From NCBI GenBank assembly GCA_029975765.1, contig JARKOK010000156.1, forward strand, positions 1 through 52,828: 52,828 nt of DNA, in the 5' to 3' direction. This DNA comes from Aggregatilineales bacterium. Its GTDB lineage: Bacteria; Chloroflexota; Anaerolineae; Aggregatilineales; Phototrophicaceae. A program made the translations under genes and the position numbers. Of this stretch, positions 1-52,828 are shown one piece after another; within the stretch, counting starts at the first letter, position 1, and the number at the start of each line of letters is the position of its first letter. The notes under the pieces are model-generated. The model did not search any database. It was not told where the DNA came from and worked only from the letters and a program-made list of their open reading frames with translations.

Positions 1-283
1 CCCAAACACCAACGCTTGCTCGGCAGGCACAAAAGTCGTTCCCGGCAACCTCAGCAGCACCTGCGTCAAGGCCAGCGGCGAGCACAGCGCCCGGTTCAGC
101 CCCTGATGATATTGGGCAACTTGTCGGTTTTTACGCAAGCCATCACCCGCAGCCTCTCCGTCACCACCCGCTTCCCCGGTGTCAAGCTTGCTCCCACCAG
201 CAGCACTTGCGCCTTCTGCCACGTCGAAAACATGGCGCAAATGGCTTCATCAGGCTGATGATCGTCGGGGGCAGGTTAAGCAT
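1..283 (-). pseudogene. N-terminal fragment of a decayed DDE transposase
   Basis: Reading the minus strand in three successive frames gives one continuous transposase-like N-terminus: it starts MLNLPPTIISLMKPFAP at 283, shifts frame near 232 into MFSTWQKAQVLLVGASLTPG, and shifts again near 113 into YHQGLNRALCSPLALTQVLL, which runs off the window edge. The block order (LLVGA..LTPGKR, RVM, YH..LNRA) matches the N-terminal region of DDE_5-type insertion-sequence transposases. Two frameshifts mean no intact product is possible. The catalytic part would lie outside the window, so the element's ends cannot be seen. The IS family assignment comes from remembered motifs and is uncertain. Confidence 0.6.
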
Positions 284-368
284 GGCTCGAAACCTTCGCC
301 AGAGGATTCGTTCAGCTTATCCTGCCTTTCTTTCTTCAGCTATCTTTGTGCAAAGTCGAGCTAAGAGG

Positions 369-785
369 CTATTTCACCTTCAGCACCTCGGCTGACAGCC
401 GCTCAACCGGCCCGTTGGCTTCTTTCCAGGCTTTGATGCCGCCGCCGATGTGAGCCACCCCGCTGAGACCCATCTCCTGCAGCCGCTGTACCGCCAGCGC
501 CGACCGCCCACCGCTGGCGCAGTAGAGCAGGATCGGCTTACCCGACATAAAGACCTCTTTATGATAGGGGCTTTCCGGGTCAACGTGAAATTCCAGCATC
601 CCGCGCGAAGCATGAATCGCGCCGGGAATCTTGCCATCGCGCTCCAGTTCCGGCAGGTCGCGGATGTCAACGAAGATCACATCCGCACGGTTGACCCACG
701 TCTGTATGGCTTCGGCAGCGGGAACCGTATCCACCGCCGCATTGGCCTCCGCGACCAGTTGTTTGAAACCCTTCTGAAGTGTCAT
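369..785 (-). CDS. rhodanese-like sulfurtransferase
   Basis: Single-domain rhodanese of 138 residues, probably cytoplasmic because there is no signal peptide. The family moves sulfane sulfur through a cysteine persulfide. The active-site loop C-A-S-G-G-R is at residues 89-94, with Cys89 as the predicted nucleophile. The preceding VDIRD motif (39-43) and the GH/GGIKAW segment near the C-terminus are typical. The start has a GGAG ribosome site about 7 bases upstream and overlaps the stop of the upstream small gene in an ATGA junction, which suggests translational coupling. The acceptor substrate cannot be told from sequence. Confidence 0.95.
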   Translation of the reverse strand: MTLQKGFKQLVAEANAAVDTVPAAEAIQTWVNRADVIFVDIRDLPELERDGKIPGAIHASRGMLEFHVDPESPYHKEVFMSGKPILLYCASGGRSALAVQRLQEMGLSGVAHIGGGIKAWKEANGPVERLSAEVLKVK

Positions 786-1108
786 TGCCCTGCTCCTTTT
801 CCATGTGGTTTACGTTCATCACTGAACGATGCTTTGCCAGCCTGTCCCGGTAAAACGGGGACAGGCGTAATGGCCTGAGTGAGAGGCTTTCCTCGTTGGG
901 AACGGTTCAGTTCCGCCTGCTCAGCGCCGCCGGATGACCAGACACGCTCCAACCATCGCCAAAGCCGGCGGGCGAGGCGTGTGTAAAACGGTACAGCGTG
1001 CCTCTGTGCTGCCCGCGCCTGGGCGATCAACCGCCGCTGCTGCGCGCCGCGCAGCATCTCTTCCTGGTGCAGTTTGACGTATATCTTGTTCATGCTGTCG
1101 TTAGCCAT
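782..1108 (-). CDS. small basic protein of unknown function
   Basis: 108 residues, not recognised. The first 35 residues (NKIYVKLHQEEML.. then an Arg/Ala-rich helix) look like a short amphipathic helical protein. The middle holds an aromatic/arginine-rich stretch (YTRLARRLWRWLERVW) that could lie on a membrane surface, and the tail is low-complexity. Support for it being real: an AAGGA ribosome site just before the ATG, and a stop codon that overlaps the rhodanese start by 4 bases (ATGA). Its job is unknown; the coupling suggests co-expression with the rhodanese. An internal start at Met6 is possible. Confidence 0.6.
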   Translation of the reverse strand: MANDSMNKIYVKLHQEEMLRGAQQRRLIAQARAAQRHAVPFYTRLARRLWRWLERVWSSGGAEQAELNRSQRGKPLTQAITPVPVLPGQAGKASFSDERKPHGKGAGQ

Positions 1109-1285
1109 TGATCCTTAACCATTCGCCTGATGCTGTCCTGTCGTGTTATCGGTGGACAGGCGGTTGACCACTGCCGTGATCTATCCGTTGGTTGTTAGCT
1201 CAGGGTAGACAAAAATGGGCTGGCCGTCGCCACTCCAAAGAATGGCATGAGGAATGGAAATGCTGGAATAAATAAAGTAAGATAA

Positions 1286-1328
1286 GTAGGGGCCGCCCGC
1301 CGGCGAGCGCACCCAGGCGCTCCCCTAC
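1286..1328. repeat. GTAGGGG...CCCCTAC dispersed palindromic repeat, copy 1
   Basis: A 43-base unit begins GTAGGGG (1286-1292) and ends with its exact inverse complement CCCCTAC (1322-1328), with a GC-rich interior. Related units occur at 29278, 51612 and 51726. It lies between the small gene at 1108 and the regulator at 1385; the remaining intergenic sequence shows nothing else clear. Confidence 0.65.
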
Positions 1329-1384
1329 AGCACCCATCATGCTCATCTGGTTGAAATACTAGGCAGTCATAACTTTCGGTTAGC

Positions 1385-3700
1385 GTGAGGAATTCACCTG
1401 TGGACGATCCGATGCTCGACCAACTGACCGAACGCGAACAGACGATTCTGGAACGTATGTCCAGCGGCCTGTCAGATCAGCAGATCGCTGACGAACTGTT
1501 TTTGAGCCTGCACACCGTCAAATGGTACAACCGTCAGATTTACAGCAAGCTGGGAGTCAGCAGCCGGACGCAGGCCATCGCCAGCGCCCGAAACCTGCAT
1601 CTAAGCCGGCATGATGATTTGCCGCTGCCGCCTGTCTCCCGCCACAATCTCCCCGCGCCCACCACCCCCTTTATCGGGCGTGCGCAGGAGCTTGCTGATA
1701 TCAAACAGTTGCTGGACAGCGTGCGACTGCTGACACTCACCGGAACCGGGGGGACGGGCAAAACCCGTCTGGCGCTGCGGGTGGCATCGGACGTGCAGAA
1801 GGACTTCACCGGCGGGGTGTATTTTGTTGATCTGGCGCCGTTGTTCGCGCCCACCCTGGTGCCAAACGCCATCGCCACCGTGCTGGATGTCGCGCAGTCC
1901 GTCAGCCAGCCGCTGCTGGAAAGCCTGAAACACCGCCTGCGCCACCGGAAACTGCTGCTGGTGCTGGATAATTTCGAGCATCTGCTGCCGGGCGCGCCGC
2001 TGGTGTCCGAACTGCTGGCCGCCGCGCCCGATTTAAAGGTGCTGGTCACCAGCCGCGAACCGCTGCACCTGTACGGCGAACACGAATACATCGTGCCCCC
2101 GCTCGAACTGCCCGACCCGGAGATGATGGATTTGCACCGGTTGGCGGCGTGCGAGTCGACCGCTCTGTTCATGCAGCAGGCGCGGGCGGTGCGGGCGGAT
2201 TTTGAACTGACCGCCGACAATGCGCTGGATATCGCGCAGATCTGCGTCCGGCTGGATGGGCTGCCGTTGGCGATTGAACTGGCAGCGGCCCGTATCAAAT
2301 TTTTAACCCCTCGCCTGCTGCTGACGCGGTTGAGCAGCCGGCTGAATACCCTCACCGGCGGCGCGCAGGATTTGCCCGCCCGCCAGCAAACGCTGCGCAG
2401 TACGATTGAGTGGAGCTATAACCTGCTGGATGCGGGCGAGAAACAACTGTTTGTGTGCCTGGCGGTGTTTCAGGGCGGGTGTTCGCTGGAAGCGATAGCG
2501 GCGGTTTGTGGCGACGGTCTGCCGCTGGATGTCTTTGATGGACTGGAGTCGCTGGTCAACAAGAATCTGGTGCGGCAGGTCGAGTCGCCGGGCGGCGAAC
2601 CGCGTTTTATGATGCTGGAAACGCTTCATGAATATGCCTGGGAATGTATCCGGGCAGGTAATGAGGCGGAAACGCTGCGGCGGCGGCACGCGGCTTTTTT
2701 TGTCGAACTGGCCGAACGCGCGGAACCGGAACTGCGGCGGTCACATCAGATGGAATGGTTTCGTCTGCTGGAAACCGAACACGAGAATCTGCAAACGGCT
2801 CTCCGCTGGTCGCTGGATGAGGGCGACAAAACCTTTGGCGCGCGCATAGCGGGAGCGTTATGCCTGTTCTGGTACGCTTACGGGTATCACCTTGAAGGCC
2901 GGCACTGGATACAACAACTGCTTGAACACCTGGATGCTGTAGACAGCCGGTATCGCGCAAAACTGTTGTTCGCTGCCGGGCACATCATTGTCTTGTACGA
3001 TCTTGAGGGAGCGAAATCGTATTTTGCCCGGTCGCTCCACCTCGCGCGTGAGTCCGGCGATCCGGTGGCTACAGCCTGGGCGCTCATTCTGCTGGGGTAC
3101 TCGATGATGTTTGATGTGGAAGCCGCGCTCGCGACGACGGAAGAAGGGCTGGCGCTGTTCCGGGACCTGGATCACAGACCCGGTATTGCCCAGGCGCTCA
3201 ATATCGTCGGTGAGATCACGCGCGCCACCGGGGATGACGAGCGAGCCAGGCGCGCTTATGAAGAATGTCTGGTGATTGCCCAGGAGACGGGTGAAAAGCG
3301 GCGGATTCGTTTCTTACTCGACAATCTCTCGTTCCTGGCGCAGCACGCTGGCGATTACAGCTATGCCCAGGAACTGAACGATCAGTCCTTACGGATTGCG
3401 CTGGAGATGAACAACCGGCTGGACATCGCCGATGTCCTGGCGGGGCGTGCTGGTATCCTCGGCTTGACCGGCCACCCCGAACAGGCGGCGCGTCTGTTTG
3501 GCGTGTGGCAGGCGACCCTGGAAAGTCTGGGCGCTGTTTTCCAACCGTCCAACAAAGCGGAGTATGACCGGGCTATCGCCGCTGTGCGCGCTCAGCTTGA
3601 TAACGCGACCTTCGAGGCTGCCTGGCTGACGGGCAGAGCCATGTCGCTGGAGGAAGCCGTCGCGCTGACACTCGAACAGGGGTTTGGCTCCGCCATCTGA
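1385..3700 (+). CDS. LuxR-type HTH / NB-ARC-like ATPase / TPR transcriptional regulator
   Basis: 771-residue predicted one-protein regulator. Residues 14-66 form a LuxR/GerE helix-turn-helix (LTEREQTILERMSSG, then QQIADELFLSLHTVKWYNRQIYSK). Residues 95-340 are a STAND/NB-ARC-like ATPase with Walker A GTGGTGKT (120-127) and Walker B LLLVLDNFEHL (about 190-202). The rest is helical TPR-like sequence, rich in paired Ala/Leu helices, which probably senses a ligand or partner. The DNA-binding domain is at the N-terminus, opposite to MalT/LAL regulators; this order is common in Chloroflexota. The GTG start at 1385 is used here; GTG 1400 or ATG 1412 are alternatives. The target is unknown; the SPFH/fusion pair downstream is a candidate by position only. 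Confidence 0.9.
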   Translation: MRNSPVDDPMLDQLTEREQTILERMSSGLSDQQIADELFLSLHTVKWYNRQIYSKLGVSSRTQAIASARNLHLSRHDDLPLPPVSRHNLPAPTTPFIGRAQELADIKQLLDSVRLLTLTGTGGTGKTRLALRVASDVQKDFTGGVYFVDLAPLFAPTLVPNAIATVLDVAQSVSQPLLESLKHRLRHRKLLLVLDNFEHLLPGAPLVSELLAAAPDLKVLVTSREPLHLYGEHEYIVPPLELPDPEMMDLHRLAACESTALFMQQARAVRADFELTADNALDIAQICVRLDGLPLAIELAAARIKFLTPRLLLTRLSSRLNTLTGGAQDLPARQQTLRSTIEWSYNLLDAGEKQLFVCLAVFQGGCSLEAIAAVCGDGLPLDVFDGLESLVNKNLVRQVESPGGEPRFMMLETLHEYAWECIRAGNEAETLRRRHAAFFVELAERAEPELRRSHQMEWFRLLETEHENLQTALRWSLDEGDKTFGARIAGALCLFWYAYGYHLEGRHWIQQLLEHLDAVDSRYRAKLLFAAGHIIVLYDLEGAKSYFARSLHLARESGDPVATAWALILLGYSMMFDVEAALATTEEGLALFRDLDHRPGIAQALNIVGEITRATGDDERARRAYEECLVIAQETGEKRRIRFLLDNLSFLAQHAGDYSYAQELNDQSLRIALEMNNRLDIADVLAGRAGILGLTGHPEQAARLFGVWQATLESLGAVFQPSNKAEYDRAIAAVRAQLDNATFEAAWLTGRAMSLEEAVALTLEQGFGSAI

Positions 3701-3825
3701 CGCGCCCATCCAGACTACCAGACCGGACGTGACCACCCGCCGCAGGGCCGGTCGCGTCCACCATTTTCTGGATGCATCCCCTTGCCGAAAATGCCTTAAT
3801 CAAAACGCCTGCCTTTTTTTCACAT

Positions 3826-3855
3826 TTGCCAAAGCATACTGGCGCACCTTATGGT
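3826..3855 (+). promoter_or_regulatory. weak candidate sigma-70 promoter before the SPFH gene
   Basis: TTGCCA (3826-3831) and TATGGT (3850-3855) are separated by 18 bases and lie about 60 bases before the chosen start at 3919. The -10 matches only 4 of 6 consensus bases, so this is tentative. The rest of the 218-base gap shows nothing else. Confidence 0.3.
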
Positions 3856-3918
3856 ACTCTATACACTCCAGGGTACTCAATTGACAGCCAGCTACGCTGC
3901 TGGTGGAGGTATGACAGT

Positions 3919-4887
3919 ATGGAAATTGTCTTGGGCGTTGTCGGCATTCTGGTCGCAGGGCTGCTGTTAGCTGTGGGATTTGAATACCGCGCGCGCCAGC
4001 CAGACCTCATTGTATTATATGAAGCAGATGGTCAGATCGGCATCCGAAAAGGACCGCTTTATCCGCGTCACTTCAGTCTGCCCCTGAAACGCACGACCTA
4101 TCCGCTCCAGTTAACGGTTGAGGCCGCCGCAGTAGGTAATCTACAGGTACGGGTTAAGCTGATCGGCGCGGCAGCGCCCTCCATTGACCATATCCAGTCC
4201 CTCATCCGGGTCGGAGGGTGGGATAGCGATGCCGTCAAACGGGCTGTTGAGCAGGTGCGGATTCTGCTGCAAGGGCTGGTCAAGGAATACACCGAACAAT
4301 CCGAGATTCATGCGATTTCCTCGCCAGCCATCCTCAATCACCTGAATGCGCAGATGCCACTGATTAAGGAACGATTCGGCATTGATCTGATCACGCTGGC
4401 TGTTGAGTCACTCGAACCCACCGACCCGGAAGTTGCCAATGCTCTGAGCCAGCAGGAAGAGGCCCGCCTGCTCGAACAAACCGAGCGTCTGAGTCACCAG
4501 GCACGGATCATTGCCGCCAGGTCCCGGTATCAGGCCGATGAAGAGATTGCGGCGATGGAACATGCCCTGGAGATGAAACGCGCCGAATTGCGGAAAATTC
4601 AGTTCCAGAGTGAGGCTGAGTTGGCCCGCCAGCGCATTGAGGATGAATTGGCCCGCAGCCGCCTGCGCCTGGCTTTTGAGAAAGAGGAACTGGAAGTCCT
4701 GAGCAGAAGCCCGGAACTGCTGATGCTGACCCCCCAGGCCGCTCAACTGGCCGAGGCAAGCCAGAGCCTGAAGAACGCCCGGACGGTCATCTCACTGACA
4801 CCGCAGGAACTCGCCAGCGGTTCAGCCCTGATCACCTTATTCCGCAGTCTGCTTGAAAAAGAACTCACGACAAAAGACAAAGCATAG
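3919..4887 (+). CDS. membrane-anchored SPFH/band 7 domain protein
   Basis: 322 residues. An N-terminal membrane helix (residues 2-20, VLGVVGILVAGLLLAVGF) is followed by an SPFH-like beta/alpha region (about 30-180). A long charged coiled coil (about 185-285, repeated QEEARLLEQTERLS / ELARQRIEDELARSR-type heptads) follows. SPFH proteins usually oligomerise on membranes as scaffolds. The start was chosen at ATG 3919 because GGTGGAGGT sits 8 bases upstream; a longer reading frame from 3772 has no such site. The stop is 18 bases before the giant fusion gene, so the two are probably one transcript and may work at the same membrane site. This is the first of two SPFH genes in the window. Confidence 0.75.
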   Translation: MEIVLGVVGILVAGLLLAVGFEYRARQPDLIVLYEADGQIGIRKGPLYPRHFSLPLKRTTYPLQLTVEAAAVGNLQVRVKLIGAAAPSIDHIQSLIRVGGWDSDAVKRAVEQVRILLQGLVKEYTEQSEIHAISSPAILNHLNAQMPLIKERFGIDLITLAVESLEPTDPEVANALSQQEEARLLEQTERLSHQARIIAARSRYQADEEIAAMEHALEMKRAELRKIQFQSEAELARQRIEDELARSRLRLAFEKEELEVLSRSPELLMLTPQAAQLAEASQSLKNARTVISLTPQELASGSALITLFRSLLEKELTTKDKA

Positions 4888-4905
4888 TCTGGACGGCGTT
4901 CACAG

Positions 4906-7900
4906 ATGTCCCGTTCTTCTGACTCAATGGCTCTTTTCCGCCTGAAAGCGGTTCGGGCGGCGCGTGTTTCCGAGGTCAGCGAAACTACCGCCGCTGCGCC
5001 GGTTCCAGATGAAGACCGGATTAACTTTCATATTGGGAATCCGCTGCAGGATGCGCGCCTGTCGTCGGCTTTCCTGCGCCTGGCACTCGGTCTGGACATT
5101 CATCAGGAGGAGTTGAGCGAGACCGACCTCGCCGGCCTGATAGACCACCTGGGCTGGGAAGCGGTGGACAAACCTAAGCTCGAATTTCTGATTCGCGCCA
5201 TTCGGAGAAGTGTGCCCTATACCCCGCGCGGCGGGTATTCCACCAAAAATCCCCATGTACTGGTCAATCATTTCTATGCCTGGTTAGAAAACCAGCAGGA
5301 ATCGCTGCACTATGACAATGGCGAACGTTCCGGCAGGCGCGAAGTCATCCTGTCTTCCGGTGGGATGCAGGAAACCCTGCGCGTGCTGTTATTCACGCTG
5401 TCGGGGCGGTTAGCGCATCTGCCGGCGCGTATTCTGTGTTACAACTACGACCTCGCGCCGTCCTCGAAAGCGATCCGTAACCTGTTGTTCGAAGACCTGC
5501 CGCCGGATGAGCCGGCCGCCTATGATCGTATTGTTGAGGTCCTGGCCGGGCAGCCGCAGCACCCGACCTTTATGATTCTTGGCACGGTGCCGGATGAAGT
5601 TACCCGGCGCAAACTGCGTAAACTGAGTACCGATCAGCCCTTATTCTTCATCGAAGCGAATAACGCGTCGAATCATCTTTCGCTCGCGCGTGAAGCGCGG
5701 CTGGTGCAGGTGGTCATCCGCTTACTCACGCCGGCCATTTTCTCGCCCCGGTTGCGCGACCTGTCCACCGTGTTTGTCGCCGGGAATGCCGAGTTTCTGC
5801 GGGCGATTGAAAGCGTCCACTTTAACTTAAAGGGGACACCCTCCGCCTCCGAAATGGAGTTCCTCGCCTACCTGCTTGAGCAGCCGCTGATCACAGCGCC
5901 AAAGAACAATCACTCAACGATGCCGCAGGCGCGGCCAGCGGCAGATGGTCTGGTGCTGGGCAGTATGACCCTGACCGCGCTGCCGCACCTGATGAACCGC
6001 GCCGAGCGCCACCTGGAATCCCTGCTCAGCGCGCATACCGAGTTGTTGAGTCATTCGCTCAAAACCCTGGACGACAAGACCGCCTTATATTCACAGCGAA
6101 TTCAGGGGGTATGGAAGTCACCTGTTCCTGACGAGTTCGCCAATCTTGAGGTACGGGAACTTCTGGATCGGCTCATCACTAATATTGACCGGAAAGCTGC
6201 CATCCAGGCGCTCGGACGCAGTTTTTTGAGCGCCTTTGTGAAGCACCAGCCCCAGTACGAGTTGGAATCCTGTGTGGTGGTCAGCGGGTCATCCCGTACC
6301 GCGCTGGGTATTCTCGGTTTTCATTGTGGAATCACGGAAGTCGTGGTGCCCGATCTGAGCTGGTCTTACGAGCAGTGTTTCCCGCAGATTCATGTCGTGC
6401 CGCTCATGGAGTCCCTGAAACTGGACGCCGATGCGATGATCCAGAAAGCGGAAGACCTGTGCCGCCGTGATCCGTCGTGGCGCCGGCGCGGCGCGATGGT
6501 CATCAACAATCCCCACAATGCGACCGGACGGGTTTTCGACGAAGCGGCGATTCAGAAGCTGGTCATTTACTGTCTGGAGAACAATATCTATTTCATAGAT
6601 GACCTGGCCTACCAGAATATGATGCCGGCCAATGATCTGCCTGAAATCAAAACGCTCCGCCAGATTACGTCGGAACTGGTATCGCGGGGACTCGCCGACG
6701 GGCATCATGCCGACCGGGTGATTTCCGTCCACAGTGTCTCGAAAACCGACTGCTCGGCAGGTTCCCGGCTGGCGGTGGTGGAAATCCGTGATGCTGAACT
6801 GCGGCGGCGCTTCGAAGCGGTTAACGCGCATATCCAGCCGAATATCGCTGCCATCCTGATCAGTTACCTGTTTTATCGCAGCAGCGTGCGCGCCGTGCGT
6901 ACCTACTGGCATCTGCGTAATGCCATCCTGGAGGAACGGTCTCGCGCCTTGCTGACGGCTGTAGAAAATCTTCCCCAGGAGCGTAATCCCTTTGGTTTGG
7001 AGATTATCCCCCCCGCCGGAAGTATGTATCCCCTGCTACATGTGAAGACCTTACCGGCAGGGCTGTCACTGGATTGGCTGTCGTCCTCGCTGGCGCGGCG
7101 CGGGATCGGAATGCTTCCCCTGGCGACGTTCGCCCGCACCGAAAAAGGGTTTGAAACCGGGCGCACCACCTTCCGGCTGACGCTGGGCGGTGTGGATGAC
7201 GCCGGCGTTCTGCTGGCAAAGACGCGCCGCCTGCTGATTGACCTCAACCGCCTGATCGCCAGTGAAGACGCGCGTTATAACCGTAAAACACCCCGATTCC
7301 GAACGGCCTCCCGCGCGAACAACCGCCTTCCCGAACTGTCCCGGTCAATGGATCGCATCGGCGAGCAGGTTTTGCAGGCATGTGTCAGCAGCCGGTACTA
7401 CCGCCGTCTCCTGTCCACGCCCCTGCTGGATGCCGAAAAGGAACGGCGTGATTTTGTGGAACGGTACGCCCCGGAACGGCTGGCGATATTCCGTACTCGT
7501 TTGCTGGATCGTGCGCTCATCAGCGATGAATTGATGCAGCAGGCTCTGGATAACGGCGGCAAACGGCTGGCTGAAAAATTGCAGCGGGAATTCATGAAGG
7601 ATTCCCTTCAGCGCCGCCAGGAGTTGTTTAAGCTGCGCTCCTATGACCGCACCGTTCATCCCACTCAGATGTATTCGCTGGAAGCCGAATCCGCCTTTGA
7701 TGCCATTCTGACCCGGCTCATTGCCCGGCAGCCCGCCGCCCCGGCGCTCATCGAACGGGCCGCGCAGGAACTCCTGAAAGAGTACCTCGGTCTGAATGTT
7801 GCCGTTTCGTCGCAGCAGGAAGCCCGCGAAATCCTGCTCGACCTTAATGCCCTGACCGCTGGTGAACAGTATGCCGGTCTGTTCACCGATACCACGCTGA

Positions 7901-10521
7901 ATCCTTTCCTCTCCTTCTGGAGCGACTGGGATGGCAGCAACCGGCCTTCAGGCCAGGGGCACTACCTCGTCGCGGCGGTGGTCATGGAAAATGTCTCCCG
8001 TATGGCCCGCATTCTGAACATCCTGCGGCAGGTTGATCCGGGCGTTACGGTGAGTTCCGATCTGCTGTCAGAACTGGATCAGCTTGATCAGCAAAACCAG
8101 CGTTTTACACAGCTTTTGAGTACGATCACCCAACTGACGCACCAACTGGAGCAGCGTTATCGCAGTATCCTGCCCTTTTCCCTGGATACCACGCCCTGGC
8201 AGCGGATGGCGGCCCGCCTCCATCTGCGCCGCGACCCCGCCAGAGTGTTGTGGCAGCACAACGACCGCTACGAACAGCGGATGCTTGAACTGCGGCAGGA
8301 ACGGCGGCAGACACTCGAATACTACTTCGCGCTGAACAAACAGCTTCGCAAACAACTGTACACCCTGATCCCGGCGATCCAGACGAACCGGACGGCTGAA
8401 CCGCTGCTGCGGGCAGTGGTGGGCTACCAGGATATTTTGCAGCGGGTAGTGATTACGCCGCGTATCCAGGAATCCATGATTACGGCGCGGGATCCGTTCG
8501 CGGTGGATACGACGGTCTACAACATGCACGAAATCAACACCATCTCTGGCAAATATGGCAATCCGGGCATGGCGCTGGCGATGCAGATCAGTCTATCCAC
8601 TAAGCCGGAGACCCTGATCGCGCTGGATCGGAAAATGCACACCCAACTGGAGCAGGCCCGGCGCGAGCACCCGTCGTCCGATCTGCCGTCCATCTGGCTT
8701 ATTCCCCTGTTTGAAAGCGAAGACGCAGTGGGCAGTATCGGGCCATACCTGGATCAGATTTGGGATTATGCCAGCCAGAGCCGCCATACCACCCAGTCGG
8801 TGCAGGACCGTTTTGCCGAGATCATCACCGAGGTTTTTGTCGCCGGTTCGGACCTGAGCCAGCAGGTCAGTCAGGCTAAAAGCGCGTATCTGTACCAGAA
8901 GGCCAAGTACGATGTGCAGTCGTGGCTGGTGGCGCATGATACCGCAGAACCTGTGCGTATCAAGCTGGGCAGCGGCGAACCCATGCAGCGCCAGGGTGGG
9001 TATTACTCACGGGTGGCCGGCGTTCATGGTTTCCTGAACGCCGCAGCGAACCAGCAGCGGTTTTCCGAACACCTGATGCCCGCCGCGCGCAAAAGCACCG
9101 CCTATGCCGTAACGCCTTTGCAGGGGGTTTTCCTGGGGGGCGAGCTGCGAACCTTCCAGAGCAACCTGTCGGAGCAGCTACGTTTCCTGCCGGTGCATGA
9201 GTTCACCAGCCTGCTGTATCATGTCCGGGAAGCCCAGAACACCCACCGCGAAGACCTGATTCGCGCCGTTGAAACCAGCGGAGAAAGCCGCCTGATCGCG
9301 CCCGACCGGAGCCTGCGGGAACTGGAACGGCTAACCATTGGCACCCGCGAGGCGCTTTACGAGCAGTTTCTGGAAGAATTAACCGATAGTTTTCGTCACA
9401 TCCTCTACGGCAAAGAGGAAGATGTGGTCGGTATCCACATCATTTCGTATTTCATCGGCAGATCCACGCCCCAACTGCGTGACCGCCCAACCAGCCGCCA
9501 GACCGGCGGCACGGGTGCTGCCGTCGGCCAGCGCATTCTGGCGAACATCGCCGAAATCATCCCCCTGTCCAAACAGGGCAGCCTGCTGCGGGCTATCGCC
9601 CATAATCAGGCGCAGTCCGCCGTGCTGGGCGTAAACCAGCTCACCACCGGACTGTTCCGCGCTCTCGAACGCCTGGCGCAAAAGGCCTTTGCGCCCGCCG
9701 AACAGGATCGTATGATCGCGGAGCGCCTGCTGCCGCATTTGCCCATGTACGAAATCCTGAGCACCCTGCGGGTCTACCAGGATCGTACCGGGAAAATTCT
9801 GCCCTTCATCGAAACGGCGTTCCCGGCGGGCAATTCAGCCTTTGTGGCGCTGCGTGAAGATCATGACGCGATGCGGCGTTATTTGCCGCTGTTCCAGCAG
9901 GAACTGCTGCGCCGTCATGGGGTAAACGTCAGCGAGTTCTTTGTCAACGGCGTGTTTATCCCACAACTGCTGCCCACACTCCGGCCTGATCTGGCGGTGC
10001 TGCTGCAAGCAGACCTGTTTAACACCGAGCTTGATGTTCTGCTGGCGCCTGTCTCCGGGAAAATAGCGGACGATTGGATCGCTGAGGTGACCCGGCTGCT
10101 CGCGGTGCCCGGCCAGATTCACTACTGGCGCTCGATGATCTGGGATGTGTTCGGTGAGTCGATCTATGAGCGGGTGCAGAGTTTTGTCGAACTGGCGACC
10201 ACGTTGTATGCCTATGGCTCCACGCAGGTCTCCCGCGTGACGCCGCCCCTGCGCGGCGATAGACTGTCGTCCCCGGTTCTGGCCGGATTTTTCCGCACGG
10301 CCCGCGCCGATGATGAGATGCGAGACTTTTTGATGGGCGCTATCGAATACCTGAGTTCATTCACCGCCGGCAGCCGTGAGATGCCGGTCAGCATCATACG
10401 CGCCATGAACGGTGTCGAACGAATCGCCCACATTGAGGAAAGCGCGCTGCCGCCGGAAAAGCAGAACTTGTTCCGGCATTGTGTTTTGCAGATCGCGCGG
10501 TTGGCCGGTGAAAATGGGTAG
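4906..10521 (+). CDS. giant fusion: PLP aminotransferase modules plus PEP carboxylase-like region
   Basis: 1871 residues in one uninterrupted frame. Residues 40-330 resemble a degenerate fold-type-I aminotransferase (IGNP at 43-46, YTPRGGY at 105-111, SSGGMQETL at 150-158) with no clear PLP lysine. Residues 430-785 are an intact-looking aminotransferase: SGSSRTAL (460-467), NNPHNATG (534-541), DDLAYQ (565-570) and SVSKTDCSAGSR with the predicted Schiff-base Lys613. Residues 820-1871 carry, in the order found in PEP carboxylase, TVHPTQ (916-921; family TAHPTE/Q with catalytic His), WSDWDGSNR (1005-1013; family GGDRDGNP), IPLFES (1266-1271), FVAGSD (1311-1316; family GYSDS) and RPTSRQTGG (1527-1535). 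The glycine-rich GRGG loop is replaced by GSGEPMQRQGG (1355-1365), so carboxylase activity is doubtful. The aminotransferase call is firm; the PEPC relation is inferred from motifs. Confidence 0.75.
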   Translation: MSRSSDSMALFRLKAVRAARVSEVSETTAAAPVPDEDRINFHIGNPLQDARLSSAFLRLALGLDIHQEELSETDLAGLIDHLGWEAVDKPKLEFLIRAIRRSVPYTPRGGYSTKNPHVLVNHFYAWLENQQESLHYDNGERSGRREVILSSGGMQETLRVLLFTLSGRLAHLPARILCYNYDLAPSSKAIRNLLFEDLPPDEPAAYDRIVEVLAGQPQHPTFMILGTVPDEVTRRKLRKLSTDQPLFFIEANNASNHLSLAREARLVQVVIRLLTPAIFSPRLRDLSTVFVAGNAEFLRAIESVHFNLKGTPSASEMEFLAYLLEQPLITAPKNNHSTMPQARPAADGLVLGSMTLTALPHLMNRAERHLESLLSAHTELLSHSLKTLDDKTALYSQRIQGVWKSPVPDEFANLEVRELLDRLITNIDRKAAIQALGRSFLSAFVKHQPQYELESCVVVSGSSRTALGILGFHCGITEVVVPDLSWSYEQCFPQIHVVPLMESLKLDADAMIQKAEDLCRRDPSWRRRGAMVINNPHNATGRVFDEAAIQKLVIYCLENNIYFIDDLAYQNMMPANDLPEIKTLRQITSELVSRGLADGHHADRVISVHSVSKTDCSAGSRLAVVEIRDAELRRRFEAVNAHIQPNIAAILISYLFYRSSVRAVRTYWHLRNAILEERSRALLTAVENLPQERNPFGLEIIPPAGSMYPLLHVKTLPAGLSLDWLSSSLARRGIGMLPLATFARTEKGFETGRTTFRLTLGGVDDAGVLLAKTRRLLIDLNRLIASEDARYNRKTPRFRTASRANNRLPELSRSMDRIGEQVLQACVSSRYYRRLLSTPLLDAEKERRDFVERYAPERLAIFRTRLLDRALISDELMQQALDNGGKRLAEKLQREFMKDSLQRRQELFKLRSYDRTVHPTQMYSLEAESAFDAILTRLIARQPAAPALIERAAQELLKEYLGLNVAVSSQQEAREILLDLNALTAGEQYAGLFTDTTLNPFLSFWSDWDGSNRPSGQGHYLVAAVVMENVSRMARILNILRQVDPGVTVSSDLLSELDQLDQQNQRFTQLLSTITQLTHQLEQRYRSILPFSLDTTPWQRMAARLHLRRDPARVLWQHNDRYEQRMLELRQERRQTLEYYFALNKQLRKQLYTLIPAIQTNRTAEPLLRAVVGYQDILQRVVITPRIQESMITARDPFAVDTTVYNMHEINTISGKYGNPGMALAMQISLSTKPETLIALDRKMHTQLEQARREHPSSDLPSIWLIPLFESEDAVGSIGPYLDQIWDYASQSRHTTQSVQDRFAEIITEVFVAGSDLSQQVSQAKSAYLYQKAKYDVQSWLVAHDTAEPVRIKLGSGEPMQRQGGYYSRVAGVHGFLNAAANQQRFSEHLMPAARKSTAYAVTPLQGVFLGGELRTFQSNLSEQLRFLPVHEFTSLLYHVREAQNTHREDLIRAVETSGESRLIAPDRSLRELERLTIGTREALYEQFLEELTDSFRHILYGKEEDVVGIHIISYFIGRSTPQLRDRPTSRQTGGTGAAVGQRILANIAEIIPLSKQGSLLRAIAHNQAQSAVLGVNQLTTGLFRALERLAQKAFAPAEQDRMIAERLLPHLPMYEILSTLRVYQDRTGKILPFIETAFPAGNSAFVALREDHDAMRRYLPLFQQELLRRHGVNVSEFFVNGVFIPQLLPTLRPDLAVLLQADLFNTELDVLLAPVSGKIADDWIAEVTRLLAVPGQIHYWRSMIWDVFGESIYERVQSFVELATTLYAYGSTQVSRVTPPLRGDRLSSPVLAGFFRTARADDEMRDFLMGAIEYLSSFTAGSREMPVSIIRAMNGVERIAHIEESALPPEKQNLFRHCVLQIARLAGENG

Positions 10522-10675
10522 GCTGGCTTGCGAATGCCGCCGCATCGTTGCGCGTTGATCCAGCGCGACCAGATGGTTGAACGCGCCGCGTGCTTCGCTG
10601 CCAGCCGCCCCATGATCGCGGCATATCTGCCGCTGTCGCCGGGGGTTTATCGGATGCCTGTGGGGTGAGGGCCGC

Positions 10676-12040
10676 TTAGGCTTTGCGTTTCAGATATTCG
10701 TTACGCAGCCAGATGCGCGTGATTTCCCCCGCGTCGTTCTGCTCAAACCGCGCCGTTTCCCGTGTGCCGTTGGGTTCTTTGATGGTGAAAACCGCCGGAT
10801 CGTCGGTGGGTTCCAGCACCGCTGGCGGCAGTTGCAGCCACTGCACCGAAACCACCTGTAACTGCCCGCCGCGCACGATCACCTCAATCTCACTCCAGCT
10901 GTCCACATACGTGCCGGTGAACTTCTGCCATTCGGCTTTGGCTTCCGCCGGTTTGGGGGTGTTGATCTTGATGATCTCCGGCAGCACCAGCTTGTACGCC
11001 TGCTCGACAAAGCTGTAGGGGTCGCTGCCCAGGCTGTTGGTCAGCACGATCACGCCGGCCTTGTGATCGCGGCACAGCGAAAACTGCGTCAGGTAGCCGT
11101 TGTACCCGCCGGAATGCCCGCTCATCGTCCAGTCCCCGATGCGGTAAATGCCGATTCCGGGGCCGTACCCACCCGACCAGTCCTTGTGCAGCCAGTCAAC
11201 GGTGTGCATTTCGCGCAGGGTATGCGCCTTCAGCACGGGCGTGCTGTCCATTCCCAGATGGAAGCGCATGTACTTCGCCAGATCATTAACCGACGAGGCC
11301 ATGCTGGCCGACGGCGAAAAGCCGTTGGTCGGGATGAACGGCGCGGCGTGCCGCACGCCGCTTTCATCCGGCATAAAGTAGCCGGTGGCGAGATTTGCCT
11401 CCCCGCCCGCCGGCGTCACGACGGTATCGCGCATGTCCAGCGGGTCGAGGATGTGACGCTGAATATAATCGGCCCAGCTTTCGCCGCTCACGGCTTCGAT
11501 GATGCCGCCCAGCAGGGTGTAACCCAGGTTGGAATAACCGAATTCCTGGCGCGGCGGCAGCACCGGCTTGCGCTGTTTGGTCGTGGCGACCACCTCATCC
11601 CACGACTGGAACACATGCTCCGTCCAGTGTGGTACGGTGGCATCGCGCGGCAGCCCCGACGTATGCGTGAGCAGGTGACGGATGGTGATCGCCGGCGCGT
11701 CTTCGTACCGCAGGTCGAACCAGTCCAGATATTCCGCCGCCGGGTCATCCAGCCGCAGTTTACCCGCGTCACGCAGCTGCATGACCGCCACGCCGGTGAA
11801 GGTTTTGGTGATGCTGGCGATACGAAAGCGGGTGTCCAGCGTGATCGGCGTCTGCTGTTCCATATCGGCCAGGCCGTAGCCTTTCCCCCAGATGAGGTCG
11901 CCCTGATGTACCAGCCCGACGGCCACGCCGGGCAGACGGCGCTCGCGCACCTGGTACGCCGTCCATTTATCCAGCAGCCCGATAGCAGTTGCCAGGTCAG
12001 CATGTTGTGTGACAAATTCCGTTTGCAGCGTGTTGGTCAT
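10676..12040 (-). CDS. serine hydrolase of the beta-lactamase/class C PBP family
   Basis: 454 residues. The penicillin-binding-type fold is shown by SITK (76-79, nucleophile Ser76 and Lys79), YSN (169-171, general base Tyr169) and a late HSGG motif standing for the KTG box. The C-terminal 110 residues look like the separate lipocalin-like domain often attached to this family. No signal peptide is visible, so a cytoplasmic esterase or peptidase role is as likely as a cell-wall role. The start at 12040 has AGGGG upstream (minus strand); the frame stays open to 12124 without another ribosome site. Substrate unknown. A related gene is at 36301. The 154-base gap to the fusion gene shows only a distant 7-base inverted repeat. 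Confidence 0.9.
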   Translation of the reverse strand: MTNTLQTEFVTQHADLATAIGLLDKWTAYQVRERRLPGVAVGLVHQGDLIWGKGYGLADMEQQTPITLDTRFRIASITKTFTGVAVMQLRDAGKLRLDDPAAEYLDWFDLRYEDAPAITIRHLLTHTSGLPRDATVPHWTEHVFQSWDEVVATTKQRKPVLPPRQEFGYSNLGYTLLGGIIEAVSGESWADYIQRHILDPLDMRDTVVTPAGGEANLATGYFMPDESGVRHAAPFIPTNGFSPSASMASSVNDLAKYMRFHLGMDSTPVLKAHTLREMHTVDWLHKDWSGGYGPGIGIYRIGDWTMSGHSGGYNGYLTQFSLCRDHKAGVIVLTNSLGSDPYSFVEQAYKLVLPEIIKINTPKPAEAKAEWQKFTGTYVDSWSEIEVIVRGGQLQVVSVQWLQLPPAVLEPTDDPAVFTIKEPNGTRETARFEQNDAGEITRIWLRNEYLKRKA

Positions 12041-12232
12041 AGTCTGTCCCCTTGATGAAAGCCCGACGCCTATTGTAGTGCATCCCGCCGGAATTGCCTC
12101 AGACCATTTCATCCGGTCAACCATCAGCCCTGAACGGTCTCTAGCGCGCCCGCCGCCCCCTCAATACAATACATAGGTAGAGCCGCGCCGACTCTCCCCT
12201 GTCGGTTTCTCATTTGCCAAAGGAAAACGTCC

Positions 12233-13315
12233 ATGTCGTTTGACCGGATTGTGAAACTGCTGCTGGTGTTTGTCCCCATCGCCTTTATTGCCGAGCGGGT
12301 GGCCGGCGTCAGCCCGGTGCTGGTGTTTGTCTTCGCCGCGCTGGCCGTCATCCCGCTGGCCGACCTGATCGGCGAAGCCACCGAAGAACTGGCTGTCCAC
12401 ACCGGCCCCAAAATCGGCGGCCTGCTGAACGCCACCCTCGGCAACGCCGCCGAACTCATCATCACCATTTTCGCGCTGCGTGAAGGGCTGGTTGAACTGG
12501 TGCGCGCCTCAATCACCGGTTCCATCCTCGGCAACCTGCTGCTGGTCATGGGTGCGAGCATCCTGTTCGGCGGGCTGAAAAACGGCATCCAGACCTTTGA
12601 CCGCCGCACCGCCGGTCTCAACGGCGTCATGCTCATCCTGGCCGTCGTCGCTCTGCTCGTGCCGTCGCTGTTCGATGTCGCGCTGGTTGAAAACCGCGCC
12701 GCCGAACTTGGCCTCAGCGAAGGCGTGGCCGTCATCATGATCATCATCTACGGCCTCAGCGTGTGGTACGCTTTCCGCCAGGGCGAACCCGTCACCCGCG
12801 ACGCCGCCGCCCCGGACATCCACCATGCCAAATGGAGCGTGCGCACGTCCCTGCTCGTGCTGGCCGCCGCCACCATCGCCATCGTGGTGATGAGCGAAGT
12901 GCTGGTCGGCGCGGTCGAACACGTCACCGAAACCCTCGGTCTGACCGAGTTCTTCATCGGCATCATCATCATTCCGCTGGTCGGCAACGTCGCCGAACAC
13001 CTCGTCGCGGTGCAGGTCGCCATCAAGAACAAGATGGAACTCAGCATGGCCGTGTCGCTCGGTTCCAGCCTTCAGGTCGCCCTGTTTGTCGCGCCGGTGC
13101 TGGTATTCATCAGCCTGCTGATGGGCGGCGAAACCCTGCTGCTGGTGTTTAACAACTTCGAGTTGATCGCGCTGGTGGCCGCCTCGCTCATCGCCGCCCT
13201 CATCGCCCAGGACGGCGAGTCCACCTGGCTGGAAGGCGCGATGCTGCTGGCGGTCTACCTCATCATCGCCATCGCCTTCTTCTACCTGCCCGCGACGGTG
13301 GCCGTTCACCCGTAA
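12233..13315 (+). CDS. cax: Ca2+/H+ antiporter, CaCA (CAX) family
   Basis: 360-residue integral membrane exchanger that would export calcium in return for protons. The two inverted halves show the diagnostic alpha repeats: GNAAELIITIFAL (about 70-83) and GNVAEHLVAVQVAIKNKMELS (about 250), each with the acidic Glu that binds the cation. About eleven hydrophobic segments are visible, and an acidic loop lies between the halves. Length fits bacterial CAX proteins. The ATG at 12233 follows an AAAGGA site. It is transcribed divergently from the serine hydrolase and ends at a strong hairpin shared with the convergent secreted-protein gene. Confidence 0.97.
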   Translation: MSFDRIVKLLLVFVPIAFIAERVAGVSPVLVFVFAALAVIPLADLIGEATEELAVHTGPKIGGLLNATLGNAAELIITIFALREGLVELVRASITGSILGNLLLVMGASILFGGLKNGIQTFDRRTAGLNGVMLILAVVALLVPSLFDVALVENRAAELGLSEGVAVIMIIIYGLSVWYAFRQGEPVTRDAAAPDIHHAKWSVRTSLLVLAAATIAIVVMSEVLVGAVEHVTETLGLTEFFIGIIIIPLVGNVAEHLVAVQVAIKNKMELSMAVSLGSSLQVALFVAPVLVFISLLMGGETLLLVFNNFELIALVAASLIAALIAQDGESTWLEGAMLLAVYLIIAIAFFYLPATVAVHP

Positions 13316-13326
13316 ACCAAAACGAA

Positions 13327-13348
13327 GAGGCGGCCTGCGGGCCGCCTC
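13327..13348. terminator. bidirectional hairpin between convergent genes
   Basis: GAGGCGGCC (13327-13335), a 4-base loop and GGCCGCCTC (13340-13348) make a perfect 9-base-pair stem between cax (+) and the secreted-protein gene (-). On the minus strand it is followed by TTCGTTTTGG, a T-rich run, so termination of the minus-strand gene is the better supported use. Confidence 0.75.
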
Positions 13349-13383
13349 TCTCATCGAAATATGCAGTTTTAGCTGATGTGCCC

Positions 13384-14601
13384 TTAGTTCAGCGGGCAGC
13401 CTGAGTTGTTATACCCGTCAAGTATTGTCGCCAGGTTCAGAATCACGCTTCGATTGGCACTGGCAAGAGCTGCATTCACTTGCGTGTTGATGTCCGCCGG
13501 TGTGAGCGGATAGTTCACGCCCGGATGCGCGGCATCAAGCAGGGCAGCCACCGCCGCCCGCAGCAGAATTTCCTGCGCCCCCTGAATCGTGCTTCCACCC
13601 TTGAAGTTCAGGGCTTGCAGCAACGTGCTGTTGGCAAGCGTTGGAACCGCGCCGGTGAACACAGTGGACACCTTCTGGGTTGGGCTATAACCTGTGGGCG
13701 CCCAGGCGGCAAGATGATTCTTCCAGTAGCCCGGCGTGCAGCCCTGATACTGCGGCGGGCATTCACCGGTATCAATGGATACTTCAGCACTGTCGGTACG
13801 GTCGGTGCCGCCGTCACTTTCGGTCAGTGTGACGGTGTTTGTCAGGGTATAGTAGTTGCCACACTCGGCTGATTCATTCGTAATATCCTTATCGAATGAT
13901 ACAGAACCGCTGTCCGTTACATCCCACTCCTCAGGCCAGACGCTCGGCGTGCAGGTGAAACCGGCAGGGCAGTATTCCACATCCACGATATGTGCCGCTT
14001 CGTCGGTTTCAATCAGGGTTGGTGAAGTGGGCAGGCTGAAATCAGCTTTCGGCTCCGGCCCAAATTCATCACCCAGATGTCCTGAGTGGTTGGTAATCGT
14101 GACTTTTACGCTGTTGCGATACTGTGCGCCAGCCACAGGGGTAAAGGTGATTTCGTAGGGATAACATGCTGACTCGCCAGGGCCGAGTTGGTCAGGCGTA
14201 ATCGTCTGAGTTGCGCCCGCCAGCGGTTGGAACTGACCAGCACCCGCCTTATATTCAACTTGATCTACCAGTTTTAGATTTTCTGTGGTGCGATCACCGC
14301 CGTTGGTCACACAGATTTCCCCACGCACGCCGTAGGCCGAGGTATTGCTGACCTCTGTACGTTCGTACACAATGGTGTAGGTGACGGTGGCGGTTTCACC
14401 CGGTTTGACCGTTACCGAATCCGGCGAAACAGATTTTTCAACGGTCCAGTCGTACTCGATATACTGCTCCCAGAAGCCCGTTGCAGTTTTAGATGCTGAG
14501 AGCGTAGTACCGGCCTGACCCTGCGCTTGTACTCCGAGGGGTACTACCGCCAGCAGCAGCGCCCCCACGACAAGCAGAACTAACAACTTCTTTCCGTTCA
14601 T
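13384..14601 (-). CDS. secreted protein with TPGYWK C-terminal motif
   Basis: 405 residues. A Sec signal peptide (KKLLVLLVVGALLLAVVPLG, cleavage near VQAQG) leads to two beta-rich DUF11-like segments (about 30-180 and 190-290; phrases such as VTVKPGETATVTYTIVY and LGPGESACYPYEITFTP). Then comes GCTPGYWKNHLAAW (about 300), a motif common in extracellular proteins of environmental bacteria, and an alanine-rich helical tail. Several cysteines suggest disulfides. No sortase or membrane anchor is seen. The start at 14601 has GAGGGGAA upstream; longer readings translate the structured leader. Probably surface or extracellular; function unknown. Confidence 0.85.
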   Translation of the reverse strand: MNGKKLLVLLVVGALLLAVVPLGVQAQGQAGTTLSASKTATGFWEQYIEYDWTVEKSVSPDSVTVKPGETATVTYTIVYERTEVSNTSAYGVRGEICVTNGGDRTTENLKLVDQVEYKAGAGQFQPLAGATQTITPDQLGPGESACYPYEITFTPVAGAQYRNSVKVTITNHSGHLGDEFGPEPKADFSLPTSPTLIETDEAAHIVDVEYCPAGFTCTPSVWPEEWDVTDSGSVSFDKDITNESAECGNYYTLTNTVTLTESDGGTDRTDSAEVSIDTGECPPQYQGCTPGYWKNHLAAWAPTGYSPTQKVSTVFTGAVPTLANSTLLQALNFKGGSTIQGAQEILLRAAVAALLDAAHPGVNYPLTPADINTQVNAALASANRSVILNLATILDGYNNSGCPLN

Positions 14602-15373
14602 TGCTTTCCCCTCACAAACTATTTTTTGACGAGCGTTGACCAGACGCCGGGAAGTTTTGGCTGCCGCGTGGGTTGTCTTCCCGCTCCCTGCCGCCGCGTG
14701 ATCCGGGTTCCGCCGGCGGCTGCCCCTGGTGTGCCTGCCAGACTTCACCGGATGCGGCACGGGCTGTTCATTACCATCTTAGCATAAACCTTTCTCATCT
14801 GATCTTTAGGTCGAATAAAGAATTCTTCGGTAGGGTTTATAAATTTAATTAATCAACGATTTGTGAAACTGGTATGGAAATGGTTAGAGAAGGAAATAAG
14901 ATATGAGTAAGCTGCGGTGCTTTTCCACCCGCACACGGAGAGAGGTTGGCGCTGTTCGGAACAACCACATCTTCTATAACAAATCATTATAAATTAGTAT
15001 CGGGCGAGAAAAATTTGTGTTCTGTGGCTGTTCTGTGGCAGTTGGCTGAAGCCAGCCTTAAAGCCCCGTTTCCCCACAATCTTGCGTCACGCCTTCTCTA
15101 CCAGGTGTCTGCCCCTCACCCCCGACCTTGAACAGCTCTCCGGCGGGTCAGAGGCCCTTTATTTAGTGTCCTTTTTCGTCATGGAAATAGGGGGCTTGCA
15201 CCCCCACTCCAGGCAAGGTTCATCCTCCAACACTGTTACTATTCAGGTACCGATGTGACTTGGGTCACATCAGACCGCGTTGTTCCGCTCCATCATAAGG
15301 GTAGGCAAGGGCTGCTCTGGCAGCCGGTCAGCAAGTATTCGTATCCCTTCGGTTGATGGAGATAGAACACCTG
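14602..15373. other. 772-base non-coding interval with a structured leader and the nos control region
   Basis: The left part (14602-14780) is the likely leader of the minus-strand secreted protein. On that strand ATCCGG pairs with a later CCGGAT, enclosing two hairpins, so an extended RNA structure is possible. The middle (14781-14930) is strikingly AT-rich. A short frame at 14946-15131 has no family features and is not called. GGGGG/CCCCC arms around 15190-15205 make a small hairpin. The right end holds the CRP-type palindrome and the leader of nosZ. Confidence 0.5.
15253..15270 (+). promoter_or_regulatory. CRP/FNR-family palindrome upstream of nosZ
   Basis: ATGTGACTTGGGTCACAT is a perfect palindrome apart from its 4-base centre and contains the full CRP consensus TGTGA-N6-TCACA. 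Its centre (15261.5) lies about 35 bases before a weak -10-like CATCAT (15291-15296), the spacing of a class II activator site at -41.5 for a start near 15303. It probably controls the nos genes through a CRP/FNR-family protein; the FNR/Dnr consensus TTGAT-N4-ATCAA is not what is seen. Confidence 0.75.
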
Positions 15374-17365
15374 ATGAGTTCGCAACGATTATTTTCAAGA
15401 CTGCTGTTTATTGGGGTGGTCGTGCTGGCGGCTGCCGTGCTGGTGGTGATCGCGCCCAGAGCGATGACTCACGCCCAGGGCAGCCCCGCCGACTGGCAGA
15501 CGATTGCCGAACAGCGCGGGCTGACCGAAGCCGATATGCGCGCAGCCGCCCTGACCTATACGCCCAGCGGCATGATGGATGAATATGTCATGTTCGCGTC
15601 GGCGGGCCAGGGCGGGCAGGTGCTGGCAATCGGCCTGCCGTCCATGCGTTTGCTGCGCCTGATCTCGGTTTTCGCGCCGGAACCCTGGCAGGGGTACGGT
15701 TATGGCGCGGGACATGAGGTGCTGGAACAGGGCTTCATTGACGGGCAGGAAATCCTGTGGGGCGATACGCATCACCCGGCGCTGAGCGAAACCAACGGCG
15801 AGTATGACGGCCAGTGGTTGTTCATCGGCGACAAGGCCAACGGGCGCGTGGCGGTGATTGACCTGCGCGACTTCGAAACCAAACAGATCGTGCATAACCC
15901 CGCCTTCCTGAACGATCACGGCGGCACGTTCGTCACGCCCAACACCGAATACATTGTCGAAGGCGGACAGTACGGCCTGCCGCTGGGCGGCGATTACGCG
16001 CCGATTGAAGATTATCAGAGCGCCTACAGCGGCATGATTACCTTCTGGAAGTTCGACCGCGAGGCCGGGCGCATTGACTACAGCCGGTCGTTTGCGATGG
16101 AACTGCCGCCGTACTGGCAGGACCTGTGTGATTCCGGCAAGAGCGTGTCCGATGGGTGGGTGTTCTGCAACTCGTTTAACGCTGAAATGGCGACCGGCGG
16201 CATTGAAAAGGGCAACCCGCCGTTTGAAGCCGGGGTCAGCCGGGGCGCGGTGGACTACCTGCACATCATCAATCTGAAGGCGGCGGAAGCGGTCTTCCAG
16301 GCGGGCGGTACGGTTGAGGTGAAGGGTTTCCCGATCATCCCACTGGAAACGGTCGTCGAAAACAACCTGCTGTACCTCGCGCCTGAACCGCGCAGCCCAC
16401 ACGGCGCGGATGTGATGCCTAAGGGCGACTTCATCTCCATCGGCGGCAAACTCGACCCGCATGTGTCGGTGTACAGCTTCCAGAAGATTCAGGACGCCAT
16501 CGCCGCCGGCCCGACCGAAACCGACACCTTTGGCGTGCCGGTGCTGGCGCTGGAAAGCGTGCTGGAAGCGCAGGTCGAACTTGGCCTCGGCCCGCTGCAC
16601 ACGGTGTACGACGATCAGGGTTACGCCTATACCAGCCTGTTCCTCGACAGCGCGGTGGCGCGCTGGAGCATCGGCGCGGAAGGTTACCGCCCGCAGGATG
16701 GCTGGAAGCTCATTAACAAGACGCCGGTGCAGTACAACGTCGGCCATCTCGCCGCCGCCGAAGGCGATACCACCACACCGGATGGCCGTTTCCTGGTGGC
16801 GCTTAACAAGTGGTCGGTGGACCGCTTCCTCAGCACCGGGCCGCTGCTGCCGCAGAATCTCCAGTTGATTGACATCTCGCAGCCCGGCGACCAGACACAA
16901 ATTCTGTATGACATGCCGATCACGGGGGCGGAGCCGCACTATGCGCAGATCATCAAAGCCGACAAGCTGAACGCCTGGGAAGTGTACCCGGAGGTCGGCT
17001 GGAATCCGCTCACCCAGTCGGTTGACCCGAACGCGGTCACACAGGGGACGGAAGGGGTGACCCGTGATGGCAAAAACGTGACCGTGCGGATGACTGCCGT
17101 TCGCAGCCACATGACACCCGAACACATCGAAATCGAAGAAGGCGACCATGTAACGTGGACGATCACCAATGTTGAACGCGCCCGCGACGCGACACACGGG
17201 TTCGCTATCCCGTTCTATAACATCAACCTGAGCATCGAGCCGGGGGAATCCATCACCTTCGAGTTCGAGGCGAAACGCGCCGGGGTGTTCAGTTTCTACT
17301 GCACGGAATTCTGTTCCGCGCTGCACCTGGAAATGATGGGCTACATGATGGTCAAGCCGCAGTAA
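15374..17365 (+). CDS. nosZ: nitrous oxide reductase, clade II (Sec-dependent)
   Basis: 663 residues. Reduces N2O to N2 at a copper centre on the outer face of the membrane. The N-terminus is a plain hydrophobic Sec-type signal (about residues 6-28) without the twin-arginine motif of clade I. The beta-propeller body carries His-rich CuZ ligand segments (GDTHHPAL, DHGG, SPHGADV, DPHVSVY, LGPLHT, PHYAQ). The C-terminal cupredoxin domain has the CuA site Cys643, Glu645, Cys647, His651 and Met654 (CTEFCSALHLEM), with the upstream ligand in ATHGF. The start at 15374 has GGAG about 12 bases upstream; ATG 15356 lacks one. First gene of the operon; all ligand motifs look intact, so it is probably active. 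Confidence 0.97.
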   Translation: MSSQRLFSRLLFIGVVVLAAAVLVVIAPRAMTHAQGSPADWQTIAEQRGLTEADMRAAALTYTPSGMMDEYVMFASAGQGGQVLAIGLPSMRLLRLISVFAPEPWQGYGYGAGHEVLEQGFIDGQEILWGDTHHPALSETNGEYDGQWLFIGDKANGRVAVIDLRDFETKQIVHNPAFLNDHGGTFVTPNTEYIVEGGQYGLPLGGDYAPIEDYQSAYSGMITFWKFDREAGRIDYSRSFAMELPPYWQDLCDSGKSVSDGWVFCNSFNAEMATGGIEKGNPPFEAGVSRGAVDYLHIINLKAAEAVFQAGGTVEVKGFPIIPLETVVENNLLYLAPEPRSPHGADVMPKGDFISIGGKLDPHVSVYSFQKIQDAIAAGPTETDTFGVPVLALESVLEAQVELGLGPLHTVYDDQGYAYTSLFLDSAVARWSIGAEGYRPQDGWKLINKTPVQYNVGHLAAAEGDTTTPDGRFLVALNKWSVDRFLSTGPLLPQNLQLIDISQPGDQTQILYDMPITGAEPHYAQIIKADKLNAWEVYPEVGWNPLTQSVDPNAVTQGTEGVTRDGKNVTVRMTAVRSHMTPEHIEIEEGDHVTWTITNVERARDATHGFAIPFYNINLSIEPGESITFEFEAKRAGVFSFYCTEFCSALHLEMMGYMMVKPQ

Positions 17366-17382
17366 GGTACTGCCGGTGTGAT

Positions 17383-17407
17383 GGGCGGCAGGCGCTGTCT
17401 GCCGCCC
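17383..17407 (+). other. intercistronic hairpin after nosZ
   Basis: GGGCGGCAG (17383-17391), a 7-base loop and CTGCCGCCC (17399-17407) form a 9-base-pair stem 18 bases after the nosZ stop and before the next gene. No U-run follows, so it is more likely a 3' mRNA stabiliser or partial terminator that raises nosZ over the accessory genes than a full terminator. Confidence 0.6.
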
Positions 17408-17438
17408 GCCGCCTGAACCGGTACAAAAAGAGGTTGTG

Positions 17439-18104
17439 ATGATGACTAATGCACTCGCCCCGACGGACACCCAGACCGCCGCCCCGGCGCTGTCCCGCCG
17501 CTGGCTGCACTGGCTGCCATCGGCCTGTTTCCTGATCGCTGCCGCGCTGCTGCTCGTTTCGATCCGCTTTCCCTACTGGGGGCTGGTTCTGGAAGCGCCG
17601 CAGTATCCCGGCGGGCTGCAAATGCGCGTGTTCGTCAACGAGATGACCGGCGATGATGATCCCCGGCTGGACGAAGTGCGCGAGATTGACGGCCTGAACC
17701 ATTACATCGGCATGGCCTCGCTGTATGAAGCCGCCCGGCTGGAACGCTCCATCGCTATTCCGGCGGTGTTCCTGATGGCCGCGCTGCTGGTGGTGGCGGC
17801 GGTGTGGCGGCGGCGCTGGACGGGTCTGCTGGCTGTGCCGGCGCTGACATTCCCGGTGGTGTTTCTGGCCGATCTGGGGTTATGGATGCGGTACTACGGC
17901 CAGAACCTAGACCCCTACGCGCCGCTGTCCAGCGCGATCCAGCCGTTTGTGCCGCCGATTCTGGGCGAAGGGGTGATCGGGCAGTTCAAAACCGTCGCTT
18001 ATGTGGATGTGGGCTGGTACATCATCGCTGCCGGCAGCCTGTTGATTATCGCGGCGCTGCTCCTCAAGCTGGTGGGGCGGCGAAAAGCCGCCGGGCGGGC
18101 ATGA
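17439..18104 (+). CDS. NosB-like membrane protein of the nos cluster
   Basis: 221 residues with four predicted membrane helices (about 28-45, 107-126, 134-152 and 190-212). A roughly 60-residue outer loop carries the GLNHYIGM motif and an acidic DDDPRLDEVREID stretch. The place directly after nosZ and the HYIGM motif recall the NosB-type proteins of clade II nos clusters, whose biochemical role is not settled. ATG 17439 was chosen because AAGAGG lies 5 bases upstream; ATG 17442 is equally possible. The stop overlaps the nosD start (ATGA), so translation is coupled. The family assignment is from context and memory. Confidence 0.65.
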   Translation: MMTNALAPTDTQTAAPALSRRWLHWLPSACFLIAAALLLVSIRFPYWGLVLEAPQYPGGLQMRVFVNEMTGDDDPRLDEVREIDGLNHYIGMASLYEAARLERSIAIPAVFLMAALLVVAAVWRRRWTGLLAVPALTFPVVFLADLGLWMRYYGQNLDPYAPLSSAIQPFVPPILGEGVIGQFKTVAYVDVGWYIIAAGSLLIIAALLLKLVGRRKAAGRA

Positions 18105-19555
18105 TGAACCGGTATCCGCCGCTTCGCATCTGCTGCTGGCTGGCTGTCGTCCTTGTGATCAGTGCCGCGCTCGCCGCGCCGGCGCAGGCACAGACGACGC
18201 TGGTGGTCGCACCGGAGGGGGCATACACCACGATTGACGCGGCGCTGGCCGCCGCCGATCCGGGGGATGTCATCGAAGTGCGCGGCGGGGTGTATCCCGC
18301 GCCGCTGGTGATAGACAAAAGTGTGTCGCTGATGGGTGTCAACCAGCCCGTGATTGACGGCGCGGGCCAGGGCAGCCTGGTGCTGATTAACGCGCCCGAC
18401 GTGGTGTTTCAGGGGTTTACCGTCCGGCACAGCGGCCACAGCCTGACTCATGAAGATACCGGCATCGTTATTCAGGCGCCGCGTGTCACGGTGGCGGATA
18501 ACCTGCTGGACGATGTGCTGTTCGGCATCTACTTCGCCAACGCGGCGGACGGACTGGCGCGGAACAACATCATTCGCGGCAAGCCGCTGGACGAGAGTAT
18601 GCGCGGTGACAGCATCCGGGTGTGGTACAGCAATGACGTGCAGCTTGTCGGCAACGACCTGAGCACCGGGCGCGATACGCTCATCTGGTACGCCAATAAC
18701 ATCGTCATCCGCGATAATGCCATTCACGACAACCGCTACGGCCTGCACTTCATGTACAACAAAAACGCGGTGGTTGAAAACAACGTGATTGAAAACAACG
18801 CCGTCGGCGCGTACATGATGTATTCCGCCGGTCTGGTGATGACTGGCAACCAGTTCATCCATAACCGGGGCGCCAGCGGTTACGGCGTGGCGTTCAAGGA
18901 TATGGATAACGCCCGCGTAACCGGCAACAGTTTTATCGGCAACGTGTCGGCGGTGTATCTGGACAACTCCCCCTCGCTGTATGACGTGAACAACATCTTC
19001 AGCGAGAACTTTCTGGCCTACAACGATGTTGGCCTGACCGCGCTGCCATCCGTCAAACGGAATATCTTCCAGAACAACACCTTTCTGGAAAACTACCAGC
19101 AGGTGAGCGTGCAGGGGCGCGGTGATTTACTGGGCAATCTGTGGGACAAGGACGGCATCGGCAATTACTGGAGCAACTATGTTGGTTATGACCGCGCCGG
19201 TGACGGCGTGGGCGATCTGCCGTTCCGCGCGGAAAAGCTGTTTGAAAGCCTGACCGACGCGCACCCGGCGCTGCGGCTGTTCGCCTACAGCCCGACCACG
19301 CAGGCGCTCGACTTCGCGGCGTCGGCTTTCCCCTCGCTGCGACCTGACCCGAAAGTGATAGATACCGCGCCCCGGATGCGCTACCACCTGCCGCCGGAAA
19401 TCACCGCCAGGCCGCGCGACGTATCGCTGCCGCTGCTCGCTGTTGGGCTGGCGCTGCTGGGCGTGGGGGCGGCGGTCTGGGGGCTGGCGGCACGCGGCCA
19501 GCCGGTACGATCCCTTCAGACGATTCAGGCCGGCGTACCCGCCGGAGCGGAATAA
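18101..19555 (+). CDS. nosD: NosD, periplasmic copper-centre maturation protein
   Basis: 484 residues. A signal peptide (WLAVVLVISAALAAPAQAQ) precedes a right-handed parallel beta-helix of CASH/NosD repeats, seen as regularly spaced Asn-rich turns (ARNNIIRG, LVGNDLS, IRDNAIHDN, VENNVIENN, MTGNQFIHN, VTGNSFIGN). GIGNYWSNYVGYD is typical of the NosD C-terminal part, and a C-terminal hydrophobic helix (about 440-460) anchors it. With NosF and NosY it forms the ABC-type complex needed to build the CuZ cluster of NosZ. ATG 18101 overlaps the upstream stop by 4 bases; the frame is open further upstream but that stretch lies inside the previous gene. Confidence 0.95.
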   Translation: MMNRYPPLRICCWLAVVLVISAALAAPAQAQTTLVVAPEGAYTTIDAALAAADPGDVIEVRGGVYPAPLVIDKSVSLMGVNQPVIDGAGQGSLVLINAPDVVFQGFTVRHSGHSLTHEDTGIVIQAPRVTVADNLLDDVLFGIYFANAADGLARNNIIRGKPLDESMRGDSIRVWYSNDVQLVGNDLSTGRDTLIWYANNIVIRDNAIHDNRYGLHFMYNKNAVVENNVIENNAVGAYMMYSAGLVMTGNQFIHNRGASGYGVAFKDMDNARVTGNSFIGNVSAVYLDNSPSLYDVNNIFSENFLAYNDVGLTALPSVKRNIFQNNTFLENYQQVSVQGRGDLLGNLWDKDGIGNYWSNYVGYDRAGDGVGDLPFRAEKLFESLTDAHPALRLFAYSPTTQALDFAASAFPSLRPDPKVIDTAPRMRYHLPPEITARPRDVSLPLLAVGLALLGVGAAVWGLAARGQPVRSLQTIQAGVPAGAE

Positions 19556-19559
19556 TATC

Positions 19560-20444
19560 ATGATTACAGCCACGAACTTAAGCAAACGTTACGGTAAAAC
19601 CCTCGCGCTCGATCAGGTGTCGTTCACCATTCAGGCCGGCGAAGCGGTCGCACTGTGGGGCGCGAACGGCGCGGGCAAAACGACCACGCTGCGCTGCCTG
19701 CTGGGCGTGCAGGGGTTTGAGGGTGAGCTGACGGTCAACGGGCTTGATGTGCGCCGGAACGGCAAGGCCGCGCGGGCGGTGGTGGGTTACGTGCCGCAGG
19801 AAGCCGCCTTTTACGATCTGACGGTGCTGGAAACGCTGCACTTTTATGCCCGGCTGAAGAAGGCGGCGGCGGCGCGTATCCCCGCCGCGCTGGAACAGGT
19901 CCAGCTTACCGGCCACGCCGCCAAACGGGTCAGTATGCTGTCCGGCGGCATGAAACAGCGCCTCGCGCTGGCGGTCGCGCTGCTGGCCGACCCGCCGATT
20001 CTGGTGCTGGACGAGCCGACGGCCAACCTCGATGTGCAGGCGCAGCGCGATTTTGTCCACGCCATCCAGTCGCTGAATCAGGCCGGTAAAACGATTGTAT
20101 TCTCGTCGCACCGGCTGGATGAAGTGATCGCGCTGGGCAGCCGGGTGCTGGTGCTGGCCGATGGCCGCCTGACACTGGACTGCCAGCCGCACGAACTGGC
20201 GCAAAAACTGGGGCTGCACCGCTGGCTGCGCATCTGGGTGGCGGCGCAGCACCATGACGACAGCCTGCGGGTGCTGAACGAGCAGGGGTATGTTTTCCTG
20301 CCGAACGGCCACAGCGTCTACGTGCAGGTTAATCTGGGCGCGAAGATCGCGCCGCTGCGGTCGCTGGAGCAGGCGCGGATCCCGGTTGAAGACTTCGATT
20401 TCGTGGACGGTGAACTGCTGGCGCGGGGGGACAACCATGATTGA
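19560..20444 (+). CDS. nosF: NosF, ABC ATPase of the copper-centre maturation complex
   Basis: 294 residues. ATPase partner of NosY/NosD. Walker A GANGAGKTT at 34-42, Q-loop near GYVPQEA (76-82), signature LSGGMKQR (127-134), Walker B ILVLDEPTANLD (147-158) and an H-loop in SSHRLDE. The C-terminal 80 residues form a small accessory domain. ATG 19560 follows GGAG and starts 5 bases after nosD; the frame is open back to 19443 inside nosD. It overlaps nosY by 8 bases, a sign of tight co-expression. Confidence 0.95.
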   Translation: MITATNLSKRYGKTLALDQVSFTIQAGEAVALWGANGAGKTTTLRCLLGVQGFEGELTVNGLDVRRNGKAARAVVGYVPQEAAFYDLTVLETLHFYARLKKAAAARIPAALEQVQLTGHAAKRVSMLSGGMKQRLALAVALLADPPILVLDEPTANLDVQAQRDFVHAIQSLNQAGKTIVFSSHRLDEVIALGSRVLVLADGRLTLDCQPHELAQKLGLHRWLRIWVAAQHHDDSLRVLNEQGYVFLPNGHSVYVQVNLGAKIAPLRSLEQARIPVEDFDFVDGELLARGDNHD

Positions 20445-21291
20445 TTTCGCCAATATCCGGGCGATCACCGGCAAGGAACTGCGCGACGCGCTGCGGAATC
20501 GCTGGTTCATCATCTTCACCATCGCCTTCGCCGGGCTGGCGCTGGCGCTGGCCTCGATGACGCAGCCGGGCGGCCTGCGCCAGTCGGTCATGAGTTACAG
20601 CCGCACGACGGCCAGCCTGATTAACCTGGTGCTGCTGTTTGTGCCGCTCATCGGCCTGACGCTGGGTTCGGCCAACCTGGCCGGCGACCGCGAAACCGGC
20701 GCGCTGGTGTACCTGCTGGCGCAGCCGGTAAGCCGGGTGGAAGTGCTGCTCGGTAAATTTCTGGGGCTGGCGGGCGCGCTGCTGGCAACGCTGGCGGTCG
20801 GCTTCGGGCTGGCCGGGGTGATGCTGGCGCTGCAAGGCAGCATCAACGACGCGGGCGGTTATCTGCTGGCGGTGGGGCTGGCGTATCTGCTGGCGCTGGC
20901 GATGCTCAGTCTCGGTTTTCTGATGTCCACCCTGGCGCACAAAACCGCCGCCGCGCTGGGCGGCGCGCTGTTCCTGTGGCTGCTGCTGGTGTTCATCGGC
21001 GATCTGGGCATCATGGGGACAGCCATCACCATGCAGCTTCCGATTGAAACCGTGTTTCTGATCACGGCGCTCAATCCGCTGCAAATGTTTAAAATCGCCT
21101 CCATTCTCACGATACAGGCCAATCTGGAGGTGCTGGGGCCGGCGGGACTGTACGCCGCCGACCAGTTTGGCGGGCTGCTGCTGCCCCTGCTGCTGGCGGG
21201 GCTGCTGGCCTGGATTCTGCTGCCGCTGCTGGGCGCGGCGGCGTTGTTTACCCATCAGGAAAAATTCATGTTGAAGGGAAGTGCGCGGTGA
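20437..21291 (+). CDS. nosY: NosY, ABC permease of the copper-centre maturation complex
   Basis: 284 residues with six predicted membrane helices and the ABC-2 permease pattern: an N-terminal cytoplasmic lead (ITGKELRDALRNRWF), a first helix at about 25-45, and the ETGALVYLLAQPVSR motif (about 85-100) that contacts the ATPase. Dimerises and works with NosF and NosD in CuZ assembly. ATG 20437 lies inside the end of nosF (8-base overlap) and its stop overlaps the next gene's GTG (GTGA). The long upstream open frame is a nosF shadow. Confidence 0.95.
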   Translation: MIDFANIRAITGKELRDALRNRWFIIFTIAFAGLALALASMTQPGGLRQSVMSYSRTTASLINLVLLFVPLIGLTLGSANLAGDRETGALVYLLAQPVSRVEVLLGKFLGLAGALLATLAVGFGLAGVMLALQGSINDAGGYLLAVGLAYLLALAMLSLGFLMSTLAHKTAAALGGALFLWLLLVFIGDLGIMGTAITMQLPIETVFLITALNPLQMFKIASILTIQANLEVLGPAGLYAADQFGGLLLPLLLAGLLAWILLPLLGAAALFTHQEKFMLKGSAR

Positions 21292-21743
21292 AAGCGGTAG
21301 TCCTGTTTTTGAGCCTGGTGCTGCTGGCAGCCTGCGGAACTCAGGTCGCGGTACAGCCGACGCCAGCCAGCGTAACCATAACGGTAGATGTTGAGTCCGA
21401 ACCGCTGGCGGTGGGCGCGGACACGCTGATCGTCACGCTGACGGACGGCGGCGGCGCGCCGGTGGACGGCGCAACGCTCCGGGTGCGCGGCGATATGGAT
21501 CATGCCGGGATGATGGCTGTCGAACGGGAAGTCAGGGACAGCGCCGGCGGCAGCTATCGCGTGCCGTTCGAGTGGACGATGGGCGGCGGCTGGATCGTGA
21601 CCGTGACCGCCCAACTGCCGAACAACGGCGGGGAGATCAGCCAGCAGTTTGAGTTTTTTGTCGAAGCGGTGTCCAAGGACAGCGTGGTTCAGCACAGGGC
21701 GGATATGGCGCAGACCGCCGAAGCGACGGCAGACGGTCACTGA
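21288..21743 (+). CDS. YtkA/FixH-like lipoprotein in the nos operon
   Basis: 151 residues. Lipoprotein signal VVLFLSLVLLAAC with predicted lipidated Cys16, then an immunoglobulin-like beta domain containing GDMDHAGMM and PFEWTMGGGWIVTVT. These resemble the YtkA-like family, where the Met/His segment is suspected to bind copper. It starts with GTG in a GTGA overlap with the nosY stop, so it belongs to the operon. No NosL is present in this window, so this protein could fill the copper-donor role; that is inference. FixH/CtpA-like proteins are the other possibility. Confidence 0.7.
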   Translation: MKAVVLFLSLVLLAACGTQVAVQPTPASVTITVDVESEPLAVGADTLIVTLTDGGGAPVDGATLRVRGDMDHAGMMAVEREVRDSAGGSYRVPFEWTMGGGWIVTVTAQLPNNGGEISQQFEFFVEAVSKDSVVQHRADMAQTAEATADGH

Positions 21744-21793
21744 GCGCCAGCCCGATCACCAGCTTTTTAATCAGGCAATAAGTGGAGAGTCGT

Positions 21794-22417
21794 ATGTCGC
21801 AGCCACCAACTCATAATGATGATTCGATCAACGCCAATGTCGTCACCTTCGTCATCATGACCTGTTTTGTCCTCGTCAGCATCCTGCTGCTGTCGCAGCT
21901 GCCGCCCGCCGGCGGGGGAAATAACGTCGCGCTGGCCGCCGCGACCGTCGAACCGCCGACGGTTGTCCCGTCGGTTACGCCGCTGCCGCCCACGCTCACC
22001 CCGCCGCCGACCGAAACGCCGACGGTTATCCCGACCGCCGCGCCGACCGAACCGCCGCCGACCGCGACCGACGCGCCAACGGCGGATACGGCGACAACCG
22101 GCGCTGTCAATACGGCGGCGAATTATGATCCGGCGCTGATCGAGCGCGGCCAGCAGCAGTTCATGCTCTGCGCCGCCTGTCACGGCCCGGACGGACATGG
22201 TATTCCCAATCTGGGTAAAGACCTGATCGCCAGCGACTTTGTGCATTCCCAGACCGATGAAGAACTGCTGACGTTCATCAAAACAGGCCGCCCGATCTGG
22301 GACCCGCTGAATACCACCGGCATTGATATGCCGCCCAAAGGGGGCAACCCCGCCATGACCGATGATGACATTCTGGCCGTCATCGCCTATATCCGGTCGC
22401 TGACCGCCAGCGGGTGA
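21794..22417 (+). CDS. membrane-anchored mono-haem cytochrome c of the nos cluster
   Basis: 207 residues. One N-terminal membrane helix (about 16-37) and a low-complexity Pro/Thr linker (about 52-100) hold a cytochrome c domain away from the membrane. The haem site is CAACH (126-130); the likely sixth ligand is Met179 in DMPPKGG. The architecture suits an electron shuttle between the quinol-oxidising chain and NosZ, comparable in role to NosC proteins of clade II clusters. ATG 21794 is preceded by GGAGAG; GTG 21782 has no ribosome site. Last gene of the operon. Confidence 0.9.
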   Translation: MSQPPTHNDDSINANVVTFVIMTCFVLVSILLLSQLPPAGGGNNVALAAATVEPPTVVPSVTPLPPTLTPPPTETPTVIPTAAPTEPPPTATDAPTADTATTGAVNTAANYDPALIERGQQQFMLCAACHGPDGHGIPNLGKDLIASDFVHSQTDEELLTFIKTGRPIWDPLNTTGIDMPPKGGNPAMTDDDILAVIAYIRSLTASG

Positions 22418-22473
22418 GTATGATGGGTGCGTGCTGTGGGGAAGCGCCGGGGTGAATACGTGAACAGACAAAA

Positions 22474-22498
22474 GGGGCGGGTTGCCATAACCCGCCCC
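22474..22498. terminator. bidirectional terminator of the nos operon and the prohibitin-like gene
   Basis: GGGGCGGGTT (22474-22483), a 5-base loop and AACCCGCCCC (22489-22498) give a perfect 10-base-pair stem between two convergent genes. The A-run just before it (ACAAAA) becomes a T-run for the minus-strand transcript. Confidence 0.85.
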
Positions 22499-22521
22499 TC
22501 CAGTTTAATCCGCCTGACCGG

Positions 22522-23601
22522 TTAGCTGCCCGGTACGGGGGTCGCTTCCGGCACGATCACATCCGGCACCGGCGGCGCGGTGAAGTTCGCGTTGGGCTGC
22601 AACAGGCTGTTGAAGTCAAACAGGAACGGGCTGTTCGACGGCACCAGCGCGATGCTCACGTTGTCACTCAGGTTCTGCACGTACAGGTACTGGATCAGGC
22701 TGGGGTTGGCGGCGATCTGCTCGCTCACCAGCCGCAGCGCCTCGGCTTCGGCCTGCGCCTGAAGGACGATGGACTGGGCATCACCCTGAGCGCGGGCGAT
22801 GCGGGCGTCACGTTCACCTTCGGCCTGGGCGCGAAGCTGGTTGGCCTCGTTTTCGCGCTGGCGAATCTGAAGCTGCGCGCGCTGGGCTTCCTGGTCGGCA
22901 ATCTGCTTCTGCTCAATCGCCTGGCGGAACTGGTCAGAGAACGAGATGTCGCGTACCAGCAGGTCAGTCAGTGTCAGACCTTCTTCTTCAAACCGTGCAG
23001 CGATTCGTTCCTGCATCATGTCTTCCATCTGGGCACGCCCTTCGCCGTAGATGTCCTCAGCGGGATATCCGGCGACTACCTCACGTACCAGCCCGCGTAC
23101 TGTCGGGCGAACGAAATTTTCCTGATAACCCGACTGCCAGCGTAAATGTACTATAGCCACCTTCTCCGGGTTGATAGCGTACAACACGGTGACGTCCAGC
23201 GTTACTTCCTGGCCGTCGCGGGTTCGGGCCGAAACAGCATCATTGCCACCCCCGCGATCTTCTCCTTCGCCAGCCATCGTATACTGCTGCTGGTTGATTG
23301 GATATAGGTAGTAGTTCTGCATCACTGGTATCACGACCGACGTACCGGCGCGGCGCGGTTCTTCCAGCGTACCTGTGACTGTATTGACTATGACCCCGAC
23401 CTGCGTCGGTTCAACGATCAGCACACCCTGCGCGATCAGGCTGAGCAGCAGCCCGGCCACCAGACCGACCACCGCCAGCAGCACGCCGCTGCGGGCCGGA
23501 CGCCCCTGCGAGGCAGCCATCACCGCCAGCCCGGCGCCGGCCAGAAAAACGAGAAAGCCCACCAGGGCCAGTGTCCCAATTATGGCGCTAATGCCACCCA
23601 T
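22522..23601 (-). CDS. prohibitin/SPFH-family membrane protein
   Basis: 359 residues. Two hydrophobic helices (about 5-30 and 40-62) are followed by a prohibitin-type SPFH domain (about 62-235; VGVIVNTVTGTLEEPRRAGTS, then VTVLYAINPEKV and EGLTLTDLLVRDISFS). An alanine/glutamate coiled coil (about 235-300) and a Pro-rich tail ending PEATPVPGS follow. The family builds ring-like membrane scaffolds and can restrain membrane proteases. An extended -10 promoter lies 64 bases upstream on the minus strand. No partner NfeD or protease gene is adjacent. Confidence 0.92.
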   Translation of the reverse strand: MGGISAIIGTLALVGFLVFLAGAGLAVMAASQGRPARSGVLLAVVGLVAGLLLSLIAQGVLIVEPTQVGVIVNTVTGTLEEPRRAGTSVVIPVMQNYYLYPINQQQYTMAGEGEDRGGGNDAVSARTRDGQEVTLDVTVLYAINPEKVAIVHLRWQSGYQENFVRPTVRGLVREVVAGYPAEDIYGEGRAQMEDMMQERIAARFEEEGLTLTDLLVRDISFSDQFRQAIEQKQIADQEAQRAQLQIRQRENEANQLRAQAEGERDARIARAQGDAQSIVLQAQAEAEALRLVSEQIAANPSLIQYLYVQNLSDNVSIALVPSNSPFLFDFNSLLQPNANFTAPPVPDVIVPEATPVPGS

Positions 23602-23664
23602 CCTTGTCGCTCCTTAGTTTAAAACCAACTGTCGCGGTTGTCGGACATCTTTTAATACGCAATA

Positions 23665-23673
23665 ATTATAACA
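23665..23673 (-). promoter_or_regulatory. extended -10 promoter of the prohibitin-like gene
   Basis: On the minus strand TGTTATAAT, a perfect -10 with the TGn extension, occupies 23673-23665. It lies 64 bases before the start at 23601. No good -35 is present, as is usual for extended -10 promoters. Confidence 0.65.
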
Positions 23674-23695
23674 TTTGTTGTGAACTTTCCCAGGT

Positions 23696-23718
23696 ATTCC
23701 CCTAATTGTTAGGGGAAT
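23696..23718. promoter_or_regulatory. perfect inverted repeat, candidate operator
   Basis: ATTCCCCTAA-TTG-TTAGGGGAAT: two perfect 10-base arms around 3 bases. It sits about 25-50 bases upstream of the extended -10 of the prohibitin-like gene. Its 17-base core CCCC-TAA-N3-TTA-GGGG has the same arms as the repeat at 35329, upstream of the TetR-linked ABC operon. The rest of 23602-23964 shows no gene; a frame at 23614-23994 has no family features. Confidence 0.6.
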
Positions 23719-23964
23719 TCGTGAACCTTCACGATTTGGGAAGGCTGGCGGGCCTGTTAAAGCCAGTTCCGGGCTGTACGATTTGTAAAGATACCGGGGT
23801 ACACTCAGCGTATAAGAAGATGACTCATGTCCAGATTGCGTGAAAGTGGCCTCGTCGTAGGACGCACGGTGGTGCGCCCTTACAGAGAGAATCACTCGTT
23901 GTGAACAAGAGCCAAAAAGATTACCCAGCCGAAGCAGGCAGAGTCCCAGAGAGGTATGGCCGGT

Positions 23965-24501
23965 ATGGACATCAGGCGCTTTCGTCATTCTCATCGGATT
24001 GTCTGGGCGCTGCTGGCCGGTCTACTGCTGGCCGCCTGTGACAGTGTTTCCAGCCCGCCGCCCCAGCCCTTACCCACGCTGGCGGCCAACGAAGTGGTGG
24101 ACTTGCAGATCGTCATGGGGCAGCTGGTGTTTGTCCCGGCCTATTCGGAAGTGATTTCAGTCTCCAGCCCGCGCCTGAATCTCTCAACGACCCTGGCGAT
24201 TCACAACACCGACCCCAACCGTTCGATCATCATCAAATCGGTGCGTTATTATGATACCGACGGCGATCTGGTGCGCGAATTTGTGGAGCGACCGGCAGAA
24301 CTGGGGCCAATGGCAACAACCGGCTTCGTGATCGGCGAAGAGGAGCGCCGGGGCGGCTGGGGCGCGAACTTTCTGGTAGAGTGGATTGCGGAAGAACCGG
24401 TGTACGAGCCGGTTATCGAGGCGGTGATGGTCAGCACGCGCGGAACGGAAGGCATTTCGTTCATCAGCCAGGGGCGGGTGATTTCGGAACAACAGCCCTG
24501 A
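23965..24501 (+). CDS. DUF3124 family lipoprotein
   Basis: 178 residues. Lipoprotein signal IVWALLAGLLLAAC, then a single beta-rich DUF3124 domain with the family phrases VFVPAYSEV, AIHNTDPNRSI, VRYYDTDGDLVREF, GPMATTGFVI and GGWGANFLVEW near residues 55-145. The end EGISFISQGRVI is also typical. Probably anchored on the outer face of the membrane; no function is known for the family. ATG 23965 was preferred over 23956 because the GAGAGG site is 10 bases away rather than 1. Confidence 0.85.
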   Translation: MDIRRFRHSHRIVWALLAGLLLAACDSVSSPPPQPLPTLAANEVVDLQIVMGQLVFVPAYSEVISVSSPRLNLSTTLAIHNTDPNRSIIIKSVRYYDTDGDLVREFVERPAELGPMATTGFVIGEEERRGGWGANFLVEWIAEEPVYEPVIEAVMVSTRGTEGISFISQGRVISEQQP

Positions 24502-24518
24502 GCATTTCCGGACTCTCA

Positions 24519-24527
24519 TGTTACAAT
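24519..24527 (+). promoter_or_regulatory. extended -10 promoter before the lgt-like gene
   Basis: TGTTACAAT (24519-24527) combines a TGn extension with TACAAT (5 of 6 consensus). It lies 33 bases before the start at 24561 and after the stop of the DUF3124 gene, so the lgt-like gene may have its own promoter. Confidence 0.45.
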
Positions 24528-24560
24528 AAGACAGCATCCGTAATACACTTCCAGTCACCT

Positions 24561-25325
24561 ATGCCGACCCTTTATACAACGATTGGCCCCTGGACACTGC
24601 AAACGTTCACCCTGTTGATCGCGCTGGCGGTGGTTGTCAGCGCCATCATCGGTATCCACCGCGCCCGCGTGACAACCGGCGGGCGCAGCCTGCCGCGCGC
24701 TGCTGCTGCCGCTGATGCCTATCTCGGCGCGCTGATCGGCGGTGTGGTGCTGGCGCGGCTCGGTCATGTGCTGCTCAGTTGGGATTATTTCGGCAGCAAT
24801 TTTGGCGAAGCCTTCCACCTCGAACTCGGCGGGCTGAACTGGCACGGCGCGGTTCTGGGCGGGCTGCTCGGCCTGCATCTGGCGGCGCGGTTGCGCCACA
24901 TCGAGGCGCGGCATCTGCTGGATGCGTTCACGCTCGGCCTGCCGCTGATCGGGCTGGCGGGCTGGTGGGGCTGCCTGGCCTCGGCCTGCGGTTACGGGGT
25001 GGAAGTGCCGACGCTGTACGACCATCCGGCGGTTGCCGTCACCGAAAGTCAGGACATTTTTGGCATTGTCGCGCCGCGTTACAACACGCAGTTGTTTGGC
25101 GTGCTGGTCTCGCTGGCGCTGCTGGCGCTGGCGGCGGTGCTGCTGTGGCGCGGGTGGCTGCCCCGGCGGCGCTTCTGGCTGGTGTTGGCGCTACTCAGCG
25201 CCGGCATGTTCGTGATAGGCTTTTACCGGGGTGATGCGGTAACGCTGGTCGCCGGGCTGCGGCTTGACCAGGTATTTGATGCAGGGCTGCTGGTGATTGG
25301 CTGCTGGAAACTGATAAAGACGTAA
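24561..25325 (+). CDS. prolipoprotein diacylglyceryl transferase-like membrane protein
   Basis: 254 residues with about seven hydrophobic helices. Lgt-like features in order: ALIGGVVLARLGHVL (about 53-67), GGLNWHGAVLGGLLG (about 90-105; family GG.S.HGG), GWWGCLASACGYG (about 134-146; family GR.GCF.NGE) and RYNTQLFGVLVS (about 165-178; family YPSQLYE). True Lgt transfers diacylglycerol to the lipobox Cys. The key Asn/Glu of the GR.GNF.NGE motif are not matched, so activity is uncertain; this may be a divergent or second Lgt. Its stop TAA lies inside a repeat. Confidence 0.75.
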   Translation: MPTLYTTIGPWTLQTFTLLIALAVVVSAIIGIHRARVTTGGRSLPRAAAAADAYLGALIGGVVLARLGHVLLSWDYFGSNFGEAFHLELGGLNWHGAVLGGLLGLHLAARLRHIEARHLLDAFTLGLPLIGLAGWWGCLASACGYGVEVPTLYDHPAVAVTESQDIFGIVAPRYNTQLFGVLVSLALLALAAVLLWRGWLPRRRFWLVLALLSAGMFVIGFYRGDAVTLVAGLRLDQVFDAGLLVIGCWKLIKT

Positions 25326-25575
25326 CGCACAGACGCGAAGCAGCAAAGACGCTGAGTGATTACAGAAAAAGCGTAACACAGAGGCGCAGAGCGTTATCAG
25401 TTTTCAGTTCTCGGTTATCAGAAAAAACTGGAAACTGGCGGCCATCACCTGCCAATTGGTAAAAGCGGTACACCAAAAAGCTACCAGTTGTTAGACATCA
25501 GTTGCCAGAAAATGACTGATAACTGACGACTGATAACTGAAAACTTCTTCTGGCGTTCCTGGCGGTTCAAATAAG
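25321..25575. repeat. nested palindromic intergenic repeat, composite copy A
   Basis: Two heads (CGTAACGCACAGACGCGAAG at 25321 and GCGTAACACAGAGGCGCAGA at 25370) are followed by several GTTATCAGTTTTCAG / CTGATAACTG-type segments in both orientations. It fills the interval up to the next gene. The stop TAA of the lgt-like gene (25323-25325) is part of the first head. More degenerate than copies B and C and without the closing CTTTGCGTT. Confidence 0.7.
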
Positions 25576-25584
25576 GATTTTAAC

Positions 25585-27219
25585 ATGCCCGACTACGACA
25601 TCCTGATTCGCAACGGCACAATTTACGATGGCAGCGGCGGCGACCCCTTTCAGGGCGATGTGGCGATCACTGGTGACCAGATCGCAGCGGTGGGCGATTT
25701 AAAAGATGCTCACGCCGAAGCGATGATTGACGCCGGTGGGCTGGCCGTCGCGCCCGGGTTTATCAATATGCTCAGTTGGTCAACCGAGTCGCTGATCGAG
25801 GATGGCCGATCGCAAAGCGAAATCCGCCAGGGCGTGACGCTGGAAGTCATGGGCGAAGGCTCGTCCATGGGGCCGCTCAACGACGAGATGAAACAGACCG
25901 GGCCGGGCATGTTTCTCCAGCAGGGTGACATTCACTATGACATCGAATGGACGACGCTGGGTGAATACCTGGACTATCTGGAACAGCGCGGCGTGTCGCC
26001 CAATATCACGTCATTTGTCGGTTACGGTTCGCTGCGGGTTCACGTTATCGGTTATGACGACCGCCCGCCCACACCCGACGAACTGGAACAGATGAAGGCC
26101 CTGCTGCGGCAGGCGATGGAAGAAGGCGCGGTCGGCATGTCCACCGCGCTCATTTACCCGCCGGAGTTTTATTCGACCACCGCCGAACTGATCGAACTGG
26201 CGAAGATCGTGGCCGAATACGACGGCCTGTATATCTCGCACATTCGCAGCGAGGGCAGCACTTTTCTGGAGGCGCTGGACGAGTTCCTGACCATCGTGCG
26301 CGAGGCCGGGGTGCGCGGCGAAATCTATCACCTGAAAGCGGCGGGACGCTCCAACTGGCACAAGATGGACGCGGCGATTGCCAAGATCGAAGCGGCGCAG
26401 GCCGAAGGCTTACACGTCACCGCCGATATGTACACCTATCCGTTTTCCGGCACGGGGCTGGACGCTTCGATTCCCCCCTGGGCGCACGAAGGCGGCCATA
26501 AGGAACTGGTCAAACGGCTGCAAGACCCGGCCATACGCGAGCGCATCAAGGCCGAGATGGTGAAGCCCACCGAGCAGTGGGAAAATATGTATGTCGAAAA
26601 CTGGGCCGACCGGATTCTGCTGTCCGGCTTCAAACAGGAGCACATGAAGCCGCTGACCGGCAAAACACTGGCGGAAGTGGCGGCCATGCGGGGCGCTGGC
26701 GCGGAAGATACGCTGATGGATTTGATCGTTGAGGACGACAGCCGCATTTTCACCATGTATTTCAGCATGTCGGAGGACAACCTGCGTAAGCAGATGGCGC
26801 TGCCCTGGGTGAGTTTCTGCTCCGATGCCGAATCACAAGCGCCGGAAGGGGTGTTCCTGAAATCGAACCCGCATCCCCGCGCCTACGGCTCGTTCGCCCG
26901 CGTGATCGGTAAATACGTGCGCGACGAAAAGGCGCTGACGCTGCCGGACGCGGTGCGGCGGCTGACCTCATTCCCGGCGGCGAATCTGAAAATCCAGGGA
27001 CGCGGCTGGCTGAAACCGGGTTATTTGGCTGATGTGGTGGTATTCGACCCCGACACGGTGCAGGATTACGCCACGCCGCAGCAGCCGCACCAGTACGCGG
27101 CGGGCATGGTGCATGTGCTGGTCAACGGCGTGCCGGTGCTGGCGAACGGCGAGCACACGGACGCAAAGCCGGGTCGCGTTGTGCGCGGGCCGGGCTGGAA
27201 GAGAAATGCGAATGCGTAA
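25585..27219 (+). CDS. amidohydrolase, N-acyl-D-amino-acid deacylase family (atypical metal site)
   Basis: 544 residues. TIM-barrel amidohydrolase with an N-terminal beta domain (DILIRNGTIYDGSG, 5-18) and a C-terminal beta return (GYLADVVVFDPDTV, near 485). His219 in ISHIRSEG and His249 in YHLKAAG match the main zinc ligands of D-aminoacylase. The usual HxH motif after GFID is replaced by GFINMLSWS (58-66), and the Cys ligand in the family NCG is replaced by GEG (90-92). It is therefore a subfamily with a changed metal site, and the substrate cannot be assumed to be an N-acyl-D-amino acid. No signal peptide. The stop codon is in repeat copy B. Confidence 0.85.
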   Translation: MPDYDILIRNGTIYDGSGGDPFQGDVAITGDQIAAVGDLKDAHAEAMIDAGGLAVAPGFINMLSWSTESLIEDGRSQSEIRQGVTLEVMGEGSSMGPLNDEMKQTGPGMFLQQGDIHYDIEWTTLGEYLDYLEQRGVSPNITSFVGYGSLRVHVIGYDDRPPTPDELEQMKALLRQAMEEGAVGMSTALIYPPEFYSTTAELIELAKIVAEYDGLYISHIRSEGSTFLEALDEFLTIVREAGVRGEIYHLKAAGRSNWHKMDAAIAKIEAAQAEGLHVTADMYTYPFSGTGLDASIPPWAHEGGHKELVKRLQDPAIRERIKAEMVKPTEQWENMYVENWADRILLSGFKQEHMKPLTGKTLAEVAAMRGAGAEDTLMDLIVEDDSRIFTMYFSMSEDNLRKQMALPWVSFCSDAESQAPEGVFLKSNPHPRAYGSFARVIGKYVRDEKALTLPDAVRRLTSFPAANLKIQGRGWLKPGYLADVVVFDPDTVQDYATPQQPHQYAAGMVHVLVNGVPVLANGEHTDAKPGRVVRGPGWKRNANA

Positions 27220-27360
27220 CGCAAAGATGCAAAGGAGCAAAGACGCAAAGAGGAAGTTATCAGTTTTCAGTTTTTCTTGATAACGGAAAACCGAAAACTT
27301 GTCTGGCTCTGTGTTGCACTTTTTCTTGGCGCCCTTTGCCTCTTAGCGCCTTTGCGTTGA
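27216..27360. repeat. nested palindromic intergenic repeat, copy B
   Basis: Begins GTAACGCAAAG and ends CTTTGCGTTGA, its near-exact inverse; inside, GTTATCAGTTTTCAG faces TTGATAACGGAAAACCGAAA. The RNA would fold into a long nested hairpin. The stop TAA of the amidohydrolase (27217-27219) is the TAA of the left end. Confidence 0.8.
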
Positions 27361-27421
27361 ATCTTTTGATGAGTTGTTGTGTACTTGAACTTCGGACTCG
27401 CGGAGTAAAGGTTAAACCGGC

Positions 27422-28246
27422 GTGACGATTACCGTATCGGCTTTGTACACCTACCCGATCAAATCGTGCGGCGCGCTGGCGCACACGCAGCTTACGCTGG
27501 ACGAACGCGGCCCGGTCTGGGATCGGCGCTGGATGGTCGTGGACAGCGACGGCGTGTTTATCACCCAGCGCGAACTGCCGGCGCTGGCGCGGATTCAGCC
27601 GGCGTTTGAAGGCGACTGTCTGCGCCTGTCCGCACCGAAAATGCCCGATGCCGCCGTTCCACTCCAGCAGCGTGATATACCGGCCAGATCGGTTCAGGTG
27701 TGGAATGACGTGTGTGAGGCGGTAGACGAAGGCGACGACGTGGCGGCGTGGCTCAGCGATTATCTGAGTGAGGCCGTGCGGCTGGTACGTATGGCCGATG
27801 GTTTTGTGCGACCGGCGAATACCACCTACGCGCCGCCGAATACGGCGGTCAGTTTTGCCGATGGTTTTCCGCTGCTGCTCGTATCGGATGCCTCGCTGGA
27901 CGATCTCAACCAGCATTTGCAGTCACGCGGTAAAATGCCCGTGCCGATGAGCCGCTTCCGCCCGAACGTGGTCATCAGCGGGTGTGAGGCTTTTGCCGAG
28001 GATGGCTGGCGCACGATCACGGTTGGCGGTGTGATGATGGATGTGGTGAAACCGTGCGCCCGCTGTGTCGAAACGACGGTTGATCAGGCCACCGGCACGA
28101 TTCCCGACCCTGCCGAACCGCTGGCGACGCTGAACACCTATCGCAAACAGGGCAGCAAGGTGCTGTTCGCGCAGAACGCCGTCCACCGCGCGCCGGGTAT
28201 GCTGCGTGTAGGCGATACGGTGACGGTCATGGAGACAAATACGTAA
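27422..28246 (+). CDS. MOSC domain protein (MOCOS C-terminal-like)
   Basis: 274 residues. N-terminal MOSC_N beta-barrel (residues 1-115: VSALYTYPIKSCGA, then GPVWDRRWMVVDSDG) and C-terminal MOSC domain (about 130-270) with the family motif RFRPNVVISG and the conserved Cys in KPCARC (about 213-218). Related proteins (YcbX, mARC) bind molybdenum cofactor and reduce N-hydroxylated compounds. No ferredoxin domain is attached here, so an external electron donor would be needed. Starts with GTG. The stop codon lies in repeat copy C. Confidence 0.92.
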   Translation: MTITVSALYTYPIKSCGALAHTQLTLDERGPVWDRRWMVVDSDGVFITQRELPALARIQPAFEGDCLRLSAPKMPDAAVPLQQRDIPARSVQVWNDVCEAVDEGDDVAAWLSDYLSEAVRLVRMADGFVRPANTTYAPPNTAVSFADGFPLLLVSDASLDDLNQHLQSRGKMPVPMSRFRPNVVISGCEAFAEDGWRTITVGGVMMDVVKPCARCVETTVDQATGTIPDPAEPLATLNTYRKQGSKVLFAQNAVHRAPGMLRVGDTVTVMETNT

Positions 28247-28392
28247 CGCAAAGGCGCGAAGAAGCAAAGACGCGAAGAAGTTATCAGTGGTCAGTTTTCC
28301 GTTTTTTCTGATAACTGATAACCGAAAATTGAAAACGCTCCGTGTTACACTTTTTTCTTTGCGCCTTTTGCCCCTTTGCGTTCTTTGCGTTA
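28243..28392. repeat. nested palindromic intergenic repeat, copy C
   Basis: Begins GTAACGCAAAGGCGCGAAG and ends CTTTGCGTTA; inner arms GTTATCAGTGGTCAG and CTGATAACTGATAACC face each other. Same architecture as copy B (27216). The TAA stop of the MOSC gene (28244-28246) is supplied by the left end, and the right end is 18 bases from the next start. Confidence 0.8.
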
Positions 28393-28410
28393 AGTCTTTA
28401 AGGAGTGGTT

Positions 28411-29268
28411 ATGCGTCTGAACATCGGACTCGCGCAGATTTACCCGAAGGTCGGCGACGTGAAGGCCAACCTCGATAAACACCTGTCGTACATCGAGCAG
28501 GCCGATAAGGCCGGCGTGGAGGTGCTGGTCTTCCCGGAACTGTCGCTGACCGGCTACCAGGTGCAGGATTTGGTGCCGGAAGTGGCGATTCGCGCCACGC
28601 GGGACGATGCGACCTTCCGCGCGCTGCTGGATGCCAGCCGCCAGATGGACATCATGGTGGGCTTCGTGCAGGAAGACCGCCGCGAACGGTTTTATACCAG
28701 CGCGGCCTATCTATCGCAGGGCGAATGTCTGCACATCCACCAGAAGATTTACCTGCCAACCTACGCCATGTTTGACGAAGGCCGGTACTTCGACCAGGGC
28801 GAACACGCGCGCGCGTTTGATACCCGTTATGGCCGCGTCGGGATGCTGATCTGCGAGGATTTCTGGCATATGTCGCCGCCGTATCTGCTGTGGCAGGATG
28901 GCGCGGATGTGCTGCTGTTCCAGAGCGCGAGTCCCAGTCGTGGGCTGGACGCCGCCGACCGGCTGTCCGGTTCGCGCTGGGTAGAACTGGTCAATCAGGC
29001 GTATGGCAGCATGTTCACCAGCTACGTGATTCACTGCAACCGTGTCGGATTTGAGGACGGCAAAAACTTCTGGGGCGGCTCATCCATTGTTGACCCGGAC
29101 GGCGAATTCCTGGTACACGGGCACTACTTTGACGAGGCGCTCATCACGCACGAAATTGACCTGAACCAACTGCACCGCACGCGCAGCCGCCTCCCCCTGC
29201 TGCGCGACGAACGCCCGGAACTGGTGCAGCGTGAGTTAGGCCGCATCCTGCGCCGGGATGGAGAGTGA
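28411..29268 (+). CDS. carbon-nitrogen hydrolase (nitrilase superfamily amidase)
   Basis: 285 residues, one nitrilase-fold domain. The catalytic triad is visible as Glu43 (FPELSLTGYQ), Lys112 (IHQKIYLPTY) and Cys148 (LICEDFWH). The sequence around them is close to the glutaminase half of glutamine-dependent NAD synthetase, but no synthetase domain follows, so it is more likely a stand-alone amidase or omega-amidase-type enzyme. ATG 28411 follows AGGAG by 5 bases. It is the first gene after repeat copy C. Substrate unknown. Confidence 0.92.
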   Translation: MRLNIGLAQIYPKVGDVKANLDKHLSYIEQADKAGVEVLVFPELSLTGYQVQDLVPEVAIRATRDDATFRALLDASRQMDIMVGFVQEDRRERFYTSAAYLSQGECLHIHQKIYLPTYAMFDEGRYFDQGEHARAFDTRYGRVGMLICEDFWHMSPPYLLWQDGADVLLFQSASPSRGLDAADRLSGSRWVELVNQAYGSMFTSYVIHCNRVGFEDGKNFWGGSSIVDPDGEFLVHGHYFDEALITHEIDLNQLHRTRSRLPLLRDERPELVQRELGRILRRDGE

Positions 29269-29277
29269 TACAATGAG

Positions 29278-29330
29278 GTAGGGGCGCGTCTATGTGCGCG
29301 CCCAGGGCGACCACGCAGGGTCGCCTCTAC
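29278..29330. repeat. GTAGGGG dispersed palindromic repeat, copy 2
   Basis: Starts GTAGGGG (29278-29284) and ends CCTCTAC (29324-29330). It contains two hairpins: GGGCGCG/CGCGCCC and GGGCGACC/GGGTCGCC. It is the fullest copy and sits between the amidase stop and the Uma2 gene. Confidence 0.75.
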
Positions 29331-29349
29331 AGACAGGAGGGCGAGGTTT

Positions 29350-29928
29350 ATGGTCATCCGAGAAGGCCGTTTCACCCGTGACGATTTACACGCGCTGTAC
29401 GACCAGCCGGAGAACGCCGAGAAGCAGTTTGAACTGCTCAACGGGGAGATTATCGAAGTGCCATCCGCGAGTCCAATTCACAACGCGATTGTTGCAGCCA
29501 TTTTCTATTTCCTGTATGGATTTGTTCGCTCGCACCAGCTTGGCTTGGTGTTCGGTGATTCGACCACTTATTTACTGCCCAATGGCGATGAACTCATTCC
29601 CGACGTATCGTTTATCTCGAAAGAGCGGCAGGGCTGGCCGCTGCCGAAAGCGTTTGAATACGCGCCGGATTTAGCGGTTGAAGTTGCGTCGCCGAGCAAT
29701 TCCGAACGGCAGTTACTCGACAAAGCCGAGTCGTTTCTGGTGTCGGGCACAAAAATCGTGTGGCTGGTGTTCTCAGAAACACGCTCTATTTATGTCTGCC
29801 GCCGGAACGCAGACGGCAGCCTGACACTACGTAAGGTCACGGCAGACGGTGCGCTCGATGGCGAGGATGTGCTGCCCGGTTTCACGCTGCCGGTGCGTGA
29901 TGTTTTCCCGCCGCAGGAGCCGGCATGA
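29350..29928 (+). CDS. Uma2 family endonuclease-like protein
   Basis: 192 residues. Belongs to the Uma2 (DUF820) branch of the restriction-endonuclease fold: FELLNGEIIEVPSASPIHN (28-46), LIPDVSFISKER (about 79-90) with the acidic Asp, and DLAVEVASPSN (about 100-110) with the core Glu. Uma2 proteins are highly amplified in filamentous and multicellular bacteria and are rarely characterised; DNase activity is inferred from the fold. A GAGGG site precedes the ATG. The stop overlaps the next gene's ATG (ATGA), opening a four-gene run with overlapping ends. Confidence 0.92.
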   Translation: MVIREGRFTRDDLHALYDQPENAEKQFELLNGEIIEVPSASPIHNAIVAAIFYFLYGFVRSHQLGLVFGDSTTYLLPNGDELIPDVSFISKERQGWPLPKAFEYAPDLAVEVASPSNSERQLLDKAESFLVSGTKIVWLVFSETRSIYVCRRNADGSLTLRKVTADGALDGEDVLPGFTLPVRDVFPPQEPA

Positions 29929-30284
29929 GCGCCCAGGCGCACCTGACGCAGAGCAACGCCGGAATGCGGCTGATCGCCCTGCTGACGCTGTACAACCAGG
30001 GCGATTTTGACCGCCTGCGCGCTTACATCACCGATCACTACGCGCCCCCGGCGCTGGCTGAGGCCGATGCCGGGACTCAGTTGGCGGACTGGCGTGACCG
30101 CCGCGCCGCGCTGGGCAAGCTGCGCGTGGAGCAGGTGGTCGCCATCGGCAAACATCAGGCGGTCGTCGTCGTGCAGGCGCAGCAGGCCGGTGATTATCAC
30201 GCGCTGCAAGTGGCCGTTGAGGAAGACTTCCCGCACCGCGTCACGCTGGTGGCGTGGGGAGCGGTCGAAACCGAGGAATCCTGA
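29925..30284 (+). CDS. hypothetical protein, possible NTF2/SnoaL-like domain
   Basis: 119 residues, not firmly recognised. Helical start (MRLIALLTLYNQGDFDRLRAYITDHYAP), then strand-rich segments (RVEQVVAIGKHQAVVVVQAQ, YHALQVAVEEDFPHRVTLVAWG) in the helix-then-curved-sheet order of NTF2-like proteins. That fold guess is weak. No signal or membrane helix. It overlaps the Uma2 gene by 4 bases and the methyltransferase by 1 base (TGATG), so it is translated as part of the run. Confidence 0.65.
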   Translation: MSAQAHLTQSNAGMRLIALLTLYNQGDFDRLRAYITDHYAPPALAEADAGTQLADWRDRRAALGKLRVEQVVAIGKHQAVVVVQAQQAGDYHALQVAVEEDFPHRVTLVAWGAVETEES

Positions 30285-31063
30285 TGAACGACGGGCAGCG
30301 GGTATCACAGGAAATGTATGACTGGTACACGCGGTACTATACCCGCGCCCCCCACAGCGCCGCGCACCATGATTTCTGCGAACGTGTCTATGGCAAAGAC
30401 CTGTGCCAGCATGGTTACATGGATATGGCGCAGCTTCATGCTTTATTGAACGTGTTGCAGTTAAGCGAAAGCGATCATGTGCTGGAACTCGGCTGCGGCT
30501 GCGGCCTGGTGGCCGACTATATTTCAGATGCGACCGGCGCGCGGGTTCACGGTCTGGATTACATCCCCACCGCGATTGAGCAGGCGAATGACCGGACGCG
30601 GGAAAAACGCGGACGGCTCACTTTTACAGTCGGCGACATCAACACGCTGGATTTTCCGCCCGCGACATTCAGCGCCGTGATTGCGATTGATACGCTGTAT
30701 TTCAGTGATTTGAACGATACGATTGGCCGCCTGAAACTGATGCTTAAACCGGGCGGGCAGATTGGCGCGTATTACACCCTGATGTTGTGGAACGAAGATG
30801 ATGACACAACGACGCTGCAACCCGACCGCACCCCGCTGGCGACAGCCCTGACGCGACACGGGCTGACGTTTCAGACCTGGGATTACACGCGGGCGGAGTA
30901 TGACCGTTCCCGCCTGATTCAGAAAATCGCGCCAGAGTTTCAACCGCGCTTCGCGGCAGAGGACAACCTGTTCCTGTTCGAGAACCGGATGATTGAAGCG
31001 AACGGTAATGCCGGGTTTTACGAGGCTGGCCGCCTGTGCCGCTATCTGTATCAGGTAAGGTGA
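30284..31063 (+). CDS. class I SAM-dependent methyltransferase
   Basis: 259 residues. Rossmann-like methyltransferase: motif I VLELGCGCG (66-74), the acidic residue after strand 2 in VHGLDYIP (about 88-95), VGDINTLDFP and VIAIDTLYFS (about 115-140). An N-terminal helical lid (residues 10-55) and a C-terminal 90-residue substrate part are present. Looks like a small-molecule methyltransferase; the acceptor is unknown. ATG 30284 overlaps the upstream stop by one base, and the TGA overlaps the GTG of the next gene. The neighbouring ICMT-like enzyme makes two methyltransferases in succession. Confidence 0.88.
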   Translation: MNDGQRVSQEMYDWYTRYYTRAPHSAAHHDFCERVYGKDLCQHGYMDMAQLHALLNVLQLSESDHVLELGCGCGLVADYISDATGARVHGLDYIPTAIEQANDRTREKRGRLTFTVGDINTLDFPPATFSAVIAIDTLYFSDLNDTIGRLKLMLKPGGQIGAYYTLMLWNEDDDTTTLQPDRTPLATALTRHGLTFQTWDYTRAEYDRSRLIQKIAPEFQPRFAAEDNLFLFENRMIEANGNAGFYEAGRLCRYLYQVR

Positions 31064-31632
31064 GATTGACACTTCATGCCCTTCAATGGTTAACCCTCGG
31101 TTTGTGGGCCATCTGGCTGGTTGGTTACTGGTGGGGACGGCTGCCATTCAACCGGCATGATGGGTTAGATACCGCCCTGATTCTGGCGATTGCGTTGGGC
31201 AGCGCCGTGATCTTCATAACTGGCGTGGTAATCTGCCTGGAGTGGGTTGAAATAACCACCCTGTATCTGCCGCCAGCCGTGACCGTGATGGGTATGGTTC
31301 TGGTTATGCTGGGTATCGGTGGAACGGTTTACGCCCGCCGCTGTCTGGGACGCTTCTGGACAGCCGAAGCTGTACTCCAATCCGATCATCAGGTGATCGA
31401 AACTGGCCCGTATGGTTATGTGCGCCATCCCATTTATACGGCGGCAATCCTGCTGAATATCGGCACGCTGCTGGTGTTTGCAACTTACTGGACACTGATC
31501 GCCGGGGTGGTGGTAGGAACGGCCTATATCCTGAAGGCAAAATTGGAAGATCATCTCCTGGCAGTTAATCTTCCCGGCTACCCTGTTTATCAAACGCGTG
31601 TACCCTATCGCCTGTTCCCGTTTATCTGGTGA
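31060..31632 (+). CDS. ICMT/PEMT-family membrane methyltransferase
   Basis: 190 residues with about five membrane helices. The hallmark ETGPYGYVRHPIYTA (114-128) and the C-terminal KAKLEDHLL..PGYPVYQTRVPYRLFP pattern identify the isoprenylcysteine carboxyl methyltransferase/phospholipid methyltransferase family. Bacterial members methylate lipids or other small molecules; the substrate cannot be told. GTG 31060 overlaps the previous stop (GTGA) and was chosen over ATG 31036 for that reason. Last gene of the Uma2 run. Confidence 0.88.
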   Translation: MRLTLHALQWLTLGLWAIWLVGYWWGRLPFNRHDGLDTALILAIALGSAVIFITGVVICLEWVEITTLYLPPAVTVMGMVLVMLGIGGTVYARRCLGRFWTAEAVLQSDHQVIETGPYGYVRHPIYTAAILLNIGTLLVFATYWTLIAGVVVGTAYILKAKLEDHLLAVNLPGYPVYQTRVPYRLFPFIW

Positions 31633-31713
31633 GATTATCACGGGGTAGAACCGTCAGATCACCCGTCGTGGTAAATGACGACTCATCACACTAAAATTCC
31701 CCGAATTGAGGGC

Positions 31714-31744
31714 TTGACTTCGAGCGCACTCTAAGTTGTAGAGT
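31714..31744 (+). promoter_or_regulatory. MerR-type promoter with 19-base spacer
   Basis: TTGACT (31714-31719) and TAGAGT (31739-31744) are separated by exactly 19 bases, the over-long spacer of promoters that MerR-family proteins untwist. GAG...CTC and CTT...AAG half-sites lie within the spacer. Transcription would begin about 7 bases after the -10, essentially at the merR ATG (31752), so the mRNA may be leaderless. Suggests self-regulation of the gene and its operon. Confidence 0.8.
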
Positions 31745-31751
31745 CTGAATC

Positions 31752-32138
31752 ATGAATACACAAACCGACGAACTCACCATTCAGGAAGTGGCCGAAGCCA
31801 CCGGCTTGAGCGTCCATACGCTGCGGTATTACGAGCGTATCGGTCTCATTCATTCGATTGGCCGGGCAGAGAACACCCACCGCCGGTACTCGATGGATGA
31901 TGTTGGCTGGATCGAGTTTCTCAAAAAGCTGCGCGCGATTGGGATGCCGATCCACCAGATGCAGCGGTATGCCGAACTTCAGCGGCAGGGTGACGACACG
32001 CTGCCGGAGCGGCTGGACATGCTCAGGGAACTCCAGCAGTCGGTTGAGGCGCATATCGCCGAACTACAGGAACATCTGAAGCTCATCCACTACAAGATTG
32101 AAATTTACGGAGAACAGGTCGCCGCGCGAACGCCCTGA
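31752..32138 (+). CDS. MerR family transcriptional regulator
   Basis: 128 residues. Winged HTH at 8-75 (TIQEVAEATGLSVHTLRYYERIGLI, then the wing RRYSMDDVGWIEFLKKLRAIGM) and a dimerisation coiled coil at about 80-120. No metal-binding cysteines are present, so it belongs with the AdhR/NmlR-like regulators that answer aldehydes or other electrophiles, not metals. The downstream aldo/keto reductase fits that idea. Controlled by the 19-base-spacer promoter directly in front. Confidence 0.93.
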   Translation: MNTQTDELTIQEVAEATGLSVHTLRYYERIGLIHSIGRAENTHRRYSMDDVGWIEFLKKLRAIGMPIHQMQRYAELQRQGDDTLPERLDMLRELQQSVEAHIAELQEHLKLIHYKIEIYGEQVAARTP

Positions 32139-32169
32139 CTGACCGCCCACCAAGTTTCAGGAGGTTATC

Positions 32170-32388
32170 ATGTTTCCACCGATGACCCCGCTGACCGAGC
32201 GGGTACGTATTGAATTTGAGCAGCGCCGGCGGGAAGCGCCGGACGCCGTTCCGGTCGAACGCTGGTCGCTGCCGCGCCGCTGGTTCGCCGGACGTAGATG
32301 GTCGTTCCGGCTGCCGCGCCGCCGGTGGCCGCTTCCCGCCCGTCGGACGGCGGGTGCGTTCACCCCTTCATGCGATGCTGAATGTTAA
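32170..32388 (+). CDS. small arginine/proline-rich protein of unknown function
   Basis: 72 residues, not recognised. The N-terminus (TPLTERVRIEFEQRRREAPD) is a plausible helix; the rest is a run of Arg, Trp and Pro. The strong AGGAGG site 5 bases before ATG and its place between merR and the reductase, 15 bases before the latter, argue for translation. The low-complexity second half could instead be non-coding leader. Function unknown. Confidence 0.5.
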   Translation: MFPPMTPLTERVRIEFEQRRREAPDAVPVERWSLPRRWFAGRRWSFRLPRRRWPLPARRTAGAFTPSCDAEC

Positions 32389-32403
32389 AAAAGGAGACAT
32401 ATC

Positions 32404-33411
32404 ATGACTGCTGCATTGAATCGGGTACTGGGCCGGTCGGGGATTCCGGTCAGCGCCATTGGCCTGGGCTGCTGGGCGATTGGAGGGCCGTTCTGGTGGG
32501 GTGATAACCCGGTTGGCTGGGGCGAAGTGGACGATGAGGAATCCATCCGCGCCATTCACCGCGCGCTGGAACTGGGTGTGAATTTTCTGGATACCGCCGA
32601 CGTGTACGGCACGGGGCACAGTGAACGGGTGGTCGCCCGCGCGCTGGCTGGCCGCCGTCAGGAAGTGGTGATTGCGACCAAGTTCGGCAACGTGTTTGAC
32701 GAAACCACACGCCAGATCACCGGCGCGGACGCTTCGCCCGACTATATCCGCCGCGCCTGCGAAGCCTCGCTGAAGCGGTTGAACACCGATGTGATTGACC
32801 TGTACCAGTTTCACCTGAATGGTTATGACGCCGACAAAGCCGGCATCGTGCGGGATACGCTGGAGGCGCTGGTCACGGAAGGCAAAATCCGCTGCTACGG
32901 CTGGAGCACGGATTTCCCGGACGGGGCGCGGGTGTTTGCCGACGGGACTAACTGCGCGGCGATCCAACTGGATATGAACGTGCTGCTTGATAACGCCCCC
33001 ATGATCGCGCTGTGCGAGCAGTTCAATCTGGCGGCCATCAACCGGGGGCCGCTGGCGATGGGTTTGCTGACCGGCAAATACACCGCGAACTCACAGCTTG
33101 CCCGAAACGATGTACGCGGCGAACACAGCCCGGAATGGATGCGCTACTTCAAAGATGGCAAACCGCACCCCGAATGGCTGGCGCGGCTGGACGCAGTCCG
33201 TGAAATTCTCACCAGCGGCGGGCGCACGCTGGCGCAGGGGGCGCTGGCCTGGCTGTGGGCGCGCAGCCCGCAAACGCTGCCGATTCCCGGTTTTCGAACG
33301 GTGGCGCAGGTGGAAGAGAACGCCGGGGCGCTCAACTTCGGCCCGCTGGCGGCTGACCAGATGCAGGAAATTGATACACTGCTGGAGCGCACTGTCGGCC
33401 TCGAAGCCTGA
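32404..33411 (+). CDS. aldo/keto reductase
   Basis: 335 residues. (alpha/beta)8-barrel NADPH-dependent oxidoreductase. The catalytic tetrad is visible: Asp63 and Tyr68 (FLDTADVYGTGHSE), Lys93 (IATKFGN) and His137 (YQFHLNG). The C-terminal IPGFRTVAQVEENAGAL matches the cofactor phosphate-binding part. It starts after AAGGAG, 15 bases from the small gene, and is probably induced through the MerR regulator when a carbonyl compound is present (inference). Ends at a long hairpin. Confidence 0.95.
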   Translation: MTAALNRVLGRSGIPVSAIGLGCWAIGGPFWWGDNPVGWGEVDDEESIRAIHRALELGVNFLDTADVYGTGHSERVVARALAGRRQEVVIATKFGNVFDETTRQITGADASPDYIRRACEASLKRLNTDVIDLYQFHLNGYDADKAGIVRDTLEALVTEGKIRCYGWSTDFPDGARVFADGTNCAAIQLDMNVLLDNAPMIALCEQFNLAAINRGPLAMGLLTGKYTANSQLARNDVRGEHSPEWMRYFKDGKPHPEWLARLDAVREILTSGGRTLAQGALAWLWARSPQTLPIPGFRTVAQVEENAGALNFGPLAADQMQEIDTLLERTVGLEA

Positions 33412-33421
33412 CACGCCGGTG

Positions 33422-33462
33422 ATTTCACCCCCTCAGTCCCAGGCCGGGTGAGGGGGTGAAAT
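33422..33462. terminator. bidirectional hairpin after the aldo/keto reductase
   Basis: ATTTCACCCCCTCA (33422-33435) and TGAGGGGGTGAAAT (33449-33462) form a perfect 14-base-pair stem with a 13-base loop between two convergent genes. Confidence 0.8.
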
Positions 33463-33472
33463 ACACGATTGG

Positions 33473-34285
33473 TCAGACACCGACATCCCGGCGCTGGAAG
33501 GCCCAGACGGATCCCACGACCAGCAGTGCCGTCACCGCCAGCAGCAGCCCCGCATTACCCAGGTTCAGACCATTGGTGACGACCGATTGCGCGTCGTAGT
33601 AGCTGAAGAACGACAGCACCCGCACGCTGCTCAAGGCCGATTCACTGGCGGCGGCCCCCAGGAAGTCTATGAAGTAGCTGGCAATGATGAACGTCGCGGC
33701 GACGGCGGTCGCGGTGCTTTTGCGGCGCAGCACCGCCGTTACGAAAGTGGTGAAGGCGATCATCAGCAGGCTGCTGGGAATCATGTTCAGCGTGCCTTCG
33801 ACCAACCGCCCCATGTTGACTTCCCGCAGCAGGGGTGAGGTCTGCGTGCCGGCCAGCAGCCCCAGGAAGCTCACCCCGATGATGGCGATCATCACCAGCA
33901 TGTAGGCCGCCAACTTTTCCAGCACCACGCGCCAGCGCGGCACGGGCAGGCTCAGCACCACATCCAGGATGCCGGCATCTTCGTCGTTAGCCGTCACACC
34001 CAGCCCGGCGATCACGGCATACACCGCCAGGATGAGCAGCGTGTAGCCAAAGAAACCAAACGTGATAAAGCCTTCCGGCGTCGCCAGCGAGGCGGCATCC
34101 TCCATGCCAAACATCTGGAGCAACGCCGGCGGCATGTTTGAAGCCACTGCCGCATACTGCTTCAGTGCGTCCACGTCAGGAATGACGACGGCGATATACA
34201 GTCCCAGCACCGCCAGACTGAGACCCCAGTAGAGAATCTGCCGCCAGTTGCGGCGCAGCGTTTCGGTGAAAATCGTCCCGCTCAT
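33473..34285 (-). CDS. ABC-2 type transporter permease
   Basis: 270 residues with six membrane helices in the ABC-2 pattern: an N-terminal cytoplasmic stretch (FTETLRRNWRQILYW), helix 1 at about 17-36, a long outer loop, and the EDAGILDVVLSLPVPRWRVV coupling region (about 98-120). Partner of the ATPase encoded just upstream, whose gene it overlaps by 4 bases. Probably exports a hydrophobic or toxic compound, given its link to a TetR repressor; the substrate is unknown. Confidence 0.9.
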   Translation of the reverse strand: MSGTIFTETLRRNWRQILYWGLSLAVLGLYIAVVIPDVDALKQYAAVASNMPPALLQMFGMEDAASLATPEGFITFGFFGYTLLILAVYAVIAGLGVTANDEDAGILDVVLSLPVPRWRVVLEKLAAYMLVMIAIIGVSFLGLLAGTQTSPLLREVNMGRLVEGTLNMIPSSLLMIAFTTFVTAVLRRKSTATAVAATFIIASYFIDFLGAAASESALSSVRVLSFFSYYDAQSVVTNGLNLGNAGLLLAVTALLVVGSVWAFQRRDVGV

Positions 34286-35229
34286 GAGGCTACCTCCTGC
34301 ATCGGCCTGCCGGCATTCGAGCCGTTGCCGTAATACGACAGGAAGATTTCTTCCAACGAGGCTTCCTGCGTGTCAATGTCAATGATGTACTGGCTGCTCA
34401 GGGCTTGCAGCAGCGGATTGTAGTCGCCGTGCAGCCGCAGACGCAGCGTATGGCCGTCGGCGGTGATATCGCTCACGCCGGGCACCCCGGCCAGCGGCGC
34501 GGTATCTACCGGGTCGCGGAAGTGCAGTGTCACCCACCGGAAGTCGGCATGGCGCAGGCCGCTCACGGTTTCGACGGCCTGAAGCTGGCCTTCGCGCAGG
34601 ATGCCCACGCGGTCGCAGATCGCCTGCACTTCGCCCAGGATGTGCGACGACAGGAACACTGTGCGGCCTTCGGCGCGGACTTCGCGCATCAGTTCGTTAA
34701 AAATCTGCTGCATCAGCGGGTCAAGGCCGTTGGTTGGCTCGTCCAGAATGAGCAGTTCCGCCTGGTTCATCAGCGCGATGATCAGCCCCAGCTTGCGCCG
34801 GTTGCCGGATGAATAACTGCGCACGCGCAGCGTAGGGTCAAATTGCAGCCGTTCCACCAACTGCCGGACATAGGCCATGTCCACCCCGCCCCGCACCCGC
34901 GCCACGTAATCAATCACCTGGCTGCCGGTCAGGTTCTTCCACAGGTTGAGTTCCCCCGGCAGAAACCCGATGCGTTTGTGCAGCTCGACACTGTGCTGCT
35001 GCGCGTCCAGCCCGAACAGTCGGGCGCTGCCGCCGGTCGGGCGAATCAGATCGAGCAGCAGGCGAATCGTGGTCGTTTTGCCCGCGCCGTTGGGTCCCAG
35101 ATAACCGAAAATTTCCCCCGGCCACACATTCAGCGTGAGGTCGCTCAGCGCGCGGACTTCGCGTTCGCGGCTCTTGTAGACTTTGCTCAGTTTGTCCGTC
35201 TGGATGACGGGGGTGTTGTGGTTCACCAT
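34282..35229 (-). CDS. ABC transporter ATPase, exporter type
   Basis: 315 residues. Walker A GPNGAGKT (45-52), Walker B LLILDEPTNGLD (159-170) and H-loop SSHIL. The signature is YSSGNRRK (139-146) in place of LSGGQ, a known variation among ABC-2 exporters. About 100 C-terminal residues form the accessory domain typical of CcmA/NatA-like subunits. ATG 35229 follows GGGAGGGG; the frame is open to 35265. First gene of a two-gene operon, with an inverted-repeat operator 100 bases upstream. Confidence 0.93.
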   Translation of the reverse strand: MVNHNTPVIQTDKLSKVYKSREREVRALSDLTLNVWPGEIFGYLGPNGAGKTTTIRLLLDLIRPTGGSARLFGLDAQQHSVELHKRIGFLPGELNLWKNLTGSQVIDYVARVRGGVDMAYVRQLVERLQFDPTLRVRSYSSGNRRKLGLIIALMNQAELLILDEPTNGLDPLMQQIFNELMREVRAEGRTVFLSSHILGEVQAICDRVGILREGQLQAVETVSGLRHADFRWVTLHFRDPVDTAPLAGVPGVSDITADGHTLRLRLHGDYNPLLQALSSQYIIDIDTQEASLEEIFLSYYGNGSNAGRPMQEVAS

Positions 35230-35328
35230 AATCCCCTCCCACTTAACCCTGAAAAATGGCTGCAATCAGCCTTCGTATCAAATGGCGCCAGCCCTATTTT
35301 TAGGCTACGCTTTTTATTTTATTCTATC

Positions 35329-35345
35329 CCCCTAAAAATTAGGGG
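35329..35345. promoter_or_regulatory. candidate TetR operator upstream of the ABC operon
   Basis: CCCCTAA-AAA-TTAGGGG, perfect 7-base arms. It lies just upstream of a minus-strand TAGAAT -10-like hexamer at about 35323-35328, where a bound repressor would block polymerase. It shares 14 of 17 bases with the palindrome core at 36213-36229, in front of the tetR gene. Confidence 0.65.
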
Positions 35346-35421
35346 TTATGGCGCAGGCTTCCACCAGCGCGTGGCACGCCGTTCACGACATTTTGTTACC
35401 GTTCGTCCAGGGAAACCGGTT

Positions 35422-36129
35422 TTACATCAACCTGCCCTGCGCCCAGTGAGCTTGCAGCACCGCCGTCATGGAACGAATGGCCTGCTTGCCCGCCGCGCTG
35501 TCGCCGCCGCCCGGCGGCGCAAACGCCCGTTCGATAAAATCCGCCAGCCCGTTGATGGCCTCGTCCAGCGGCGGCACCTGGTCGGGTGGCATCAGATCGT
35601 CCACGAACACCATGCCCGCCCGGATACAGTTCAGCACATAGGCCACCATCACCGGCTCAATATCGGTGCGCACCACCCCGGCCTGCTGCATCAACCGGAC
35701 AAATTCCCGGCTGATACCACCGCGCTGCGCGTACAGGGCGGCATCCTGCCGCCGGAGAAAATCGCCCAGCACCCGTTTGTCCTGGGTGACAAGCGCCCTG
35801 AGCAGCGGTCGCTCCTGGATCGCCAGCAGCGAATGCCGGTACAGTGCCTGAAGCTGGCCGCCGTTGGGGTCCTGCTCGATCAACTCCAGCCACCGGATGG
35901 TGAAGGTCTGCATTTCACGCAGCAGCAGCGCCTTAAACAGCGCGTCCTTGCTGTCCCAGTGCAGGTAGACCGCCCCTTTGGAGACTCCCGCTTCATGCGC
36001 GATCTCGCCGACGGTCGTTTTGTCGTAACCGTAATGGATGATCAACCGCGCGGCGGCATCCAGAATACGCTGCTCGCGTTCCGGGTTGGCGGGCCGGTCA
36101 GCGTCCTTCGGTTTGTCGGTTTCGTCCAC
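35422..36129 (-). CDS. TetR family transcriptional repressor
   Basis: 235 residues. N-terminal TetR HTH (about 17-63: EQRILDAAARLIIHYGYDKTTVGEIAHEAG then VSKGAVYLHWDSKDALF) and a helical ligand/dimer domain (65-235). GTG 36129 is preferred because AGGAGG sits directly upstream, although with only 3 bases spacing; ATG 36186 has no ribosome site. It probably represses the adjacent ABC exporter operon and itself: matching palindromes stand in front of both. Confidence 0.92.
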   Translation of the reverse strand: MDETDKPKDADRPANPEREQRILDAAARLIIHYGYDKTTVGEIAHEAGVSKGAVYLHWDSKDALFKALLLREMQTFTIRWLELIEQDPNGGQLQALYRHSLLAIQERPLLRALVTQDKRVLGDFLRRQDAALYAQRGGISREFVRLMQQAGVVRTDIEPVMVAYVLNCIRAGMVFVDDLMPPDQVPPLDEAINGLADFIERAFAPPGGGDSAAGKQAIRSMTAVLQAHWAQGRLM

Positions 36130-36211
36130 AGGCCTCCTTTTGACTGTTTGACCGGATATGCACTTTCGGTCATATGGTACGATCAATCAACGCCGGTGTC
36201 AAGATTATTTC

Positions 36212-36230
36212 ACCCCCACAAATTGGGGGT
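36212..36230. promoter_or_regulatory. candidate TetR operator in the tetR/serine hydrolase divergent region
   Basis: ACCCCCA-CAAAT-TGGGGGT, perfect 7-base arms, between the tetR start (minus) and the serine hydrolase start (plus). Aligned by its centre it matches the operator at 35329 in 14 of 17 positions. Position suits autoregulation and possible control of the hydrolase. Confidence 0.6.
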
Positions 36231-36300
36231 TCGCCGGTTGCGATGGCCGCCGCGCTCACGCTACACTCTGCTTTTTTCAGGCGACGAAAAGGATTTAAAC

Positions 36301-38064
36301 GTGTCCCCTGCCAGCAGTTATGCACATCTGGCGGCTCAGGCCAGTTTCCTGCAAACCGCCTTCCAGCAGTTTCGGGAGGAACATCATATTCCGGGGTTAG
36401 CCTATGGCCTGGTGGCCGGCGGCGAACTCGTGGCGGCGGGCGGCCTCGGCGTTCAGACGATGCACGACCAGACGCCCGTCACGCCGGACAGCGTGTTTCG
36501 CATCGCTTCGATGACCAAAAGTTTCACGGCGATGGCCGTCATCAGCCTGCGGGACGAAGGCCGCTTCCAGCTTGACACCCCCGCGGAAGCGGTCGTGCCG
36601 GAACTGGCGCGGCTGCGCTACCCCACCCGCGACTCCGCGCCGGTCACCATCCGGCAGTTATTGACGATGAGCGCCGGGTTTCCCCAGGATGACCCCTGGT
36701 CTGACCGCCAGTTGGCCTGCGACGAAGCCACCTTTACCGACTGGCTGCGCGGCGGGATTTCGTTTTCCAACCCGCCGGGCGTGACCTTTGAATATTCGAA
36801 TTACGGTTATGCCATTTTAGGCCGGATCATTACAACGGTGTCCGGTATGCCGTACCAGACGTATATTCAGGAACATATCCTGAAGCCGCTGGGCATGACC
36901 AGCAGCACCTTTGACGTGCGGGCGGTTGCGCCGGAACGGCTGGCGCTGGGCTACCGCCGGGAGGATAACCAGTGGACAGCCGAACCGCCGCTGGCCGACG
37001 GCGTATTTGGGGCGATGGGTGGGCTGTTCACCACGATTACGGACTTTGCGCGGTACATGGCGCTGCTGCTGTCGGCCTTTCCGCCGCGCGACGACGACGA
37101 TACCGGCCCGGTGCGCCGCAGTTCGCTGCGGGAGATGCAGCAGATGGCGCGGCAGAGTCTTGTCATCTCGACGCGCACCACGCCGGACGCGCCGGCGCTG
37201 GTACAGAACATCGGCTACGGCTACGGCCTGCGGATTGAAACTGATTCGGTGCTGGGTTATTCGGTCGCGCACGGCGGCGGCCTGCCGGGTTATGGCACGT
37301 TTTACCGGCTGCTACCGGACTGCGGCGTGGGGCTGGTGGCGTTTGCCAACCTGACGTATGAATCGCCAGCCGCACGCATCAACGACATTCTCTATCACTG
37401 GCGGCAGACCGGCGCGCTCCAGCCGCGTAAGCCCGCGCCGACCGCCCCGCTGCTGGCGGCGCAGGCGGCGCTGGCGCAGTTGTATGAAAACTGGGACGAC
37501 AGCGTGATGACCGGCATCGCCACCGCTTCGTTTTTCCAGGACAGCCCGCTGGACAAACGGCGGCAGCAGTTTACCGACCTGCGCCGCCGTTTCGGGAAAT
37601 GCCGGCAAATCACGCCGGTCGAGCCGGAAAACGCGCTGCGCGGGCGCTGGCGGATGGTCTGCCGGGGCGGGTATCTGGAACTGTTTGCCACGCTCGCGCC
37701 GACCGTACCGCCGCAGCTTCAGTATTTGCAGATCACCGCCGCCCGGTCGCTGAACCCGGCCTTCAAACGAACCACCGCGCAGGTGATACGGCTGATCAAT
37801 CAGTGGGACGAAACGCTGGCGCCGGCTGTGTTTGACCGGTCGCTGAAACGGGCGGCGCTCCGGTCGCAGTTCGAGGCGCTGCGCGTCCAGTACGGCAGGC
37901 TGCGTTTGGGTGAAGTGCTGGAAGGGGACGGCAGCACCACCGCGCGCCTGCGGCTGACGGGCAAAAACGGCCAGGTGGATATGAAGCTGACGCTCAACCC
38001 CCAAACCGGACGGGTAACCGGCGTGATCTTCACCCGCCCGCGCGAAACGGCGTTTGTGCCATAA
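36301..38064 (+). CDS. serine hydrolase, beta-lactamase/class C PBP family, with C-terminal extension
   Basis: 587 residues. Active-site SMTK (70-73), YSN (165-167) and HGGG (near 322) in the class C order. The C-terminal 200 residues (about 385-587) form an extra domain with LRGRW- and RLRLTGKNGQV-type strands that may be lipocalin-like. No signal peptide, as in the paralogue at 10676. GTG 36301 was chosen; an AAAAGGA sequence lies upstream. The frame is open back to 34843, but that stretch runs antisense through the ABC ATPase and tetR genes. Divergent from tetR and next to a candidate operator. Substrate unknown. Confidence 0.88.
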   Translation: MSPASSYAHLAAQASFLQTAFQQFREEHHIPGLAYGLVAGGELVAAGGLGVQTMHDQTPVTPDSVFRIASMTKSFTAMAVISLRDEGRFQLDTPAEAVVPELARLRYPTRDSAPVTIRQLLTMSAGFPQDDPWSDRQLACDEATFTDWLRGGISFSNPPGVTFEYSNYGYAILGRIITTVSGMPYQTYIQEHILKPLGMTSSTFDVRAVAPERLALGYRREDNQWTAEPPLADGVFGAMGGLFTTITDFARYMALLLSAFPPRDDDDTGPVRRSSLREMQQMARQSLVISTRTTPDAPALVQNIGYGYGLRIETDSVLGYSVAHGGGLPGYGTFYRLLPDCGVGLVAFANLTYESPAARINDILYHWRQTGALQPRKPAPTAPLLAAQAALAQLYENWDDSVMTGIATASFFQDSPLDKRRQQFTDLRRRFGKCRQITPVEPENALRGRWRMVCRGGYLELFATLAPTVPPQLQYLQITAARSLNPAFKRTTAQVIRLINQWDETLAPAVFDRSLKRAALRSQFEALRVQYGRLRLGEVLEGDGSTTARLRLTGKNGQVDMKLTLNPQTGRVTGVIFTRPRETAFVP

Positions 38065-38067
38065 GGT

Positions 38068-39819
38068 TTACGGCAGCATCACGGCGAAAGCATCTGCCGC
38101 GCTCCACGCACCCCAACTGCCGTCAGGCCGCTGCGCCCGCACCCGCCAGTAATACAGGCCGTCGCTGAGCGGCGGCGGCGCGGCGGCCAGCGTGCCGGCG
38201 CTGACTTCAGCCGCGTACAGCGGCGAGGCGAAATCGCGGCTGTCATCCACTTCGACGGCGTAGGCCGCCGCCCACGTCACCGGATTCCAGGTCAGCGCGG
38301 GCGCAGCTGTCCGGTACAGGTGGCGCACCGGCGCGGCCTGCTGGTGGGATAGATGATCGAAGCCGATGTACTCATACGCGCCGCTGTCACACTGGCCCAG
38401 GCCGTCGCCATCCCCATCAAAATCACGCGCCCGCCCGCGCTGGTCGTCCGGCGGGCATGGGCGGGTGCCAGCATCCACCGCCGGGCTGGCGGCAGGCAGG
38501 GCATGGGTCGGCGTCCGACCGCCGTTGTCCGCCAGCGGTTGCAGCAGTGGGTCGGCCAGCGTGATGCCCACCGCGCAGGCGCGGTCATTCCCGCCGGACG
38601 GTGTTTGAAAATTGCCGCTGCCGGCAAACGTTTTTTCACACTGGAGATTCTGCCCCCAGGGATTGCCCGCCGTGTTGTGGGCGAACAGCGTATTCCGCGC
38701 CGTCACCCGGCTGCCGCCCCAGACCGCACCGCCCATGAACGCGGCCTGATTGTAGGCCAGTGTGACGTTGGTCAGCGTGAACTCGTCGCTGCTGGCAATC
38801 GTGATCGCGCCGCCCAGCCCGCCGCCCGCGCCATCGTCGGCGCGGTTGCCGGAGAAGGTGACATTGGTCAGCGCCGCGCTGGCGCTTTCGCCCGTCCACA
38901 GCGCGCCGCCCTGCTGCGCTGCCGTATTCGCCACAAAGGCCGAAGCGGTAATTCTCAGCGGCCCGCTGCCCACCCGCAGCGCCCCGCCCAGTGCGTCCCC
39001 CCGGCTGTCCGGCATCACATGATTGTCACGAAACAGGGTGCTGTCATACGCCACCAGACTGCCGCGCTGGTACGGGTACATCCAGTTAAAGACCGCGCCG
39101 CCCTGTCCCTGGCCGGAGTTCTCGCTGAAGGTGACACGGGTGAACCGCAGGAACGGCGCGGCGGTGTCGTTCAGGCCGTCGCTGTACAGCGCGCCGGCGT
39201 AGCCGGTGGCATGGTTGCCGGTGAAAACTGTGTCGCTGATGGCGGCGCTGGCGTACAGCAGATGCACCGCGCCGCCGCTGCTGTTTTCGGCGCGGTTGCC
39301 GGTGAAGGTCGAACCGCTGACGGTCAGCAGGCCGCTTTGCAAGAAGATCGCGCCGCCGCCGTGATCATTGTTACTGCCGGCGGTGTGATGGTAAACATTG
39401 TTACGAAAGATGCAGTTTTCAACGGTGAGGCTGCTGCGCCACCGGCTGTACACCCCACCGCCGCCGTTGTCGCCAGTGCGGTAGCCATCGGCAATCGTCA
39501 GATGTCTGAGGGTGAGCAGCGGGCCGGTATTTTCGAGGATAGGTGTCTGGCCGCCGCCGGAGAGGGTAACGAGGCCGCCGCCATCTATCGTCGTGGCGGT
39601 GGTAATCAGTTTGGCGGCAGTGACGGTGATGGTATGCGGCGCGCTGCCGCAGTTAAAGGTGACCAGCCCGCCGCCCGCCAGCGCCGTCGTCAGGGCGGCT
39701 TCGGTGCAGCTTGCCGGGGTGCCGCTGCCCACCACACCCCCCGCCCGACTGGACGGCAGCGCCGCCGCTGCCAGCCACGCCAGCGCCAGCAGCGCCGTGC
39801 ATACTTGCCAGAATCGCAT
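38068..39819 (-). CDS. secreted right-handed beta-helix surface protein
   Basis: 583 residues. Signal peptide (VCTALLALAWLAAAALPSSRA). A CSLREAI-like opening follows (GTPASCTEAALTTAL, about 33-47), then about ten beta-helix coils seen as repeated FRNN, FTGN, FSENSGQGQGGAVFN and FSGNRADDGAGGGLGGAI turns (about 95-385). DADGDG-like calcium-type residues (DFDGDGDGLGQCDSGAYEY, about 470) come next, then a C-terminal fibronectin type III-like domain (about 495-583, ending YWRVRAQRPDGSWGAWS). Likely extracellular or surface-attached; similar proteins are abundant in Chloroflexota. Converges with the serine hydrolase 3 bases apart. Confidence 0.9.
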   Translation of the reverse strand: MRFWQVCTALLALAWLAAAALPSSRAGGVVGSGTPASCTEAALTTALAGGGLVTFNCGSAPHTITVTAAKLITTATTIDGGGLVTLSGGGQTPILENTGPLLTLRHLTIADGYRTGDNGGGGVYSRWRSSLTVENCIFRNNVYHHTAGSNNDHGGGAIFLQSGLLTVSGSTFTGNRAENSSGGAVHLLYASAAISDTVFTGNHATGYAGALYSDGLNDTAAPFLRFTRVTFSENSGQGQGGAVFNWMYPYQRGSLVAYDSTLFRDNHVMPDSRGDALGGALRVGSGPLRITASAFVANTAAQQGGALWTGESASAALTNVTFSGNRADDGAGGGLGGAITIASSDEFTLTNVTLAYNQAAFMGGAVWGGSRVTARNTLFAHNTAGNPWGQNLQCEKTFAGSGNFQTPSGGNDRACAVGITLADPLLQPLADNGGRTPTHALPAASPAVDAGTRPCPPDDQRGRARDFDGDGDGLGQCDSGAYEYIGFDHLSHQQAAPVRHLYRTAAPALTWNPVTWAAAYAVEVDDSRDFASPLYAAEVSAGTLAAAPPPLSDGLYYWRVRAQRPDGSWGAWSAADAFAVMLP

Positions 39820-39927
39820 CCAACTACCTGTAACCCGGTAACCACAACCCCCTTATCATACGGGCATTTTTACGTTTTTCATGTTTGAGTTGCGTAAAGA
39901 TTTTCTGAGACGAAACCGGTAGAGCGT

Positions 39928-40216
39928 TATTCGCCTCCGAGTTCTTCTTCAATCACGCGGCGAATCAAGTCCGGGCTGACTTCTTCCTGTCGGGTTTTGG
40001 CATAAATGACCAGCATAATGATATGTTCAGGCGTGTGGATGTAATAAACTGCGCGATAGCCGCCGCGTTTTCCACGCCGTGAGTCCTGACTGCGAAGACG
40101 CACTTTGTAAGCTGTATAGCCCGTACCTTTGATCTGGTCGCCGGGTGTCTCTCCCTGAACGAGACGCTCAACGACTGCCGCTGGGTAAACAGGCGAGCGT
40201 AGCGGACTTTAATCAT
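39928..40216 (-). pseudogene. broken RelE/ParE-type toxin
   Basis: From about 40207 down to a stop at 39928-39930 one minus-strand frame encodes the toxin body: VVERLVQGETPGD, IKGTGYTAYKVRLRS, DSRRGKRGGYRAVYYI and IIMLVIYAKTRQEEV. This matches the RelE-like family that carries the K-x-R-x(n)-RGK-GGYR-YY signature. That frame has no ATG, GTG or TTG after its upstream stop. The start expected for such a toxin (ATG at 40216, overlapping the antitoxin stop) reads MIKVRYARLF in a different frame. The N-terminal helices are therefore missing or frameshifted, and the toxin is probably dead. Confidence 0.7.
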
Positions 40217-40463
40217 CCTCAGATTCATCGCCCCACATGGAGTCGTAAATGCGCCCGGCCTTTACATCTCGCAGGGCGGCGCGCAGATCATTCTCCAGGG
40301 TAGCCTCTGTCGGCAAATCCGCTTCCTCAGCCAATGCCTGATCGTGAAGCGCAATCAGATAATCCTGTACGCTCTCAAAACCATGCTGCCGGGCAGCAGC
40401 AATGATTTCCTCCCATTTTTCGACTGAGAGGTGTAACCGCTGTTCCTGGGTAAAGTTTGCCAT
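40209..40463 (-). CDS. probable antitoxin of a RelE-type pair
   Basis: 84 residues, acidic. LHLSVEKWEEIIAAARQHGFESVQDYLIALHDQALAEE (10-47) looks like a ribbon-helix-helix-style N-terminal part, and the acidic tail (DSMWGDESEDD) is typical of the disordered toxin-wrapping segment. Three ATG codons follow one another; the third (40463) has GAGG 7 bases upstream. Its end overlaps the expected toxin start (40216). The toxin downstream is frameshifted, so this may be an orphan antitoxin. The family is inferred from context. Confidence 0.65.
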   Translation of the reverse strand: MANFTQEQRLHLSVEKWEEIIAAARQHGFESVQDYLIALHDQALAEEADLPTEATLENDLRAALRDVKAGRIYDSMWGDESEDD

Positions 40464-40524
40464 CATCATACCTCACGCTGATTTACCCTAATTATAGCGG
40501 TGACGAACCGGGTTGGTATGTGGA

Positions 40525-42711
40525 TTACCCCGTCGGCAGCGTGCCGAAGAAGTAATACAGCAGAATGTCCCGCACGAGGGGGGCAGCTTCTTCTGACCCC
40601 TGACCGGCATTTTCGACCAGGACAGCCACCGCGACTTCCGGGTTGTCCATCGGGGCATAGGCGGCGAACCAGGCATGAGAGATCGCGTCGGGACTGCTGC
40701 CGTCCTGCGCCGTGCCGGTTTTGCCGCACACGCCTTTGGCCTGGAGCGCGTCGTAGGGGCGGAACAGCCATTCCGCCGTACCGGCCCGTGACCGCGTGAC
40801 GGCGCACATCCCCTCATGCAGCATGTCGAATACTTCGGGCTTGATGTCCAACTGTTCCATCGGGTCCGGCGTCAGGGTGTAACTGGGCGCTTCACCCAGG
40901 ATGCCTACCTGCTGCACCAACTGCGGGCGCAGCAGCGTGCCGCGATTGGCAATCGCCGCGAACCAGCGGGTCACCTGAAGCGGCGTCACCTGCACCTCAC
41001 CCTGTCCGATGGCGATGTTGACTTCATCGGAGAAGTTCCAGGCGTAACCCAGTTTCTCCAGCTTCCATTCCGGGGTGGGGATAAAACCGGGGGATTCGGT
41101 CAGATCGCGCAGGCCGGTGGGGCCGCCAAAACCAACGCGGCGCATGTACTCCGGCAGCAGGCCGGGCTGGTGCATGAACATCTGGTAGCCCACTTCGTAA
41201 AAGTACGGGTTGCAGCTCTGGGTGATCGCGCCGGGCAGCGTCAGCGTGCCGTGTCCATTATTCCAGTCGTAGCGCACAATATCGCGCGACCAGCGCCCGA
41301 CGCAGGTATATCGCTGGTCGAGGGTGTACACGCCGCTGTCCGCCACCGCTGTCGCGGATACGGTTTTCATCACCGAACCCAGGGGGTACAGGCCGTCAGC
41401 CGCGCGGTTCAATTGCGGGCGGCGCGGGTCGGCCTGCACTTCGGCCACAATGCGGGCGGCTTCGGCGCGGCCCAGCATCGAGAAGGGCGTGAAGGCGTTG
41501 GCGTCGTAGGTCGGGTAGCTGACCATCGCCAGAATTTCGCCGGTGCGAACGTTCATGACCACCGCCGCCGCCCCTTTGGAATTTGACCACCAGCTTTTCT
41601 GGGCATAGGCATCGGTGATGATTTTGGTGACCGCCGTTTGCAGCTCCGAATCGAGCGTCAGCCAGACGCTTTCCGCCGGTTTCGACGGGCTGCGCGCGAT
41701 CTCTCGCAGCACGCCGCCGCCGGTCGAAACGATCAGCAGCTTACCGCCGGGCTGGCCGCGCAGGGTTGCGTCCCAGCTTCTTTCGATGCCGCTTTTGCCT
41801 AAAATCGTATCCTGGCTGAAACCGGCAGCCCGCACACTCGGCACATCCGCTTCATCTGGATAACCCACGTTGCCCAGAATATGCGGCGCGAGCGTACCGT
41901 TTTCATAACGGCGGGTGGGCTGGCTGGCGAACTGCGCCGCGCAGACCTGTTCCAGCGTGGTGTGGCTCTGCTCGTAAGCGGCGGCCTCCATCGTGCCAAA
42001 CTGGATCAGCCAGTCGGGCGCGGACTCGTCATAAATCTTTTGCAGCACGTCGGCGCTTCGACCCAGCACCGGCACAAGCAGCGGCAGACAGTCTCCCCAC
42101 GAGGGAATCTTCTGTTTCACCGCGCTGACAATCACGGCGCGCCCGTTCTGATCGGCCAGAATGACGCCGTTCCGGTCATAGATGTTGGCGCGGCTGGGCG
42201 CGCTGACTTCCAGCCGCAGCCGGCCACCGCTGCCCATCTCCGTAAAAATATCCCCCGGCGACCACGCCACACGCCAGTCACCGGCGCGGTCATCCATAAT
42301 CAGCCGGAGTTGGCGATCCTGATCGGTGAACTGGCCGACCAGATGGGTATCAAAGGTCATGTTGTACGCAAACACGGCGATGTTGTCGCGTTCGCGGTAC
42401 AGTGTCACCGGCGTATAGTCCAGGCTGCTGAGCGTCATTTCGGTCTGCGCCGCCTCATACAGGGCGACGAAGGTTTCAAGGGGGGTAGCTTCCTGGCTGT
42501 TAAAGGTGATGAGGGCGTACATGGCGGGCAGGTCGCCGGCTTTCCAGGCTTCGAGGAACTTACGCGCCACGCGCTCGGCGTCTTCCGGCGGGTGGGTCGG
42601 CGCGGGGTTCAACACCGCCAGCGTCGGCAGCGTTTCAACACTGGCCGATGGGGGCGGGCTGCACGCCGTTATCACAGCCGCGATGAGGATACAGCAGACA
42701 AACCTGAACAC
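40525..42711 (-). CDS. penicillin-binding protein 2-like transpeptidase with MecA-type N-terminal domain, lipoprotein
   Basis: 728 residues. Cross-links peptidoglycan outside the membrane. A lipobox (AAVITAC) anchors it by lipid in place of a membrane helix. An NTF2-like MecA_N domain (about 40-165), a PBP dimer domain (about 170-345) and a transpeptidase domain (350-728) follow. The three active-site motifs are SVMK (446-449), SCN (499-501) and KTGT (664-667). The domain order resembles the low-affinity PBPs of Gram-positives such as PBP2a. GTG 42711 follows GGAG by 7 bases; TTG 42726 is the other possible start. The domain layout alone does not prove beta-lactam resistance. Confidence 0.93.
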   Translation of the reverse strand: MFRFVCCILIAAVITACSPPPSASVETLPTLAVLNPAPTHPPEDAERVARKFLEAWKAGDLPAMYALITFNSQEATPLETFVALYEAAQTEMTLSSLDYTPVTLYRERDNIAVFAYNMTFDTHLVGQFTDQDRQLRLIMDDRAGDWRVAWSPGDIFTEMGSGGRLRLEVSAPSRANIYDRNGVILADQNGRAVIVSAVKQKIPSWGDCLPLLVPVLGRSADVLQKIYDESAPDWLIQFGTMEAAAYEQSHTTLEQVCAAQFASQPTRRYENGTLAPHILGNVGYPDEADVPSVRAAGFSQDTILGKSGIERSWDATLRGQPGGKLLIVSTGGGVLREIARSPSKPAESVWLTLDSELQTAVTKIITDAYAQKSWWSNSKGAAAVVMNVRTGEILAMVSYPTYDANAFTPFSMLGRAEAARIVAEVQADPRRPQLNRAADGLYPLGSVMKTVSATAVADSGVYTLDQRYTCVGRWSRDIVRYDWNNGHGTLTLPGAITQSCNPYFYEVGYQMFMHQPGLLPEYMRRVGFGGPTGLRDLTESPGFIPTPEWKLEKLGYAWNFSDEVNIAIGQGEVQVTPLQVTRWFAAIANRGTLLRPQLVQQVGILGEAPSYTLTPDPMEQLDIKPEVFDMLHEGMCAVTRSRAGTAEWLFRPYDALQAKGVCGKTGTAQDGSSPDAISHAWFAAYAPMDNPEVAVAVLVENAGQGSEEAAPLVRDILLYYFFGTLPTG

Positions 42712-42824
42712 AGCGGTACTCCACAACCCGTGCCAGCGAAACCCTCACACTACTGGTATTGTAGTCCCACCAGGGCGAATCAGCGAATGAGAAAAGCGCG
42801 AGAAGAACAGGTTTTGACCATTTG

Positions 42825-42833
42825 TGCTATGAT
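42825..42833 (+). promoter_or_regulatory. extended -10 promoter of the DNA methyltransferase gene
   Basis: TGCTATGAT (42825-42833) joins a TGn extension to TATGAT (5 of 6 consensus), 26 bases before ATG 42860. No good -35 at the right distance. Confidence 0.55.
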
Positions 42834-42859
42834 AGACTGGTTCAGGTATTCAGAAAGTG

Positions 42860-44215
42860 ATGGCTATGGCTTTCCAACCCCGGCTGTTTGAAGATGTAGA
42901 CGAGCAGATGCCAGTTACCGATCTGAGCCAGGCCAACTTGGGAACATTTCAGGACAGCTTAAACGCGCCGATTCATTCCTGGTTTACCTATCCAGCCGGC
43001 TTCTCTTATAAAGCGGTCGAACGCGCGCTAGATTTCTACGAGCTTCGTCCTGGTCAGATAATCCTTGACCCCTTCATGGGAAGTGGTACGACCAACGTTG
43101 TTGCCAGCCTGCGCGGTGTTGACTCGGTAGGTATCGAAGCCCACCCTTTTGTGTACTTTGTTGCTCAAACCAAGTTGTATTGGGATTTTCATCTGCCTGC
43201 GCTGCGATCCGATATTGACGAACTTATCCGAAGCATTCAACATTCTGTTCGTTCCGATACCGTATCGCCGGAACAGTTGGAACAGCTTTATCCCGAACTG
43301 GTTCGTAAGTGTTACAGCCCTGAAAAATTAGCGCGGTTGCACCTGTGCCGGTTGGCGCTTGAGCGGCTGCCGGACAGCCCTTTCCGCAGGTTTGTCAGAC
43401 TCGGTTTGACCTACTTACTGCGCTCGGCGGCTGATGTAGCGACCGGGTGGCCGTATATTGCTCCACAAAAAGCCAAAAAAGTTCGTAACCATGAAGCTGA
43501 CATACCTCTCTTACTCCGCAACCAGCTCTACCGTATGTGGACCGATATACAGATGGCACAGGTTACTGCGGATCGAATCGGTAAAACGCATCTCATTCTG
43601 GGCGATACCCGCCAGCCACAAAGCAGCCTGACCAACGAGGTGATAGACCTGGCGTTTACATCCCCCCCTTATCTGAACAATTACGACTATGCTGATCGAA
43701 CACGACTTGAGATGTATTTCTGGGGCGAGGCCGAAACCTGGAGCGATATTACCCGCACTGTTCGCCAGCGCCTCATGATGTCAGCGACCACTCAGATTAA
43801 CCGTTCGGAGTATGACCGGGAACGCCTGCTGGCGGATGATCTGGCACAGGCTGCGCCGGCTGTTGCCAGAGAATTACAGATAAAAATTGATAATCTGTCA
43901 TCTATCCGCCTGCAAAAAGGTGGCAAAAAAAGCTACGATATTCTGGTAGCAGGGTATTTCAACGATATGCTGAAAGTGTTACAGCAGACGTATCGAGTTT
44001 TAAGACCTGGCAGCGCATTTGTAATGATCCTGGGGGATTCCGCGCCTTATGGGGTATATATTCCTACACACACTTATTTAGGCGATCTCGGTCAGGCAGT
44101 TGGTTTTAGACATTCCAAGACTGAACTCCTGCGCACACGCGGCAATAAGTGGAAAGATAATCCTCAGCGGCACAAAGTGCCACTGCAAGAATGTATTCTG
44201 ACATTATACAAGTGA
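42860..44215 (+). CDS. DNA methyltransferase (N4-cytosine/N6-adenine type)
   Basis: 451 residues. SAM-binding motif I DPFMGSGTT (70-78) comes first, and the catalytic motif TSPPY (267-271) is about 190 residues later, so the order is I then IV. TSPPY is typical of N4-cytosine enzymes. The helical stretch between the motifs (about 110-245) probably holds the target-recognition region. The recognised DNA sequence cannot be read off. ATG 42860 is used; ATG 42866 is possible. It converges on the PD-(D/E)XK nuclease gene 7 bases away, which suggests a type II restriction-modification pair. Base composition is visibly less GC-rich than its neighbours, a hint of transfer. Confidence 0.9.
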   Translation: MAMAFQPRLFEDVDEQMPVTDLSQANLGTFQDSLNAPIHSWFTYPAGFSYKAVERALDFYELRPGQIILDPFMGSGTTNVVASLRGVDSVGIEAHPFVYFVAQTKLYWDFHLPALRSDIDELIRSIQHSVRSDTVSPEQLEQLYPELVRKCYSPEKLARLHLCRLALERLPDSPFRRFVRLGLTYLLRSAADVATGWPYIAPQKAKKVRNHEADIPLLLRNQLYRMWTDIQMAQVTADRIGKTHLILGDTRQPQSSLTNEVIDLAFTSPPYLNNYDYADRTRLEMYFWGEAETWSDITRTVRQRLMMSATTQINRSEYDRERLLADDLAQAAPAVARELQIKIDNLSSIRLQKGGKKSYDILVAGYFNDMLKVLQQTYRVLRPGSAFVMILGDSAPYGVYIPTHTYLGDLGQAVGFRHSKTELLRTRGNKWKDNPQRHKVPLQECILTLYK

Positions 44216-44222
44216 TAATCCA

Positions 44223-45029
44223 TCAATCTGCTGCCCATAAGGCAGGTCCCGTCGTGTCATTTAAAAGGGTATCTGCGTCAAAACTCTCAAGAAACTCGAT
44301 AGCTGCTTCAATCGTGTTAAACGTGTACAGGCTCGACTCGCCAAGATTCGTTTCAATTGTTAGCTCAATCGCCTGTACCTGCCGCGGCACATCGGGATTT
44401 AGGGAGGCTGTCAGTGATTGCCGTAACTCAGGCTCGACTGCGGCCAGCAGCAACTGCGCTATTTCTTGATATTGATGATTGTCAAGCTGAGTCCAGTTTT
44501 GCCACGCCTGCATGGCACGATCACGATCTTTCTCTTCCCACGCAAAATCAATGCCGTAATTTGCCAATACACGAATGACTTCCGCAAAGCCGACTTCAAA
44601 CAGGCTGACATCAAAGCTGTTTAACATTGCTTTCGAGCTGCTGCTCCAACTGCCGGCAAGAACTGCCACGGATTTCCGAATGGTCGGAAACGTTCGCCGC
44701 AGGCTGTAGTGAGCGGTGCAGATCCAACTACCTTTATCCCGGTTATGTTTTTTATAGCGAATATATTTGGATTCAATCAGCACAAGCGGCTGCATTCGCT
44801 GATTTGCAATTACGGCATCAATGTTAAACTCATTGCCGGAAGTATCTTTTAACAGCAGCTTGGTGGGATGGCCGGTACGCGGATTTGGTCGTCCAGCCGT
44901 GATATAAACACACCCATTATCTTCAGCAATTGGGCGAGCCAGGCGATTCACTTCGCTTTCGATAAGCGCACCTAAAGCTTCACCCAGTGTACTGCCGGGA
45001 TTCGCAACAAATTTGGGAGCTTCGCTCAT
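44223..45029 (-). CDS. PD-(D/E)XK nuclease, putative restriction endonuclease
   Basis: 268 residues, no close family recognised. The core nuclease pattern is visible as FNIDAVI (Asp71) and LVLIESKYIRYK (Glu86, Lys88), spaced D-x14-E-x-K, inside a strand-helix-strand context (residues 40-130). The C-terminal half is helical. Facing the methyltransferase gene end to end, it is most simply the cleaving partner of a restriction-modification pair. Oddly, its ATG overlaps the stop of the metallophosphoesterase by 4 bases (ATGA), so it may be translated from the kinase-led transcript. Like the methyltransferase it is less GC-rich than the rest. Confidence 0.75.
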   Translation of the reverse strand: MSEAPKFVANPGSTLGEALGALIESEVNRLARPIAEDNGCVYITAGRPNPRTGHPTKLLLKDTSGNEFNIDAVIANQRMQPLVLIESKYIRYKKHNRDKGSWICTAHYSLRRTFPTIRKSVAVLAGSWSSSSKAMLNSFDVSLFEVGFAEVIRVLANYGIDFAWEEKDRDRAMQAWQNWTQLDNHQYQEIAQLLLAAVEPELRQSLTASLNPDVPRQVQAIELTIETNLGESSLYTFNTIEAAIEFLESFDADTLLNDTTGPALWAAD

Positions 45030-46195
45030 TGACCCCGTATCTCCCACAGGACGATTTCCGGCGGGCAGAGGAAGCGCGCGCGCGGCGCGCCCAGCCCTTC
45101 CAGCCCCACGCCGCGCGCCGTGTACAGCGTCGTCGTGCCCAGTTCATAACGCCCCATGATGAAGCGGTTGCCCAGGTGACTGCTGGAAAAAATCGACCCG
45201 ATGAGCGGCAGGCGAATCTGCCCGCCGTGGGTGTGGCCGCACAGATACAGGTCAATGCCGCCGTCGTTGGCCTCCGGCGCGATGTCCGGCGGGTGCATCA
45301 GCAGGACGTGCAGGCCGGTCCTGGGGGCGGTCAGCAGCAGCTTGTGCAGCCGGGCGCGGTCGGTATCCATGTCATGCGTGACAACCAGCCCCAGCAGATT
45401 CAGCGCCCCGCCCGGTGTCTGCACCGTCACCCACTGATTCGGCAGCAGTTTCAGATTGTCCAGCCCGCGCACGAAGTCCTGCACCCGTTCCAGCGGCTCG
45501 ACCAGCGGCGTGCCGGACACACAGTAGACACCCAGCGGCGCGCGCCACTGGCTGATAACCTCGCGGATAGCGGCCTCGGCTTCCGGGTCATGAGTGTTCG
45601 ACAGATTAACAAAATCGCCGGTGAACACAATCACATCGGGCGCGAGTTCCTGGATCAGCCGGTTCAGATGGCGCTCGCGCGGGGTGATACGTTCGATGTG
45701 AATGTCGCCCAGTTGCAGCAGGCGCAGCGGCGGCGCGTCTGCCGACCATTTAGGCGTGTGATACGTCTGGCAGGTCACTTCCAGGCGGAAGGGTTCAATC
45801 CAGGTGGAATACACCACCACCGCCGTGATCGCCACCAGCGCCAGCCAGCCCAGCCACCAGGGCGCGGCCAGCAGGCCGAGCGCATTCAGCACGACCATGA
45901 ACAGCACCGCCAGCGCCAGCGCCGACGGTTTATCCGGCCCGTAGCTGCGCCCGGTGAGGCGCAGCAGCAGCAGCAGCAGCCAGTTGACGGCGGCGGCCAG
46001 GCTAAAACCGGCCAGCGTCAGCAGGCCGCCGGGCTGGTCGCGCCAGACAACCCACACCAGCGCGGCGTTAAAAACGATCACCAGCACGACCAGCACGACC
46101 GGCAGGGCTTGCAGGCGGTTGGTCATCACCAGCAGCGTATGCAGCGGCGTATGTTCGAGGGGGTCTACTTCCAGCAGCTTGGGATTGTCGGTCAC
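45026..46195 (-). CDS. membrane-bound metallophosphoesterase with altered GNH motif
   Basis: 389 residues. Four N-terminal membrane helices (about 30-50, 58-78, 92-110 and 115-135) precede a calcineurin-like phosphoesterase domain (about 155-389). Metal-binding motifs present: GDIHIE (163-168), TGDFVN (192-197), MHPPD (300-304) and GHTHGGQ (320-326). The usual GNH(D/E) motif is SGTPLVEP (227-234), lacking the Asn and His that bind metal and protonate the leaving group, so activity may be changed. GTG 46195 is the preferred start, 17 bases after the small gene; an in-frame ATG lies downstream. Related proteins (YkuE, YaeI) cleave UDP-sugar lipids or phosphodiesters. Confidence 0.82.
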   Translation of the reverse strand: MTDNPKLLEVDPLEHTPLHTLLVMTNRLQALPVVLVVLVIVFNAALVWVVWRDQPGGLLTLAGFSLAAAVNWLLLLLLRLTGRSYGPDKPSALALAVLFMVVLNALGLLAAPWWLGWLALVAITAVVVYSTWIEPFRLEVTCQTYHTPKWSADAPPLRLLQLGDIHIERITPRERHLNRLIQELAPDVIVFTGDFVNLSNTHDPEAEAAIREVISQWRAPLGVYCVSGTPLVEPLERVQDFVRGLDNLKLLPNQWVTVQTPGGALNLLGLVVTHDMDTDRARLHKLLLTAPRTGLHVLLMHPPDIAPEANDGGIDLYLCGHTHGGQIRLPLIGSIFSSSHLGNRFIMGRYELGTTTLYTARGVGLEGLGAPRARFLCPPEIVLWEIRGQ

Positions 46196-46211
46196 AATGT
46201 TCGCCTGAGAT

Positions 46212-46448
46212 TTATGAGGTTGAGTCCGGCATGGCCTGCGACAGATCATGGAGCAGTTCGCGCAGTTCGCCGCGAATCGTCAGCAGCGCGTCCGGGTCGT
46301 CCTGCGCGTCCAGGATGGCTTCGACAATGACGGCCAGCCGGTACACATCCTGGGGTCGGGCGGCCTTACGTTCCAGAATTTGCCGCAGGGCATCGGCCAG
46401 CGGGGTGCTGCTCTCACGGCCATGATTATTGTTAGCTTCGTCGGACAT
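46212..46448 (-). CDS. small protein of unknown function in the kinase-led gene row
   Basis: 78 residues, not recognised. A hydrophilic, Asn-rich start is followed by two predicted helices (PLADALRQILERKAARPQDVYRLAVIVEAIL and ALLTIRGELRELLHDLSQ) that could form a helical hairpin or dimer. The start at 46448 has GGAGG 6 bases upstream and is 38 bases after the kinase stop; the frame stays open to 46526 inside the kinase gene. It may partner the kinase or the phosphoesterase; this is position only. Confidence 0.65.
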   Translation of the reverse strand: MSDEANNNHGRESSTPLADALRQILERKAARPQDVYRLAVIVEAILDAQDDPDALLTIRGELRELLHDLSQAMPDSTS

Positions 46449-46486
46449 GCTGTACCTCCAGGCGGTGTGAGTTTGTCCCTCAAAAA

Positions 46487-49400
46487 CTATCCCCCACGAC
46501 TGCCGGATACGGGCGGCTCGCTCCACAGTGGCAAGCGGATACTAAAACGACTGCCGGCACCCACTTCACTGCTCACATGAATAGTGCCGCCATGCAGTTC
46601 AATGATCTCTTTGGCGATAGCCAGCCCCAGCCCGGTGCCGTTGCCCTGTTCCCCCACGCGATAAAACGGCTGGAACAGATGCGGCAGATGTTCGGGAGGG
46701 ATGCCCACGCCGGTATCCTGAATGTGTATGATAACATACCTTACGCCGTTGTCAGAATCCGTCTCGTGAGTGGAATCAACCAGGATACGCCCCGCCGCCG
46801 GGGTGTAATTGATCGCGTTCATGACCAGATTGGTGATGACCTGATTGATGCGCCGCGCGTCCCCCCAGATCATCAACGGGTCGTCCGACAGCTCGCAGAC
46901 CAGATGCACGTTTTTGCTGTCGGCTTCCGCTCGCTGGGTGTCAATCACCTCGGTTATGGTTTGCTTTAAATCCATCGGCGCGCATTCAATCGGAATGACG
47001 CCGCGTTCCAACCGCGAAACATCCAGCAAATCCTGCACCAGATAGCGCATCCGGTTCGCCACGTTTTCCAGGATTTCCAGATGTTCGTTCAGGCGTTCCG
47101 GCTGTTTGCGCAGCAGCCACAGGCGCGTCATCAGGTTGGTGATGGGCGTGCGGAGTTCGTGCGAGGCGTTGGCGACAAAGCGGGATCGCTGTTCTTCCAG
47201 CGCCTTTTCCTGGCTTACATCCCGGATGACGGTCACGACGCCAGTGAAGATGCCGTTGGAATTGGCGATACGGGTGCTGCATACATGCGCCTGAAATTCG
47301 AGGCCGTCCTTACGGCGCAACCGGGTCTCCCCCTGCCAGCGTCCCTGCTGCATGATCGCCTCAAAAATCTGCTGGTACAGGGCGGGGTTGGTGTCCGCCA
47401 TGATTTCGTAGACCACCAGATGTTCGCGCCAGTCGTCCAGATCGTAACCCAGCAGGCGTTTGAGCGCCTCATTCAGGTAAATCGGCTGGAGCACGCCGGC
47501 TTCCGTCACCATACTGCTGACCACCCCTTCGCTCATCGAATCCAGGATAATCTGAAGCTGCGTGCGCTGGCGTTCCAGTTCGGCGGTACGGTCGGCGACG
47601 TGCTGGACCAGTTCGGCGGCATGGTGGCGGATCGTCTCGTAAAGCTGGGCATTCCGCAGGGCGGTCGCCAGTTGTTCGCCAAAAGCGGTCATGCCTTCCA
47701 GATGGGACTCATTAAAAGCGTTTGGCGTGCGCGCGCTGGCGTTCAGGAAGCCGATGACCTTGTCCTGAATCCTGATCGGCATCCCGATGTATGACCGGAA
47801 ATTGGTTTCGCTTTTTCTGACCCATCCCGGATAACTGTCGGTATCGGGAATGAACAGCGGGCGACCGGTTTCGATCATGGTTTTGAGCGTCAGCGTAGTT
47901 TCCACGTTAAAGTGATTGGTGAAAACGGCCTGCTTCCCCTCTTCTTCCAGCGTGCCCCAGTAGCGCACCACCTGCGCCTGACCGTCCTTAATCATCGAAA
48001 TGTTGGCGGTATCACACGGTACAATGCGGGCGATGTGCAGAAAAATCCGGTCGAGCACTTCTTCCAGTTCCAGCGTGGCATTGATGGTCGCTGCCGTATC
48101 GCGCAGGGCTTCCGCCAACTGTCGCTGGCTGCGTTCGGCGGCTTCCATCTGTTTTTGTTCGGTCATATCCCGGCTGACCGCCACCACGCCAATCACCTGC
48201 TGCTCGTGGTCATAGACGTGTGATACCGAGGTGAGGTAATGCACCCGCCGCCCGTTTTCCCGCGTGTAGCTGATTTCCCCCTGCCAGGGCTGGCGAGTGC
48301 TGAGGTTGTGTTTCAGGCTGGCGGACTGTTCCTCGGTCAGGATGCCGGCCAGCAGTTCCCAGGCGGAACGCCCCAGCACTTCAGCCGCCTCGTAGCCAAA
48401 CAGGTTCTCCGCCGCGCGGTTCCAGCTTTGCACCAGGCCGTTGGTGTCAAACGAAACGATGGCTTCCGACACGTTTTCCAGCAGGTTCGCCTGATGTAAC
48501 AGCCGGTTATAAACCTGAGACAGTTCCAGTTTTTGTTCGCTGACCTGCTGTTTGGAAGCGCGGTACGCCTGGCGCAGCACCGTTTCGGCCCGTTTAAGAT
48601 CGGTAATATCCCGCAGCACGCCGACCACGCCGACCACCTGGCCGGTTGTATCGCGGAAGGGAATTTTGCTGATTAACCCCCAATGCTGCTGGCCGGTTGG
48701 ATCATGGTAAGACTCTTCCTGGTTGAGCAGGGACTGGCCGGCCAGGATTAAAGCCTGCTCTTCGGCGTCGAAGCGGGCGGCCTCCTCCGGTGGGAAGAAG
48801 TCCCGCGCGTGTTTGCCGACGATTTCCTCCATCGTCTGCACGCCCAACAGCCGCCGGTGTTCGGCGTTGTTCAGGATGTAACGGCTCTCGGTATCCAGCA
48901 CGAACACAATATCCGGCAGATTTTCGATCAGCGTGCGCAGCAGATTCCGTTCTTCGATTAAAGCGGCGTCGGCGCGGGCGCGGTCGGCGATTTCCGCCCG
49001 CAGTTGATCGTTTAGCTGCGAGAGTTCTGCCGTCCGTTCGGCCACCCGATTTTCCAGATCGGCGTAAGCGGTTTCCAGCCGGCGCTGGCCGGCGGCCAAC
49101 TGCGCGCGGCGGGCGCGTTCAATTCGATTGCGCTGGTGGGTAAACAGCAGCACCAGCAGCGACATGACGAGGTAAAAAATGAATGGGTCGGCCAGCCGGA
49201 TCACGATACCCAACACCGGTAAGGCCATCAGGATCACCGCTTGCAGCAGGGTCACGATCACGGTGGCGCGCATGGACAGCAGGAAGCTGCTCAGCAGGAC
49301 GGCTACCAGTGGATAAAAAGCGGCCTCATTCTGGGTCGGGCTGCTGTCGGTGATGATGGCGGCAAAGATGGCTGTCCCGGTCAGGACAATCGTCAGCAGC

Positions 49401-49648
49401 GAAGCCAGCCGGTAGTAGCGGGTTCGGCTGAGCACAAACAGGGCGCAGGTGATCAGCAGCGCGTTGACCGCGATAAAGACGCTGACACCCTCGACGGCCC
49501 CATCATCCAGCAGCGCCGGCACGATGGCGGCGAGCGGCGCCGCCGGCGCCAGTACCAGCAGCAGGATTGACAAAAGCTGGGCCTGCCGCCGTTCTTCCGT
49601 CTGCTGGGCGGCGGCAGGTTCGGTAAGGAACTGCCAGAAATTACGCAT
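46487..49648 (-). CDS. membrane sensor histidine kinase with PAS and GAF domains
   Basis: 1053 residues. About six membrane helices (25-175) lead to a coiled coil (180-230) and then sensors in order: PAS (about 235-355), PAS (about 380-500), GAF (about 515-670) and PAS (about 700-815). The kinase core follows: H-box SHELRTP with His830, N-box NLVMNAINYTP (940-950), G1 DTGVGIPP (978-985) and G2 GNGTGLGLA (1002-1010). No receiver domain and no adjacent response regulator gene, so it is an orphan kinase. PAS and GAF domains may sense redox state, light or small ligands; which one is not visible. First gene of a minus-strand row that runs to the nuclease at 44223. Confidence 0.95.
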   Translation of the reverse strand: MRNFWQFLTEPAAAQQTEERRQAQLLSILLLVLAPAAPLAAIVPALLDDGAVEGVSVFIAVNALLITCALFVLSRTRYYRLASLLTIVLTGTAIFAAIITDSSPTQNEAAFYPLVAVLLSSFLLSMRATVIVTLLQAVILMALPVLGIVIRLADPFIFYLVMSLLVLLFTHQRNRIERARRAQLAAGQRRLETAYADLENRVAERTAELSQLNDQLRAEIADRARADAALIEERNLLRTLIENLPDIVFVLDTESRYILNNAEHRRLLGVQTMEEIVGKHARDFFPPEEAARFDAEEQALILAGQSLLNQEESYHDPTGQQHWGLISKIPFRDTTGQVVGVVGVLRDITDLKRAETVLRQAYRASKQQVSEQKLELSQVYNRLLHQANLLENVSEAIVSFDTNGLVQSWNRAAENLFGYEAAEVLGRSAWELLAGILTEEQSASLKHNLSTRQPWQGEISYTRENGRRVHYLTSVSHVYDHEQQVIGVVAVSRDMTEQKQMEAAERSQRQLAEALRDTAATINATLELEEVLDRIFLHIARIVPCDTANISMIKDGQAQVVRYWGTLEEEGKQAVFTNHFNVETTLTLKTMIETGRPLFIPDTDSYPGWVRKSETNFRSYIGMPIRIQDKVIGFLNASARTPNAFNESHLEGMTAFGEQLATALRNAQLYETIRHHAAELVQHVADRTAELERQRTQLQIILDSMSEGVVSSMVTEAGVLQPIYLNEALKRLLGYDLDDWREHLVVYEIMADTNPALYQQIFEAIMQQGRWQGETRLRRKDGLEFQAHVCSTRIANSNGIFTGVVTVIRDVSQEKALEEQRSRFVANASHELRTPITNLMTRLWLLRKQPERLNEHLEILENVANRMRYLVQDLLDVSRLERGVIPIECAPMDLKQTITEVIDTQRAEADSKNVHLVCELSDDPLMIWGDARRINQVITNLVMNAINYTPAAGRILVDSTHETDSDNGVRYVIIHIQDTGVGIPPEHLPHLFQPFYRVGEQGNGTGLGLAIAKEIIELHGGTIHVSSEVGAGSRFSIRLPLWSEPPVSGSRGG

Positions 49649-49764
49649 GTACCGGTGTACCTGCTCGACTCAAATCCCGTTCCACAGGATGCGTGGACAA
49701 ACTAATCTGCTGTATCAGCTTAACACGATCTGGTGGGTTCAGAGCAAAAACACTTTGTTTTCCT

Positions 49765-49770
49765 TATAAT
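49765..49770 (+). promoter_or_regulatory. -10 element before the sppA-like gene
   Basis: Perfect TATAAT at 49765-49770, 45 bases before ATG 49816. No convincing -35 is found 16-18 bases upstream. Confidence 0.45.
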
Positions 49771-49815
49771 CCGCCGGAGTTTATCCAGCTATTTGTAATC
49801 GAAGGCCGAACACTG

Positions 49816-51507
49816 ATGTTTACCCCACTTCGTAAATTTTTCGCCATATTGAATCCCCTGCGCTGGGCGAGCCGCCTGTTCGCGGCAGCCGCCAACGGGC
49901 GGCGGCGCTTTCGTAAAATCGGCTACATCCAGCTCATGCTGCCCGCCGACCTGCCGCTGCTGCCCGAAGCGCGCCGGTGGTGGCAGCGCCGCCTGCTGGG
50001 TAAAAGCCCGCTGAGCCTGCTGGAACTGGAACGTGAGTTCCGCCGGATCGCGGACGACCCACGCCCCATTGGTCTGATTCTGTACCTGCGCGGCCTGAAC
50101 CTGACCCTGGCCGACCTGCAAACCCTGCGCGGCAGCCTGCTGCGGCTGCGGGCGCGTGGCAAACGCGTGATCTGTTTCGCGCAGATGTATGACAACCGCC
50201 AGTATTATATCGCCAGCGCCGCCGACGAGATTGTGATGCAGCCGGGCGGTGAACTGATGGTGACCGGCCTGCACAGCGAAGCCCTGTTCCTGAAGGACGC
50301 GCTGGACGCGCTGGGGGTGGAACTGGACAGCGTGGCGATTTCGCCGTACAAGGGCGCGTTTGACCGCTTCACCCGGCGCGAACCATCGCCCGAAGGCCGC
50401 GAGCAGTTGGACTGGCTGCTGGACTCGCAGTACGAGATTTTCGTTCGGGACATCGCCGAAGCGCGCGGCTTAACGCCGGACGCGGTGCGGGCGCTGGTGG
50501 ACGGCGCGCCGCATCTGGACAGCGAGGCGCTGGCGGCGGGGTACATTGATGCGGTCGAAACGGAGGAGGCGCTGTTCCGGCGGCTGGAGGCGCGGCACGT
50601 TCTGACGTGGGAGCAGGCGGGACGGGCGCTGTATAAAAAGTGGCGCCCGCGACCGGATAAATACATAGCCGTGCTGCGCGTGGGCGGCCTGATGCTGCCT
50701 GGCGAAAGCGGCAGCCCGCCGGTGAATCTGCCCATTCCGATCATCGGCGGGGAGCGCGCCGGCGACCTGACCGTGACCCGGCAGGCGCGGGCGCTGCTGA
50801 AAAACCGGGACGCGGCGGCGGTGGTACTGCTGATTGACAGCGGCGGCGGCGCGGCCATGACCGCCGAAGCCATGACCGCCGCGCTGGCGGAACTGGCGGC
50901 TGACCGCCCGCTGGTCGCCTGTATGAACGGGGTGGCGGCGTCCGGCGGGTATATGATCGCCACTGCCGCGCGCTGGATTGTGGCGCAGCCGGCCACGCTG
51001 ACCGGCTCGATTGGGGTTATCAGCGCGAAGGCCGTCACACGCGGGCTGTGGGATAAACTGCAAATCCACCGCTACGAGTTCACACGCGGGGCGAACGCGG
51101 CCATGTTCAGCGACGCCGCGCCGTATACCGAGGCGCAGCGCGCGCGTGTTGTGCGCGGGGTGCAGCACACCTATCAGCAGTTTATAGATCACGTAGCCGC
51201 TGCCCGTAACATGAGCGCCGGGGCGGTGGACGCCGTAAGCGGCGGGCGGGTGTGGACGGGCGCGCAGGCGCTCGAACGCGGTCTGGTGGACGAACTGGGC
51301 GACCTGCACGCGGCGCTGGCGAAAGCGAAGGCGCTGGCCGGTCTGCCGGACGAAACGCCGGTCGCGCTGGCCGGCAAAGCCCCACCGCTGCCGCCCCAGT
51401 TAGCGGCCAACCCGGCTGCCGCGCTGGACTATCTGCGGGCGAACGCGCAGGCGGTGGGCGGCGGCACGCCCCTGCTGCTGCTGCCGTTTGAGTGGCGGGT
51501 GTCTTAA
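49816..51507 (+). CDS. sppA: signal peptide peptidase SppA-type protease (S49, long form)
   Basis: 563 residues, two tandem S49 domains as in the 67K type. The catalytic lysine is Lys179 (SPYKGAFDRFTRREPSPE) in the first domain and the serine is Ser376 (GVAASGGYMIATAA) in the second, about 200 residues apart as in E. coli SppA. It degrades cleaved signal peptides in the membrane. No clear N-terminal membrane helix: residues 8-27 are only weakly hydrophobic, so a cytoplasmic form like plant or archaeal SppA is possible. ATG 49816 was chosen as the first in line with the conserved start; the frame opens at 49693. Confidence 0.92.
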   Translation: MFTPLRKFFAILNPLRWASRLFAAAANGRRRFRKIGYIQLMLPADLPLLPEARRWWQRRLLGKSPLSLLELEREFRRIADDPRPIGLILYLRGLNLTLADLQTLRGSLLRLRARGKRVICFAQMYDNRQYYIASAADEIVMQPGGELMVTGLHSEALFLKDALDALGVELDSVAISPYKGAFDRFTRREPSPEGREQLDWLLDSQYEIFVRDIAEARGLTPDAVRALVDGAPHLDSEALAAGYIDAVETEEALFRRLEARHVLTWEQAGRALYKKWRPRPDKYIAVLRVGGLMLPGESGSPPVNLPIPIIGGERAGDLTVTRQARALLKNRDAAAVVLLIDSGGGAAMTAEAMTAALAELAADRPLVACMNGVAASGGYMIATAARWIVAQPATLTGSIGVISAKAVTRGLWDKLQIHRYEFTRGANAAMFSDAAPYTEAQRARVVRGVQHTYQQFIDHVAAARNMSAGAVDAVSGGRVWTGAQALERGLVDELGDLHAALAKAKALAGLPDETPVALAGKAPPLPPQLAANPAAALDYLRANAQAVGGGTPLLLLPFEWRVS

Positions 51508-51611
51508 TTTCGCGCGGCGGCATTTGCCTGTAAACTGAGAACTGCACTATCCAGAGCAGCTACGCATAACCTATGCCCTAATGCAGAATCAGCGCAGACG
51601 GGTTGAATGCT

Positions 51612-51638
51612 GTAGGGGCAGACCTGTGTGTGCGCCCC
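51612..51638. repeat. GTAGGGG dispersed repeat, partial copy 3
   Basis: GTAGGGGCAGACC followed by TGTGTGTGCGCCCC: the first hairpin of the unit seen in full at 29278, without the second half. Confidence 0.55.
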
Positions 51639-51725
51639 GACCTTCAACGTATATGCTGTGCGGCATCCCTGCTGTCTGTGGGTGGATAGCCTTACGGACA
51701 ACCGCACCTAATGGGAGTTGTCTTT

Positions 51726-51756
51726 GTAGGAGCGGGTTTCTAAACACGCCCCTGCG
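51726..51756. repeat. GTAGGAG dispersed repeat, diverged copy 4
   Basis: GTAGGAGCGGGTTT, then TAAACACGCCCCTGCG, a diverged version of the first hairpin of the same repeat, about 90 bases after copy 3. Confidence 0.45.
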
Positions 51757-51824
51757 AAATCCGGCGAATTCTGATTGGTTTGTCCATGAGTTTATTGTCA
51801 GTAGGCTTATCGGAGGAGACACCA

Positions 51825-52828
51825 ATGTTAAAGCAAAAAAAGTATTTTTTCCGCGTGGTGACGCTGCTGGCGCTGCTGCTGGCCGTCGGGCTGACCGGCG
51901 CGCAGGCGCAGGGGGAGGCGGCCTGGACTATTCTGTTTTATTCGACTGCCGATACCAGCGACATCGAAGACGGTATGATGCTGGACATCAACGAAGTGGA
52001 ATATATCGGCAGTACGGCGCAGGTGAACTTCGTCGCGCAGGTGGATCGCACCGATGCCGACAGCAGTTGGACGGACGCCCGCCGCTTTCTGCTGACGCAG
52101 GATGGCGACTGGCAGATGGTCAACTCCGAGGTGCTGGCGGCGTTGGGCGAGGTGAATCAGGGGGAAGTCGAGGCGCTGGTGGATTTTGCGCGGTGGGGTA
52201 TCACCGAGTTCCCGGCGCAGCACTATGCGCTCATTATCTCCGATCACGGCGGCGGCTGGACGGGTATTGGCTGGGACATGACCGACAACGACGACCAGCT
52301 GACGATGCTGGAACTGGACGACGCGCTGACGCAGATCACCGGCGAACTGGGGCGCAAGCTGGATTTCATCGGCTTCGACGCCTGCCTGATGGCGCAGTAC
52401 GAAGTGCTGAAACTGCTGTCGCCCTATGCTGATTACGCGATTGTGGCCGAAGAAACCGAACCGGCTTACGGCTGGGCGTATGACATTTCGCTGGCGACGT
52501 TCGTGCAGAATCCGGGCATGGGAGTGGTCGAACTGGGCAAACAGATCGTAGACGATTATGTGTATTCCTACGCCCAGGGGGAATGGAGCGACGCCGGTTA
52601 CACCGGCTACGATCTGAACCTGATTGATCTGGCGCAGATACCCGCCGCCGACGCGGCGCTGAACGCCTTCGCGCGCGCGGTGCAGGCCAACAGCCGGTCC
52701 GTCATGAGCGCGATTGGTGACGCGCGCAACAACGCGCAGTTCTTCGGCGGCAGCACGCCGGATGAAGCCGATTTGCAGTCCTCGATTGATCTGATTCACT
52801 TCCTGACGCTGCTGATGGACTTCTCCGA
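51825..52828 (+). CDS. clostripain-family (C11) cysteine protease, 3' end outside window
   Basis: First 334 codons, open at the window edge. Signal peptide (VVTLLALLLAVGLTGAQAQ) indicates export. The catalytic dyad of family C11 is visible: His141 in ISDHGGGW and Cys187 in GFDACLM, with the surrounding AEETEPAYGWAYD loop (about 208-220). C11 enzymes cleave after basic residues and are common in secreted proteins of gut and environmental bacteria. ATG 51825 follows GGAGG by about 8 bases. Substrate and C-terminal domains are unknown because the gene is cut. Confidence 0.9.
   Translation, partial: MLKQKKYFFRVVTLLALLLAVGLTGAQAQGEAAWTILFYSTADTSDIEDGMMLDINEVEYIGSTAQVNFVAQVDRTDADSSWTDARRFLLTQDGDWQMVNSEVLAALGEVNQGEVEALVDFARWGITEFPAQHYALIISDHGGGWTGIGWDMTDNDDQLTMLELDDALTQITGELGRKLDFIGFDACLMAQYEVLKLLSPYADYAIVAEETEPAYGWAYDISLATFVQNPGMGVVELGKQIVDDYVYSYAQGEWSDAGYTGYDLNLIDLAQIPAADAALNAFARAVQANSRSVMSAIGDARNNAQFFGGSTPDEADLQSSIDLIHFLTLLMDFS

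Follow-up and report, generated by a model that had tools for sequence, protein, structure and literature searches.

The phosphoenolpyruvate (PEP)–oxaloacetate node is among the best studied in metabolism; when the product of PEP carboxylase (PEPC) is taken up by an oxaloacetate aminotransferase, aspartate results. The best-known bacterial partner of SPFH/Band_7 proteins (stomatin, flotillin, prohibitin; PF01145) is NfeD. The main text of a 2020 review counts four types of PEPC, of which the archaeal type is a 55–60 kDa monomer (PMC8100219, section 9); the word ‘fusion’ is absent from that main text.

Here we describe a locus in which these three themes meet. Within the window (the whole stretch of 52,828 nucleotides that was analysed), a single stop-free reading frame on the forward strand encodes an N-terminal domain, an aminotransferase and a PEPC-like half in one polypeptide, immediately downstream of an SPFH-like gene (Table 1). 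Each part has a known fold. What is undescribed, as far as our literature searches go, is the way in which they are combined, the subtype of PEPC and the strict pairing with SPFH, in that the sources searched yielded no paper on such a fusion or on such a pairing.

Table 1. Features of the fusion gene and of the gene upstream of it (window coordinates)
Feature	Position	Strand	Basis or comment
SPFH/Band_7-like membrane protein: N-terminal hydrophobic helix, SPFH-like domain, charged, probably coiled-coil helix	3916..4887	+	ORF 3772-4887; likely start M at 3916
Fusion gene, 1871 aa: N-domain, aminotransferase, PEPC-like half	4906..10521	+	ORF call and translation
N-domain, residues 1-340; suspected degenerate aminotransferase large domain, no catalytic Lys; invariant Y105/G109/G110	4906..5925	+	AF2 strand order
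Fold-type I aminotransferase domain, residues 405-790 (PF00155 over 442-765)	6118..7275	+	Pfam, Foldseek, hhalign
Lys613, PLP Schiff-base lysine	6742..6744	+	50/50 proteins
PEPC-like half, residues 805-1871	7318..10518	+	Structure model, Foldseek, conservation, hhalign
TVHPTQ (H918), PEPC catalytic-His motif equivalent	7651..7668	+	Invariant 50/50; hhalign to canonical TAHPTE
SDWDG (D1007, D1009, G1010 invariant), counterpart of archaeal-type DFEGK and canonical GGDRDGN	7921..7935	+	Canonical pairing approximate (hhalign); archaeal pairing by eye
VITPRI (T1184, R1186), matches archaeal-type VTPRI	8449..8466	+	Conservation, hhalign
PLFE (E1270), metal-ligand Glu equivalent	8704..8715	+	Conservation, hhalign to canonical and archaeal-type
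AGSD (D1316), metal-ligand Asp equivalent	8842..8853	+	Conservation, hhalign to canonical and archaeal-type
GSGEPMQRQGG (R1362), counterpart of canonical GRGGxxGRGGG and archaeal-type GCGSLPFRG	8968..9000	+	Conservation, canonical hhalign; archaeal pairing by eye
RTFQS, matches archaeal-type TFQS	9148..9162	+	Conservation, hhalign
RDRP (R1525, R1527)	9478..9489	+	Conservation, profile comparisons
LRAI (R1562), counterpart of archaeal-type PRAI and canonical LRAIPW	9586..9597	+	Conservation, archaeal hhalign; canonical pairing by eye
C-terminal Gly1871 (..ENG), like ..NTG end of canonical PEPC	10516..10518	+	Terminal G in 50/50

An intact aminotransferase in a single reading frame

A sequence-only reading of this DNA had proposed the fusion of an intact aminotransferase with a PEPC-like half, on the strength of short motifs in both. 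Every one of these is present in the translation: NNPHNATG (residues 534–541), DDLAYQ (565–570) and K613 in the aminotransferase, and the five PEPC-like motifs TVHPTQ (916–921), WSDWDG (1005–1010), PLFES (1267–1271), VAGSD (1312–1316) and RPTSRQTGG (1527–1535). The fusion itself is backed by fold, by profile comparison and by conservation in an alignment of 50 proteins, the most distant of which is 32% identical to the window protein; 190 columns are invariant. Relatives that span the full length come from Chloroflexota, Ignavibacteriota/Bacteroidota and Neomarinimicrobiota and, at loci whose contigs allow it, complete proteins mostly have 1800–1900 residues (shortest, 1714).

That two genes had been joined by a sequencing or assembly error was a concern, given a source genome of 594 contigs with 6.65% contamination, and we now give this explanation practically no credence. 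Whole-length copies, 71–78% identical, are found in five of 60 other genomes searched, all of them from two further families of its order (one copy spans two contigs); since such relatives exist, and since the same architecture in the same frame recurs in dozens of independent genomes from four phyla, a joining error is excluded. SppA, encoded on the same contig, is moreover nearest to the same genus; on this count, which concerns one gene only, we also reject contamination of the assembly. In three genomes of the Bacteroidota-class sample (G898:C54, G963:C108 and G1047:C152) the fusion gene is interrupted inside its PEPC half, within one contig; these breaks may be frameshifts, split genes or assembly errors.

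Residues 442–765 are a class I/II aminotransferase: the PF00155 match has an E-value of 2.4e-19 and scores 70.2 bits against a cut-off of 19.7. The predicted structure of the N-terminal half (AF2; mean pLDDT 84.1) retrieved fold-type I PLP enzymes in Foldseek, with ACC synthase first (1.6e-13) and then many aminotransferases, and hhalign related the domain to three PF00155 proteins of its own genome with a probability of 97%. N538, D566, Y569, K613, R621 and R757 are invariant in all 50 aligned proteins; by their spacing we take them to be the equivalents of N194, D222, Y225, K258, R266 and R386 of aspartate aminotransferase, K613 being the PLP lysine and R757 the substrate arginine. The catalytic core is thus as complete as had been proposed, and as it is in other class I/II aminotransferases, from which the fusion differs by its fused state, by an extra domain ahead of the aminotransferase and by a PF00155 match that begins only at profile position 52, leaving the first 51 positions unmatched. 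The best family matches are mixed, C-S lyases among them, and do not settle the substrate.

The extra N-domain has no relevant sequence match in Pfam or the PDB. In the AF2 model its seven strands (147–150, 174–179, 193–197, 221–225, 246–250, 270–274 and 289–292) are ordered as in the live aminotransferase domain (456–460, 478–482, 494–498, 529–534, 562–566, 605–610 and 622–627); when the two are aligned by strands, the place of the lysine, at about residue 278, is occupied by mostly hydrophobic residues across the aligned proteins. Identification of the N-domain as an aminotransferase by sequence was rejected: against a reference of three of the eight own-genome proteins tried, its profile scores lay inside 30 shuffled controls (21.2 against a maximum of 25.2; 23.1 against a maximum of 23.9). 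Y105, G109 and G110 are invariant in the 50 proteins. In ordinary aminotransferases, a tyrosine motif crosses the dimer interface; we infer that Y105/G109/G110 fall in the part of PF00155 that is absent from the live domain, where they would resemble this interface motif. We hypothesize, on the basis of the model, that an aminotransferase half, now dead, survives as the N-domain, where it would complete the live active site within one chain and may thereby replace the partner subunit of a homodimer with a cross-subunit active site. This domain, the upstream SPFH-like gene and the archaeal-like character of the altered motifs (see below) are additions to the sequence-only reading.

Kinship of the C-terminal half with PEPC

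The fold of the C-terminal half was assessed from a predicted structure (pLDDT 78.5, pTM 0.79). All 17 Foldseek matches at E≤1e-3 are PEPCs, comprising ten plant chains (best 1.1e-8) and seven archaeal-type 3odm chains (best 3.1e-6); one of the 17, 3zge, is presumably a PEPC, its title not naming the enzyme. The next protein follows at E 0.12, so that only PEPCs lie below E 0.1. The TM-scores of these matches are low (0.25–0.50; rmsd 11–22 Å) and several active-site loops of the model have a pLDDT under 50; strands are predicted at the motif positions. On this model, the C-terminal 1070 residues have the TIM-barrel fold of PEPC.

Profile databases tell another story. The search for PF00311 and PF14010, which that reading had proposed as a check, gave no match over cut-off among 31 fusion members: PF00311 matched none and PF14010 a single one, at E 0.17. 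The window protein matches neither, and Pfam and NCBIfam together gave nothing useful on its C-terminal half. Searches of the PDB (phmmer, hmmsearch) were likewise not significant, 3odm standing at the top of both profile searches with E 0.76 and 3.3. Since Pfam is blind to this half, reliance on it alone would have led us wrongly to dismiss the kinship.

Profile–profile comparisons supported the kinship. A profile of 35 members of the C-terminal half scored 42.8 in hhalign against 14 canonical PEPCs (maximum of 29 block shuffles and one reversal, 37.1), at a probability of only 21%. Against archaeal-type PEPC, represented by 3odm and one further archaeal sequence, the score was 50.4 (E 2.6e-5, probability 75%), above all 40 block-shuffled controls (maximum 35.8); against 3odm alone it was 43.1 (E 1.8e-4, probability 49%), again above 40 of 40 (maximum 38.3). 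It could still be argued that this half is unrelated to PEPC and that the order of its motifs is due to chance, in view of the absence of a Pfam match in the window protein, the poor hmmsearch values for 3odm and the low probability against canonical PEPC. The Foldseek matches, the hhalign scores above controls and the strands predicted where the motifs lie all speak against that explanation, which we consider very improbable.

H918, E1270, D1316, R1362, R1527, R1562 and the terminal G1871 are present in 50 of 50 proteins. We take the first six to be the equivalents of H138, E506, D543, R587, R699 and R713 of Escherichia coli PEPC, that is, the catalytic histidine, two metal ligands and the phosphate/PEP arginines. 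The register for the His, Glu, Asp and R1362 comes from the canonical hhalign alignment, that for R1527 from the profile comparisons and that for R1562 from the archaeal alignment and inspection by eye. The canonical alignment has HPT, PLFE, SD and the glycine loop in place, and pairs LRAI otherwise than in our by-eye match to LRAIPW; the archaeal alignment pairs TPRI, IPLxE, A-x-SD, TFQS, RDR and RAI, places HP elsewhere and sets the glycine loop two residues off, so the archaeal pairs for HP, DxxG and the glycine loop are by eye. Of the canonical PEPCs, 13 of 14 end in G; in the remaining one, L063, the profile match stopped at position 886.

The sequence-only reading had noted that GRGG and GGDRDGN are altered and had raised the worry that this half is a scaffold. 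The alteration stands: the canonical GGDRDGN and GRGGxxGRGGGP loops are replaced by SDWDGS and GSGEPMQRQGG, and the canonical-loop lysine (SDSxKD) and first arginine (GRGG) are absent. The worry is weakened, because archaeal-type PEPC has similar alternatives (IDFEGK and GCGSLPFRG) and because none of the 50 aligned proteins varies in its residues at these positions; judged by these sequences, the altered motifs appear to resemble the archaeal form.

The likeness to archaeal-type PEPC (PF14010, 3odm) extends to TPRI, IPL(F/V)E, A(R/G)SD, TFQS, RDR and RAI in the hhalign register and, by eye, to HP, D-x-(E/D)-G and a G-x-G loop with its arginine; both lack GRGG and GGDRDGN. The fusion half is twice the size of the archaeal enzyme, with about 550 extra residues in its 1070, is joined to an aminotransferase, lies below Pfam detection and ends in a canonical-like ..NG. 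With bacterial and plant PEPC (PF00311), on the other hand, it shares fold, size, motif register and the C-terminal glycine, and differs in the GGDRDGN and GRGG loops and in the lack of any PF00311 match.

An SPFH-like partner gene and the proposed reactions

The SPFH-like gene ends 18 nt upstream of the fusion gene. A same-strand upstream homologue accompanies the fusion at 54 of 62 other loci; at 52 of these, no more than 300 nt lie between the end of the SPFH match and the start of the fusion (383 nt at L018, 651 nt at L044), and at nine the two ORFs overlap by 1–4 nt, as called from the first start. The eight loci that lack the gene also lack room for it: seven have no upstream DNA, and at L049 that DNA is the fusion’s own N-terminal half. 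The partner shares an N-terminal helix and a putative SPFH-like domain with SPFH/Band_7 proteins, from which it differs in being paired with an enzyme gene and in the weakness of its Pfam match: PF01145 matches 9 of 21 family members (best 7.5e-5) and not the window copy, and in the PDB no match is better than E 0.71. All 21 proteins have an N-terminal hydrophobic stretch (19-mer mean hydropathy 2.5–3.4); no 19-mer of the fusion protein exceeds a mean of 1.4. The upstream partner suggests a membrane placement of the fusion enzyme.

A third operon gene was sought among 34 loci and rejected, no neighbour standing at a constant place beside the pair; the only other cluster found in at least four of these loci is transporter-like by eye and occurs at seven, at varying distance. 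PADLOC matched neither protein, and we rejected a defence-system reading on that ground. Elsewhere in the window are a second, canonical Band_7/SPFH gene 12 kb from the fusion (22522-23601, reverse strand; PF01145, 4e-36); a regulator upstream of the SPFH-like gene, with N-terminal LuxR-type HTH, NTPase domain and TPRs (1385-3700, forward strand), which is not a common neighbour of the pair; a beta-lactamase-family serine hydrolase (10676-12124, reverse strand); and a penicillin-binding transpeptidase with an NTF2-like MecA_N domain (40525-42726, reverse strand; PF00905, 5.9e-57; PF05223, 2.7e-12).

We propose a two-gene module, a reading whose chances we put at about even: gene 1 would provide a single-pass SPFH-like membrane scaffold, and gene 2 a bifunctional enzyme with a PLP aminotransferase as its N-terminal half and a divergent, archaeal-like PEPC as its C-terminal half. 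The latter would most likely convert PEP and bicarbonate to oxaloacetate, which the aminotransferase, taking its amino group from glutamate, would turn into aspartate (or something closely related); the SPFH protein would keep the enzyme at the membrane, and carbon could plausibly be channelled from the PEPC half to the aminotransferase and so into aspartate. What the data show is an unbroken fusion, a C-terminal half with the fold of PEPC and its motifs in order, invariant active-site residues in both enzymes and a strictly kept gene pair; activity, substrates, channelling and physical contact with the SPFH protein we infer. That neither active site varies speaks for two working enzymes, since dead domains would scarcely have retained 190 invariant columns with both sites among them. 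Such a module points to a membrane-linked path, so far undescribed, by which central metabolism would supply an amino acid. If it exists, a widespread PEPC relative invisible to Pfam would add a new type to the family and a natural candidate for substrate channelling, and an SPFH protein with an assayable partner enzyme would offer a handle on the role of bacterial SPFH microdomains.

The fusion is an addition to, and not simply a replacement of, ordinary PEPC, as 24 of 40 genomes with the fusion carry both; we rejected replacement for this reason. The source genome has its own canonical enzyme (L009, G000:C112; 984 bits to PF00311), as do, in the Chloroflexota sample, 15 of 41 genomes including the source genome. 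All four Neomarinimicrobiota hosts, and L041 and L043, have no PF00311 match in genomes whose completeness is not given. There are 19 other PF00155 matches in the source genome, some of them partial; with these and its PEPC, aspartate supply is no obvious need, and the ordinary PEPC in this and the other hosts speaks against an anaplerotic role.

These same genomes lend weight to the idea that both halves are active in another reaction: an enolate derived from PEP, or from a similar phosphoester, would be joined to something other than bicarbonate (or the substrate only dephosphorylated), and the aminotransferase would aminate the product to a specialised amino acid or membrane-linked metabolite. 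The 550 or so residues beyond the archaeal enzyme, the two divergent active-site loops and the mixed aminotransferase matches are in keeping with it; the conservation in 50 of 50 proteins of the carboxylation His, Arg and metal-ligand equivalents and of the C-terminal Gly is not, nor is the lack of biosynthetic genes common to the surroundings of the pair. We regard this other chemistry as unlikely, albeit a serious contender. Lower still we rank the notion of a sensor or scaffold, whose domains would bind PEP and an amino or keto acid without turnover and so regulate an SPFH microdomain or the membrane: constant pairing with a membrane scaffold would suit it, as would the genome’s ordinary PEPC and its further PF00155 proteins, whereas invariance of the PLP lysine and of the metal-ligand and phosphate-binding equivalents exceeds the need of binding alone, which makes it improbable.

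Distribution and descent of the pair

When each species was represented by one genome, a scan found 42 fusion loci. Most are from Chloroflexota; of the rest, one bears the label Ignavibacteriales, another Bacteroidetes, and four are labelled Marinimicrobia/Neomarinimicrobiota. The fusion occurs in 15 of 154 genomes of its own order and in 3 of 400 of the phylum sample (own genome counted in both), in 9 of 245 genomes of the Neomarinimicrobiota phylum and in 30 of 245 from the class to which the Bacteroidetes locus belongs (centre genome counted in each); it is absent from the 16 other genomes of its own genus. Patchiness of this kind also fits an accessory function, a further point for the alternative reaction above.

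In a quick tree built without bootstrap, with family labels assigned by matching coordinates, the window fusion is nearest to two copies from another family (80%; SH-aLRT of the trio, 100), while SppA on the same contig is nearest to its own genus (74%). The pair is a patchy two-gene unit, and in this tree its window copy is nested among those of another family, a pattern that points to horizontal transfer or repeated loss. Carriage by viral contigs or plasmids was rejected, a search of these having found no relative.

There is a more far-reaching reading that we offer tentatively, the odds being somewhat against it: a fifth class of PEPC, in one polypeptide with a pseudo-dimeric aminotransferase and with a dedicated SPFH tether, would channel PEP and bicarbonate directly to aspartate at the membrane, and the two genes would pass between lineages as a unit.

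Two loci, L094 and L095 (G672 and G593), sit on very long branches of the tree and may represent distinct subfamilies; L095 has a shorter N-terminal half, in a protein of 1714 residues.
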